Source of the DNA: a virus
Reading direction: 5' to 3' (one strand)
Virus record (IMG/VR): IMGVR_UViG_3300035698_004194
Span: 1-42,745 of that record
DNA: 42,745 bases
The notes under the pieces: model-generated
What the model was told of the DNA's origin: nothing
Seen by the model: only the letters and a program-made list of their open reading frames with translations
Database searches by the model: none
In this document: in pieces, positions 1 to 42,745 of the stretch
Numbering within the stretch: the first letter of the stretch is position 1
Layout of the letters: each line of letters starts with the position of its first letter
Position numbers and translations under genes: made by a program

Positions 1-81
1 AGGTTTCGCCCAAGGCACGGTTCCCGAATCCAGGATTTCAAGAATTCTCTCCGTCACAATTTCATAAACGTTCTGACTCAT
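1..81 (-). CDS. ArdC-like antirestriction protein, N-terminal fragment (runs off window)
   Basis: Only the first 27 codons are present, read leftward from an ATG at 81-79 and open to the window edge. The peptide contains VYEIVTERILEILDSG followed by TVPWAKP. This matches the start of the ArdC/TraC-type single-stranded DNA binding domain, whose hallmark is a helix followed by G-T-x-P-W-x-K-P. A good ribosome binding site (GAAAGGA) lies just upstream. ArdC proteins are known to protect incoming DNA from restriction enzymes; that role here is inferred from the family. The catalytic part lies outside the window, so whether the gene is full length is unknown. It is the distal gene of a leftward accessory block with the Imm5-like gene. 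Confidence 0.72.
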   Translation of the reverse strand, partial: MSQNVYEIVTERILEILDSGTVPWAKP

Positions 82-96
82 GATATTCCTTTCAAT

Positions 97-525
97 TTAT
101 ATTGTTGGGTGCATTTTGCGTACAATATCGGCACAATTTTTTAATGTTTCTTTTCTTGCGGCGTCATAGGCGGCGGCGTCATCGGCGTCATAGGCGTCAT
201 AGGCGGCATCTCGAACATCTTGCAGGGTCACTTGCGTGTCACCATTAGCCCACTTTTCAGCCGTTTTTATGGCCTTAAGCGGTCTAGTTTCGCCCTTAGG
301 GAGATGTCGCAAAGCCAGCCTTGCGCATTTACATGCGGCCAAAACGAGCTCTTTTCTTGATTTACTCTGTGGGTCTGCTTTTTTACCGAGATACCAAAGC
401 ATCAAGTCTCCACGCTCGCATTTGTCCCAGGCGTCTTGGGCGTCTTGGGCGGATTGAAATCCTTTAGACCATCGGACAGCTTCTCCGTAGGCTTTCATCT
501 GTTTGAGTATTTCGTGTGGGTTCAT
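97..525 (-). CDS. Imm5-like putative immunity protein
   Basis: A 142-residue protein starting at MNPHEILKQM behind a GAAAGG site; an in-frame ATG 15 nt further upstream lacks one. It has the layout I associate with the Imm5 family: a D-x-C-E-R-G-D-L-M-L-W stretch, a central C-A-R-L-A-L segment, G-E-T-R-P-L-K-A-I, a DVRDAAYDAYDADD alanine-aspartate run, and a C-terminal C-A-D-I-V-R-K. Imm5 proteins were predicted computationally as immunity partners of polymorphic toxins, but close relatives are common as lone phage genes of unknown function. No toxin gene is beside it. The Ala/Asp run is encoded by near-identical 9-bp units between about 160 and 205, so this part can expand or contract by slippage. 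Confidence 0.65.
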   Translation of the reverse strand: MNPHEILKQMKAYGEAVRWSKGFQSAQDAQDAWDKCERGDLMLWYLGKKADPQSKSRKELVLAACKCARLALRHLPKGETRPLKAIKTAEKWANGDTQVTLQDVRDAAYDAYDADDAAAYDAARKETLKNCADIVRKMHPTI

Positions 526-583
526 AGTGCTACCTTTCAATGGGGTTTTGAGACGGTTTACAGGCGCGGTCGTGGGGTCAATG

Positions 584-829
584 TCAATCCCTGCTCATAT
601 GGTCTACGTGTATCCTCCATGTACCGCCCTCTCTTTCTCCCCAATATTCCCGTGTTTTGCCAGCGTCTACCCAATCTTCGCATTCGTCAGCGAGGGCAAT
701 ATGGATATACACAGAATGCAAAGTGTCGTCTATATGCACTATCTCGTTGTGACTTATGCTCCTATCAATTGCCTGCATTACCATTAAATCTTTTTGTTTT
801 GCTAGTTCTTTTTGAGCTTCAGTATTCAT
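584..829 (-). CDS. Hypothetical protein, 81 aa
   Basis: The start is set at MNTEAQKELA, which has a GAAAGGGAAACC ribosome binding site. The longer open frame upstream to 940 covers a hairpin-rich leader and is probably untranslated. The protein is acidic, with no membrane segment and no motif I recognise. It is the first gene of a leftward unit with the Imm5-like and ArdC-like genes, and a candidate operator-promoter lies upstream at 960-980. Function unknown. Confidence 0.6.
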   Translation of the reverse strand: MNTEAQKELAKQKDLMVMQAIDRSISHNEIVHIDDTLHSVYIHIALADECEDWVDAGKTREYWGEREGGTWRIHVDHMSRD

Positions 830-847
830 GGTTTCCCTTTCAAATTT

Positions 848-932
848 GCCCGCACACACCCGAGCCAGCCGTCCAGAGCGAGGTGAGAGTGTGTGCAGGC
901 GGGTAGTTGTTTTGGTTTTAGCTGGACGGCTG
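848..932 (-). promoter_or_regulatory. Leader with two incompatible hairpins
   Basis: An 11-bp perfect inverted repeat has arms at 866-876 (CAGCCGTCCAG) and 922-932. A second 8-bp repeat has arms at 852-859 (GCACACAC) and 889-896. The right arm of the second sits inside the loop of the first while its left arm lies outside, so the two stems are either mutually exclusive or form a pseudoknot. The region lies in the expected 5' leader of the leftward gene at 829. A switch between structures is an inference. Confidence 0.4.
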
Positions 933-959
933 TTAAACATGCTCTTAAATTACCAGATC

Positions 960-980
960 TGTCATGCGGTGTCAATGACA
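960..980. promoter_or_regulatory. Candidate operator, same palindrome as the early regulatory region
   Basis: Positions 970-980 read TGTCAATGACA, a perfect palindrome around one base. It is the exact reverse complement of 33275-33285 in the early control region. A further TGTCAT box starts at 960. On the minus strand the palindrome contains a perfect -35 hexamer (TTGACA) pointing toward the leftward gene at 829, but the matching -10 (TAATTT after 17 bp) is weak. I read it as an operator for the MerR-like protein encoded at 33358, which is an inference. Confidence 0.45.
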
Positions 981-989
981 AAATATAAA

Positions 990-1481
990 TTATCTCAAAA
1001 AACTTTGGACCCCTGCCCAGTACCCCAGAGTCGAGTCCCTGACAGGACCATGCGGCCCACCATTATGGGAGCGAGCACGCCCCTCGTCTGTGATCATGTG
1101 ATACCTGGCCCAGTACGCACAGGCCACCTGATAGGAGATATCATAGCTGTGGCAGTCCTCCAGCGTGTACGGTAGCCCGGAGTCTGTGAGATACCCTTGT
1201 CGGATCTGGGCCGGACCGTGGGCACCCTCTGAGGTGTTAATTGCGGCCAAATCGATACGCCCACGCCCCTCCCATAAGCAAATTGCCTGGAATATAGCCA
1301 AACTAGTCTTCTGCTGACCCGCTGGCTCGAAAACTGGGGTCGGTGCGTGTGATTGTATGGGTTCAGGAGTTAACGCCTTCACGGGCCGCATAGGGGGATT
1401 ATTTGGCAAAGTCCTTAATCCAGTGCCAAAACCCAACCCAAATACCGCCAAACCAGCCAAAACTGTGTGTTTTTTGCTCAT
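990..1481 (-). CDS. Lytic transglycosylase-like endolysin with N-terminal signal anchor
   Basis: A 163-residue protein predicted to cleave peptidoglycan during lysis. Residues 6-22 form a weakly hydrophobic Gly/Ala-rich segment after a Lys pair, like the signal-anchor-release domain of phage endolysins. A proline-rich linker follows (24-53). The catalytic domain resembles SLT/GH23 muramidases: I-C-L-W-E-G with the likely catalytic Glu at 71, then S-E-G-A-H-G-P-A-Q-I at 84-93, a Y-W-A-R-Y helix near 123, and S-H-N-G-G-P near 138, matching the YNGG-like motif of the fold. It overlaps the upstream gene by ATGA (1478-1481), so the two are probably translated together. It is transcribed away from the terminase genes. 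Family placement is by motif only. Confidence 0.75.
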   Translation of the reverse strand: MSKKHTVLAGLAVFGLGFGTGLRTLPNNPPMRPVKALTPEPIQSHAPTPVFEPAGQQKTSLAIFQAICLWEGRGRIDLAAINTSEGAHGPAQIRQGYLTDSGLPYTLEDCHSYDISYQVACAYWARYHMITDEGRARSHNGGPHGPVRDSTLGYWAGVQSFLR

Positions 1482-1633
1482 TTTTTGTCATCCTCCGTAC
1501 CAAATACCATTTGTACGATTTCACGCGGCCACAACGGACCACGCGTGTGTGGTTTTGCGCACTCGGCAATGTAATACCACCACCGATCAGTGGGCCGCAG
1601 GTGTCTGATATCGCGTCTAATTGCTCGTTTCAT
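1478..1633 (-). CDS. Small basic protein upstream of the endolysin, 51 aa
   Basis: The start at MKRAIRRDIR is chosen because it has a GAAAGGGAAAAC site. The longer open frame up to 1774 has no comparable signal. The protein is basic with two adjacent Trp residues (DRWWYY) and a PLWPREIVQ segment. It overlaps the endolysin by ATGA and probably shares its mRNA. I see no transmembrane helix, so it does not look like a holin. Function unknown. Confidence 0.6.
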   Translation of the reverse strand: MKRAIRRDIRHLRPTDRWWYYIAECAKPHTRGPLWPREIVQMVFGTEDDKK

Positions 1634-1862
1634 AGTTTTCCCTTTCAACAAATTGCCAAAAATACCCAAAAAACTAAGATGATTATTTGTTTGTCCATAT
1701 CTCTCTTTTCGGCCTTTTTGCGATAAAACTTTAATAAATCCCTTGAATCTGTGCAAAAAAAGGCGCATAAACAAGAGAAAGTATAATGGTAAAAGGTTAG
1801 TATTGGTAACATCAATATTGTTGTAAATGCAGTAATGATAACGGTTTGAAAGCGATTGTATT
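1634..1862. promoter_or_regulatory. Divergent intergenic region with weak promoter candidates
   Basis: This AT-rich gap separates the leftward lysis genes from the rightward terminase genes. Plus-strand TATAAT at 1782-1787 overlaps minus-strand TATACT at 1785-1780. The minus-strand box has a TTACCA element (1809-1804) at 18 bp spacing; the plus-strand box lacks a convincing -35. Promoters must lie here or further upstream given the divergent genes, but the exact ones are uncertain. Confidence 0.25.
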
Positions 1863-2369
1863 ATGGCAAAAATAAAAAAAAAGGTTGAAAAGTTAAAACT
1901 TGGGCGGCCAACTGATTATAGGCCAGAATATTGTCGAAAATTGATTGAGTTTTTTGATATTGAGCCAGTGGATGAGCGGAAAATCGACCATTTTGACGCA
2001 AAAGGGAATGTTGTGTGGACTGATATTAAAATGTTACCTCAGCGGATACCCTCAATTCGCAAATTTGCCAAATCCATAGGTGTCCATTTTGACACGATCT
2101 ATGAATGGGTAAAAGTACATAAAGAATTTTCCGACTCTTTTACGCATGCGCAGGCAATTCGAAAAGAATTATTGATCGACATGGGCATGATGGGCCTGTC
2201 ACCCCCTGCCTCATTTAAATTCGTGGCCGTCAATATGACGGACATGAGGGACCAAGTTATTGTCGACGATGGCCGTGAGGATGTCGACAAGGTAAATGCT
2301 GCGAGAAACACAGTCAATAGCCGATTCAAACGTCTCGAGGATGTCTATGGCGACTCAGGCAGAGGTTGA
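1863..2369 (+). CDS. terS: Terminase small subunit
   Basis: A 168-residue protein that recognises phage DNA for packaging and feeds it to the large subunit. It has a lysine-rich start (residues 3-12), the GRPTDYRPEYC motif common in these proteins, and a helix-turn-helix around S-I-R-K-F-A-K-S-I-G-V-H-F-D-T-I-Y-E-W at about 62-80. The middle and C-terminal parts (F-T-H-A-Q-A, then N-M-T-D-M-R-D-Q) match small terminase subunits of the type that precede GGNR-type large subunits. The end overlaps terL by 23 nt, typical of translational coupling. The ribosome binding site is weak (AAAG), and ATG 1863 is the only reasonable start. Confidence 0.85.
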   Translation: MAKIKKKVEKLKLGRPTDYRPEYCRKLIEFFDIEPVDERKIDHFDAKGNVVWTDIKMLPQRIPSIRKFAKSIGVHFDTIYEWVKVHKEFSDSFTHAQAIRKELLIDMGMMGLSPPASFKFVAVNMTDMRDQVIVDDGREDVDKVNAARNTVNSRFKRLEDVYGDSGRG

Positions 2370-4629
2370 CCCCCCGGAATCCACCACAGATGAGCTGGAT
2401 GAGTACGGAGACCACATAGCCGGCTACATACCCCTACCCGCAGCCTACCATTACCATATGAGCCTGGCAAAATTCCGGTGGCTCTATGGTGGAAATCGTT
2501 GCCTTGGTGGGGATCAGTTGATGTATGATCCCGTGGCAGGCACTCACACGCGCATAGATCGACTACAGTGTGAGTCCTATGTGTTGGCCTGGGATGGGAG
2601 TAAGCTGGTAGCGGCTTGTGCAGGGCAGCCGTTCAAAAAACCAGCCGAACAGCTTTACACGGTCACGTTTGCTGACGGGCAGCGGCTCGTTTGCTCGGCC
2701 AATCATCGCGTTTTGTGCCGCGACGGATGGCGCTCTCTCTCTCAACTCCGGCCTGGATGCGTTGTTTTCCGTCCTCCGTCCAGTTCGGGCAACGGCCATG
2801 CAATTCATCACGTAGATGATCAGCATTACACTGGTATAAATGCAGATTCTCTGTCCGGTTATCGCCCCGGACGCCGTTTATGTGGTGCACAACCTCTCCA
2901 GGACATAGGGGCCGACCAAGTTTTTCCTCCATCACAAGTATATGCTCCAAGACATAGATACAACGTGGCTTGTGCGCTCGTGGATGGCCAGGGCGGTACA
3001 CATGGACATAGCCATTTTCGTCAACATGCCTTCCGCCCTTCCAATCCGGATGGCCTGGGCCTGATCGTGGGCCTGATCGTTGACACTTTATCCCATGTTT
3101 TTTACAGACTTTTTGAATCAGCTTGGCGTCAACTCCGAGTTGCTGTCCAACCCATGCTTGAGTTTTGCCCTCGTCTATCCATTGTCGGATTCGGTCAACA
3201 GGGTAGTCATAACACCGTTTTGGGCGGCCTCTCCAACGATTTGGGATCTTTCGGGCAAGCTTCATGTGGTTCCTTTCGATTTAAAGCAGCTTTAACGGCT
3301 GACACTATAGCGATAACCGATGTGCAAGTTAATAGGGTCGACAATGTTTGGGATATCGAGGTTCCTGGCTATGGCAATTATCTTGCCGCCGGTGTGATAA
3401 ATCACAACAGTTCGAAAACTCACTCTGCCATGATGGACTTGGCCATGTTCGCCCTGGGCCTGCATCCTCTTCGAGCTACGCCGAAACGGGCTGTGATCTG
3501 GGCCTGCACCGTCAACTGGGACATGGTCGGCGAAATCCTGTGGGGTGAGAAATTGGCAGAGATGATACCCAGAGACCGCATCAGGCGTATGACCTGGCAC
3601 AACAAGGGCCAGAACATCCCCAGCAAGATTTGGTTGACCAATGGCTCGAGGATCATATTCAAAGCATTTGAGCAGGGCAGGGAGGCATTTCAGGGCAAAT
3701 CTATTGATGCCTGTTACTGTGACGAGCAGGCCAAAGGCGACTCTAAGGGCATTTTCCAGGAAATCCAAGCCCGTCTAGTCGACTCTGGTGGCTTCTACTC
3801 TCACTCGATGACGCCGCTTATTCCCTGCCCGTGGATGGAAGAGAGAATCAGCAACCCCACGGCTTCAGACGCTTTTTTTTATGCCAATCTCAACGCCAAC
3901 CGGATCAGCCGTGGCGGATACATTCAGGACAGCGAAATCGATCTGATGATTGATGACTGGGCAGAGGAAGTGCAGGAAACACGTATCAAGGGCCTGTTTG
4001 CATCGTTTGAGGGTGTCGTGTACAGCTCGTTTGCACGCAAGACCCACGTAATACCGAGTTTCCCCATTCCGCTGGCCTGGGAGCGGTACAGAGGAATTGA
4101 TTTCGGATTCTCCAACCCGTTCGCTTGTGTCTGGATGGCACGCAGTCCGGACAACGAATGGCACGTCTACCGAGAGCACCATCACCGGGGGAAATTGCTC
4201 AAGTGGCATGCTGAGCAGATCATTGCAGGGTCCGGGGCCAGGATGATCAAGCACACGACCAAGATCGACCATTTCGAGTCAATTGGTGGCGACAAGTACG
4301 TGTTCACCTGTGCCGACCATGACGCCCAGGATGCTGCTGAGCTGGCAGCCTTGGGGGTCAAGAGCACACCGGCACGGAAAAACGTCCTCCTGGGCATCGA
4401 AGCGGTGCAGGCCACCATGAAGATCCGTAGCAACGGAAAGCCTCGGTTTTTCGTCCATGACTGTTGCCCCGTGACCATTACGCAGCACGCCGGGTATAGG
4501 TGGCCAGATGGCACTGACAGAGGCGATCCTAAAGAGATGCCCCTAAAAAAGAATGATCATACTTGTGATCCGGTCAGATATGTAATATATGCGGTGGAAG
4601 GCAAAGGGCTTTTTAGCAATGTGCTTTAA
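2347..4629 (+). CDS. terL: Terminase large subunit precursor, interrupted by an intein
   Basis: A 760-codon frame that would give a 457-residue packaging ATPase-nuclease after removal of a 303-residue intein. ATG 2347 has GAGG at 6 nt spacing; the in-frame ATG 2341 directly abuts it. The extein halves join to G-G-N-R-S-S-K-T, the Walker A loop of phage terminases. Walker B is A-C-Y-C-D-E-Q near 3708-3728. The C-terminal RNase H-like nuclease shows G-I-D-F-G-F-S-N-P near 4096, A-D-H-D-A-Q-D near 4312 and N-D-H-T-C-D-P near 4552, giving the expected acidic residues. The gene can work only if the intein splices, because the insertion destroys the ATP-binding loop. Confidence 0.93.
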   Translation: MATQAEVDPPESTTDELDEYGDHIAGYIPLPAAYHYHMSLAKFRWLYGGNRCLGGDQLMYDPVAGTHTRIDRLQCESYVLAWDGSKLVAACAGQPFKKPAEQLYTVTFADGQRLVCSANHRVLCRDGWRSLSQLRPGCVVFRPPSSSGNGHAIHHVDDQHYTGINADSLSGYRPGRRLCGAQPLQDIGADQVFPPSQVYAPRHRYNVACALVDGQGGTHGHSHFRQHAFRPSNPDGLGLIVGLIVDTLSHVFYRLFESAWRQLRVAVQPMLEFCPRLSIVGFGQQGSHNTVLGGLSNDLGSFGQASCGSFRFKAALTADTIAITDVQVNRVDNVWDIEVPGYGNYLAAGVINHNSSKTHSAMMDLAMFALGLHPLRATPKRAVIWACTVNWDMVGEILWGEKLAEMIPRDRIRRMTWHNKGQNIPSKIWLTNGSRIIFKAFEQGREAFQGKSIDACYCDEQAKGDSKGIFQEIQARLVDSGGFYSHSMTPLIPCPWMEERISNPTASDAFFYANLNANRISRGGYIQDSEIDLMIDDWAEEVQETRIKGLFASFEGVVYSSFARKTHVIPSFPIPLAWERYRGIDFGFSNPFACVWMARSPDNEWHVYREHHHRGKLLKWHAEQIIAGSGARMIKHTTKIDHFESIGGDKYVFTCADHDAQDAAELAALGVKSTPARKNVLLGIEAVQATMKIRSNGKPRFFVHDCCPVTITQHAGYRWPDGTDRGDPKEMPLKKNDHTCDPVRYVIYAVEGKGLFSNVL
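2500..3408 (+). mobile_element. Intein in the TerL Walker A loop
   Basis: A 303-residue insert starts with Cys (CLGGDQLMYD, block A) and ends in I-N-H-N followed by Ser of the extein (block G). Block B is at residues 53-72 (YTVTFADGQRLVCSANHRVL), with S-A-N-H in place of the usual T-x-x-H. Block F is V-W-D-I-E-V with G-N-Y-L-A-A-G just before the end. All residues for the standard Cys1/Asn/+1 Ser splicing route are present. Between blocks B and F the sense frame has no LAGLIDADG or HNH motif; that span is the complement of an antisense HNH gene. The sense frame is nevertheless free of stops, as splicing requires. Boundaries are read from the motifs and from the restored GGNRSSKT loop. Confidence 0.9.
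2663..3265 (-). CDS. HNH homing endonuclease encoded antisense inside the intein
   Basis: A 200-residue protein read against terL and wholly inside the intein. Residues 23-60 form a helix-turn-helix (E-G-K-T-Q-A-W-V-G-Q-Q-L-G-V). Next comes H-P-D-W-K-G-G with an E-N-G-Y-V-H-V-Y strand, then the HNH core: E-H-I-L-V-M-E with His108, V-V-H-H-I-N-G with His127/His128, and G-D-N-R-T-E-N-L with Asn136 and Asn140. This is the HNH_3-type arrangement of free-standing homing endonucleases. The ATG at 3265 is preceded by GAAAGGAACCAC, the same ribosome binding site type as other genes here, which argues that it is translated separately. The C-terminal tail (about 150-200) overlaps the intein N-terminal splicing region, including block B. 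It probably cuts the intein-free terL allele. Confidence 0.9.
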   Translation of the reverse strand: MKLARKIPNRWRGRPKRCYDYPVDRIRQWIDEGKTQAWVGQQLGVDAKLIQKVCKKHGIKCQRSGPRSGPGHPDWKGGRHVDENGYVHVYRPGHPRAHKPRCIYVLEHILVMEEKLGRPLCPGEVVHHINGVRGDNRTENLHLYQCNADHLRDELHGRCPNWTEDGKQRIQAGVERESAIRRGTKRDDWPSKRAAARQQT

Positions 4630-4645
4630 CCGTGAAAGGGCAATC

Positions 4646-5065
4646 ATGACCAACCGAAACGTAGTTCTCATCATTATTGCGATCTTCTTGACGCTGTTCT
4701 GTGTAATTCACCTGGATGCTATGTTTGGCAGTAAGTTCGTAAAAAAATGCTGGCGTAAACCAACGCATGTTGTTTCCGTATCTTTTGATTTGGGAGACAG
4801 TTTATGCAAAGCTGGTGTATGGCCTGGGTCTCATAGCGAGTGTATGGCCTGGGCATTAGGTGATGATTGGGAAAATTTAAAACTTCCAGGCTATCCTAAT
4901 GCCTGGAATGCGAGACACAAAAATATTGGTTTTGTGGATGACTTTGACGATCCAGTAAGAGGGACAATGTTGATGGGTTATTCGTGGCTTGCCATGCGAG
5001 AGCGCAGAAAAGCACCAACACTGCATTGGATAGACGACATCCCCAAACTTGAGGTGACCCCATGA
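4646..5065 (+). CDS. Hypothetical membrane-anchored protein, 139 aa
   Basis: It starts at MTNRNVVLII behind GAAAGGGCAATC. One N-terminal hydrophobic helix (about residues 5-22) is followed by a mostly polar domain rich in Trp, Cys and Asp, with W-A-L-G-D-D-W and H-W-I-D-D near the end. I do not recognise the family. It is the first of a run of small tightly packed genes lodged between terL and portal, and it overlaps the next gene by ATGA, suggesting coupled translation. Confidence 0.65.
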   Translation: MTNRNVVLIIIAIFLTLFCVIHLDAMFGSKFVKKCWRKPTHVVSVSFDLGDSLCKAGVWPGSHSECMAWALGDDWENLKLPGYPNAWNARHKNIGFVDDFDDPVRGTMLMGYSWLAMRERRKAPTLHWIDDIPKLEVTP

Positions 5066-5589
5066 ACATTCGATACGCATTTTACAGGGCAGGCAAAGAC
5101 GGTCATTGGGTTGATAATGCAATTTCAATTTACACCGGCCTATTCAACCCTGGCACAGGTCCGTATAGCCATGTCGAGACCTGGTGGCCTGGCAATAACG
5201 GCAATTTTAAAAAAGGCGAATGCTTCACGAGCACTATGCGTGGCGATTTAAATGGGACTGTGATCCGTCGAGCATCCGAAGTGTTCACACATCCAGAACG
5301 ATGGGATGTGTGCGAGATTGAGGTTGCTAATAAGTTGGTGTACGCGGCTGGAGCAAAAGCAATATGGGCAGCTCAAAAGAATAAAGGCTATGACAAACCG
5401 GCTTTGTCTAGTTTTTTCCTACCCTGGCGATCCGGCTCTAAAGACAAAGACATCTGTTCGGAGGTATGCAAGCGATTTGCTATGTGGTGTCATATCGTTG
5501 ACAATGACCACATAGAATCACCCCGGAGATTCAGCAGGACATTGACGCGTTTGGGATATCAGATCTATCCTTTGACTGAGGTGATATAG
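5062..5589 (+). CDS. Permuted papain-fold (NlpC/P60, YiiX-like) amidase
   Basis: A 175-residue protein with the order expected of circularly permuted NlpC/P60 enzymes: a His first (Y-S-H-V-E near residues 35-39) and the nucleophile Cys later, in D-I-C-S-E-V-C near 133-139. Between them lie a C-F-T-S-T strand and an R-W-D-V-C-E-I-E strand, usual for YiiX/YebB-type proteins. Such enzymes hydrolyse amide or ester bonds in peptidoglycan peptides or lipids. No signal peptide is visible. It could help in lysis or entry, or modify a host target; the sequence does not decide. The start overlaps the previous stop (ATGA). Confidence 0.6.
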   Translation: MNIRYAFYRAGKDGHWVDNAISIYTGLFNPGTGPYSHVETWWPGNNGNFKKGECFTSTMRGDLNGTVIRRASEVFTHPERWDVCEIEVANKLVYAAGAKAIWAAQKNKGYDKPALSSFFLPWRSGSKDKDICSEVCKRFAMWCHIVDNDHIESPRRFSRTLTRLGYQIYPLTEVI

Positions 5590-5645
5590 TGAGATTTCTG
5601 TATTATTTGGTCGAAGTATTTGAATCGTGGTACAAAGGTGATTGA
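5589..5645 (+). CDS. Possible micro-ORF, 18 aa
   Basis: A GTG start shares its first base with the TAG stop of the preceding gene (TAGTG) and has GAGGTGA 4-5 nt upstream. It encodes MRFLYYLVEVFESWYKGD and stops just before the ribosome binding site of the next gene. Tight packing on both sides and an aromatic amphipathic sequence make it a candidate. Chance cannot be excluded at this length. Confidence 0.25.
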   Translation: MRFLYYLVEVFESWYKGD

Positions 5646-5654
5646 GGTAATATT

Positions 5655-5894
5655 ATGAAAACTTGGAATATAAAGTATTTCACATGCGATGGTGGTGGCC
5701 CTTATCACGATACTGCACACGAGAATACAATCACCGAAGCCATTGCGTCATTTTTGACAGATCATCCCATGCTTGGTCCTGAGCATATTTATTCGTGTTC
5801 GGATTTTAATCAGAGTGGCATACTCTCATTGAGAGAGGACCTGGATTATTGTGTGAGGAAGATAGCTCAATGGGCTGAAGGGACACGGTCATGA
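5655..5894 (+). CDS. Hypothetical protein, 79 aa
   Basis: A small soluble protein with a GAGG ribosome binding site. It begins MKTWNIKYFTCDGGG and has an N-T-I-T-E-A-I-A-S-F-L helix, a pattern seen in small phage proteins of unknown role. It overlaps the next gene by ATGA (5891-5894). I cannot assign a function. Confidence 0.6.
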   Translation: MKTWNIKYFTCDGGGPYHDTAHENTITEAIASFLTDHPMLGPEHIYSCSDFNQSGILSLREDLDYCVRKIAQWAEGTRS

Positions 5895-6181
5895 AACGCA
5901 TAGACCCAAGTGTGACTATAGTGGATGAAACATTCTACGATTATCTAAGAGTAGGGCCTGGCCAGCAATCATTACGCAATTCACCAATATCAGATAGCTG
6001 TGACCTTGAGGAACACGTTGACCCTCCACTATTTCTAACAGATGAAGAATGGCGTGAAAAGCTCAATGAGGTTCACACAAATTTATACAAAAAATATCTA
6101 AGCGTCTCGGCCATGGAGCGGAGATGGCTGGATACTTCATTTTGGGATCGCCTCAGGATGGCGTGGAGGCATGAGATATGA
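5891..6181 (+). CDS. Hypothetical protein, 96 aa
   Basis: An acidic soluble protein with no signal or membrane segment. Its C-terminal half is likely helical (W-R-E-K-L-N-E-V-H, then W-D-R-L-R-M-A-W). It overlaps its neighbours by ATGA on both sides, so it belongs to the same translationally coupled string. No family recognised. Confidence 0.6.
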   Translation: MKRIDPSVTIVDETFYDYLRVGPGQQSLRNSPISDSCDLEEHVDPPLFLTDEEWREKLNEVHTNLYKKYLSVSAMERRWLDTSFWDRLRMAWRHEI

Positions 6182-6477
6182 AACGCAGACAATTCCTAAA
6201 GGGTGTGTTTGGCAGTGCTGTTATGGCTGTGGTTGGACCTATGATGCCTGCGGTGCCAGACATTCATGAGATATCAAATGCAGTTTTTTGGTATAAGGGT
6301 GGCCCTGTAAATATGAATCACGCACAGGTTTCTCTAGTCAAATGGGCAAAGTCACGAGTCCCTATGAAATACTGGACATCAGTTAGTTTTAAAACTAAGA
6401 AGTTTGACTTGAGTAGACGTGAAGGCCTGGCATTAACAATTGAGTATGATGCAAACAAGCTAAAGGCATTATCATGA
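6178..6477 (+). CDS. Small exported protein with Tat-type signal peptide
   Basis: The protein begins MKRRQFLKGVFGSAVMAVVG, with a textbook twin-arginine motif (R-R-Q-F-L-K-G), a moderate hydrophobic core, and M-M-P-A as a likely cleavage site near residue 25. The remaining ~75 residues would be periplasmic or surface-exposed and match nothing I know. The Tat pathway exports folded proteins, so a phage product with this signal would act on the host envelope during infection. Membership in the coupled gene string (ATGA overlaps on both sides) supports that it is a genuine phage gene. Alternative: an uncleaved N-terminal anchor. Confidence 0.6.
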   Translation: MKRRQFLKGVFGSAVMAVVGPMMPAVPDIHEISNAVFWYKGGPVNMNHAQVSLVKWAKSRVPMKYWTSVSFKTKKFDLSRREGLALTIEYDANKLKALS

Positions 6478-7097
6478 TCCAAGACCGCCCAATCTCAGAA
6501 GACATTGACGACAAAGAGCGTAGCAAGCTTTATAAGACCATTATTGGCGGCGTGTCATGGCCTGCAAAGCAACCCGGCTATGCAATTGTGTTAGGCTGTG
6601 CTCGGGAGACGATTAATTCTGCATGGTGCGCCTATGTCGTTGACGAGTATGAGAGCGAGGACATACACGACCTCGTGCATCAATGCTGTATTCTCGATCA
6701 GAAGTGGAGTCCTGACAGATGGCTTGGCGATCCCGACAATGACGCGGCCTTTGAGATTATCACACAGGTCAATAGGACGTATGCAGAGACAGACTTACGC
6801 TGGATAGGCTTTAAGCTGTGTCCTCCACTGGTACTGGAGCATAAGCGGCCCTATGAATACATGATGACGCAATTGGTATACCTCATGAACAAAAAACGGA
6901 TAAGGCTTTATCTGAAGAATGCCATTGTCCGCAACTACATGTCGAGTATCCTGCCTGCTGATCTACCAGTCTTAAAGTTTGGAGACTTCCCACATACTGA
7001 AGCGTTGGCCTTTGCTGCGCTGGATATATACCGAGTTAATGAATCGAAACTTGAGCGACCACGTGACATTGTACGCAGGGCTCCTATGAGGTACTAA
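6474..7097 (+). CDS. Hypothetical protein with faint TerL-nuclease-like pattern, 207 aa
   Basis: A soluble protein with no confident family. Three spaced segments recall the RNase H-like nuclease half of terminases: a hydrophobic strand ending W-C-A-Y-V-V-D-E-Y, then W-L-G-D-P-D-N-D-A-A-F, and finally F-P-H-T-E-A-L-A-F-A-A-L-D near the C-terminus. The first catalytic Asp of that fold is not evident, so activity is doubtful even if the fold is right. It overlaps the Tat-signal gene by ATGA. Assignment is speculative. Confidence 0.5.
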   Translation: MIQDRPISEDIDDKERSKLYKTIIGGVSWPAKQPGYAIVLGCARETINSAWCAYVVDEYESEDIHDLVHQCCILDQKWSPDRWLGDPDNDAAFEIITQVNRTYAETDLRWIGFKLCPPLVLEHKRPYEYMMTQLVYLMNKKRIRLYLKNAIVRNYMSSILPADLPVLKFGDFPHTEALAFAALDIYRVNESKLERPRDIVRRAPMRY

Positions 7098-7099
7098 CC

Positions 7100-7459
7100 A
7101 TGACAAATATTCATATAGACCCAACAAAAATCGTTAATGGATACAAGGAAAAGCACGACGACTTATTACCTATTACCAATTGTGAAATTGTGGCCACAGG
7201 TGACTCACAAATACAGTTAGGTTCTTTTGGGAGACAAAAACAATACATCCTTAAAACTAATATCGGTATTACATTTTGGGCTAATGATGTTCAAAAGAGT
7301 GATGCCGTAAAAAGATCATTACGAACATTGAATGAAAGATTGTATAGTGACATCAAATCACTTGTACGTGAGGTCATTCAAGAGATTCACAATGGTGACA
7401 AGGATCATGCTTTAAGTAAGTGTGATTATTTATTGGATTATATGAAGTGTAACTATTGA
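7100..7459 (+). CDS. Hypothetical protein, 119 aa
   Basis: A soluble mixed alpha/beta protein that starts 3 nt after the previous stop. It has no signal peptide and no motif I recognise. The last third is strongly helical and charged. Base composition of this gene and the next is visibly more AT-rich than the portal and capsid genes, consistent with separately acquired accessory genes. Confidence 0.55.
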   Translation: MTNIHIDPTKIVNGYKEKHDDLLPITNCEIVATGDSQIQLGSFGRQKQYILKTNIGITFWANDVQKSDAVKRSLRTLNERLYSDIKSLVREVIQEIHNGDKDHALSKCDYLLDYMKCNY

Positions 7460-7469
7460 GGTATTGATT

Positions 7470-8039
7470 ATGAGATATATATATCTGACATTGATATTTG
7501 CGTGTGTTGGGATTGGTACGCAGGACGTGGATTCTAACGACTATAGTTTTAACACCTGTTCTGGCGTTATTGAAGAGAGTGAGATTATTACTCCAGTGAT
7601 ATCGTTGACTATTGCATCAATGGATTTTAATGCTATGGTTGAAGTTTCATGGAAAGACGGCCCTATGGACGTGACATGGGATGGCGAGTTGACTGACGCA
7701 GCTGTAATGTTCTTCACAGAACTCAGAAAAGTCGGGTACATTCCCGATGGTCATATAATTGGCCCTAATAATGTACCTGATGCCTTAATCAATCTCCTAT
7801 GCGATTCAGGCCGGGTGTGTGAAGTACGTGGGCATATATGGGGTCCAGAAGAAACTTCTGGAACTATCAATATTCCGAATTGGTATTATGACGGTACGCT
7901 GATCACTCCTTGCATCGCGGACTCCTACACGAATGGGGCTACCATAACAACCGAGGCTTCTGACTTTCCAGAGCCAAAAACAACTCGTACCTGTCTTGTA
8001 TGTGGCAAGGTTGAAACTAAATGCCAGGTGTGGAAATGA
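7470..8039 (+). CDS. Putative exported protein with C-terminal Cys cluster, 189 aa
   Basis: ATG 7470 is chosen because GAGG lies 8 nt upstream; an in-frame TTG 6 nt earlier is less likely. A hydrophobic N-terminus (MRYIYLTLIFACVGIG) resembles a short signal peptide. The C-terminus contains C-L-V-C-G-K and a further Cys, a possible metal site. The central region is mostly beta with no family recognised. It overlaps the next gene by ATGA. Confidence 0.5.
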   Translation: MRYIYLTLIFACVGIGTQDVDSNDYSFNTCSGVIEESEIITPVISLTIASMDFNAMVEVSWKDGPMDVTWDGELTDAAVMFFTELRKVGYIPDGHIIGPNNVPDALINLLCDSGRVCEVRGHIWGPEETSGTINIPNWYYDGTLITPCIADSYTNGATITTEASDFPEPKTTRTCLVCGKVETKCQVWK

Positions 8040-8203
8040 TTAAAGCTGCAATGCGATTTCTGGCAATTGGTCTTTTTTTTGGTAGTATGATTTACATTGG
8101 AATCGCAGACATATTCAATTGGATTCCGCAGCCTGTGACAGCTCCACAACTGGCGTTATTAACTTCTTGCGTAATGCTCACAATTTTATCTAAAAGGAAA
8201 TGA
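8036..8203 (+). CDS. Small double-membrane-span protein, 55 aa
   Basis: Start MIKAAMRFLA overlaps the previous stop (ATGA). Two hydrophobic stretches (about 6-26 and 37-51) are separated by a short W-I-P-Q-P-V turn, and the C-terminus is basic (SKRK). That matches the topology of small class II holins, but it lies far from the endolysin, so the holin role is only a possibility. Confidence 0.5.
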   Translation: MIKAAMRFLAIGLFFGSMIYIGIADIFNWIPQPVTAPQLALLTSCVMLTILSKRK

Positions 8204-8205
8204 CC

Positions 8206-8547
8206 ATGAGAAATTGCCCAACATGCGGCGCATCAGAACCAAACCAAGGCGACCACTTCCAAGTCGGCCACTACTACCAGAAGAACCACACAAAGGAACC
8301 CGGCGGCTGCATGGCTGTATTGGCTCAGATGATCACAGCAACCTACGGCGATGTCTTGATCGTGGAGGATGAGAACGGAGTATTTGGTCTTCCCCCTGTG
8401 GCCACGACAGACAACTATCACGAGGTTGACATCAACACTTGGATAAACAACATGGAAAAGTGTTTTAACTGGCGTATGGATCGCAATCAGGACTCAAAAA
8501 ACGCTATATTGAGGCCAAGGCTGTATGTACCTGGGGCAGTGAATTAA
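8206..8547 (+). CDS. Hypothetical zinc-finger-like protein, 113 aa
   Basis: ATG 8206 has AAGG at 8 nt; the ATG at 8200 is too close to it. The N-terminus holds C-P-T-C-G and then H-F-Q-V-G-H-Y-Y-Q-K-N-H, a plausible Cys2His2-type metal site. The rest is a small soluble domain with no recognised family. It ends the tightly packed string after terL. Confidence 0.5.
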   Translation: MRNCPTCGASEPNQGDHFQVGHYYQKNHTKEPGGCMAVLAQMITATYGDVLIVEDENGVFGLPPVATTDNYHEVDINTWINNMEKCFNWRMDRNQDSKNAILRPRLYVPGAVN

Positions 8548-8586
8548 TTCAAAGAAATTACTTGATTGTAACTTGATAATGCTGTA

Positions 8587-8613
8587 TTGACATATTTGTA
8601 AGGTTTTTATTAA
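8587..8613 (+). promoter_or_regulatory. Candidate sigma70-type promoter
   Basis: TTGACA at 8587-8592 is followed 15 bp later by TATTAA (8608-8613); a poorer TTAATT lies at 17 bp. The gene at 8631 would have a very short leader containing GAAAGGGCAG. The perfect -35 supports it and the short spacing weakens it. Confidence 0.35.
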
Positions 8614-8630
8614 TTCGAAAGGGCAGAACG

Positions 8631-9086
8631 ATGAAAAACGCATTCCTCACTGTTTTCCTGATGTTAATTGTGTTTGTGAGCACTGTACAGGCTCAATCCT
8701 TCACGCTGAAGATCGGTCATGAATTTGCCATGGCAGACGTTGGACTGGTCAATATTGGCCCCATTGAGTTGGGTGTGGCCGGGGCTGTAGACTACTTTGT
8801 TAAGACAAACAACAGCTTCAAGGACCTGGATCTTGACTTTGGAGATAACTACATCGGCCCGGTGATCAAGCTGCACCTGCTTGACACAGAGAGCGTATGG
8901 GACCCATACCTTGCTTTTATGCCAATGCTACGGAATGGGAATATCAACCATCGCATTTATAACGTTTTGGAAGCTGGTGTGAATTTGTTCATGTGTGATC
9001 ATGTTGGCATTGGCTTGGCATATCAGCGATGTGAAGAATTCGCCAAAAAAGACAGACTAATGATCTCGCTACCTGTGAGATTCTAA
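8631..9086 (+). CDS. Small outer-membrane beta-barrel-like protein
   Basis: A 151-residue protein with a clear Sec signal peptide (hydrophobic core at about 5-18, cleavage likely after V-Q-A at 21). The mature part is a series of short alternating strands and ends I-S-L-P-V-R-F. A C-terminal Phe on an alternating strand is the sorting signal of outer-membrane barrels inserted by the BAM complex. It could change host surface properties, for example superinfection exclusion. It has its own possible promoter upstream and a terminator-like hairpin downstream, so it looks like a self-contained moron gene. Confidence 0.6.
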   Translation: MKNAFLTVFLMLIVFVSTVQAQSFTLKIGHEFAMADVGLVNIGPIELGVAGAVDYFVKTNNSFKDLDLDFGDNYIGPVIKLHLLDTESVWDPYLAFMPMLRNGNINHRIYNVLEAGVNLFMCDHVGIGLAYQRCEEFAKKDRLMISLPVRF

Positions 9087-9114
9087 GTTCATGGTTATTG
9101 CCTAGGGGCAGCGT

Positions 9115-9148
9115 GGTGGCCTTCCTGTGGGGGGAGGCCACCTATTTT
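9115..9148 (+). terminator. Rho-independent terminator after the beta-barrel gene
   Basis: An 8-bp perfect stem (GGTGGCCT at 9115-9122 with AGGCCACC at 9135-9142) has a 12-nt loop and is followed by TATTTTC. The short U-tract makes it moderate. Confidence 0.55.
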
Positions 9149-9171
9149 CAAATCAAATGGGGGTTTGGTTC

Positions 9172-9378
9172 ATGAGCACTCTAAAAGCACTCTGGAAGTT
9201 TCTGAACGGCAAAAAAGCCCACTTTGCGCATGCGTACTGGGCTATTGTGGTTCCCGGAGCTCCTATCAGGTGGCCTGCAGGTATCCCCATTACTGCGGGA
9301 AAGGTCATTGCTATTGTAGGTATGGCATTGACGACATTTGGCTACACGCATAAGGTTGTCAAGAAGATTAAGGGTTAA
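9172..9378 (+). CDS. Small membrane protein before portal, 68 aa
   Basis: Start MSTLKALWKF is chosen over an upstream in-frame start at 9127 that lies in the terminator hairpin. The protein has a basic N-terminus, a weakly hydrophobic middle and a membrane span at about 42-58, with a lysine-rich tail. It might be a holin or a structural accessory. No family recognised. Confidence 0.5.
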   Translation: MSTLKALWKFLNGKKAHFAHAYWAIVVPGAPIRWPAGIPITAGKVIAIVGMALTTFGYTHKVVKKIKG

Positions 9379-9379
9379 C

Positions 9380-11473
9380 ATGAAACTCCTCAGCGTCACA
9401 AACGAGAAGGCACGAACAAAGCTCGGTGAGCTCCAGACCATGCGCCAAGACGCCGAACAGGGCAACCAAGATACTTTTCGAAGAATGACGCTTTGTGACC
9501 GCTACCACATTGGCGACCAGTGGAATGAGGAAGATTGGTCTGGAAATACGGAAGATGGCAAATTCTCCCTTACCATTAATCAGATCATGCCAACCGTTAT
9601 GCAGCTCACAGGTGACGAAGTCCAAAATCCTCGTGATATCACTGCGTATCCCCTCAAAGGCACCAATGCGACTCGAGCCCGTCTTGTATCTGGCCTGATC
9701 AAAAACGCCATGGATGAACAATATTACGCCCGGAAATCGTCGAGAATGTACGAAAACGGCCAAATAACAGGCCGTGGCTATAATTTACTCGATATCGACT
9801 TCACTAATGGCGATCCGACAAATGGTAATCTTTCACTTGTGGCACCCAATCCATTCATGATCTTGCCAGATCCTGGCAGTCGGTCGTACGACTACAACAC
9901 AATTCAAGGTCTGCGATACCTTTGGAACGACGAATGGATTGACAAGGACTTGGTTCACGCATGGTTCCCAAAACGCAAGAAAGACCTCGAAAGTGCGGAT
10001 TATAACGCTGAAGACATGGGGTTCATGGGCGGTATGTGGGGCACGATCAAGGATACGTTCTTTCATGCCTCACAAGGCCTATGGGGAGACGGCGGCAATA
10101 CAAACCTGATGGCTTTAACAGACGACTACAGGAATACTTCTCTAAGTGAATCAGAGTTCAGTCAGGAGAAGATTCGGTACAAATACCGTGTTTCTACGTG
10201 TTGGGAGCGTGTTTGGGTACCTGGTGCCTACATTCAGTACGTAGATTCTGGGCAACTCCAGGTCATCTACAACCAGAAGGATATCAACCGAGAAGCGGAA
10301 CGAGTCCAAAAAACCGGTGAACGTGTCCGGATCATCCAGCAAGACGGATGGGGTAGGCCAATCCCCGTGCCCAAGCTGGTGAGGCACATGCTTGTTGGTA
10401 CTAACGTTTACCTGATGGCCATTGAAGATCCATTTAATGGTGTGGCAGACATTCCATGTGCCAGATTTGCCCCGTATTTCCGTAATGGTTATGAATATGG
10501 CGTGGTTCAGAACATCATCGGCCCTCAGGACGCTACGAACTGGAGTTGGTCAAATGTCCTGAACATGGTCAAGGGCCTTGCCAATACAGGCTGGAAGGTT
10601 CGGTCTTTACTGCCCAACAATAAAGAATGGCTTGAGCAGAATGGCAAGAAAGACGGCGTTGTAATCGATGAATCTGACTTTGGTGGCCGTGTTGATAAGT
10701 TAGAGCAAAACGCATATCCATCCGGTTTCGACTTGATTTCAGAAAAATCAATGGGACACATTACCCTGATCTCTAACACCCGCCGTGACGATCCTCAGTT
10801 CAATCGTAAGGACGTTCCTGGTGTTGTCCTGGCCATGGAGAGAGAAGCCAGTCAAACAGGCTCAAGCTCACCACAGATGTATTATTCGTACTCTCGTGAA
10901 ATGATCGGTCGCATGTGTCTTGAATATATAATCCATAGCAATACCTACACGCAGGAAGAGATAGAATCTGTGATCGACAGTCAGGATCTTATTGATCCAA
11001 CCATTTTGGAACGTGCCCGTGAAGCGATCAAGATCGGTGCCGGCCTTGAGGACCTTGAAGCACCTGAGCCTCCAAACCCGGCTTTACTCGCTATGGTTCA
11101 GGGCAATGAGCAAGATCCTTTGAAGTCCGCTAATATCGGCACACAAACGATCATGATCTATCAAGAACAGTCCAAACAATACGATACAATGATGGCTCAG
11201 ATTGATAAGTTGGCTATACCAATGGCTAAGGAAATGCTGCTTGATGAGGTTCAGAGCCTCAGTCAAGGCAAGTACGGTCTAAAGGTGGCATTGAGCAGTG
11301 CGTCACTCACTCATAGGCATGCCACACGCCTTGAAACCAATGAACTCCATTCGAATCTAGTAGAGACTGGTTTGCCCGGCCTATCCAGAAATACACTGAT
11401 TGACGCGAGTGATATCGCAAACAAAGAACAAGAAAAAGCTAACCCAACCCAAGAACTTGTAGGAGCAAAATGA
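9380..11473 (+). CDS. Portal protein, P22-like family
   Basis: A 697-residue protein that forms the dodecameric channel at the capsid vertex through which DNA enters and leaves. The N-terminus has the pattern of P22-type portals: C-D-R-Y-H-I-G-D-Q-W-N followed by L-T-I-N-Q-I, then V-A-P-N-P-F-M-I-L-P-D-P. The length fits the family (about 700). The C-terminal third contains helical, Gln-rich segments that could form the barrel. The start at MKLLSVTN follows an AGGG site; the longer frame from 9338 overlaps the preceding gene. It is followed by an ATGA overlap with the RyR-domain gene. Confidence 0.85.
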   Translation: MKLLSVTNEKARTKLGELQTMRQDAEQGNQDTFRRMTLCDRYHIGDQWNEEDWSGNTEDGKFSLTINQIMPTVMQLTGDEVQNPRDITAYPLKGTNATRARLVSGLIKNAMDEQYYARKSSRMYENGQITGRGYNLLDIDFTNGDPTNGNLSLVAPNPFMILPDPGSRSYDYNTIQGLRYLWNDEWIDKDLVHAWFPKRKKDLESADYNAEDMGFMGGMWGTIKDTFFHASQGLWGDGGNTNLMALTDDYRNTSLSESEFSQEKIRYKYRVSTCWERVWVPGAYIQYVDSGQLQVIYNQKDINREAERVQKTGERVRIIQQDGWGRPIPVPKLVRHMLVGTNVYLMAIEDPFNGVADIPCARFAPYFRNGYEYGVVQNIIGPQDATNWSWSNVLNMVKGLANTGWKVRSLLPNNKEWLEQNGKKDGVVIDESDFGGRVDKLEQNAYPSGFDLISEKSMGHITLISNTRRDDPQFNRKDVPGVVLAMEREASQTGSSSPQMYYSYSREMIGRMCLEYIIHSNTYTQEEIESVIDSQDLIDPTILERAREAIKIGAGLEDLEAPEPPNPALLAMVQGNEQDPLKSANIGTQTIMIYQEQSKQYDTMMAQIDKLAIPMAKEMLLDEVQSLSQGKYGLKVALSSASLTHRHATRLETNELHSNLVETGLPGLSRNTLIDASDIANKEQEKANPTQELVGAK

Positions 11474-12087
11474 CCATGAATAAAGAGCAAATTGCAGAAG
11501 TCGCCCACGAAGTTAATCGAGCATATTGCCAGGCTTTAGGCGATGAAAGTCAGTCGCATTGGGAAAATGCTCCACAGTGGCAGAAAGATTCCGCAATCTC
11601 AGGAGTTAATCTCCATATTAAAAATCCTGATGCAGGCCCTGAAGAATCGCATAATTCATGGCTTGCCCAGAAACAGAGAGAAGGTTGGGTGTATGGTGAA
11701 ACCAAAGATCCTATCAAGAAAGAGCATCCTTGTATGGTGCCATTCAGCCATCTTCCGGTAGAGCAGCAGGCTAAAGATTATATTTTTAGATCCATTGTTC
11801 ATATTCTTTCCGGACTTCTGGTGTGCGTTATTCTGTGCATGTTTTCATCGGGTTGCCAGAAGGCAGTTGTTAAACCAGTAACCGACGTTCCACAGATGTC
11901 TGACGCTGTTCTGACGCCCAACAACATGTGGATTGAGAAGTTTGGGCCTACTGACGATACGGTGATCTTTTACAATCTTGCCGTATACAAGCAAATCATA
12001 ACCCAGCTTAGCAGTCGCATTATGGCTGTTGAAGCAAAAACAAAGTACTTACCTATCCCTGAAGTGGCTATGCCAGAAATGGAATAA
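11470..12087 (+). CDS. RyR-domain protein fused to a membrane segment
   Basis: Residues 5-100 are a RyR domain: I-A-E-V-A-H-E-V-N-R-A-Y-C, then W-x-x-A-P-x-W-Q-x-x-S-A, N-P-D-A-G-P-E-E-S-H, W-V-Y-G and K-K-E-H-P-C. Such stand-alone RyR domains are common in phage and bacterial genomes and their function is unknown. Residues 108-125 form a hydrophobic helix ending in F-S-S-G-C, which resembles a lipobox but is internal. The ~80-residue tail is unlike RyR and would lie on the other side of the membrane. ATG 11470 has AGGAG at good spacing. The gene sits between portal and scaffold, where structural genes are expected. Confidence 0.75.
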   Translation: MTMNKEQIAEVAHEVNRAYCQALGDESQSHWENAPQWQKDSAISGVNLHIKNPDAGPEESHNSWLAQKQREGWVYGETKDPIKKEHPCMVPFSHLPVEQQAKDYIFRSIVHILSGLLVCVILCMFSSGCQKAVVKPVTDVPQMSDAVLTPNNMWIEKFGPTDDTVIFYNLAVYKQIITQLSSRIMAVEAKTKYLPIPEVAMPEME

Positions 12088-12089
12088 TT

Positions 12090-12587
12090 ATGGCTGACAG
12101 AAAAGAACTATTCAAACAAGCAAAACATTATGAATTGGAAGGTTATTCGTCAATGAGTAATGATGCCATTGAAGAGGCTATTATTGCCCGTATGGACGAG
12201 GTTAACAAAGGCACATATTTGCTGAAGGAGACTCCTGGCCCTGAAGAAAAAGAGTCTGAACGCGAGCTGAGCCTTGACGATCAGCTTGCAAAATTGTCTG
12301 AAGAAACAAATGACATCTTGACCCGAAATACAGTCAAAATTAAGAAGATCAAAAAGACGCCTGAATACAAGCAGGCATTGATTGCACGCTTGAAGCTAAT
12401 TAATGGCCAACTCAAAGGCCATTCTATTGGCCCTGATGTTCGTGCGAACCTTCGATACGAATTGTCGATCATCGAAGCAGGATCTTGGAAGCCTGGCAAG
12501 ATATACAGGCGTAAACGCAAAGCAGACCCATTCGATAAGAGCGTTTTTAAACCCATTTCGTCAGAAGGAATGAGTTTAGAAGCATAG
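12090..12587 (+). CDS. Hypothetical charged protein, 165 aa
   Basis: The N-terminus (K-E-L-F-K-Q-A-K-H-Y-E-L-E-G-Y-S-S-M-S-N-D-A-I-E) looks like a SAP/HeH-type helix-extension-helix that can bind nucleic acid. The remainder is rich in Lys and Glu with a basic K-I-Y-R-R-K-R-K near the end. Its position before the scaffold suggests a head-assembly or DNA-associated role, which is an inference. Confidence 0.55.
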   Translation: MADRKELFKQAKHYELEGYSSMSNDAIEEAIIARMDEVNKGTYLLKETPGPEEKESERELSLDDQLAKLSEETNDILTRNTVKIKKIKKTPEYKQALIARLKLINGQLKGHSIGPDVRANLRYELSIIEAGSWKPGKIYRRKRKADPFDKSVFKPISSEGMSLEA

Positions 12588-12708
12588 TACGGCTGGCACC
12601 TGAGTAATAGTGCCTGGACACGGCTGCCATAAAGCCGGTGTATAGAACGATACCTACGTAATGTATCGGTTTACGTGAGTCTCCACGACGGAAAATTGGA
12701 GTTTTGAG
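12588..12708 (+). promoter_or_regulatory. Structured leader of the scaffold gene
   Basis: The 121-nt gap has no ORF and holds four consecutive stem-loops: GGCAC/GTGCC (12595-12599 with 12610-12614), CGGCT/AGCCG (12621-12625 with 12633-12637), CGATAC/GTATCG (12648-12653 with 12663-12668) and CTCCA/TGGAG (12681-12685 with 12697-12701). The last one pairs with the GGAG that serves as ribosome binding site for ATG 12709 and could limit scaffold translation. Confidence 0.4.
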
Positions 12709-13587
12709 ATGGCAACAGACAAAGCAGGACACGACGAAGTGATTTTGGAACTTGGAGAAAATGATACGGATGATAAAGTTCTCGATTTAACTTTCGAGGA
12801 TGACGATTCAGGCAAACCTGAAGAGAATCAGACCAGCGAACAGTCAGAAGAATCCGAAAAAGACGTTACGGATGAAAACGAAACATCTAACGACGATTTG
12901 ACTGACGACAAAGATCAAACGATTGCTGAATTGACAGAACTCAACGACAAGCAATTGAATAAGATCATTGGGACCCGTCACGCCGAGAAGGAATGGGCGA
13001 ACGAACGTTCTCAACTGGAGACCCGTATTACCGAACTGGAGACCCGTAACACCGCACCTGAAGTATCGCCAATTGACAAATGGTTGTCAGAGCAACCTGA
13101 AGGGGATCGGAACGAATTGACAGAAGCAGACGTTCCTCTCGTGATTACTCGACAGGAAAGAGCTTATCAGGCCAAACAGTCTGACAATGCTTCTAAGGCC
13201 ACAAGTCAGAGTCAAGGACAGCCTATCACTCAAGAGCAGGTCGCTGGCCGACTCAATGAGGTTTGGGAAGATGAGGACGCAAAAGTCCTCTATCACATGG
13301 CCGATTCATTCTTGACACAGGGCGAACGCACAGGAATTGTGAGCCAACTCATAAAAGCCAAAGATGGCGAAGAGGCGGCGAGGATCACCAAGCAGGTTTC
13401 ACTGGCAATTATCGAAAGACGCGGCTCAGATTCACTCAAGGCCAAGGCAAAGGTATTTGCACCAAAATCAAAGAAAGCGTCCGGCAAGTCTGGTAAGTCT
13501 TCTCAGCAATCACAAACCGATGATTCGCAGGGGACAGACGATGACGAACTCGATTTTAGCCCATTGGCTGAAGGTCTATTTGACTGA
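12709..13587 (+). CDS. Scaffold (capsid assembly) protein
   Basis: A 292-residue, very acidic protein placed directly before the major capsid gene. The first 80 residues are almost all Asp, Glu, Ser and Thr. A helical coiled-coil region follows (R-S-Q-L-E-T-R-I-T-E-L-E-T-R near 105-118), and the C-terminus has a basic Ser/Lys patch before an acidic end. Composition, length and position are typical of phage scaffolds; the sequence itself is poorly conserved, so the call rests on context. No protease motif is visible. Confidence 0.75.
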   Translation: MATDKAGHDEVILELGENDTDDKVLDLTFEDDDSGKPEENQTSEQSEESEKDVTDENETSNDDLTDDKDQTIAELTELNDKQLNKIIGTRHAEKEWANERSQLETRITELETRNTAPEVSPIDKWLSEQPEGDRNELTEADVPLVITRQERAYQAKQSDNASKATSQSQGQPITQEQVAGRLNEVWEDEDAKVLYHMADSFLTQGERTGIVSQLIKAKDGEEAARITKQVSLAIIERRGSDSLKAKAKVFAPKSKKASGKSGKSSQQSQTDDSQGTDDDELDFSPLAEGLFD

Positions 13588-13625
13588 CTTAGTTTTCCGT
13601 GCGAATCAGTACGGAGACTAAGAAA

Positions 13626-14852
13626 ATGGCACTTTCAACATTTGCACATGCAAATCAACTCACTCAGAAGTCTTGGAACAAAGGAATCTTCAAGATTACT
13701 GAGTACTATTCGATTCTGGCAAGCCTGGCGGGTCCTGTGGGATCTGGTATGCCCATTATCGTAAACAACGAACTCAAGAACCGTCCGGGCGATCAAGTGA
13801 TCCTGGACCAAATCCAAGAACTTGATAACGCCGGTATTGGTGACGGTGGATTCATCGAAGACAACGAAGAGGCTGGTGAAGCCTATAACATGCCTGTGAT
13901 CGTTCACGAGCGTGGTAATGGCGTGAGAGCTGGCAGTCCAATTAGTCAGAAGAGAACGCGATACAGTAAAGGCGTTTTCCTCAATCAATTCGGCATGGCA
14001 CTTGGCCGCTGGGCTGGCAAGCAGATCGATAATGATCTTCGCTGGGCTCTTTCGGGCTTGGGCAACCAAAATACTTACGTTGGCCAGGGATCAAGCGATA
14101 TAGAGACCGTCAACGAGCTGGCACCCAGTTCATTGCGTCATTACAGAGGTGGCCAAGACTACTCTGCAACGCCAACCGTAACATGGGTTGACACCATCCT
14201 TGAAATTGGTGATGGTGCTCCAGCCGTACTCTCCTGCCTGTTTGGTATGGGTGTGATCAGGTCCATGCAGTCCAAGATGGAACTTATGGAGCCTCAAATT
14301 CTTCCTATTCGTATGAAGGATGGCCGGTTCTATTGGCTTTGGATGTTACATCCTCTGCAAGCCAAACACTTGCGATTGGATTCCAACTGGAACGACAACC
14401 AGCAATCCGCCAATGTCAGAAGTCTCAAGGACAATCCTTTGTGGGGCAATATGGACTTTGGCGTTAAACACAGTGCTGTTCAGCGTCCTATCCTTGGCGC
14501 GATCGGAATCGTTGGCAACTTCATTCTGATGACGTATCAGAAGATTGAGGACCGTGTTGCCGGTGAAGTATTCAGCGCTTCCGGAGACGCAGTACATTCC
14601 AATATCGTAGACGGGACTTACCGCGTATGCCGGTCTTTGATTTTGGGTCAAGAAGCTGGGATTATATCCTGGGGTAAAGCCTGGATGCCGCATACCAAAG
14701 ACTTCGACTATGGCCGTTTCCCAGGTATGGCGATGGACTCAATGTATGGTACTCGGAAGATGAATTTCCGAAGTCCCGGTGTCGATCAGGACACAAACAC
14801 CTCACAGCAGGACATGGGTGTAGTGGTTGTTGATACCGTTGGTGTTGACTAA
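13626..14852 (+). CDS. Major capsid protein, N4-gp56/DUF4043-like
   Basis: A 408-residue protein that builds the icosahedral shell. The start at MALSTFAHAN is chosen because upstream codons overlap the gap after the scaffold. The N-terminal part shows the N4-gp56/DUF4043 pattern: a helix, then P-I-I-V-N-N-E-L-K-N-R-P-G-D-Q-V, a G-I-G-D-G-G-F segment with E-D-N-E-E, V-I-V-H-E-R-G-N-G-V-R, and a Q-K-R-T-R loop. Length fits that group. It directly follows the scaffold. Confidence 0.82.
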   Translation: MALSTFAHANQLTQKSWNKGIFKITEYYSILASLAGPVGSGMPIIVNNELKNRPGDQVILDQIQELDNAGIGDGGFIEDNEEAGEAYNMPVIVHERGNGVRAGSPISQKRTRYSKGVFLNQFGMALGRWAGKQIDNDLRWALSGLGNQNTYVGQGSSDIETVNELAPSSLRHYRGGQDYSATPTVTWVDTILEIGDGAPAVLSCLFGMGVIRSMQSKMELMEPQILPIRMKDGRFYWLWMLHPLQAKHLRLDSNWNDNQQSANVRSLKDNPLWGNMDFGVKHSAVQRPILGAIGIVGNFILMTYQKIEDRVAGEVFSASGDAVHSNIVDGTYRVCRSLILGQEAGIISWGKAWMPHTKDFDYGRFPGMAMDSMYGTRKMNFRSPGVDQDTNTSQQDMGVVVVDTVGVD

Positions 14853-14925
14853 GCCGTGTTTGGTTTGAACTGGAATTAATAACGCCGTGGAGCTGGCCGA
14901 CCGGCTTCACATCGAAAGGTTTATG

Positions 14926-17061
14926 ATGAAACTCAAGTATTTTTTGATTCCCTTAATGCTGGCTTCTATGTTGTTTTGCAGCCATGCAATGGGAGCAGAC
15001 AGAAAGTTCCAAGTGCAGTTCGTAGATGAATTTTTGCGTCCTGTCGACATGGGAACGTCGGTAAGTATTTACATTTATGCTGTTGGCACAACTACTGAGA
15101 TCACCACGTATCTTGATAAGTTGGAGCAGAACACAGTTACAACGCCAATTACCGATGATTCCACAAATACGTCTTTAGCCTACGAAAGAGGTTTCATGCA
15201 GTGGTATCAAAAACCCGCTGCCTTTAAGCTGTCCGTTACTGATGGAACGTCGAGCAGAAACTTTGACAATCTAACAGGCAGTAACGTGGCGATCATGTGG
15301 CCCAGCTTCCTCGTAGAGCTTAGTTCAAGTTCTTACGGTGCAGGTGACAATATTGATTTTACCTTTGCAGGTCATGTGATTAGTGGTGCTGTGGCGGGTA
15401 CGCTTCAGTTTACACCGGACGCCGATGATTCTGCGGTCAATATGGGAACTACGGACGCTACCACGGACTTCAATCTATATGGTGGTACTTCAGGCCGCAA
15501 TCTCTATTGGGACGCTTCAGAGAATACCCTGGAGGTCCTGGACAATACCGTTATTGCTGTTGGTACGGGTGATGATTGGACCGCTTCACATGATGGATCA
15601 ACCACAACTCTAGCCGGGGCAGCCACAATCACTGGAGTACAGACTTACAGCGATGATGTTGTATTTGATGGAACCTATGATATTAAATACGACGATAGTC
15701 GTTACCAACTTCATTTCCAGGACGATGCTGTTCTTGGCATTGGAGGTGCAGCCGATGCTGTTGGTGATGTGACTATGACCCATGACGGATCAGATTTCTA
15801 TCTTGATGCAGCTATTGCAGACGAAGGATTCAAGATTGGTGACGTTACGAGCGGTTTCGATTTAACCTATTACTTTGAAACGGCTGGCCAGATCCGAACT
15901 GACTACGATGCCGACTTCCTGAACCTCACGGACGATATGGAACTAAGGTTTGGTACTGGTGCCTCGTCTAATGGCGATATTGCGATCAGTTCCAATAGCA
16001 CCAACATCCTTCAGTTTGAGCAGGTCGTCTCAGATACAGGGACTATCACTTATGGTGCCACGGGTGCTGGTATGGATAGCACATGGTATGGTGAAGAGGC
16101 TGGCGACTATATGAAGTGGGACGGCACAGGCGCTAGTCAACTTCAGCTTGTCGGTGCCGATTCTTCTGGTACACTCGTGGCCATTACGGGCATTGATACG
16201 ACCGGAAACACTGACACTATGACAATCGCTCATAAAGGCACTGGTGATGGTCTTCAAATCACTGCATCAGAGGCCGATTCGGTTGCCCTTAATCTGGTGG
16301 CCGCTACATCACAGACTACGTCACTGGCAAAGTTTGACGGCTCTACGGGTTCTTGGCTTGGGGCGGCAAACGTCGGAATGATCAATGTCACCAATGACGG
16401 TGCTCTGGCCAATGTCGCTTCTAGTCTTATGTACATCGCAAATACTGGCGTGCCGACAAATGATAGCCGTGGATCTTCTCTTCGGATTGTCGATACTGGA
16501 GATGCTGCTGCGGGGACTGCTGGATATGCGGTATATGTGAGCGCCACAGATGCCACAGTTGAAGCTCTTATGATTGACGATGGAGACGTTCTAATTGATG
16601 AGAGCCTTGACGTCGGTGGTGTGATTACCACGGACGGCTTGAATGCCTCTGTCGTCGTAGTCACCACAGGGTCATATTCAGTTTTAGCCGCCAACACGGG
16701 AATGATTCACGTCATAAACGACTTGGCAGGTGCCACAACTCTTACTCTGCCTACTGAAGCGACTGGCTTGAATTACGAGTTCTGGTATACAGGCGGCGTT
16801 GATGAAGCTCATAACCACATTATCGTAGCCACAGCTAACACTAATTACTTTATTGGTGGTGTTCAATTTGGTGATACAGATGCCGGGCCCGGTGCTGCTG
16901 AACTGCTTGCTGTTTATGGCAATGGAAGCACCGAAGGTAAGCTCACTTTAAATGTGGCAGAAGCCGGGACCATCATAAGGATTTCTTGCGACGGTACTAA
17001 TTGGTATCTCAATGGTATTGTTTTTGCTATTACAGCACCAACATTTGCCGTCGTTACATAA
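14926..17061 (+). CDS. Tail-fibre-like repeat protein with Sec signal peptide
   Basis: A 711-residue protein (ATG 14926 at 6 nt from AAGG; ATG 14923 also possible). It begins MKLKYFLIPLMLASMLFC, a strong signal peptide with a probable A-M-G-A cleavage site. Residues ~25-130 form a module shared with the next gene: F-Q-V-Q-F-V, V-D-M-G-T, Y-L-D-K, P-I-T-D-D-S-T-N-T, V-T-D-G-T. The rest is long, Gly/Thr/Asp-rich beta repeats (D-G-S-x-x-Y-L-D-A, T-H-D-G-S) like phage fibre shafts, with a C-terminal G-T-N-W-Y-L-N-G strand. Signal peptides are unexpected on virion proteins. It may be a receptor-binding fibre or a secreted surface protein; a terminator-like hairpin follows. Confidence 0.7.
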   Translation: MKLKYFLIPLMLASMLFCSHAMGADRKFQVQFVDEFLRPVDMGTSVSIYIYAVGTTTEITTYLDKLEQNTVTTPITDDSTNTSLAYERGFMQWYQKPAAFKLSVTDGTSSRNFDNLTGSNVAIMWPSFLVELSSSSYGAGDNIDFTFAGHVISGAVAGTLQFTPDADDSAVNMGTTDATTDFNLYGGTSGRNLYWDASENTLEVLDNTVIAVGTGDDWTASHDGSTTTLAGAATITGVQTYSDDVVFDGTYDIKYDDSRYQLHFQDDAVLGIGGAADAVGDVTMTHDGSDFYLDAAIADEGFKIGDVTSGFDLTYYFETAGQIRTDYDADFLNLTDDMELRFGTGASSNGDIAISSNSTNILQFEQVVSDTGTITYGATGAGMDSTWYGEEAGDYMKWDGTGASQLQLVGADSSGTLVAITGIDTTGNTDTMTIAHKGTGDGLQITASEADSVALNLVAATSQTTSLAKFDGSTGSWLGAANVGMINVTNDGALANVASSLMYIANTGVPTNDSRGSSLRIVDTGDAAAGTAGYAVYVSATDATVEALMIDDGDVLIDESLDVGGVITTDGLNASVVVVTTGSYSVLAANTGMIHVINDLAGATTLTLPTEATGLNYEFWYTGGVDEAHNHIIVATANTNYFIGGVQFGDTDAGPGAAELLAVYGNGSTEGKLTLNVAEAGTIIRISCDGTNWYLNGIVFAITAPTFAVVT

Positions 17062-17082
17062 CATTTCATTTTTGATTTTCTC

Positions 17083-17116
17083 ATAAGGGGTATGGTACGC
17101 CCTGCCCCTTATTTTC
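17083..17116 (+). terminator. Rho-independent terminator between the two fibre genes
   Basis: An 8-bp perfect stem (ATAAGGGG at 17083-17090 with CCCCTTAT at 17105-17112) is followed by TTTC. The loop (14 nt) contains a small GGTACGCC element. It separates the two paralogous fibre genes, so they need not be equally expressed. Confidence 0.55.
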
Positions 17117-17142
17117 ACTTTCACAAATTAAAGGACAGTATT

Positions 17143-20100
17143 ATGTTGAAAAAGACATTTATCGCAATCGTATTTCTATTCATGGTAAGTGTCTCATTTT
17201 CACAACAAGCCTTTCAGGTTCAGTTTGTCAATGAGTTTGGCGTGCATGTTGACATGGGCACTGATGTTTCAATAAACGTCTACAACGCAGGCACAGAAGT
17301 TAATGCATCCATATATCTTGACAAACGCCGACAGATTGCCGTTACACAGCCGATCACTGACGACAGTACGAATACGCCCCTGATCTACAACGCAGGTATT
17401 ATGACCTTTTACAAGAGGTCTCCGGGTTACAAGATGGTTGTTACTGACGGAACGTATACTCGGACGATTGATAATATTTCACAGCAAAGTTTTCTTGTGC
17501 ATTGGCCTACTTTCATGACTGAATTTGGTGGCTTTTTTACTGAGCTTACTGGATCATCAAATCGGGATATACTGTTCAAGAATGGTACATCCTGGGACAC
17601 GACCACACTGAGTGTGTTTGGACAATCCTTGATTGATGATGCCACCGCAACTTTAGCTCAAACCACACTCGGTCTTCTCATAGGCACCAATACGCAGGCC
17701 TGGAATGGCAATCTCGACGACATTGCTGCCCTGACTCCTACCCTCGGTTACCAGATGACCGGTGACGGTACGGACTTTCAGGTGCAGAGCAAGCCAATGA
17801 TAGATGTTCGGGACTACGGAGCTAATGGGTTTAAAGTTGGCAATACTGCGGCTCAGAACACGGCGGCAATCGATGCCGCATTTTTAGTTAGCAACAAACT
17901 TCTGCTGCCCACTGGAGAATATGCATGCGATCCATTCCAGATGAGTGTGAATTATAGCCATTTGAAAGGCAGTGGCTTAACTCGATTGGTGTTTTCAAAT
18001 GTTTCAAGTCCAGCAATATCTGTTTACAATGGAAGTAGTGCCTTTGAACGCTGCACTATTGAAAATGTTTGGCTTGATGGCGATTCTGTATCACCCGTTG
18101 GAGGACTTAGAATTGGAACAAGCACTAATACCGTTGCATTTATGATTTTAAATCACTGTCGGATTTCTGGTTTCGATGATACAAATGCTTATGGTATTAC
18201 TTTGGAATCAATTCAAGAGTTAAATGTTAATAATGTTAGGATTACAGACAACTATTATAATATTACTGCTCCTGGAACTGGATATATCACTAGCACAGTG
18301 TTCGATGGTTCTGCCTGTTACATAGGCAGAGCAAAAAAATACGGCGTTTATATTGCAGGTGCATGCACAAATCATAGTATCATTTTTAAGAATCAAATAT
18401 TTGAGGGAAATGATTATGATGCAATACACGCAGATACAAATACAGCAGACTCAAATACCAGATTAAGTCTTATACTTGATCATTGTTATTTTGAAGGGAA
18501 TAATGCAGAAGGATTAGGGACTGCTGAAATATTTGTAAGCGGGAACGCGAAAGCGTATAAGCAGCCATTGCTTATCCTCGATGGATGTGAATGGTACACA
18601 CAAGGAACTCCTACGCTAACATCGGGAACGCTTGTCAGTAGCAAAGAATATACTATTGTCGATTGGATAACTGATGACGACTTTACGAATATTGGAGGAA
18701 CCAATGTGGATGGCACGGTGTTTACTACGAGTGGTACGACTCCAACGAAGTGGACTAATAGTTCAACAGTCGTTGCCACGTATGACCAAATAAATGTAGA
18801 TGATGTGTTTCTAATCGTAAGAGAGAACAAGGGTCTTGATGTGTCTAAGATCACAGACACATCTGATACTCGTGGGTACTACGAAAACAATTCATATGCG
18901 ACTCATAATGCTGCCAGCACTCGGCCATTATATTTAGCTCTTAATGGTAAGAATTATGTAGATGATGCAGATTTCAATTCACTTAGGTTTGATATTGGCG
19001 ACCGTGATTTCGTTAATGATGTAAATATTGGTGGCACTTTGGATGTTGTCGGAGACTTAACCGCAACTGAGATAGTCGGGCCAGTCCACATTACGTCAGC
19101 GGTAAATACAAACCCATTTGAAATAGAAACAACTGTAAGTAACCCTAATACCGTCTGGGGTGTTGGAAAATTTCATCTAACTTCAACGGGAGAGATGACT
19201 GACCTTTTCGGGACTGATCTTAGTTGGATATTAGAAGATGTCAATGCAGTAGAAAATACGGTTGCTGCTGTAAGGGTTTACCGTGACGGTGCTGACGATG
19301 CCGGAGAATTTGAAATCTGGACAAAACCGACTGCTGGCGTACTAGCCAAAAGTTTCAGAGTTGATTCGACCGGGAATGCTTATGTTACGGGCGACCTTAC
19401 TGTCACAGACGATGATATCAAAGCAACGACCAATACGACTGGCTATATCTGGCGTGCTGATGGGACGGAATATAGTCCTGTGTCATTCGTAAATTCGTCT
19501 GACCTTGCAGGGTTTCTATCAGACGAGGAAGGCACTGGTGGAGGGTTTGTTCGAGCAACCAGTCCAACACTGACCACTCCAACACTCAGCGGGGATACGA
19601 ATGGTGGTGGGGGTTACATCACAGACATGCAAAATGTTCCTGACATCATCGCAAAAGGGCCTGGATATTGGTTCGACGGAACGGATGATGTTATCACTGT
19701 ATCAGACAATACAGATTTGGATTTAACAGTTAAAATGTCTGTCGTTTCTGTTGTAAGGCCAATGGAAGTTGCGTCTCAAGGAATAATAGGAAAAAGAATA
19801 CAGGGGTCAGACGATGCGTATACCTTCCAAATAACCTCAACCGGTAAAGTTGGGTTTTATCTCTGGACGTCTGCCGGTTATACCGATACTGAAAGTCCAG
19901 TATCGACGTATGAAGCAGGGAAGACTTATGTTTTATCGGGAACTTATGATGGTGCTACAGTAAATATTTACTCCAATGGTAAAGAAGTTGGGGAGGGGTT
20001 TACCTCTGGAAGTATTGACGCGACTACGGATGATGTCACTGTAGGAAGAGCTTATAGCACCTCTTTTACATTCCACGGCTCAATATTTTCAAACAAGTTA

Positions 20101-21339
20101 TTCAATCTTGCTTTAGATAACACAGATTCTACAGATAAAGCCGTAATCAATGGTGGTGACATCCCTTATAAATACATCGGAGCCAGCCAGACGGCAACGG
20201 CAACGACAGCGTTTGCCATTGGCAAAGCCTATAGGATTGTTGTTGTTGGTGATACAGACTTCACAGCAATAGGTGCATCAGCAAATACGATAGGCATAGA
20301 GTTTGTCGCAACTGGAGTAGGTGGCGGTACAACTGGCACAGCAACTCCTATCGGCTGCGTGCTTCAGCTTGAGCCTGATTCAATAACCGGGGCAACATGG
20401 CATGATAAATCGGGAAACAGCCTAGACGGTACGGTTTCTGAAGCAGTAGCAAACAACCTGTTTGACACGCTTCAGGTTAATAGTGCCATCGAACTCGGCC
20501 ACGACACAGCCAACACACTGAGTGCTTCAAGCGGAGAGTTATCAATCGAAGGTGTACAGCTTGCCAAGCTTGATGGCGGTTTACAGGACCTTGATACACT
20601 TGGTGTAGCGGCTGCGGATGGTGAAATCATTGTGGCAACTGGGGCAGGTGCGTTGGCTTGGGAAAAGGATGCAACTGCAAGGACATCACTAGGCGTTGGT
20701 ACAGGAGATAGCCCACAATTTACAGGCGTAAATGTTGGCCATGAAAATGATAATACTCTCACAAGAATTGAAGCGGGTGTCCTCGGTGTTGAGAATGCGG
20801 TGAGATCCACTACAGCAACATACCTGCGAGTGCATCACGTAGAATTGTATGGGGCGTCCCCTGGTGCATCAGGTGCCACGTTTGTTCCTCCTGATGCCAA
20901 TCGTACAGGCGGATGGCAATTGGATGTCGCGACTGAATACGTATACGGTGAATCTGTAATTCATAGCGATTGGGACGGAGCTACTAATCCAATAGTTGAA
21001 GTCCATTTTACTGTTAACACAGATAATACAGGAGGGGCTGGGACTGATACTTGTGACGGCATTATTGAGTTTTATTACAAGGGCAATGGAGATGACGAAT
21101 GTAAGCGGCAGACTGTTGAAGGATCGAAGGTGATCGGTACAGCAAGTCAATACCAGCAGTTTTCTATCGACATACCATTAGATTGGGATTATGCAGATAA
21201 TGTCATTGAAGCAGGAGATATACTTGGTTTTAGATTCAATCTGGAGACTGATACTTCCGAAGTTGACGATGTGACTGTTGCCAATATTTCATTTCGATAT
21301 GCAACAAGTCATTTAGGCGTAGAAGATGGCGACTTTTAA
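17143..21339 (+). CDS. Large tailspike-like protein: beta-helix plus LamG, with signal peptide
   Basis: A 1398-residue protein starting MLKKTFIAIVFLFMVSVSFS, a Sec signal peptide. Residues ~22-130 repeat the F-Q-V-Q-F-V/P-I-T-D-D-S-T-N-T module of the preceding gene. From about 220 (M-I-D-V-R-D-Y-G-A-N-G) to 420 it is a pectate-lyase-type right-handed beta-helix, the fold of polysaccharide-cleaving tailspikes. Residues ~839-985 look like a LamG/concanavalin-type domain (W-F-D-G-T-D-D-V-I-T, G-T-Y-D-G-A). Two copies of a phage motif of the form G-K-x-Y-x-I-x-x-x-x-D-x-D-F-T-x-I-G flank this region. The C-terminal ~150 residues are a beta-rich domain possibly for receptor binding or trimerisation. 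Substrate unknown. Confidence 0.75.
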   Translation: MLKKTFIAIVFLFMVSVSFSQQAFQVQFVNEFGVHVDMGTDVSINVYNAGTEVNASIYLDKRRQIAVTQPITDDSTNTPLIYNAGIMTFYKRSPGYKMVVTDGTYTRTIDNISQQSFLVHWPTFMTEFGGFFTELTGSSNRDILFKNGTSWDTTTLSVFGQSLIDDATATLAQTTLGLLIGTNTQAWNGNLDDIAALTPTLGYQMTGDGTDFQVQSKPMIDVRDYGANGFKVGNTAAQNTAAIDAAFLVSNKLLLPTGEYACDPFQMSVNYSHLKGSGLTRLVFSNVSSPAISVYNGSSAFERCTIENVWLDGDSVSPVGGLRIGTSTNTVAFMILNHCRISGFDDTNAYGITLESIQELNVNNVRITDNYYNITAPGTGYITSTVFDGSACYIGRAKKYGVYIAGACTNHSIIFKNQIFEGNDYDAIHADTNTADSNTRLSLILDHCYFEGNNAEGLGTAEIFVSGNAKAYKQPLLILDGCEWYTQGTPTLTSGTLVSSKEYTIVDWITDDDFTNIGGTNVDGTVFTTSGTTPTKWTNSSTVVATYDQINVDDVFLIVRENKGLDVSKITDTSDTRGYYENNSYATHNAASTRPLYLALNGKNYVDDADFNSLRFDIGDRDFVNDVNIGGTLDVVGDLTATEIVGPVHITSAVNTNPFEIETTVSNPNTVWGVGKFHLTSTGEMTDLFGTDLSWILEDVNAVENTVAAVRVYRDGADDAGEFEIWTKPTAGVLAKSFRVDSTGNAYVTGDLTVTDDDIKATTNTTGYIWRADGTEYSPVSFVNSSDLAGFLSDEEGTGGGFVRATSPTLTTPTLSGDTNGGGGYITDMQNVPDIIAKGPGYWFDGTDDVITVSDNTDLDLTVKMSVVSVVRPMEVASQGIIGKRIQGSDDAYTFQITSTGKVGFYLWTSAGYTDTESPVSTYEAGKTYVLSGTYDGATVNIYSNGKEVGEGFTSGSIDATTDDVTVGRAYSTSFTFHGSIFSNKLFNLALDNTDSTDKAVINGGDIPYKYIGASQTATATTAFAIGKAYRIVVVGDTDFTAIGASANTIGIEFVATGVGGGTTGTATPIGCVLQLEPDSITGATWHDKSGNSLDGTVSEAVANNLFDTLQVNSAIELGHDTANTLSASSGELSIEGVQLAKLDGGLQDLDTLGVAAADGEIIVATGAGALAWEKDATARTSLGVGTGDSPQFTGVNVGHENDNTLTRIEAGVLGVENAVRSTTATYLRVHHVELYGASPGASGATFVPPDANRTGGWQLDVATEYVYGESVIHSDWDGATNPIVEVHFTVNTDNTGGAGTDTCDGIIEFYYKGNGDDECKRQTVEGSKVIGTASQYQQFSIDIPLDWDYADNVIEAGDILGFRFNLETDTSEVDDVTVANISFRYATSHLGVEDGDF

Positions 21340-21354
21340 GAGAGGGAAAGCAAC

Positions 21355-21447
21355 ATGACGCAAAAGAAGACAACAACTTGGAATGTATTTGTGATGGTTG
21401 CGGTGGGGGTCCTGGGTATAGCGACTTCGCAGGTCGATAAATGGTAG
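21355..21447 (+). CDS. Small single-span membrane peptide, 30 aa
   Basis: An ATG with AGAGGGAAAGC upstream begins 16 nt after the tailspike stop and encodes MTQKKTTTWNVFVMVAVGVL plus ten residues ending V-D-K-W. One hydrophobic helix (about 10-24) is flanked by Lys residues. Good ribosome binding site and position support it, and the short length limits confidence. It could be a holin partner of the next gene. Confidence 0.45.
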   Translation: MTQKKTTTWNVFVMVAVGVLGIATSQVDKW

Positions 21448-21551
21448 TGGCTCGGAGGGTCTTATTATCCGAGTGACTACTGCGGTAAATAATTCAATTG
21501 ATTACTTCAATGCCCATATTGGAGTAAATTTCTAAGAGAAAGACTGACAAC
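21448..21551 (+). other. Short gap with one hairpin
   Basis: CTCGGA (21451-21456) can pair with TCCGAG (21468-21473), without a following U-tract. No promoter or ORF is convincing in this 104-nt gap. Confidence 0.25.
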
Positions 21552-21752
21552 ATGGCACTATCACACGGAGACATCGCAGAATGCAAAGAGATTGCCAGGA
21601 TCATCGTCAAAGAGGTGATTAAAGAACATATTAATTCTTGCCCGCATGGTCAGGCAATGAAAACTAGATGGTTCTTGATGATCGGTCTTGCCCTTGGATC
21701 TGGGGCCAGTAGCGGTGGACTGGTGTTAGCTATTGCTAAGTTGTTGGCATAA
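21552..21752 (+). CDS. Holin-like membrane protein, 66 aa
   Basis: The first 35 residues are a polar amphipathic helix ending H-I-N-S-C-P-H-G. The next part (about 41-64) is one long Gly/Ala-rich hydrophobic stretch that could form one membrane span or a tight pair. A C-P-H-G motif just before the membrane part is seen in several small phage membrane proteins annotated as holins or of unknown role. It lies in the tail gene region, not beside the endolysin. Holin is a plausible but unproven call. Confidence 0.5.
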   Translation: MALSHGDIAECKEIARIIVKEVIKEHINSCPHGQAMKTRWFLMIGLALGSGASSGGLVLAIAKLLA

Positions 21753-21767
21753 AACGGAGTAGATACG

Positions 21768-22358
21768 ATGGCAATCACAGTAAGTCAAATACTTGAGTTT
21801 ATGAACGATGCGTATACACGACCCGACGCCTTAGCGTGGGAAGAATCAGGTATCGCCCTGGCCCTAAAGATGTGCTTGCGTGATATGAGTACAAGAGAAC
21901 TATTGATGAAGAGTACAACGGGATCTGTGATCGTTGGTGCATCATCCTTTACTTGGCCTACACAGTTTCTTCATATTAAGAGCCTTGTCTTTACTGACAG
22001 CGATGGAAACGTTGGATGGCCCACAACACTAATCGTTGACGACTTCAAAGGGTATGGACGCTGGAGCGCCCAACGCCTGGGCAACGGAGTTCCCTGTAAG
22101 CATGTGGAACACAATGGGAGTATCTACTTTTTTTACCCCGCTGATGGGACTTACACGTACACCTTGAAGTATTACGGCATACATCTTTACCCTGCTGCGG
22201 GTGAGGATATCACGGTTGAGTTTAGTGATAAATTCCTCCTGGCCATTCAATACGGGACCGCCTATTACCAAGCAAAACTTAAGAGAAACAAGTTGTATAT
22301 GGAAACCTGGCTCCCTGATTACTTGTCAGAGCTACAAAAATTTAAAGGGTCTGTATAA
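21768..22358 (+). CDS. Head-tail adaptor protein, SU10-like
   Basis: A 196-residue protein predicted to sit below the portal and connect it to the tail nozzle. The pattern fits adaptor proteins of short-tailed phages of the SU10 type: an N-terminal helical region (Q-I-L-E-F-M-N-D-A-Y, L-A-W-E-E-S-G), then F-T-W-P-T-Q-F-L-H-I, a beta-rich middle (I-Y-F-F-Y-P-A-D-G-T-Y-T-Y-T-L), and a helical end with I-Q-Y-G-T-A-Y-Y-Q-A. GGAG lies 8 nt upstream of the ATG. Its location before the nozzle-like gene supports the role. Confidence 0.7.
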   Translation: MAITVSQILEFMNDAYTRPDALAWEESGIALALKMCLRDMSTRELLMKSTTGSVIVGASSFTWPTQFLHIKSLVFTDSDGNVGWPTTLIVDDFKGYGRWSAQRLGNGVPCKHVEHNGSIYFFYPADGTYTYTLKYYGIHLYPAAGEDITVEFSDKFLLAIQYGTAYYQAKLKRNKLYMETWLPDYLSELQKFKGSV

Positions 22359-22630
22359 TGAAAATCATCGCTCATTTACCGGGCAAGAATGACAAAGAGG
22401 ATGCGGCTATTATTGAAATGTCTGTGTCTGAGTTTGAAAAGATCATGGGCCTCGAGGGCAGGACTCACAACACAAGATTGAAATCTTTGGTCAACAAAAC
22501 CGTTCAACTGCCCAATATGTTCAGTGAACTATCGTACCTGTCTACGAACAGGAAGAAACTTCAAATGGCGGCTGTCGTCATGAAGGATATGGCCAAACAG
22601 CTTGAGACACTTTTACCGGAGGTAGAGTGA
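22358..22630 (+). CDS. Hypothetical protein, 90 aa
   Basis: It overlaps the adaptor stop by TAATG. The protein is small, soluble and mostly helical, with M-S-V-S-E-F-E-K-I-M-G-L near the start and a C-terminal helix of K-D-M-A-K-Q-L-E-T type. No family recognised. Its place between adaptor and nozzle suggests a structural or assembly role. Confidence 0.55.
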   Translation: MKIIAHLPGKNDKEDAAIIEMSVSEFEKIMGLEGRTHNTRLKSLVNKTVQLPNMFSELSYLSTNRKKLQMAAVVMKDMAKQLETLLPEVE

Positions 22631-23532
22631 TGAAACGGCATTGGTTTACAACTCTTACATGCGCAATGGTCTGGATTCTTCTTATGGCAGGGTTTACCAC
22701 GTCCCTGCGTACCGACCTGCCCGCAAACGATGACGACCCTACAGAAACACCCATCTTTATCAGGGCGACCCGGACAGCCTACCAGGAGCGTCTTGACGTA
22801 GATCATTACTTCACGTCAAGTGCCTCATCAACTTATGATGCGTCCGATACGGGAAAGCACAGGTATGTTACCTTTCAAGGACCCAATACGATTGCCAGTG
22901 TGGCAGCGAATGAGGGATCGTTATTCACAAAAGATGTGGATGCCATTGCCGAACTACACTGGCGTGACGAATCTGAGAATGAGAAACAACTAACTGTGCT
23001 AGGTTCATTTAATCTAGCATCGTCTGAACTTCTCGGTGTCCTGGCCAATAATACCTACTTTACTGGCATTGACGAAGCTGGAACGGGGACGGCCAGTCTT
23101 ATCAAGGCCGGACGGAACGAGGCCGACGATACCGATGTGGCGGTATTGCCTGATCTTGCTCGTACCGCCTCTAATGCTGCGCCATTGGAAGATACGGCTA
23201 TTGCCAACAAGAAGTATGTAGATGATCTCGCTACAATGATACCCGCTTCAACCGCCCCCGGCACAGGTTATGCAGGTGAAGAATCAATCACATTCGCTAA
23301 TGGCCTGATCATAAAACATGGGACAGGATCTTCAACCCAAGACGCTCAGGAGGCTTTTACTTTTGGAACGGCTTTCACATCATTTTGTTTGAATGTTCAG
23401 ACTACAGTAACATCTGCAAGTGTTGGGTCTGTATTTCCTGTTGATTCCGTGTCTACGTTGCAATTTACGGTTGATCGAGACGGAAGCGTCGGCGGAACAA
23501 AGACTTTTTACTGGTTTGCGATTGGATATTAA
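22630..23532 (+). CDS. Tail-fibre-like protein with signal peptide and Gp53-like C-terminus
   Basis: A 300-residue protein (GGAGG upstream; a GTG at 22627 is an alternative start). It begins MKRHWFTTLTCAMVWILLMA, a third N-terminal signal-peptide-like segment among the tail genes. The middle has A-N-K-K-Y-V-D-D-L, a common fibre motif. The end (F-A-N-G-L-I-I-K-H-G-T, F-T-V-D-R-D-G, F-Y-W-F-A-I-G-Y) matches the Gp53-like C-terminal fibre domain. It ends in a TAATG overlap with the nozzle-like gene. Confidence 0.65.
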   Translation: MKRHWFTTLTCAMVWILLMAGFTTSLRTDLPANDDDPTETPIFIRATRTAYQERLDVDHYFTSSASSTYDASDTGKHRYVTFQGPNTIASVAANEGSLFTKDVDAIAELHWRDESENEKQLTVLGSFNLASSELLGVLANNTYFTGIDEAGTGTASLIKAGRNEADDTDVAVLPDLARTASNAAPLEDTAIANKKYVDDLATMIPASTAPGTGYAGEESITFANGLIIKHGTGSSTQDAQEAFTFGTAFTSFCLNVQTTVTSASVGSVFPVDSVSTLQFTVDRDGSVGGTKTFYWFAIGY

Positions 23533-25352
23533 TGGACTTCGGAATTTACAGCCCAAAACTTGGAATAACTGACGGCGTGCCAGGTGTCTTACTGAGCCCG
23601 GCTTTCGTGGGTGACGCCACGCGTAATATGTTCAAGCAGGACGAGCTTTACAAGCATCTGCCTGGTCGGCTTCCTTCTCTGGCTGATGACGACGGCGACC
23701 AGATCGCGTGCCCCAAGATTGTTTATGCAATAACCGCTGTTTCTCAGGCCAGCAAAAAGTTTACTATTGCAGGAAATCACGCATCTGACTTTGACGACTT
23801 AACCGCTATGCGAGTTAATGGAAGCACGGGCAATGATCAACTCTACACCCTGAGCACGGCTACTGACGTTGCAACTAATACAGAGGTTGTTGTTGTGGAG
23901 GTTGTGGCAGATGCCACGGTGGACGGCAACCTGTTCGTGGGCGTAACGCCCGTTCTGAAATATCACAGTCACACCAGAGATGCCACGGGGACGGACTACC
24001 TCCTACTTTACACCGCATACCATATCCTCTTGTGGTCTTACACTGACAAGACTCTGACCGTAAAGTTTACATGTGGCACTCCGGCAAGCGTGACGCACTG
24101 GTCAACTGACAGTCTTAGTGATAAAGTGTATGCCACAAACAATGTGGACTTTGTCCAAGAGTACGACATCGGGGATTCACTGAGCAATTCTTTCGATGAT
24201 CTTGAAAATGCGGCTGGCCTGGACGTTGGCGGTGGGAATAGGCTCACAAAAGCCAAGTACCTAAGAGCCTTCGAGGGTTATCTATTCCTCGGTGCCACGA
24301 CAGAGGCCAGTACATACTATGCCAGGCGAGTTCGGTGGTCCGATGCGTCTGACACGGACGAATGGGATGCGACAGGAAGCACTGACGCCGGTGTCAAGAC
24401 TATGGATCAGACAGACGGTGAACTGACAGGTTTTGGCGTATCAGGCACATTGCTCATTGTGGGTAAAGAAGATCATATCATCCTCGGTAGATTGACTGAT
24501 TCAGCAACGGTCTTTGACTGGGATATGAATTCGATCAAACGTGGCGTTATTGCTGAAGATACCATGATCGAAGCGCGTGGGTTGTTCTTCTTTATGTCCA
24601 CGGATAAGCTGGTGTATGAACTATCATCACCTAACCCAGTCATCCCACAGGCCGACAAGACGCTCAGACTTATCTCGGATGCCTATATTAGTTTGGTCAA
24701 GGTTGCATACATTAGCCAGTACAATCAAATCTGGTACGCTATGACTACGGGGTCAGGTAATATAGCAAATAATCTGATTATCAGTCTGGATTTAGACACA
24801 GGGAACACGATGTTCCACAACATTCCAGTGGCAGCGTTTGGTTCGTACACACAGCAGGCAGCATATACCTACGCCACTTTGCCTTATGACACCTTTACTG
24901 AGTGGGGCGTTGCATGGCTGTTCAAGTACAACAGCCCATTGAATGCAGAGGGAACCTTTTTGGACCTTGCAGCGGATACCACGGGTAAGACGTTTGAGCT
25001 GAACCGATCCGATAAGGACGCTTCCGCAGATTTTGAATGCCAGCTTGACATTAAAACCTCTTTGACCGCAGGTCAGTCTTTGAACCAATTCAAGCTCTGT
25101 ACAGACCGTATCGAGATATGGGTTAACGCTCTGGGCTCAGGGTCATTGACTTTGTCTGCTCTCCTCGATGGAAATGACTCCGTGATATCCCTGGGCAGCC
25201 AGTCAGTAGTGGACTCTGATCAAAAATGGATTATCCTGAGATTTCCATCAGATCTAAGATTCAAAAGCGCCATATTTAGGATTACCTCCACGGCTATGAT
25301 CGAGTTTATCGGCATGATGTTCATCAACTTTGAAATGGATGGTGATCTATGA
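23532..25352 (+). CDS. Tail nozzle / tail tubular B-like protein
   Basis: A 606-residue beta-rich protein following the adaptor, where short-tailed phages keep the nozzle. It shows the repeat pattern of P22 gp10 and T7 gp12 relatives: R-R-V-R-W-S-D-A-S-D-T-D-E-W-D, then G-T-L-L-I-V-G-K-E-D-H-I, a G-V-I-A-E-D-T-M-I-E-A-R-G-L-F-F-F blade, and L-D-L-D-T-G-N-T-M-F-H. Such proteins form a hexameric propeller that closes the tail channel. It overlaps the next gene by ATGA. Confidence 0.65.
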   Translation: MDFGIYSPKLGITDGVPGVLLSPAFVGDATRNMFKQDELYKHLPGRLPSLADDDGDQIACPKIVYAITAVSQASKKFTIAGNHASDFDDLTAMRVNGSTGNDQLYTLSTATDVATNTEVVVVEVVADATVDGNLFVGVTPVLKYHSHTRDATGTDYLLLYTAYHILLWSYTDKTLTVKFTCGTPASVTHWSTDSLSDKVYATNNVDFVQEYDIGDSLSNSFDDLENAAGLDVGGGNRLTKAKYLRAFEGYLFLGATTEASTYYARRVRWSDASDTDEWDATGSTDAGVKTMDQTDGELTGFGVSGTLLIVGKEDHIILGRLTDSATVFDWDMNSIKRGVIAEDTMIEARGLFFFMSTDKLVYELSSPNPVIPQADKTLRLISDAYISLVKVAYISQYNQIWYAMTTGSGNIANNLIISLDLDTGNTMFHNIPVAAFGSYTQQAAYTYATLPYDTFTEWGVAWLFKYNSPLNAEGTFLDLAADTTGKTFELNRSDKDASADFECQLDIKTSLTAGQSLNQFKLCTDRIEIWVNALGSGSLTLSALLDGNDSVISLGSQSVVDSDQKWIILRFPSDLRFKSAIFRITSTAMIEFIGMMFINFEMDGDL

Positions 25353-25543
25353 GCAAGTCACCAAAGACATTTGAATCCAAAAAGGGCCAAGTGAAAACGG
25401 CTGATCTTGCCCAGCTCCGGATATTGGTATATTATTTCCTCCAGGTTCTTGAGGATAATCACATTAAATTCCGAACCGACATTACAACGCTTGAGGTGAC
25501 ATCGGCTGACCACGAGGCCCGCCTGGTCGTACTCGAGCCATAA
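25349..25543 (+). CDS. Hypothetical small helical protein, 64 aa
   Basis: It overlaps the nozzle stop by ATGA. A central helix (A-D-L-A-Q-L-R-I-L-V-Y-Y-F-L-Q-V-L) and a coiled-coil-like C-terminus (T-T-L-E-V-T-S-A-D-H-E-A-R-L) suggest a small oligomerising structural protein. No family recognised. Confidence 0.5.
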   Translation: MSKSPKTFESKKGQVKTADLAQLRILVYYFLQVLEDNHIKFRTDITTLEVTSADHEARLVVLEP

Positions 25544-25554
25544 AAGGTGACATT

Positions 25555-26388
25555 ATGGGATTATTCAACGAGACGGTAATACCTGAAGAGAACAAGATTG
25601 CCACGAAGGAACTACTCAAACGGGGTACGGAAACTCCTTCCGTAGCAACACAGAAGATTGCGACAGCCTCACAGCTCGAACAGACTACTCAGAAAATGGC
25701 GTCTGAATTTGTGTCTAGTGATCCAAGCCAGGCCAGAGCAGAGGCTTTACAAGGGGCTCAGGCATTCGCTAAGGGTACTGATTTGAGTAAAAACGAATCC
25801 CTCCAGGCTATCTTTGAGCGAATTAGTGGAGAGGGCGACCGGTCCACTAGGTCTTTGGCCAGGTCGTTAAAGATTACAGGGAATGATCCTGGATCATCTA
25901 GCAAGGGCCGTGATATTATTGGTCGATCTGTGACCGACGTTCAGGGCCGGTTAATGGAAGCTGCGGCACCATTCTTGGAAGCACAGGAACAACGCAAGTT
26001 TGCAGCAATACCCATGATCGACAATATTGCACAAGCTCAAACCAATGAGAAGCTGACCAAGCTCGGTGTGGGAGAACGGGCAGGAGCCCAGGTCCGACAG
26101 CTTCAACAGATGGTCAATGATGCTGACTTCAATCGCCAGATGCAGGAACTTGAGCTGAGGTATCGACTTCAACCGGCACTTCTTAATAGTGTGATTGCGG
26201 CCAGGCCCGCTGAAGTTGAAGAGGGTTGGTTGGGATCTAAGTCGGAATTTACTCAAAAGGTTATACAGGGCGCTGCCCTTGCAGCTACAGGCGGTATGTC
26301 AGGCGCGGCAGGCACGTCAGTCGCGGCAAGCACGTCAGGCATGTCAGGCATGGCAGGCATGGCAGGCATGACAAAAGTGGTAGGCTAA
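25555..26388 (+). CDS. Putative internal virion (ejection) protein A, 277 aa
   Basis: A helical, Gln/Ala-rich protein with no signal peptide. Residues ~100-230 are a long amphipathic helical region (Q-V-R-Q-L-Q-Q-M-V-N-D, R-Q-M-Q-E-L-E-L-R-Y). The C-terminus is a Gly/Met/Ala/Ser low-complexity tail (G-M-S-G-M-A-G-M-A-G-M) encoded by near-identical 9-12 bp units around 26290-26375, prone to slippage. Position before two further internal-type genes suggests a DNA-ejection protein. Confidence 0.55.
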   Translation: MGLFNETVIPEENKIATKELLKRGTETPSVATQKIATASQLEQTTQKMASEFVSSDPSQARAEALQGAQAFAKGTDLSKNESLQAIFERISGEGDRSTRSLARSLKITGNDPGSSSKGRDIIGRSVTDVQGRLMEAAAPFLEAQEQRKFAAIPMIDNIAQAQTNEKLTKLGVGERAGAQVRQLQQMVNDADFNRQMQELELRYRLQPALLNSVIAARPAEVEEGWLGSKSEFTQKVIQGAALAATGGMSGAAGTSVAASTSGMSGMAGMAGMTKVVG

Positions 26389-26440
26389 GCAGGCCTCGAC
26401 CCAGGCGGGGAAATGCTCATTTAAAAACAAAGGCTTAATT

Positions 26441-27124
26441 ATGGCTATAAAAGACGCATTAGGACGATTTGCACTTGGGTACGCATCGAGCGGAGACCCT
26501 GCATTTGCCAAACTGGCTACGCAGGTATCTACATACCGTAACGCTGAGTTTATCAGAGATCTTAATTCTAAGACTCTTCAGTTGAGGCTTTCTCAGCCCG
26601 GAATAAGTGATATGGCTATTCAGAACTTTGAGTCTCAGGCCCATGCGCAGAGGGTATCACGAGCCACAGGCATTGAGAGCTTAAGTCCGGTGCCTCAGTC
26701 TCGGTTTCAGCAAGAGCAGACGTACAAGGAAGAGCAGAGCATCCGGGAAGAATCCAACATCAGACAGGATAAAGCACGCAATGAGGGGTACGCAAAGCGA
26801 TACTCGGCGCAGGCCAAAGCCTCGACACAGAGGAAAAAACAGACGGAGGCTGAAACTCAACAAGAAACATTGACCGACGTGAAAGGCTATCAGGAAGCCT
26901 ACTTAAACACCCTTGATGACGGTACAGATCCATTTGAAGCCAGAACACGACTCCAAGAGAGCATTCCGGAAATATATGATCGTGTGATGCGCCCGTTCTT
27001 CAGGAGATCGCAACGCGAAGCAGGAAGCGATAAAGATAAGCTAAAGCAGTTGTGGAAGGATTGGCCCGCATTTAGAAAAGGTTCTGATCCTAACAAAAAA
27101 AGTACTCTTGGAGTGATGGGTTAA
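26441..27124 (+). CDS. Putative internal virion (ejection) protein B, 227 aa
   Basis: A charged, coiled-coil-rich protein (E-E-Q-S-I-R-E-E-S-N-I-R-Q-D-K-A-R-N near 98-115, then a Lys/Gln/Thr segment). The AAGG site precedes ATG 26441. It ends in TAATG shared with the giant protein gene, implying coupled synthesis. Role as an ejection protein is inferred from position and composition. Confidence 0.5.
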   Translation: MAIKDALGRFALGYASSGDPAFAKLATQVSTYRNAEFIRDLNSKTLQLRLSQPGISDMAIQNFESQAHAQRVSRATGIESLSPVPQSRFQQEQTYKEEQSIREESNIRQDKARNEGYAKRYSAQAKASTQRKKQTEAETQQETLTDVKGYQEAYLNTLDDGTDPFEARTRLQESIPEIYDRVMRPFFRRSQREAGSDKDKLKQLWKDWPAFRKGSDPNKKSTLGVMG

Positions 27125-30100
27125 TGGCTAAATCAAAGTATGATATCTTCAGCGATCTTGTTCCGGGCAGAACATCTATGGTAGATCCCGTGCAGACTCA
27201 GCAGCCACGAACAAGATCAAAGTATGACATTTTCGACGATCTTGTACCTAAGGCATCCCCATTGACTTATGAAGAGGGTAAATATGGAGGGCCCGGGCCG
27301 GATATGAGCCAATCGATTGTTCAAAGCCAGCCTATAACTGATCAGGACCGGGCTGAACACGCACCAGGGCAACTTACTCAACCACAAGAACCTGGATGGT
27401 TGGCAGAATCAAAGAACGCATTAATTCGTGGAGGGTTAAGGTTTGGAGCGAGTGTCCCAGGGACTATGGCATCCATACTGAAACTTGGCAAAGCAACCAG
27501 CGGGATGTCTCCATACTCTGTGGCAGCAGAGCAGGGCATAGGCATGAAGCGTGATCAGGATATTAAGAAACTTCAGTCCATGGCTAAATCAATCTATGAT
27601 GAAGCAGGTATGGAGTCCTTGAGGTCACAAAAAAAGGGTGCAGGCAGCTATATTTTAAATACAACCCTTGAGACCTTACCAATGATGGCGGCGTCAGTTG
27701 CGGCTGCAGTAACTACTGGCCCTATCGGGGCTATAGCGGTCGCCGGAATGGCTGAGGGTGAATCAGCTTATCAGGAAGCTAAGAATTCTGGCGCAGACGA
27801 AGGGACGGCGCAGACTGAACGTCTGATAGTCGGCACCATAAACGGCCTTATTGAACAGATGCAGGCTGCCAAGATTCTTAAGATTGGTAAGGAAGTAGCT
27901 GGCCCTGCTCTTCAAGCGATTAAAACAGCGATCAAGGATAAAGCGTACAAGAGACTTGGTAAGGAGATTGGAAAGATCGGCCTCAAACAGGTAGCAACGG
28001 CTGTCAGTGAAGGCGTTGAAGAGGCCTTACAGGAAACCGTTGCTATGGGCGCGGCTAAGATAGGTCATGACGGATCGTTCGATCTGGCCAAAATACCAGA
28101 AGCATTTGTAGGCGGCGTAGTGGCAGGTGGCATCCTTGGGGCGGCTGGATCATTGGCAAATACCGCAATTCAGACCGGGACACAGGACCAGGCCCCCGCT
28201 ACAAAAACTACAGACGTTGGCCCAGAGCCAGTTCCCTCAATCAGCGATTTGAAGATCGGTGAAGGCGCACCATCCATAGAGACCCTTATAGAGCAAAAGA
28301 AGGCTGAATCTGAACAGAGGGAAGCAAATGCCCGGGAGACCAAGCAGACCCGAACAAGACTCGTGCAGGACCAAGTCAGGCTGTACAGGGCTTGGGATAA
28401 AGCTGAAAGCGGAACCGGTGAACAAAAGGCCATTGGTCAGGCGATATATGACATAAAGTTCCAAATCGACCAGATTGACGGAGTTCAGGACCCTATTGAC
28501 GGAAGGCCGTTCAAGCCACCGGAGATTGAGGACAGTAAGAAATTAGTTGAAAAAAAGACTGAGGTTGATAATGCGATTAAAGAACGTTTCCCAGTCGAGA
28601 AGGCTCAGAAGCCAATTATCATACCAAAATCGAAGCCAGTTCAAGCAGAACCGGTAAGGCCTGATATCAAAGTCAAGAAGCAGTCTGTTCAGAAGGCCAT
28701 GGCCGATTTCAAAGCGAACCAAAAGGCACCCATAGAGATGGATCGGCCCAGACTTGTCAAATACGTTGATAAAATCTCCCGATCACAGGATTTTGGACAA
28801 CTATTCGACGACTTGAAGACTTTCACCGAAGACACTGTAAAGCGTCTAGAAGCCTACGCAAAGCGGTATCCAAGCAAATTCCCCGCTGATATGCGTCCTA
28901 TACTGGACGATGCTGTCAGAGAGCGAAAGGAAGGGCTTGCCCATAGCCGTTTGCTCAAGCAGCACGAACGAGGCAGCAGCAAGGCCACCAATAAGCTGAT
29001 TAACATGAACTTGCCCACTTATGAAGAACTTTTGGCCAAGGCCCAGGATGGTGACCAAGATGCGGCACAGCAGATCGTGGACGGTAGATACCGAGAGCTT
29101 ATTGTTGACGAGCCAAAGAAAGCACGTAGGAAGCCCGTAGAGCCGACGAAGGCTGAGAAGGTACAACCGGCCCCAAAACCGGACATCGCCCCAGCAGCAG
29201 TGCAGGAACCCACAGTTAAGGCCAAGGAAGCGCCTGTCGAGACGAAGGTTGAGGCTAAAGCGGCTGAGCCTGTTAAAACTAAGGAAGACAAGGGGGTTTT
29301 TGACCCTAAGAACCCACCTGCGAAAGAGGGAAGTAATATTTCTGCCATTAAACTGGATGATGGAACGATATTATTCGACAAAAACGCCAAAGTGCATGCA
29401 GATATGCTCGAAAGTCTCAAAATTGATACTGCTGATATAGCAGATGGCGGATTCATCATTAGAGGGGAATACGTCTCTGGATCTGCGGATATTCCTGGTA
29501 TAGCAGCACAAGCCAAGGCAAAAAAACGTGTTGAGCAGCTATTAGTTGAGCGTACCAAACCAACCCCAACGACTCCCGTACAAACTGCCAAGCAGCGAAA
29601 CGAAGCACGCCGGGCAGATCGCAAGGCCAAGCTGGAAGCCCGCAAGAAGAAAACCGCTGATGGGGCAAAGGAAGTCAAGAGGCGGCTGAATGCTCAGGAG
29701 AAAACTGTCCCTGAAATCGTTGAAACTAAGCCAGTAACGAAGAAAAAGACACTTTCTGACCAAAAAAGTGTCCCACCAAAGCCCCCTGTTGTTGCAGAAA
29801 CACCGGCTAAAGTTGCAGAGGCTAAGTCTACAGAGCAGCTTGAAGCAGAGGCCAAAGCTAAACGCAAAGCTGATAGACTCAAGAAGAAATTGGCCAAGAT
29901 CGATAAAAAGGCCAAGTCAAAGGGTCGTAGTGGGATGAGTCCGGATCAGAGAGACAGGAATCCAATCGGGGCTCGAGTTGAGGATGCTGGCGGTATCCAG
30001 AATCCAGGGAACAAATTTGGCGAACAAGACGCATTTTTAAATGTGCCTCTTAGGTTTCGAGCAAGCAAAGGGACAGGCCAATCTATTGATGAAATGCTCG

Positions 30101-33100
30101 GAATGCTTCAAGAAGAGGGTTTGTTAGACGACAACGCCACAATGTACGATTTGGCTATTGCATTGCAGGGCAGCAAAAAGTCAATCGAGACCACCGCAAA
30201 GAAGTTTGCCAAACAACAAGACGCCAAAGAAGCCCAGGCCACAAAAAACCATGATCGAGTGGGCCACAGGGATCTTGCTGAAGGTGATGTGTTTGAGATT
30301 AATGGCGAAACCTTCAAGGTAGACAAAGAGACTGATACTGCATTGAGAGTCAAGGACGGCGTTGATTTCTGGATACCATTCGAATCTGATGAGACTATAT
30401 TGATCGACAAAGGAACACTAAAGAAGTCAGAAAAGGCACGGCCTGAAGAAACTGATTTATCCGGCGATTTCACGCAAGGCTTGGAAGAAACGACTAGGCC
30501 TCCAGTAGGAATCAGCAAGGGTTTATCTGGCCAGACAGTATTTGACGCAGGTTCAACAAGTGGTACTCAGTTTGAAATGTTCAACAAAGAAGACACGAAA
30601 ACCACAAAGGCTATAACTGAAGACGCTGAGAAAAACGACGCAGTTGGACAGATGACTTTAGGCGGTACTGAGAAGCAGGCACCACCGGCAAAGCCAAAAC
30701 CGAAGCCGCCAAAGACTCCGCCAAAAGACCAAGGCGATCTATTTGAAGGCGACACGCCCCTTCCGCCCCCCAAAGGCCCAGGCCTAGGCCCACAAGCAGG
30801 CACAGCCCCAATCATCGAAGACGTGGCCACAGCCATAGCCTCACATGGTATGCAGTTCGCGGGGAATGTTTCAGACTTGACAAAGAGCGTGCTTACTCTG
30901 CTTAAACGTAACTTAAAAGCCGCTACAACGTTCATGCGTACGCTTGGAAATGCAGGGAAAGCCACGGCTGAAGATATTGACGAAATCACGTTTAAGGTAT
31001 CGCAACACACTGGCACTGATGAGGTAGATATCAGGCGGGTATTCAAGGGGACCAACAAGGCCCAGAGGGTGAAAATAGCCAAGGGTGTGAATAAGAGAAT
31101 CAAGGTTGCTGATCTTCCCAAGTGGATGCGCCCCAGAGTTGAACAGCTCAGGGCGATCCTTGACAGGTCTATGAATGCGGCCCGTGAACTGAATGTCCAA
31201 AGGAATGTCAGAGGTCAAAAGATTCTAATTGGTGGATCAGGTAAAGCTTTTCCACAGATCCCCAATGCAGCAGGTATAAAGTTCTTGGAAGCTGCGAAGG
31301 AAGAATCATTTGGAAATCCCGAAGTTCTCAAGTGGGCAAATCAGCAAGTTGCAGCCGGTAAATTCGAAAGCCAAGCATCGGCATTAAAAGCCCTGAATGC
31401 TTATCACGACAGTATGTTGCGCGGAACGAACCAATACCTTGAATCCTTCAGAGTTGAACTTGATGAGGATATGATTGAATGGGACGGGTCTAAGGTATTA
31501 CCACAACTGCTTGAAAAAAATTGGATGACGGTTGAAGGTGTTCGCAAGTGGGGTTTAGATTTTACGGTTATAGACGCCCGTGTTGAGATCATTAAGGATC
31601 AGTACGGTAATGATGCAGCGCAGCGAGTAAAGAGCTTTGTTCAGACATCGTTTGGCTTAGCTTCTCCTGCTTCTCAGGCGGTAACCAAGATATCAAACAT
31701 GATACGTGCCTTCCAGTTTATTACCAAGGTAGCCACAAGCCCCCTGACGGTACTCAGGAATATGTCTGACCGTATCGGTAAGGGTATGATGATTTCACCC
31801 ACAGGCTTTGTTCGTGCTACCGTAGAGTATCCTCCGTTCGTGAACGCTTTTATCAAGTCAAGCCAAGCAATCGAGGAACGCATGATCAGAGGCGGTGCTG
31901 TGTTTGGCCATGGCTCGTTGAGCGAAGGATACGAAGCTGGCAATTTATTCTCTGAACTGACCAGTGCCCCCTTCACAACGTCTGAGCGTGGCAATCAAGT
32001 CTTTATTGCACAGGTAGCCTATCACAAGCTGATGTATGACCTGCACATCCTGGAGACAGCCAGAGAGGGAACAATCAGCAAAGCCTTGAATGCTGTACAA
32101 ACGGTGTTTGGTGTTAGTGAGAAGCAGGCAGAAGCCCGCGTAGGCTCCAGATTGCTCGGTAAGATAGACGCAGGCCAGGAGATTACCCAGGATGATGTTT
32201 ACCGTTTCCTGCATGAGGCGGTACGTGATAAAGCTTTCCCGATGATCCTGTCAACGAAACCGATCTGGTACGATTCTCATCCGATGATGAAGGTATTAGC
32301 ACAATTCAAGACCTGGCCCGTGCGACAAACAAAGATGATTTGGGATGACGTTCTAAAATACACAGTCAAAACCGGGGACATGACGCGATTGATTGGGTTT
32401 GTCACAGGAACCCTGATTGCTGGAGAGCTATACAATATCATGCGAGACTTCTTTTATGAGAAGGAAGAGTCTGTGTTGTCTCAGCTTCAGAAACCGACTG
32501 AGGATCAGAAAATTGCCCGTGCTGTGCTAAGCGACCTCGTTGACGGTGGCCTGGTGGGTATGCTGGCAGATTTCAGTTACGGAATAAAGGACTGGGCTTT
32601 AGGCGTTAGTGCCAACACGGGAAAGAATGTGTCTGACGCCTTCACGAACATCCGAAAGGCTCCAAGGTTAGCAGACGCCGCTTTGGTCAAGCTCTTGATG
32701 AAAGAGGTTGCACCGGCCCGACAGATAAAGTCTCTTATGACAAGGCTCAACAAGGAGAGTATGACCCACGATTACCAGAAGTATCGGGCTATATCTTGGC
32801 AATTCAAGGAAGGTGTTCAGAATCCGACAGTCATTAAGAAGATCCAATCTTATACCGATGATGTGGTTTATGGTTTTAAGGATTACGGGATCAGCGAGAA
32901 GACACTGGCCTATGAAATGTTGTCCAGACAGGTGGTAGCTGGCGATACCAAGAAGGCGGCCAGGTTTGCTGAATATCTGTATGATTTGGAACCTGATGAC
33001 AGGAAAGCGGTAGAGAAAGGTCTCGTGTCTTCGATGAACCGCAGAGCCCCGTTTGGTGTGCTGAACCACGACGAACAAGCCGCACTGGCCGCGACCATGT

Positions 33101-33213
33101 CGCCGGAAGAGCTTGCACGTGGTAAAGCAGCACAAGCGAGATACAAAAGCAATTACAAACGTGCTGTCATTCGTGGACGGTCACAGTCAAAAAGAGTCAC
33201 GACCACAAAATAA
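27124..33213 (+). CDS. Giant internal virion protein, 2029 aa
   Basis: By far the longest gene. It starts with two copies of S-K-Y-D-I-F-[SD]-D-L-V-P (residues ~4-13 and ~32-41). Residues ~175-225 and ~320-345 are small-residue hydrophobic stretches (M-A-A-S-V-A-A-A-V-T-T-G, V-G-G-V-V-A-G-G-I-L-G) that could insert into membrane. A long Lys/Ala/Pro/Glu-rich, probably disordered middle follows (~400-1000), then a small beta domain (F-E-I-N-G-E-T-F-K-V-D), and a helical C-terminal third with L-R-N-M-S-D-R-I-G-K-G. This is the layout of large proteins ejected with DNA that span the envelope of Gram-negative hosts. No polymerase or transglycosylase motif was seen. Confidence 0.7.
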   Translation: MAKSKYDIFSDLVPGRTSMVDPVQTQQPRTRSKYDIFDDLVPKASPLTYEEGKYGGPGPDMSQSIVQSQPITDQDRAEHAPGQLTQPQEPGWLAESKNALIRGGLRFGASVPGTMASILKLGKATSGMSPYSVAAEQGIGMKRDQDIKKLQSMAKSIYDEAGMESLRSQKKGAGSYILNTTLETLPMMAASVAAAVTTGPIGAIAVAGMAEGESAYQEAKNSGADEGTAQTERLIVGTINGLIEQMQAAKILKIGKEVAGPALQAIKTAIKDKAYKRLGKEIGKIGLKQVATAVSEGVEEALQETVAMGAAKIGHDGSFDLAKIPEAFVGGVVAGGILGAAGSLANTAIQTGTQDQAPATKTTDVGPEPVPSISDLKIGEGAPSIETLIEQKKAESEQREANARETKQTRTRLVQDQVRLYRAWDKAESGTGEQKAIGQAIYDIKFQIDQIDGVQDPIDGRPFKPPEIEDSKKLVEKKTEVDNAIKERFPVEKAQKPIIIPKSKPVQAEPVRPDIKVKKQSVQKAMADFKANQKAPIEMDRPRLVKYVDKISRSQDFGQLFDDLKTFTEDTVKRLEAYAKRYPSKFPADMRPILDDAVRERKEGLAHSRLLKQHERGSSKATNKLINMNLPTYEELLAKAQDGDQDAAQQIVDGRYRELIVDEPKKARRKPVEPTKAEKVQPAPKPDIAPAAVQEPTVKAKEAPVETKVEAKAAEPVKTKEDKGVFDPKNPPAKEGSNISAIKLDDGTILFDKNAKVHADMLESLKIDTADIADGGFIIRGEYVSGSADIPGIAAQAKAKKRVEQLLVERTKPTPTTPVQTAKQRNEARRADRKAKLEARKKKTADGAKEVKRRLNAQEKTVPEIVETKPVTKKKTLSDQKSVPPKPPVVAETPAKVAEAKSTEQLEAEAKAKRKADRLKKKLAKIDKKAKSKGRSGMSPDQRDRNPIGARVEDAGGIQNPGNKFGEQDAFLNVPLRFRASKGTGQSIDEMLGMLQEEGLLDDNATMYDLAIALQGSKKSIETTAKKFAKQQDAKEAQATKNHDRVGHRDLAEGDVFEINGETFKVDKETDTALRVKDGVDFWIPFESDETILIDKGTLKKSEKARPEETDLSGDFTQGLEETTRPPVGISKGLSGQTVFDAGSTSGTQFEMFNKEDTKTTKAITEDAEKNDAVGQMTLGGTEKQAPPAKPKPKPPKTPPKDQGDLFEGDTPLPPPKGPGLGPQAGTAPIIEDVATAIASHGMQFAGNVSDLTKSVLTLLKRNLKAATTFMRTLGNAGKATAEDIDEITFKVSQHTGTDEVDIRRVFKGTNKAQRVKIAKGVNKRIKVADLPKWMRPRVEQLRAILDRSMNAARELNVQRNVRGQKILIGGSGKAFPQIPNAAGIKFLEAAKEESFGNPEVLKWANQQVAAGKFESQASALKALNAYHDSMLRGTNQYLESFRVELDEDMIEWDGSKVLPQLLEKNWMTVEGVRKWGLDFTVIDARVEIIKDQYGNDAAQRVKSFVQTSFGLASPASQAVTKISNMIRAFQFITKVATSPLTVLRNMSDRIGKGMMISPTGFVRATVEYPPFVNAFIKSSQAIEERMIRGGAVFGHGSLSEGYEAGNLFSELTSAPFTTSERGNQVFIAQVAYHKLMYDLHILETAREGTISKALNAVQTVFGVSEKQAEARVGSRLLGKIDAGQEITQDDVYRFLHEAVRDKAFPMILSTKPIWYDSHPMMKVLAQFKTWPVRQTKMIWDDVLKYTVKTGDMTRLIGFVTGTLIAGELYNIMRDFFYEKEESVLSQLQKPTEDQKIARAVLSDLVDGGLVGMLADFSYGIKDWALGVSANTGKNVSDAFTNIRKAPRLADAALVKLLMKEVAPARQIKSLMTRLNKESMTHDYQKYRAISWQFKEGVQNPTVIKKIQSYTDDVVYGFKDYGISEKTLAYEMLSRQVVAGDTKKAARFAEYLYDLEPDDRKAVEKGLVSSMNRRAPFGVLNHDEQAALAATMSPEELARGKAAQARYKSNYKRAVIRGRSQSKRVTTTK

Positions 33214-33216
33214 ATC

Positions 33217-33356
33217 TGTCATAACCATTGTCATAGTCACGACTTGTCATACCGATATAATATTTCTCTAATTTTGTCATTGACAATGTCATTTCCAAAG
33301 TCATAATTAAGCATGTTCAAAATGACAGTATGACATTTCAATAAAGGATTATGACA
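33217..33356 (+). promoter_or_regulatory. Operator cluster of TGTCAT boxes upstream of the MerR-like gene
   Basis: TGTCAT occurs at 33217, 33229, 33245, 33275 and 33287, with variants AGTCAC at 33235 and AGTCAT at 33299. The inverted form ATGACA starts at 33322, 33330 and 33351. Several steps are exactly 12 bp (33217-33229, 33275-33287-33299). Positions 33274-33286 form the palindrome TTGTCATTGACAA. The last box nearly touches the start codon at 33358. This fits cooperative binding by the downstream HTH protein. Confidence 0.65.
33280..33307 (+). promoter_or_regulatory. Early promoter overlapped by operators
   Basis: TTGACA at 33280-33285, 16-bp spacer, CATAAT at 33302-33307. The -35 lies in the palindrome TTGTCATTGACAA and the -10 overlaps the AGTCAT variant box, so protein bound there would block RNA polymerase. 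It points at the MerR-like gene and the early operon. A lone TATAAT at 33256 lacks a properly spaced -35. Confidence 0.6.
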
Positions 33357-33357
33357 G

Positions 33358-33540
33358 ATGGCAAAGAAAGCACAAAAGTACACAACCCGAGAAGTCGCCA
33401 AAGTAATTGGCCTGAAACCCAATACGGTCGTCGTGTATATCAAACGCGGAATGATCGTTGCACCAAAAAAAGACAAGTCTTGGCATTATGCCTGGACTGT
33501 GACTGATATTCGCAGGACCAGGAAGGCCCTAAACAGATAA
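33358..33540 (+). CDS. Small MerR-like helix-turn-helix regulator
   Basis: A 60-residue protein with a basic N-terminus and a MerR-type HTH: Y-T-T-R-E-V-A-K-V-I-G-L-K-P-N-T-V-V-V-Y-I-K-R-G-M-I-V, then a W-x-x-T-D-I-R-R wing. It lacks the usual MerR effector domain, as in excisionases and other small phage regulators. AAGGA lies about 9 nt upstream of ATG 33358. The dense TGTCAT cluster in its own promoter suggests autoregulation, and the matching palindrome at 970-980 suggests a second target. It is the first gene after the late region. Confidence 0.7.
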   Translation: MAKKAQKYTTREVAKVIGLKPNTVVVYIKRGMIVAPKKDKSWHYAWTVTDIRRTRKALNR

Positions 33541-33579
33541 TTCGCTCGCATGGATGCTAACTTGATGGACCGTCAATTT

Positions 33580-33607
33580 TGGTCATGGATGACCAGCTCT
33601 TTGAAAA
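33580..33607 (+). promoter_or_regulatory. Hairpin plus boxA-like antitermination element
   Basis: TGGTCA/TGACCA (33580-33585 with 33590-33595) form a 6-bp hairpin, directly followed by GCTCTTTGAAAA (33596-33607), close to the rRNA-operon boxA (GCTCTTTAACAA). The order hairpin then boxA matches rrn leaders. Binding by NusB/S10 is inferred. Confidence 0.45.
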
Positions 33608-33610
33608 CAG

Positions 33611-33691
33611 AACGCAATCGGCTATGTGTGGCATCGCAAGGCATGCATAGACTGGCATGTACATAAGAGACTCAGTACTACCGATTGCGTT
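33611..33691 (+). ncRNA. Structured RNA domain closed by an 11-bp stem
   Basis: AACGCAATCGG (33611-33621) pairs perfectly with CCGATTGCGTT (33681-33691). Inside, CTATG (33622-33626) pairs with CATAG (33646-33650). The remaining ~30 nt contain GTAC repeats. It is not a simple terminator because no U-run follows. It does not match an RNA family I know. Confidence 0.4.
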
Positions 33692-33708
33692 TAACATTGC
33701 AAGCTTGC

Positions 33709-33733
33709 GTCGGTTCGAATCCGGCTCTCGCTA
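33709..33733 (+). other. tRNA 3'-end-like sequence (T-arm plus acceptor strand)
   Basis: A 5-bp stem (GTCGG/CCGGC) with loop TTCGAAT has exactly tRNA T-arm geometry and is followed by TCTCGCT-A as a 3' acceptor strand. The required 5' strand AGCGAGA is absent upstream. It may be a tRNA remnant, an attachment-site core, or chance. Confidence 0.35.
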
Positions 33734-33823
33734 TTACCTGTCAATGCAGTGGCAGTAAGGTAAATGCTGTACGGGCCAGTACAAGGCTGGCAAACTTATT
33801 AACCCCTTTGGAAAGGCAGTACC

Positions 33824-34507
33824 ATGACAAACAAAGAAGTAAGAGAAGCTATTATTGATACATTGTCTATCATCCAACGCGAAGGTATCAACGAACTGTT
33901 GGATTACCTGGTAAGCACAGACTTTTACACAGCGCCTGCATCCACGAGATACCACGGATGTTACGAGGGTGGTTTGGCTCAACATTCATACGATGTGTAT
34001 TTTCGGTTGCTTATGTTCTATCGCACACTGAACCCCGGAAAGGCTACAGGACTGGGGCAGAACCCACTTCCACTTACCGAAGAAAACATCGCCATCGCCG
34101 CGATACTGCACGATGTTTGCAAGGTCGATGCTTATCGCAAGACAAAGAAGCCCGACGCAAAGGTGCCTTATTATTGGAACAAAGCTACGCCCAAAGGCCA
34201 CGCCATATTGTCAATAAGTCGCATTAAGTCAATCATCGAATTGGAGCCCATTGAAGAGTTGATCATACGCTATCACATGGGCGTCTATGGCCTCAATGAG
34301 TTCTATGGCCCTAAAGACTGGGGTTCGGGCGAATACCCTCTACGTGGCGATCACATCAACACTGAAAGCATGAGCAAGGAAGAAAGTAAAAAGTACCGCT
34401 ACGGCAAGAGCTTGGCAAATGCCTGGTATCACAACCCCATTTGCAAATTGGCATATTTTGCTGATGAATTGGCCACACTGTCAGAAAAACAATCCGAATC
34501 CAAATAG
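33824..34507 (+). CDS. HD-domain phosphohydrolase
   Basis: A 227-residue protein with the metal-binding set of the HD superfamily: R-Y-H-G-C-Y-E-G-G-L-A-Q-H-S near 42-55, the H-D pair in I-L-H-D-V-C-K-V at 96-97, G-H-A-I-L-S near 125-130, Y-H-M-G-V-Y near 150, and a later F-A-D-E-L-A-T. Phage members of this type hydrolyse nucleotides or cyclic nucleotides; the substrate cannot be told from sequence. GGAAAGG precedes ATG 33824. A terminator-like hairpin follows, so it may be expressed apart from the recombination genes. Confidence 0.8.
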   Translation: MTNKEVREAIIDTLSIIQREGINELLDYLVSTDFYTAPASTRYHGCYEGGLAQHSYDVYFRLLMFYRTLNPGKATGLGQNPLPLTEENIAIAAILHDVCKVDAYRKTKKPDAKVPYYWNKATPKGHAILSISRIKSIIELEPIEELIIRYHMGVYGLNEFYGPKDWGSGEYPLRGDHINTESMSKEESKKYRYGKSLANAWYHNPICKLAYFADELATLSEKQSESK

Positions 34508-34521
34508 ACTTTCCAAATGGG

Positions 34522-34572
34522 CCGGGCGTCCTGACTCCTGACTCCTGACGTGACAGGGCGTCCGGTTTTATT
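34522..34572 (+). terminator. Rho-independent terminator with a triplicated 7-bp loop
   Basis: CCGGGCGTCCTG (34522-34533) pairs over 12 positions (two G-U) with CAGGGCGTCCGG (34554-34565), followed by TTTTATTT. The loop region includes three tandem TCCTGAC units (34529-34549, the first partly in the stem). Confidence 0.75.
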
Positions 34573-34592
34573 TCACATATGAAGAGGAAATC

Positions 34593-36557
34593 ATGAGAAC
34601 CATAAAAATAATATCACTATTAATCGAGAACTTTAAGGCCGTCAAGTCGTTCAGTCAAGACTTTGATGGCCACAATGCAAGTATCCACGGAGAGACAGGT
34701 GCGGGAAAGACCTCCGTTCAAGATTCCATCATATGGCTCTGGACTGATAAGAATTCAGAAGGCCGTTCGGCATCGGGAAAGTCTCACTTTGATATTCGCC
34801 CAATCTACACCACAGGCCCGAATATGGGAGAGTATGTACCCGATGTTATAACCGCAGTGCAAGCTGTATACCTCTTTGACGGTGACACCTACACTATGCG
34901 TAAGGAGCATAAGGAAAACATCGTCAAGGGCAAGCTCAAGGGCTATGTGACTGAACGCTGGATTGACGAGGTTCCGTACACTGCCACAGCGTTTGAAAAG
35001 TGGATCGAAGAGAGGATTCCCGCAAGTGTGTTCAAAAAACTCACAGACCTGAAACATTTCAACGAGACTCTGAAGTGGCAAGATAGACGATTAGAACTCA
35101 CATCGCTTGCCCCGGACGTGAAGCAGCCAGATGGTTTTGAGGATCTGGACAAGGCCAAGGAAGGCCGTACTATTGAGCAGTACAGGACGGTGCTGTCAAC
35201 GCGCAAGACTAAGGCTGAGAAGGATCAGGCCAGCAACGTCACACGCATTGATGAGAACCAGGGCAAACTGGCTGAATACGCTGAGGCTGGCGACTTCAAA
35301 GTAATGCAAGAGCAACGGGATACGTGCAAGGCCGAACTGAAAATTATAGATGAGGACAGAAAACACTTTCTGGCTCAAGAGCAGGAACGACAAGGCAAGC
35401 TTGATGGCATCAATGCTGTCAAGGGCAAACTGTCTGCCCGAGAGGTGGAATTGGTAAAAGATATGACCGGCATACAAGATCTTGTGGCTGAGAAATCAGA
35501 CTTGGTCTTGGCAGTACAGAAGTTAAAGGACGTCGACACGTTCAATCAAACTGCGATTATGCGTAAAAACAACGAACTTGCTATTTTCAAAGAATCGCTC
35601 CAAGAAAGGACTGAGGCGCTATCAAAGCTGGCAGGTGAGAAAAAAGAAGTCATGGCTCATAAAGACTCTCTGGTGTGTTACGCCTGCGGCCAAAGTCTTC
35701 CTGGTAACAAGGTTAAGGAGTTAGATAACAAGAAGCAGGCCAGACTTGCTGAGATCAATGAGAAGGGCCGCAACGCCCGAACAAACGTCAACCTCGCGTC
35801 TGCTGAGGTTCAGAATGTTGAGACTGACTTGATCCAGTTTACTTTGAAGGCTAATGCGGCTAAGGAGGAAACTGTTCGACAGATCGCCCTGTCTGATGTA
35901 CGCACGGCAGAGATCAACGAACTAATCAACAACAACAAAACCACGAAACCGGAAGACGATGAAGCCTGGGTCACGATCAGTCACGAGCTGGAAGCTCTGA
36001 AAGCTGATCTAGGTACTTCTTTATCTGAAAGGCTCCAGGGCCTGGACGAAGCACGAACAGGCAAGAGTGAGGACCTGGACACGCTCAACGCATCGTTGGC
36101 TAAGAAGGACTCCATTAAAGAGATTAAGGACCGCATCAAAGAATTAAAAAAGGCGAACCAGGGCCTTGGCCAAATCCTGGCTGATACTCAGAAGATGCTG
36201 GACCGCATCGACGAATACAAGACCCGAGAGAGTGTTTTGATTGAGCAGGCCGTTAATGGCAAGTTTAAGCTGGTCACGTGGAAGCTGTTCGGCTCATTTT
36301 TGAACGGTAACGCCGACCCGTGCTGTGTGGCCCTGCTGAAAGGTAAACCTTATACGGAGTGCTCCACGGGTGAAAAGATCATGATAAACAACGACATCGC
36401 CAATACCATGGCAGAGTTTGAGGGTTACAACATACCTCGCTTCATCGATGATGTTGTTTTGGTTACACATGCCATTGATACAGATTGCCAGACCATTCGT
36501 TTGGTGACTGATGAAAATCAAAATAAGTTGAAAGTTGTCATTGAAAAGGATGTGTAA
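34593..36557 (+). CDS. SbcC/Rad50-like ATPase
   Basis: A 654-residue SMC-type ATPase. Walker A is G-E-T-G-A-G-K-T-S at residues 33-41. Long heptad-rich helices span ~170-360 and 375-560, separated by a zinc-hook motif C-Y-A-C-G near 361. The C-terminal head shows C-S-T-G-E-K near 590 as the signature motif, followed by R-F-I-D-D-V-V-L-V as an atypical Walker B. Cellular SbcC is about 1000 residues, so this is a short phage version. No SbcD nuclease gene is adjacent; the RecT next door suggests it acts in phage recombination or end processing. It starts 20 nt after a terminator. Confidence 0.75.
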   Translation: MRTIKIISLLIENFKAVKSFSQDFDGHNASIHGETGAGKTSVQDSIIWLWTDKNSEGRSASGKSHFDIRPIYTTGPNMGEYVPDVITAVQAVYLFDGDTYTMRKEHKENIVKGKLKGYVTERWIDEVPYTATAFEKWIEERIPASVFKKLTDLKHFNETLKWQDRRLELTSLAPDVKQPDGFEDLDKAKEGRTIEQYRTVLSTRKTKAEKDQASNVTRIDENQGKLAEYAEAGDFKVMQEQRDTCKAELKIIDEDRKHFLAQEQERQGKLDGINAVKGKLSAREVELVKDMTGIQDLVAEKSDLVLAVQKLKDVDTFNQTAIMRKNNELAIFKESLQERTEALSKLAGEKKEVMAHKDSLVCYACGQSLPGNKVKELDNKKQARLAEINEKGRNARTNVNLASAEVQNVETDLIQFTLKANAAKEETVRQIALSDVRTAEINELINNNKTTKPEDDEAWVTISHELEALKADLGTSLSERLQGLDEARTGKSEDLDTLNASLAKKDSIKEIKDRIKELKKANQGLGQILADTQKMLDRIDEYKTRESVLIEQAVNGKFKLVTWKLFGSFLNGNADPCCVALLKGKPYTECSTGEKIMINNDIANTMAEFEGYNIPRFIDDVVLVTHAIDTDCQTIRLVTDENQNKLKVVIEKDV

Positions 36558-36559
36558 TC

Positions 36560-37426
36560 ATGGCAGAAACGCAATTAGAAGTAATCAAAAAGACGTTCGT
36601 TTCATCAAAGGCAATCAAAACCTTTGAGGATGCTTTACCGAATTGCACAGGAGAGCACGCGGTCGCTGTGGCTAAACGGTTCGCGAAGATGTGCTGTACA
36701 GCGATCACAAACAACCCATCACTCCAGAGATGTTCCGTGTCAAGTCTTATAAGGTCGGCTAGTGTATCGGCAAGCCTGGACTTGGACATTGACGTGAGAG
36801 GTTTGGCGTACCTTGTACCGTACAAAAACAATGGAGTCATGGAAGCACAGTTTCAAATTGGCTACCTAGGCCTTATGGAATTGGCGTATCGTTCTGGCAA
36901 GGTCACAAACATATCAGCTCATTGCATCTACGAGAGCGAAAAAAAGCAAGTGACAGTCACCCGAGAAGATGGTCGTTGGTCTGTGGTGCATCCGTTTTCT
37001 TGGGATATGCCTACCGGTGAAATAGTTGCCGTGTACGCCACGGCCTACATTAAAGATCATGGGCCTGTAACTTCGGTTTTACGTGCTGCTGAAGTCGAGA
37101 AATTACGCAAGAGGTCGAAGGCTCCCAATAGTCCGGCTTGGACCAATGACAAGCCTGCCATGTACAAGAAGACAGTCGTTAGGCAATTGGCTAAGTTTTT
37201 ACCTAAGTCAATCACTGAAGACTTATCAAAAGGGGCCGCTATGGACGAAATAGAATCGTTCGATAATGCGCAGGGCAATGCCCAAGAACATATCAATCAA
37301 ACAATGGGCTCTGAAATTATCGACGCTGAGCCAATTGTTGACGAAGCCACTGGAGAGTTAAGATCCCCTGACGCTGTGCCTGATCCTAACGCTGTGCCTT
37401 CTGATGAAGACTGGGACAAAGACTAA
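36560..37426 (+). CDS. recT: RecT single-strand annealing recombinase
   Basis: A 288-residue RecT-family protein that coats single-stranded DNA and anneals complementary strands. Recognisable parts are the L-I-R-S-A-S-V-S-A-S-L-D-L-D segment, Y-L-V-P-Y-K-N-N-G with F-Q-I-G-Y-L-G-L-M-E-L-A-Y-R-S-G-K, then D-K-P-A-M-Y-K-K-T-V-V-R-Q-L-A-K-F-L-P. The acidic C-terminal ~50 residues are typical of the family. No obvious RecE exonuclease accompanies it; the SbcC-like or MBL-fold neighbour may supply processing. The stop overlaps the next ATG (TAATG). Confidence 0.88.
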   Translation: MAETQLEVIKKTFVSSKAIKTFEDALPNCTGEHAVAVAKRFAKMCCTAITNNPSLQRCSVSSLIRSASVSASLDLDIDVRGLAYLVPYKNNGVMEAQFQIGYLGLMELAYRSGKVTNISAHCIYESEKKQVTVTREDGRWSVVHPFSWDMPTGEIVAVYATAYIKDHGPVTSVLRAAEVEKLRKRSKAPNSPAWTNDKPAMYKKTVVRQLAKFLPKSITEDLSKGAAMDEIESFDNAQGNAQEHINQTMGSEIIDAEPIVDEATGELRSPDAVPDPNAVPSDEDWDKD

Positions 37427-38151
37427 TGATCTTTAAACAGCATTACTCAGGTTCGCTAGGCAACCTCTACACCATCACGAACGCGCAGGGTCAACGATTG
37501 ATTATTGACCCTGGCGTTTCCTGGGGCGATGTGCTCAAGGCCTTGGACTACGACTTGACGGACGTGGTGGGGTGCTTGGTCACACATGAGCATGGCGATC
37601 ATTCTAAGAGTGCGGAGAAGGTTATAGAGTACGGTATTGACGTTTGGATGAGTGCGGGAACGCGCGACGCGATAAAGTTTAGAAATGATTTGAATAGGAA
37701 GTCAGTGTACATTCTGGAGTCCTCTGTAGTTGAGACGGGCATAGGAAATTTTAGTGTCCTACCATTTAACACTGTGCATGATGCTCAAGAACCATTTGGC
37801 TTTGTCATAAGCTGCAACGATGAATATTTATTGTTTGCTACGGATACCTCAAACATCACCCAAAAGTTCGAACATAAGTTTTCAATAATCGCAATCGAAT
37901 GCTCGTACGACGCGATAATCCTCCTGGACATGATAGAACGGCAGACGATTAACGAAACCCTGGCCAAGCGACTCCTGACCAGTCATATGGAAAAGGAAAA
38001 CGCCAAGCGATACCTCAGGGAATTTTGTGAGATGTCACAATGTCGAGAACTTCACTTGCTACACATGAGTGGGGATAACATTAACCATGAAAAGACGCGA
38101 CAGGAATTTGAGGATGAATTTTTTGTTTCGACTGTAATTTGTGCGGAATGA
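37426..38151 (+). CDS. Metallo-beta-lactamase-fold hydrolase
   Basis: A 241-residue protein with the metal motif T-H-E-H-G-D-H at 53-59, preceded by L-I-I-D-P-G. Later F-A-T-D-T-S (about 145-150) gives the bridging Asp, and a C-terminal L-L-H-M-S-G fits the last His. Phage members of this type often sit beside recT and are thought to act on nucleic acid, but substrate is unproven. Expression is probably coupled to RecT. Confidence 0.75.
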   Translation: MIFKQHYSGSLGNLYTITNAQGQRLIIDPGVSWGDVLKALDYDLTDVVGCLVTHEHGDHSKSAEKVIEYGIDVWMSAGTRDAIKFRNDLNRKSVYILESSVVETGIGNFSVLPFNTVHDAQEPFGFVISCNDEYLLFATDTSNITQKFEHKFSIIAIECSYDAIILLDMIERQTINETLAKRLLTSHMEKENAKRYLREFCEMSQCRELHLLHMSGDNINHEKTRQEFEDEFFVSTVICAE

Positions 38152-38180
38152 CTATGAAGCCCAAAACCAGGAGTAAGGCA

Positions 38181-38615
38181 ATGAGAATAGAATTCTGTGT
38201 ATACGGAAGAATTGCAGGATCAGGTTCTAAAACCGCCATGATGAAAAGTGGCCGAAACATTATGGTCCCCGCTAGTAAGTACTCTAAACCTTGGATGAAG
38301 CAAGTGAACTTCAAAGCGCGTACGGCTTATAATGGCATGCCTCTAAAAGGGCCTTTGCGTGTCTGCATGACGTTCACAGTAGACAGGCCAAGTAATCATT
38401 ACGGTACAGGACGCAACGCTGGAGTGCTCAAGTCGTCTGCTCCTACATATCCTCACAAACGGAATTGGCCTGACCTAACAAAGTTAGTCAGGTCTACAGA
38501 AGACGCCATGGAGGGCGTCATTTTCAAGAACGATAAGCAAGTAGTTGAGCAGAATAATTCTATTGTCTACGGACATCCTATGGGTGTAATTGTAATAGTG
38601 ATTACTCTTGAGTAG
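38181..38615 (+). CDS. rusA: RusA-family Holliday junction resolvase
   Basis: The start at MRIEFCVYGR is chosen because AGGAG lies 7 nt upstream and because RusA proteins start this way; an in-frame ATG at 38148 overlaps the previous stop. The 144-residue protein holds W-P-D-L-T-K-L-V-R-S-T-E-D-A-M-E-G-V at about 97-113 and K-N-D-K-Q-V-V near 116-122, the conserved Asp-bearing core of RusA. It would cut recombination or replication intermediates before packaging. Confidence 0.85.
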   Translation: MRIEFCVYGRIAGSGSKTAMMKSGRNIMVPASKYSKPWMKQVNFKARTAYNGMPLKGPLRVCMTFTVDRPSNHYGTGRNAGVLKSSAPTYPHKRNWPDLTKLVRSTEDAMEGVIFKNDKQVVEQNNSIVYGHPMGVIVIVITLE

Positions 38616-38649
38616 TTGTCAACGTATTATTTTAAAGGAGCTTTGAGAA

Positions 38650-39045
38650 ATGGCAAAAGTAAATACTGACGCGGCTGGAACCAAAGCCAAAAAAGATACG
38701 ATCATGTCAAAGGTCGAAGACAGGTTCTTGGACTACAAATTGACCGAAAAGGAAATTGCTGAAGCCTCCCAGTCGTTGGCCAAACACCTGGGGCAAATGA
38801 ACGCCCTGGATGACCAATTGAAGGCCATAAAAGCTGAATTCAAAGCCAAGGTAGAGAAGTGTCAGGCCGACATTAATGTGCAGGTCGGGCTTGTCCGGGA
38901 CAAAAAAGAGACACGCCTGATTCCGTGCGATGTCGAATTCAATTATACCGCCTGCACGATCAAGGTCACACGAAAAGACACGAAAGAGATCATTTCTGAT
39001 CGTAAGATGACCGGCAACGAAAAGCAGATGGATATGAACTTTTAA
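38650..39045 (+). CDS. Conserved phage protein near recombination genes, 131 aa
   Basis: The N-terminal half is a helical hairpin or coiled coil (L-T-E-K-E-I-A-E-A-S, K-A-I-K-A-E-F-K-A-K). The C-terminal half ends in the pattern T-R-K-D-T-K-E-I-I-S-D-R-K-M-T, then N-E-K-Q-M-D. I recognise this layout from many phage early regions where the product is uncharacterised. AAAGGAG precedes the ATG. Confidence 0.6.
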   Translation: MAKVNTDAAGTKAKKDTIMSKVEDRFLDYKLTEKEIAEASQSLAKHLGQMNALDDQLKAIKAEFKAKVEKCQADINVQVGLVRDKKETRLIPCDVEFNYTACTIKVTRKDTKEIISDRKMTGNEKQMDMNF

Positions 39046-39077
39046 GAACAAAAAAGCATCATTGGAAAAGGGTAATA

Positions 39078-39395
39078 ATGTCTTCTATATCAAGAAATCC
39101 GGCATACATCGCGGGTAAAAATGAATTTTTGGACGGCAACCCGTCAGACGCGAAAGATTGGGAAACGAACAAACAAAAGCAAGCTTACTGGGACGGCTAT
39201 ACTAAAGCCCGTGTGAGAGCTGAAAAATTCGCCAACCGCTACAAACAGAAAGAGACTCCACCAAACCCAGTGGTTACCTGTGCCGCTACAGGCAAGCCAG
39301 GCCGTGAAAAAACCATGGGAGCGTATGACGTGGCCAATAATGTATTCTTTGTGTCTGGCGATGTGATGGACTCATTCCATGGGATTAATGATTGA
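39078..39395 (+). CDS. Hypothetical protein with Rmf-like N-terminus, 105 aa
   Basis: The first ~55 residues (A-Y-I-A-G-K-N-E-F-L-D-G-N, then A-Y-W-D-G-Y-T-K-A-R) resemble the G-x-x-A-x-x-x-G-x-x-x-x-x-x-x-W-x-x-G pattern of ribosome modulation factor-like phage proteins. The rest has no recognised motif. The resemblance is short, so a role on ribosomes is only a possibility. A 514-nt noncoding region follows. Confidence 0.5.
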   Translation: MSSISRNPAYIAGKNEFLDGNPSDAKDWETNKQKQAYWDGYTKARVRAEKFANRYKQKETPPNPVVTCAATGKPGREKTMGAYDVANNVFFVSGDVMDSFHGIND

Positions 39396-39416
39396 AACCC
39401 AAAAAAATAGTAGCAC

Positions 39417-39468
39417 GCTTCCCCAGGTGGGCCGTCCGGACGGTGTGAGATTCGAAGCTCACGGGAGC
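39417..39468 (+). other. tRNA-like fold without anticodon arm
   Basis: GCTTCC (39417-39422) pairs with GGGAGC (39463-39468, one G-U) like an acceptor stem. Directly inside its 3' strand is a 5-bp arm GTGAG/CTCAC with an 8-nt loop ATTCGAAG, close to a T-arm. The rest is a short CCGT/ACGG hairpin. It lacks a normal anticodon arm, so it is not a functional canonical tRNA. Confidence 0.3.
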
Positions 39469-39647
39469 ATTTCTCCGATGAGCGTATAGGACGGAATGTA
39501 GACAGATGCTCGCTCAGTAATGTCTACCGGCGTCAGAGGCCGTAATAAGCGATGACCGTGTGGCAAGATGCTCTGATTGCGGTGACAAGCCGGGAGAGAC
39601 CGGCAAACTTTGTGAACCAAAAAGCAATAGCTTTTACGGATCGGCTG

Positions 39648-39695
39648 GCCCCTGAGCCAGACAGGAAGTCGAATCAGGGGCATTTAACTTCTTTT
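39648..39695 (+). terminator. Terminator-like hairpin ahead of a boxA-like element
   Basis: GCCCCTGA (39648-39655) pairs with TCAGGGGC (39674-39681), 8 bp with an 18-nt loop, followed by a U-rich stretch ending in TTCTTTT. The U-run is interrupted, so strength is uncertain. Confidence 0.4.
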
Positions 39696-39705
39696 GAAAA
39701 TTGAA
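39688..39705 (+). promoter_or_regulatory. boxA-like sequence
   Basis: CTTCTTTTGAAAATTGAA resembles bacterial boxA and follows a hairpin, the same order as at 33580-33607. The two sites share CTTTGAAAA apart from one extra T. An antitermination role is inferred. Confidence 0.35.
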
Positions 39706-39712
39706 TACATCG

Positions 39713-39826
39713 CACACAGGCCAACCGTGGCAGCCTTGTAGGCCGTGACCCATGGTAGGTAGCGGAACGACAGTACAAAGCCCAATTCCCTTTGACTGGC
39801 AGCCTGGGCCTGTGTGTTGATTTTTT
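39713..39826 (+). ncRNA. RNA domain closed by a 10-bp stem and ended by a U-run
   Basis: CACACAGGCC (39713-39722) pairs perfectly with GGCCTGTGTG (39807-39816), followed by TTGATTTTTT. The 84-nt interior is GC-rich with a GCCT/AGGC hairpin near 39734-39744. Either a large terminator or the 3' domain of a noncoding RNA. Confidence 0.45.
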
Positions 39827-39854
39827 AAAACTTGAATAATTTCCTCCTCCGAAG

Positions 39855-39890
39855 CCTGGCTGTGTCGCACGATGCAGCCGGGTTTTATTT
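39855..39890 (+). terminator. Rho-independent terminator
   Basis: CCTGGCTG (39855-39862) pairs with CAGCCGGG (39875-39882; one G-U) with a 12-nt loop, followed by TTTTATTT. It lies 20 nt upstream of the next gene. Confidence 0.65.
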
Positions 39891-39909
39891 GATTCAAATA
39901 GGATAAACT

Positions 39910-40500
39910 GTGAGAAAACTCAAATTATCATGCAAGAAAGTAGCGGTATTATTCGTTACTGTCGATTCTGTTTATAAAACCCTACCAGAATGCGATTGTT
40001 ATGACGAGCACCGCAACGCATTAACCTACTCCGGACCGTACCCAATAGTATGTCACCCACCTTGTCGGCTGTGGGGTCGCTTGAGGTATTTTAGCACAGC
40101 ACCAATCGAAGAAAAGCAACTCGCTATATAAGCCATTAAACAAGTAAGGGAATTTGGTGGCGTGCTTGAGCATCCCGCATTTAGCACGCTCTGGTATAAT
40201 AATAGGCTCCCTTTGCCGGGCGGTTTACCTGATGGGCATAACGGATATACCATCCAACTTGACCAATTCCACTTTGGCCACAAAGCTGAGAAGAGAACTT
40301 GGCTATATATCTGTGGGTGCCCTCGTGATCAATTGCCTGAGATACCGCACCGAAAAGGCAAACCAACTCATATTATTGCATCAAGCACACAAAAAGCAGG
40401 CCGTATAGGCCTGAAGCATCTCAGCAAGAAAGATAAGTTAGCCACACCGCCGGCATTCGCCCAGTGGCTTGTAAAGGTGGCAAAGCTGTGTGCTGTATAG
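39910..40500 (+). pseudogene. Conserved phage protein interrupted by an in-frame TAA
   Basis: GTG 39910 (AGGA 6 nt upstream) opens a frame that stops at TAA 40129-40131 after 73 codons and continues in the same frame to TAG at 40498-40500. The two halves together match one uncharacterised phage family: V-D-S-V-Y-K-T-L-P-E-C-D, C-H-P-P-C-R-L-W-G-R-L, then E-K-Q-L-A-I-stop-A-I-K-Q-V-R-E-F-G-G-V-L-E-H-P, and A-T-P-P-A-F-A-Q-W-L near the end. Family members have an aromatic residue at the stop position. TAT or TAC to TAA is a single change. It may be a recent nonsense mutation, a sequencing error or read-through. No restart with a ribosome site follows. Confidence 0.75.
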
Positions 40501-40513
40501 TAGTTAATTATTC

Positions 40514-40541
40514 TTGACACTTGGATTCTGGTTGTTATGAT
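40514..40541 (+). promoter_or_regulatory. Strong sigma70-type promoter before the replication genes
   Basis: TTGACA (40514-40519), 16-bp spacer, TATGAT (40536-40541). This is among the best-matching promoters in the window. The surroundings are AT-rich. Transcription would start near 40549 and meet a terminator within about 100 nt. Confidence 0.7.
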
Positions 40542-40588
40542 ATTTGATATGACAAAAATAAATCAATCAACTCTCCAACACTCAAAAC

Positions 40589-40651
40589 CCCACCAGGGCC
40601 GGTCTACGGGCGTGATTTCCTTTGTCAACCGGTCCTGCGTGGGTCTTTTTT
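40589..40651 (+). terminator. Strong terminator or attenuator in the replication-gene leader
   Basis: A two-part stem: CAGGGCCGGT (40594-40603) with ACCGGTCCTG (40628-40637), one G-U, extended after a bulged C by CCCAC/GTGGG (40589-40593 with 40639-40643), then TCTTTTTT. It lies between the promoter at 40514 and the initiator ATG at 40662. Confidence 0.8.
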
Positions 40652-40661
40652 GAGACGCAAT

Positions 40662-41414
40662 ATGGACAATACATCTGGCTGGATTAAACTTCATAGGAAG
40701 ATAATGAACTGGGAATGGTATCATGATTCCAACACAGTTCACTTATTTCTTCATATGATCTTGATGGCGCAGAGGCGACCAACAAACTTTCGCGGCATCA
40801 AAATTTCCAAGGGACAGCTTCTAACGGGTCGTAAGGCCCTTTCTAAGCAAACAGGGCTCTCAGAACGCGAAATCCGTACATGTCACGACCACCTAAAAGC
40901 GACCAGCGAAATCGTAGTCCAAGCGACCAACAGATATAGCATCATAACTGTAGTAAACTACGACCTTTACAATCCCGATAAAACTGATAGCGACCAGCAA
41001 AACGACCAGCAAAACGCCAACAATCGACCAGCAAGCGACCAACAAGCGACCACATGCAAGAAGGTTAAAGAAGTAAAGAAGGTTAAAGAAGTAAAGAAAA
41101 CTACTACACTACCCCTGAACCATCCCAAAGACCTTTCTGAAATGATGGAGTACTGCAAGAAACAACTTGAATGGCCCATCACTGAAAACGCAGCAAAAAA
41201 GATATGGCAATATTACTGCCCACCTGGCGGTGATGATTTATGGCGGGATAAAAAAAACCAACTTGTCAAGAATTGGCGCCAGAGAATGGTAACGTGTAAG
41301 AAAAACGATAATGGAGGCACCTTAAATGATCGAAGAACCCAAAACAATCGACTACACAACACTGGACAGTGCCAAGAGTCTATCACAGATATTGACCAAA
41401 TTGGTATCAGGTGA
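40662..41414 (+). CDS. Phage replication initiator-like protein
   Basis: A 250-residue protein. The N-terminal ~110 residues are a winged-helix DNA-binding domain seen in phage replisome organisers: G-W-I-K-L-H-R-K-I-M-N-W-E-W-Y, then G-Q-L-L-T-G-R-K-A-L-S-K-Q-T-G-L-S-E-R-E-I-R and Y-S-I-I-T-V-V-N-Y. The middle (about 113-150) is repetitive (D-Q-Q-N repeats, then K-V-K-E-V-K twice), encoded by iteron-like DNA. The C-terminal ~80 residues form a small helical domain (W-P-I-T-E-N-A-A-K-K-I-W-Q-Y-Y, K-N-W-R-Q-R) resembling helicase-loader contact regions. It overlaps the loader gene by 89 nt. ATG 40662 is chosen; a TTG at 40650 lies in the terminator U-run. Confidence 0.75.
   Translation: MDNTSGWIKLHRKIMNWEWYHDSNTVHLFLHMILMAQRRPTNFRGIKISKGQLLTGRKALSKQTGLSEREIRTCHDHLKATSEIVVQATNRYSIITVVNYDLYNPDKTDSDQQNDQQNANNRPASDQQATTCKKVKEVKKVKEVKKTTTLPLNHPKDLSEMMEYCKKQLEWPITENAAKKIWQYYCPPGGDDLWRDKKNQLVKNWRQRMVTCKKNDNGGTLNDRRTQNNRLHNTGQCQESITDIDQIGIR
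40886..41096. repeat. Iteron-like repeats inside the initiator gene (candidate origin)
   Basis: CGACCA occurs at 40886, 40900, 40924, 40991, 41003, 41025, 41036 and 41047; the last five lie in a 62-bp block with steps of 12, 22, 11 and 11. Immediately after, an 18-bp unit (AAGGTTAAAGAAGTAAAG) is tandemly duplicated at 41061-41096, forming an A-rich stretch. Iterons followed by AT-rich DNA within the initiator gene is the layout of the lambda origin. Confidence 0.55.
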
Positions 41415-42054
41415 GAGATGTGAACGCTGTGGCCTGCGGATGAGACACAAAAATAAGAAGTGGTGCGACCGGTGCATAGACGCATTTTACATGGCTAAAG
41501 AGCGGTTTAATAACCCACAAAAATGGTTGAAATCCCTTGAGAACCTTATGGGAACTCTGTACATGGATGCCGATATCGAACACATTGACGAGCCATACAG
41601 GACTCAAGTAAGTGAGGCGAAAGACGATATCTACCTTTGGGGCGATGTGGGTCGGGGTAAGACATACCTGATGGCTGCATTGCTAAAATTAAGATTCCTT
41701 CAAGGTTCTGACGGCCAACGAATCAACTTCGACGATTTTTGTTCTGGCTTACGGTCCACCATGAATAGCCGCGATGGCCAATCAGAGTATGATATCGTGA
41801 AAGGATTGTCAAACCTTGATATTCTGGTGATCGACGACATTGGTTTGAGATCCAAGCAGGAAACAGACTTTGCCTACGTGACCCTGTATACGATTCTCAA
41901 TAAACGCCAAGAGTCGAGACTCCCCACGTACATATCAACCAACAAGAGCATTATTGACCTGGCTAAAACGTTTGACGCCCGTATTGCCAGTAGACTACAG
42001 ACGGCAACTGTAATTCATATGGACGGCCCTGATCGGCGAAAACAGAAAAGGTAA
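41326..42054 (+). CDS. DnaC-like helicase loader (AAA+ ATPase)
   Basis: A 242-residue ATPase. An N-terminal zinc knuckle uses C32, C35, C47 and C50 (C-E-R-C-G and C-D-R-C). Walker A is G-D-V-G-R-G-K-T at 106-113. Walker B is I-L-V-I-D-D-I-G near 166-173. A sensor-1-like T-Y-I-S-T-N-K-S and a D-A-R-I-A-S-R-L-Q arginine segment follow. This matches DnaC/IstB-type loaders that place DnaB on the origin. GGAGG precedes the ATG, which lies inside the initiator gene. No helicase gene is in view, so a host DnaB may be recruited. Confidence 0.85.
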   Translation: MIEEPKTIDYTTLDSAKSLSQILTKLVSGERCERCGLRMRHKNKKWCDRCIDAFYMAKERFNNPQKWLKSLENLMGTLYMDADIEHIDEPYRTQVSEAKDDIYLWGDVGRGKTYLMAALLKLRFLQGSDGQRINFDDFCSGLRSTMNSRDGQSEYDIVKGLSNLDILVIDDIGLRSKQETDFAYVTLYTILNKRQESRLPTYISTNKSIIDLAKTFDARIASRLQTATVIHMDGPDRRKQKR

Positions 42055-42057
42055 GTC

Positions 42058-42219
42058 ATGGATGACAAAGATTATGAATTCCAAGAGCGATCTGCCATCA
42101 TGTACTACGACGCAGGTATAGACTTTTTCGAAGCCGAAAAAAGAGCGAAGCTTGAGATAGCAGCTAGGAATATTGTTGACCAATTGAGGATGAAGAAACC
42201 CATACGATTAAGCCCCTAG
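42058..42219 (+). CDS. Small conserved phage protein, 53 aa
   Basis: AAAGG lies 6 nt upstream of ATG 42058. The sequence contains E-R-S-A-I-M-Y-Y-D-A-G-I-D-F-F-E-A-E-K-R-A, a short helical pattern (E-R-x-A-I-x-x-x-D-x-G-x-x-x-x-E-A-E-x-x-A) found alone or at the ends of larger proteins in phage replication regions. Its stop codon lies within the following hairpin. Function unknown. Confidence 0.6.
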   Translation: MDDKDYEFQERSAIMYYDAGIDFFEAEKRAKLEIAARNIVDQLRMKKPIRLSP

Positions 42220-42251
42220 CCCGGACTCGAACCGGGTGCACCAGGAGGGGC
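42212..42251. terminator. Convergent hairpin with tRNA T-arm geometry
   Basis: GCCCCT (42212-42217) pairs with AGGGGC (42246-42251). Nested inside is CCCGG/CCGGG (42220-42224 with 42232-42236) with a 7-nt loop that reads TTCGAGT on the minus strand, exactly like a T-arm. It lies between convergent genes and may end transcription from both sides. It also looks like an acceptor-plus-T-arm minihelix lacking the rest of a tRNA. Confidence 0.5.
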
Positions 42252-42256
42252 AGGCA

Positions 42257-42511
42257 TTACTTTTCTACTGACAGAGCGTGGGAAACCGATTCAAGATACG
42301 CAATGGCCTGTACAACATCTTTTTGATAATGCGTTTCCAGGAGGATCTTAAACGGTTCTCGCAAGTGCTCTGGAATGACTACGTAATTATAACGCCCTAC
42401 CTGTGGAAAACTGTTTCCATCATCAGCAAACGTCTTTTTGATGTTTTTCAATGCTTTTTTCTTCTCATCCAAAATACGGTTTGCAATCTCTACATCTTTA
42501 AACGTACTCAT
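42257..42511 (-). CDS. Hypothetical protein, 84 aa
   Basis: The start at MSTFKDVEIA has AAGGAG at 8 nt spacing; the longer upstream frame overlaps the next gene and has no such site. The protein has a basic helical N-terminal half (R-I-L-D-E-K-K-K-A-L-K-N-I-K-K) and a short domain with Y-V-V-I-P-E-H-L-R-E-P-F. It lies just downstream of the YkgJ-like gene on the same strand. No family recognised. Confidence 0.6.
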   Translation of the reverse strand: MSTFKDVEIANRILDEKKKALKNIKKTFADDGNSFPQVGRYNYVVIPEHLREPFKILLETHYQKDVVQAIAYLESVSHALSVEK

Positions 42512-42531
42512 AATATAGCTCCTTAAAATAG

Positions 42532-42745
42532 TTAACGGGATGTCCCTTGCTCCAAAACTTCTCGCTCGCACAGCCCCCCCCAAGGATATTCGCAACACAC
42601 ATCTGGCTTGCAGCCGGAGTCATGCAGATCACAACTTGCTAAGCCCGCCTCAAATGATAAGTGTGGGCAATCTCCTATGATGTCGCTTTCGAAATCTGTC
42701 ATATCGCCACGCCCCCGACAGCATAAGCCGCAGCGTTGACACTCG
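42532..42745 (-). CDS. YkgJ-like CxxCxxCC metal-binding protein, C-terminal fragment
   Basis: The frame is open from the window edge and reads E-C-Q-R-C-G-L-C-C-R near its start, then D-C-P-H-L-S-F, C-D-L-H-D, K-P-D-V-C-C-E-Y-P-W and a TAA at 42534-42532. C-x-x-C-G-x-C-C-R plus K-P-x-x-C-x-x-Y-P is the signature of the YkgJ zinc/iron-chelating family, found in bacteria and many phages and of uncertain function. The N-terminus lies beyond the window. An eight-G run in the frame is a possible sequencing-error site, but the frame holds on both sides. Confidence 0.7.
   Translation of the reverse strand, partial: ECQRCGLCCRGRGDMTDFESDIIGDCPHLSFEAGLASCDLHDSGCKPDVCCEYPWGGLCEREVLEQGTSR

Follow-up and report, generated by a model that had tools for sequence, protein, structure and literature searches.

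An intein in a phage large terminase gene with a putative homing endonuclease gene on the opposite strand

Results

The terL locus

The window analysed here is the whole 42,745-nt stretch of viral DNA in IMG/VR record IMGVR_UViG_3300035698_004194. It carries a large terminase gene (terL) interrupted by an intein, and an HNH endonuclease gene lies inside the intein on the opposite strand (Table 1). Both had been located in an initial annotation made from the sequence alone, and the coordinates given there for the intein and the antisense HNH gene are all correct. The true start of terL is uncertain, with candidate ATG codons at 2296, 2341 and 2347.

Table 1. Features of the terL locus in the window (positions count from the first letter of the window)
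Feature	Position	Strand	Evidence
terL ORF (large terminase) with intein	2296..4629	+	Terminase_6N, Terminase_6C, phrog_2, phrog_5653
Intein, 303 aa, C1 to N303	2500..3408	+	PF14890 E 7e-10; empty site in L233; Foldseek mini-inteins
N-terminal half of splicing (Hint) domain, residues 1-95	2500..2784	+	AlphaFold2 pLDDT about 93-98
Sense linker, residues 96-267, largely opposite the HNH gene	2785..3300	+	predicted mostly disordered; no protein-level constraint
C-terminal Hint half, residues 268-303, penultimate His302, Asn303, +1 Ser	3301..3408	+	pLDDT about 96-98; TIGR01443
Antisense HNH endonuclease gene, 200 aa, ATG at 3265	2663..3265	-	HNH_3 E 2.7e-9; phrog_20891 E 3e-27
HNH catalytic motif, residues 127-151	2813..2887	-	intact motif; key residues invariant in 47 relatives
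Helix-turn-helix-like N-terminal region of HNH protein, residues 23-56	3098..3199	-	weak HTH_38; three model helices; profile match to 8vd6
Shine-Dalgarno-like AAAGGA upstream of HNH ATG	3271..3276	-	
Candidate sigma-70-like promoter TTAACT-17-TATAGT, 38 nt upstream of HNH ATG	3304..3332	-	site enriched here in relatives

The intein interrupts the Walker A loop of TerL, with YGGNR before and SSKTHSA after the insertion, and extends from Cys1 (2500-2502) to Asn303 (3406-3408), followed by Ser at the +1 position. The residues that we required of an intein are all present (C1, H69, H302, N303 and +1 Ser); the block-B His69 is encoded at 2704-2706, and both C1 and the block-B His are kept in relatives. 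The initial annotation had noted splicing blocks at both ends and no endonuclease in the sense frame, and the profile searches bear this out. The sense frame matches Pfam Intein_splicing (E = 7e-10) and, above cut-off, the TIGR01443 intein C-terminus, while no in-frame endonuclease family was matched there. A profile of the intein compared with solved inteins matches at its two ends only. In the AlphaFold2 model residues 1-95 and 268-303 have pLDDT > 90, and the residues in between are mostly at about 45-55, with one predicted helix (residues 183-216). Foldseek matched this model to NpuDnaB (4o1r, E = 5e-8), to the RecA intein (TMt about 0.83-0.88) and to Ssp DnaB. For this model and that of the HNH protein, the input alignments left out two phage-collection rows.

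Several other classifications of the locus were ruled out. A canonical full-length mobile intein is excluded by the missing in-frame endonuclease match and the poorly ordered sense linker, and a split intein or fractured gene by the single continuous ORF at 2296-4629. A search of the whole window for group I introns and other Rfam RNAs found none at the gathering threshold, and the intron hypothesis was dropped on that ground.

The HNH gene occupies the place where usual inteins hold their in-frame endonuclease. Its product had been described as a complete HNH endonuclease of 200 codons, and the matches to HNH_3 and phrog_20891 (Table 1) together with an intact motif (HHINGVRGDNRTENLHLYQCNADH) agree with that description. 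The AlphaFold2 model (mean pLDDT 86.7) consists of a helical, HTH-like N-terminus, which probably binds DNA, and an HNH core. A Foldseek search with this model gave no significant match, I-HmuI ranking 10th with E = 0.75. Where GC content is moderate to high, genes often have long antisense ORFs, which leaves room for the view that the intein is an ordinary one and the antisense ORF a chance by-product of codon composition. We give this view practically no weight, because an ORF that matches HNH_3 and PHROG profiles at such E-values and is conserved in dozens of phages with its motif intact is not what chance would supply; it is refuted by homology and by the selection described below.

Relatives among viral contigs

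A search of viral contigs with the whole sense intein returned no matches, as the linker is not conserved as a protein. The antisense HNH did find relatives, 244 of them when a small alignment was used as the query, and 80 of the 244 were retrieved. Ninety strong-scoring HNH loci are antisense within a long ORF, and only one other HNH match above the cut-off (L097) is not. Removal of near-duplicates left 60 loci, in all of which the HNH motif is present and the gene is antisense in one and the same reading phase. In 59 of the 60 the sequence directly downstream encodes the C-terminal block of an intein, for example VPxxHNYxAxGxxxHHN[ST]. The alignment of 58 host ORFs has Cys1 in 57, the block-B His in 58, the penultimate His in 57, and the terminal Asn and a Ser, Thr or Cys at +1 in all 58. 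Pfam Intein_splicing is matched by 49 of these ORFs, terminase domains are widespread among them, and the insertion is in the TerL P-loop, nearly always at GGNR^SGKT or GNRxGK^T. Judged from these comparisons, antisense HNH genes inside inteins are a class and not a coincidence. The single phase suggests that the antisense insertion of an HNH gene had few origins; the HNH tree does not settle the matter and leaves a single origin of the group possible but undemonstrated.

Genome contigs yielded no relatives in a profile search with a closer HNH alignment, and a scan for the intein signature gave seven matches there, three with an antisense HNH. Two Acidobacteria MAG contigs (L245:3-4466 and L247:3-2747) have an antisense-HNH intein in an SNF2-like helicase, again in the P-loop, which extends the class beyond TerL. 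One viral locus (L002:1-2241, minus strand), a close relative of L003, lacks the N-terminal half of the intein including block B and keeps the HNH gene and the C-terminal block, which is either decay to a non-splicing form or an assembly error.

Sampling by the intein signature

To sample inteins irrespective of the HNH gene, viral contigs were scanned with a DNA pattern for the intein end and the P-loop (HNYxxxGxxxHN[ST]GK). Among the matches listed, 57 of 80 stretches contain an antisense HNH. The 61 non-redundant stretches among the matches listed comprise 41 with an antisense HNH, 1 with an antisense remnant, 7 mini-inteins, 5 other full-size inteins, 1 with a same-strand, out-of-frame HNH, and 6 cut by contig ends; most of the 5 other full-size inteins have in-frame endonucleases, judged by eye. 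The antisense arrangement is thus present in 41 of 55 untruncated non-redundant stretches among the matches listed. Since the pattern detects a single kind of intein C-terminus, the fraction holds for that kind.

A possible refutation raised at the outset was that homologous inteins might have the antisense frame broken by stops. This did not happen: in the 58 antisense cases among the matches listed (the 57 and the remnant), the HNH is full-length in one open frame in 52 and partial in 6, and the partial copies are in-frame truncations without a single break by a stop. The partial HNH copies and the mini-inteins fit a cycle of homing and decay, as far as sequence comparison can tell.

Two further observations concern other inteins. 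One true intein (L146:283-1494, plus strand; VNHINNIRTDNRIENLEWVTKAENLQH) has a same-strand, out-of-frame HNH, a hidden endonuclease of the ShiLan kind (see below). Three P-loop inteins (L140, L153 and L181) have an in-frame linker that by eye resembles a PD-(D/E)XK-type nuclease (PDFVVN...YEIKG) and looks like a different endonuclease in a similar site.

Selection on the two reading frames

The codons of the HNH gene and the intein are paired in such a way that HNH position 1 falls opposite intein position 1, position 3 opposite position 2, and position 2 opposite position 3. Substitutions at HNH positions 1, 2 and 3, summed over close pairs, number 255, 171 and 551. The compared pairs share ancestry and the summed counts are therefore not independent events; the individual close pairs agree with them. 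In 11 pairs of close relatives dN/dS is 0.09-0.41 in the HNH frame and 0.8-3.1 when the same DNA is read as intein. This mirror image is as expected with a constrained HNH and an unconstrained linker. We rejected positive selection in the sense linker as an explanation of the values above 1, because, in this phase, a wobble change in the HNH gene always alters the second position of an intein codon. With an HNH motif in all 60 loci, an HNH_3 match and dN/dS of this order, the gene fulfils the sequence criterion that we set for an HNH homing endonuclease, namely the motif together with evidence of selection.

The sense frame is nevertheless kept open. Synonymous shuffling of the HNH codons predicts 302 intein-frame stops over the 60 loci compared to none seen, and 4.1 stops opposite the HNH gene of the window, again compared to none (P about 0.001). 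The pattern of codon changes and the absence of sense stops together indicate that both the HNH protein and the openness of the sense frame are maintained.

Conceivably the element was mobile only in the past, and the antisense HNH is by now a dead gene whose frame stays open on account of the sense frame; five inteins with only HNH fragments (L122, L127, L132, L147 and L184) are what such a history would leave. We regard this as very improbable, given that the gene is intact in 52 of 58 cases among the matches listed and that its dN/dS is low between close relatives, with changes mostly at HNH wobble positions, which are second positions of intein codons.

Expression signals

Promoter-like sites with at least 9 of 12 consensus matches occur in 35% of loci compared with 2% of random same-strand windows. 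Part of this excess is due to constraint on the intein protein; under the stricter control of synonymous recoding of intein codons, 7.3 of the 60 loci are expected to have such a site and 21 do. The candidate in the window has only 9 of the 12 matches, and the site of L085 matches the consensus exactly. In 34 of 60 loci a candidate start is preceded by a Shine-Dalgarno-like site, compared with 7.7% of ATGs; this count is generous, since every in-frame candidate close to the start of the gene was admitted.

Empty sites and divergence

Besides the splicing residues and the Hint fold, both present here, we required of an intein an in-frame insertion with a precise empty homologue, and two genomes meet this. 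A relative of the window with 74% TerL identity (L233) has an exact empty site. The cultured Pseudoalteromonas phage PHS3 contains the element, with the HNH annotated and TerL annotated as truncated, and its sibling phage AL, about 95% identical, has an uninterrupted site, the difference being a clean 900-bp insertion. In eight Pectobacterium and Dickeya phages the HNH match adjoins the terL C-extein, and the full sequence of one of them, phage Ymer, confirms the antisense arrangement. Mean identity across loci is 42% for the HNH, 33% for the Hint domain and 20% for the TerL C-extein. An HNH that is better conserved than TerL is what one would expect, at the level of sequence, if the element passes from one TerL lineage to another. 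For cutting of the empty allele and super-Mendelian inheritance the evidence is indirect only, consisting of the empty sites and the presence of the element in divergent TerL lineages. The divergence of the intein and that of the HNH are correlated (Spearman 0.54).

These data bear on the possibility that the HNH protein is a free-standing endonuclease that merely shelters in the intein and cuts elsewhere, in a neighbouring gene or a competitor genome. There are no data on its cleavage site, and free-standing HNH genes of related sequence exist. We nonetheless consider this improbable, since the HNH keeps one relative position and phase across all the inteins, the site is always the conserved P-loop, HNH and intein diverge together, and precise empty sites are known.

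Discussion

These results lead us to infer that the element is, very probably, a mobile intein of split-strand design, in which the homing endonuclease has an antisense transcription unit to itself; that it splices, expresses the antisense gene, cuts and homes is in each case an inference. On the sense strand a mini-intein would excise itself from TerL post-translationally, and at the usual endonuclease position lies the reversed HNH gene, which would be served by a promoter and a ribosome-binding site of its own. The enzyme made from the antisense transcript would cut intein-free terL of a co-infecting phage at the conserved Walker A DNA, and repair off the intein-bearing copy would install the whole element of about 0.9 kb. 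The sense linker would then be a passenger that need only avoid stops and leave the splicing fold intact. Such an element may have originated when an HNH gene inserted backwards into a mini-intein, once or a few times. Expression of the HNH would be independent of terL translation, and in-frame deletions could drop it while splicing survives. In the window, SbcC-like and RecT-like genes are adjacent (34593-37426, plus strand), and their recombination functions could serve homing repair.

In the usual description of inteins a single polypeptide does the splicing and, in mobile inteins, the cutting as well. In the present element splicing and homing would be shared out between two separate proteins, whose coding sequences are on opposite strands and overlap by about 600 nt. 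The initial annotation had proposed just this for a single ~0.9 kb element, and it appears to be so, with purifying selection on the HNH and both activities inferred; that such inteins are widespread had not been recognised there. We found no published description of inteins with antisense endonucleases, in a search that did not extend to preprints and covered subscription papers sparsely. Gosselin et al. are said to have described a "non-canonical architecture" of actinobacteriophage inteins.

Canonical mobile inteins (the PI-SceI type and in-frame HNH inteins) share with the present element the Hint fold, C1, the block-B His, the terminal HN, the +1 Ser, Thr or Cys, the place of the endonuclease and a conserved ATPase P-loop as target. 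In contrast to them, the endonuclease here is on the opposite strand, outside the spliced polypeptide, with its own ORF and start signals, and the sense linker is not an endonuclease. A similar nuclease core and helical DNA-binding parts are found in I-HmuI and other HNH homing endonucleases; the structural match to I-HmuI is not significant, and the location antisense to an intein is different.

With reservations about literature coverage, the nearest described cases are the ShiLan insert and the antisense endonuclease genes of group I introns. The ShiLan domain (PMC11855218, Genes 2025) is an HNH hidden within the DNA methylase of a phage. Like the present element it resides in a phage, stays open in the host frame and has insert-free homologues, but its HNH lies on the strand of the host gene, out of frame with it, and neither a splicing domain nor a ribosome-binding site is detectable. 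The element in the window is excluded from this type by its antisense HNH and its intein domain. The Didymium L2066 group I intron contains an antisense homing endonuclease gene (PMC9548176), and introns of this type are alike in carrying a separately transcribed antisense gene within a self-splicing element. There, however, splicing is by RNA, the setting is eukaryotic rDNA and the host strand is free of the need for an open frame, whereas here splicing is by protein, in a phage, and both strands are coding.

It seems probable, with less assurance than for the element itself, that these inteins form an unrecognised major class, which we would call antisense-endonuclease inteins. Such a bidirectional element would consist of a sense mini-intein and, overlapping it, an antisense HNH transcription unit under a promoter of its own, would be the most frequent arrangement in phage TerL Walker A inteins of this type, and would uncouple homing from host-gene expression, the HNH being losable without loss of splicing. 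As the majority form among phage TerL P-loop inteins of this kind, it would represent a pair of sense and antisense genes that is deeply conserved and whose persistence has an evident reason. It would also explain TerL genes annotated as truncated or "hypothetical", and could be a source of natural mini-inteins and of new HNH endonucleases with a conserved packaging motif as their target.

One DNA methylase ORF (N6_N4_Mtase; L013:4123-5721, minus strand) has an antisense HNH_3 gene at 4797-5378 (plus strand) and no intein domain, and is an antisense counterpart of the ShiLan insert.

Phages PHS3 (L032) and AL (L242) are a ready pair for a direct test of homing. A second segment of PHS3, about 957 bp long and with a putative DNA methylase gene, is also missing in AL, where the aligned ends at its site overlap by 14 bp.
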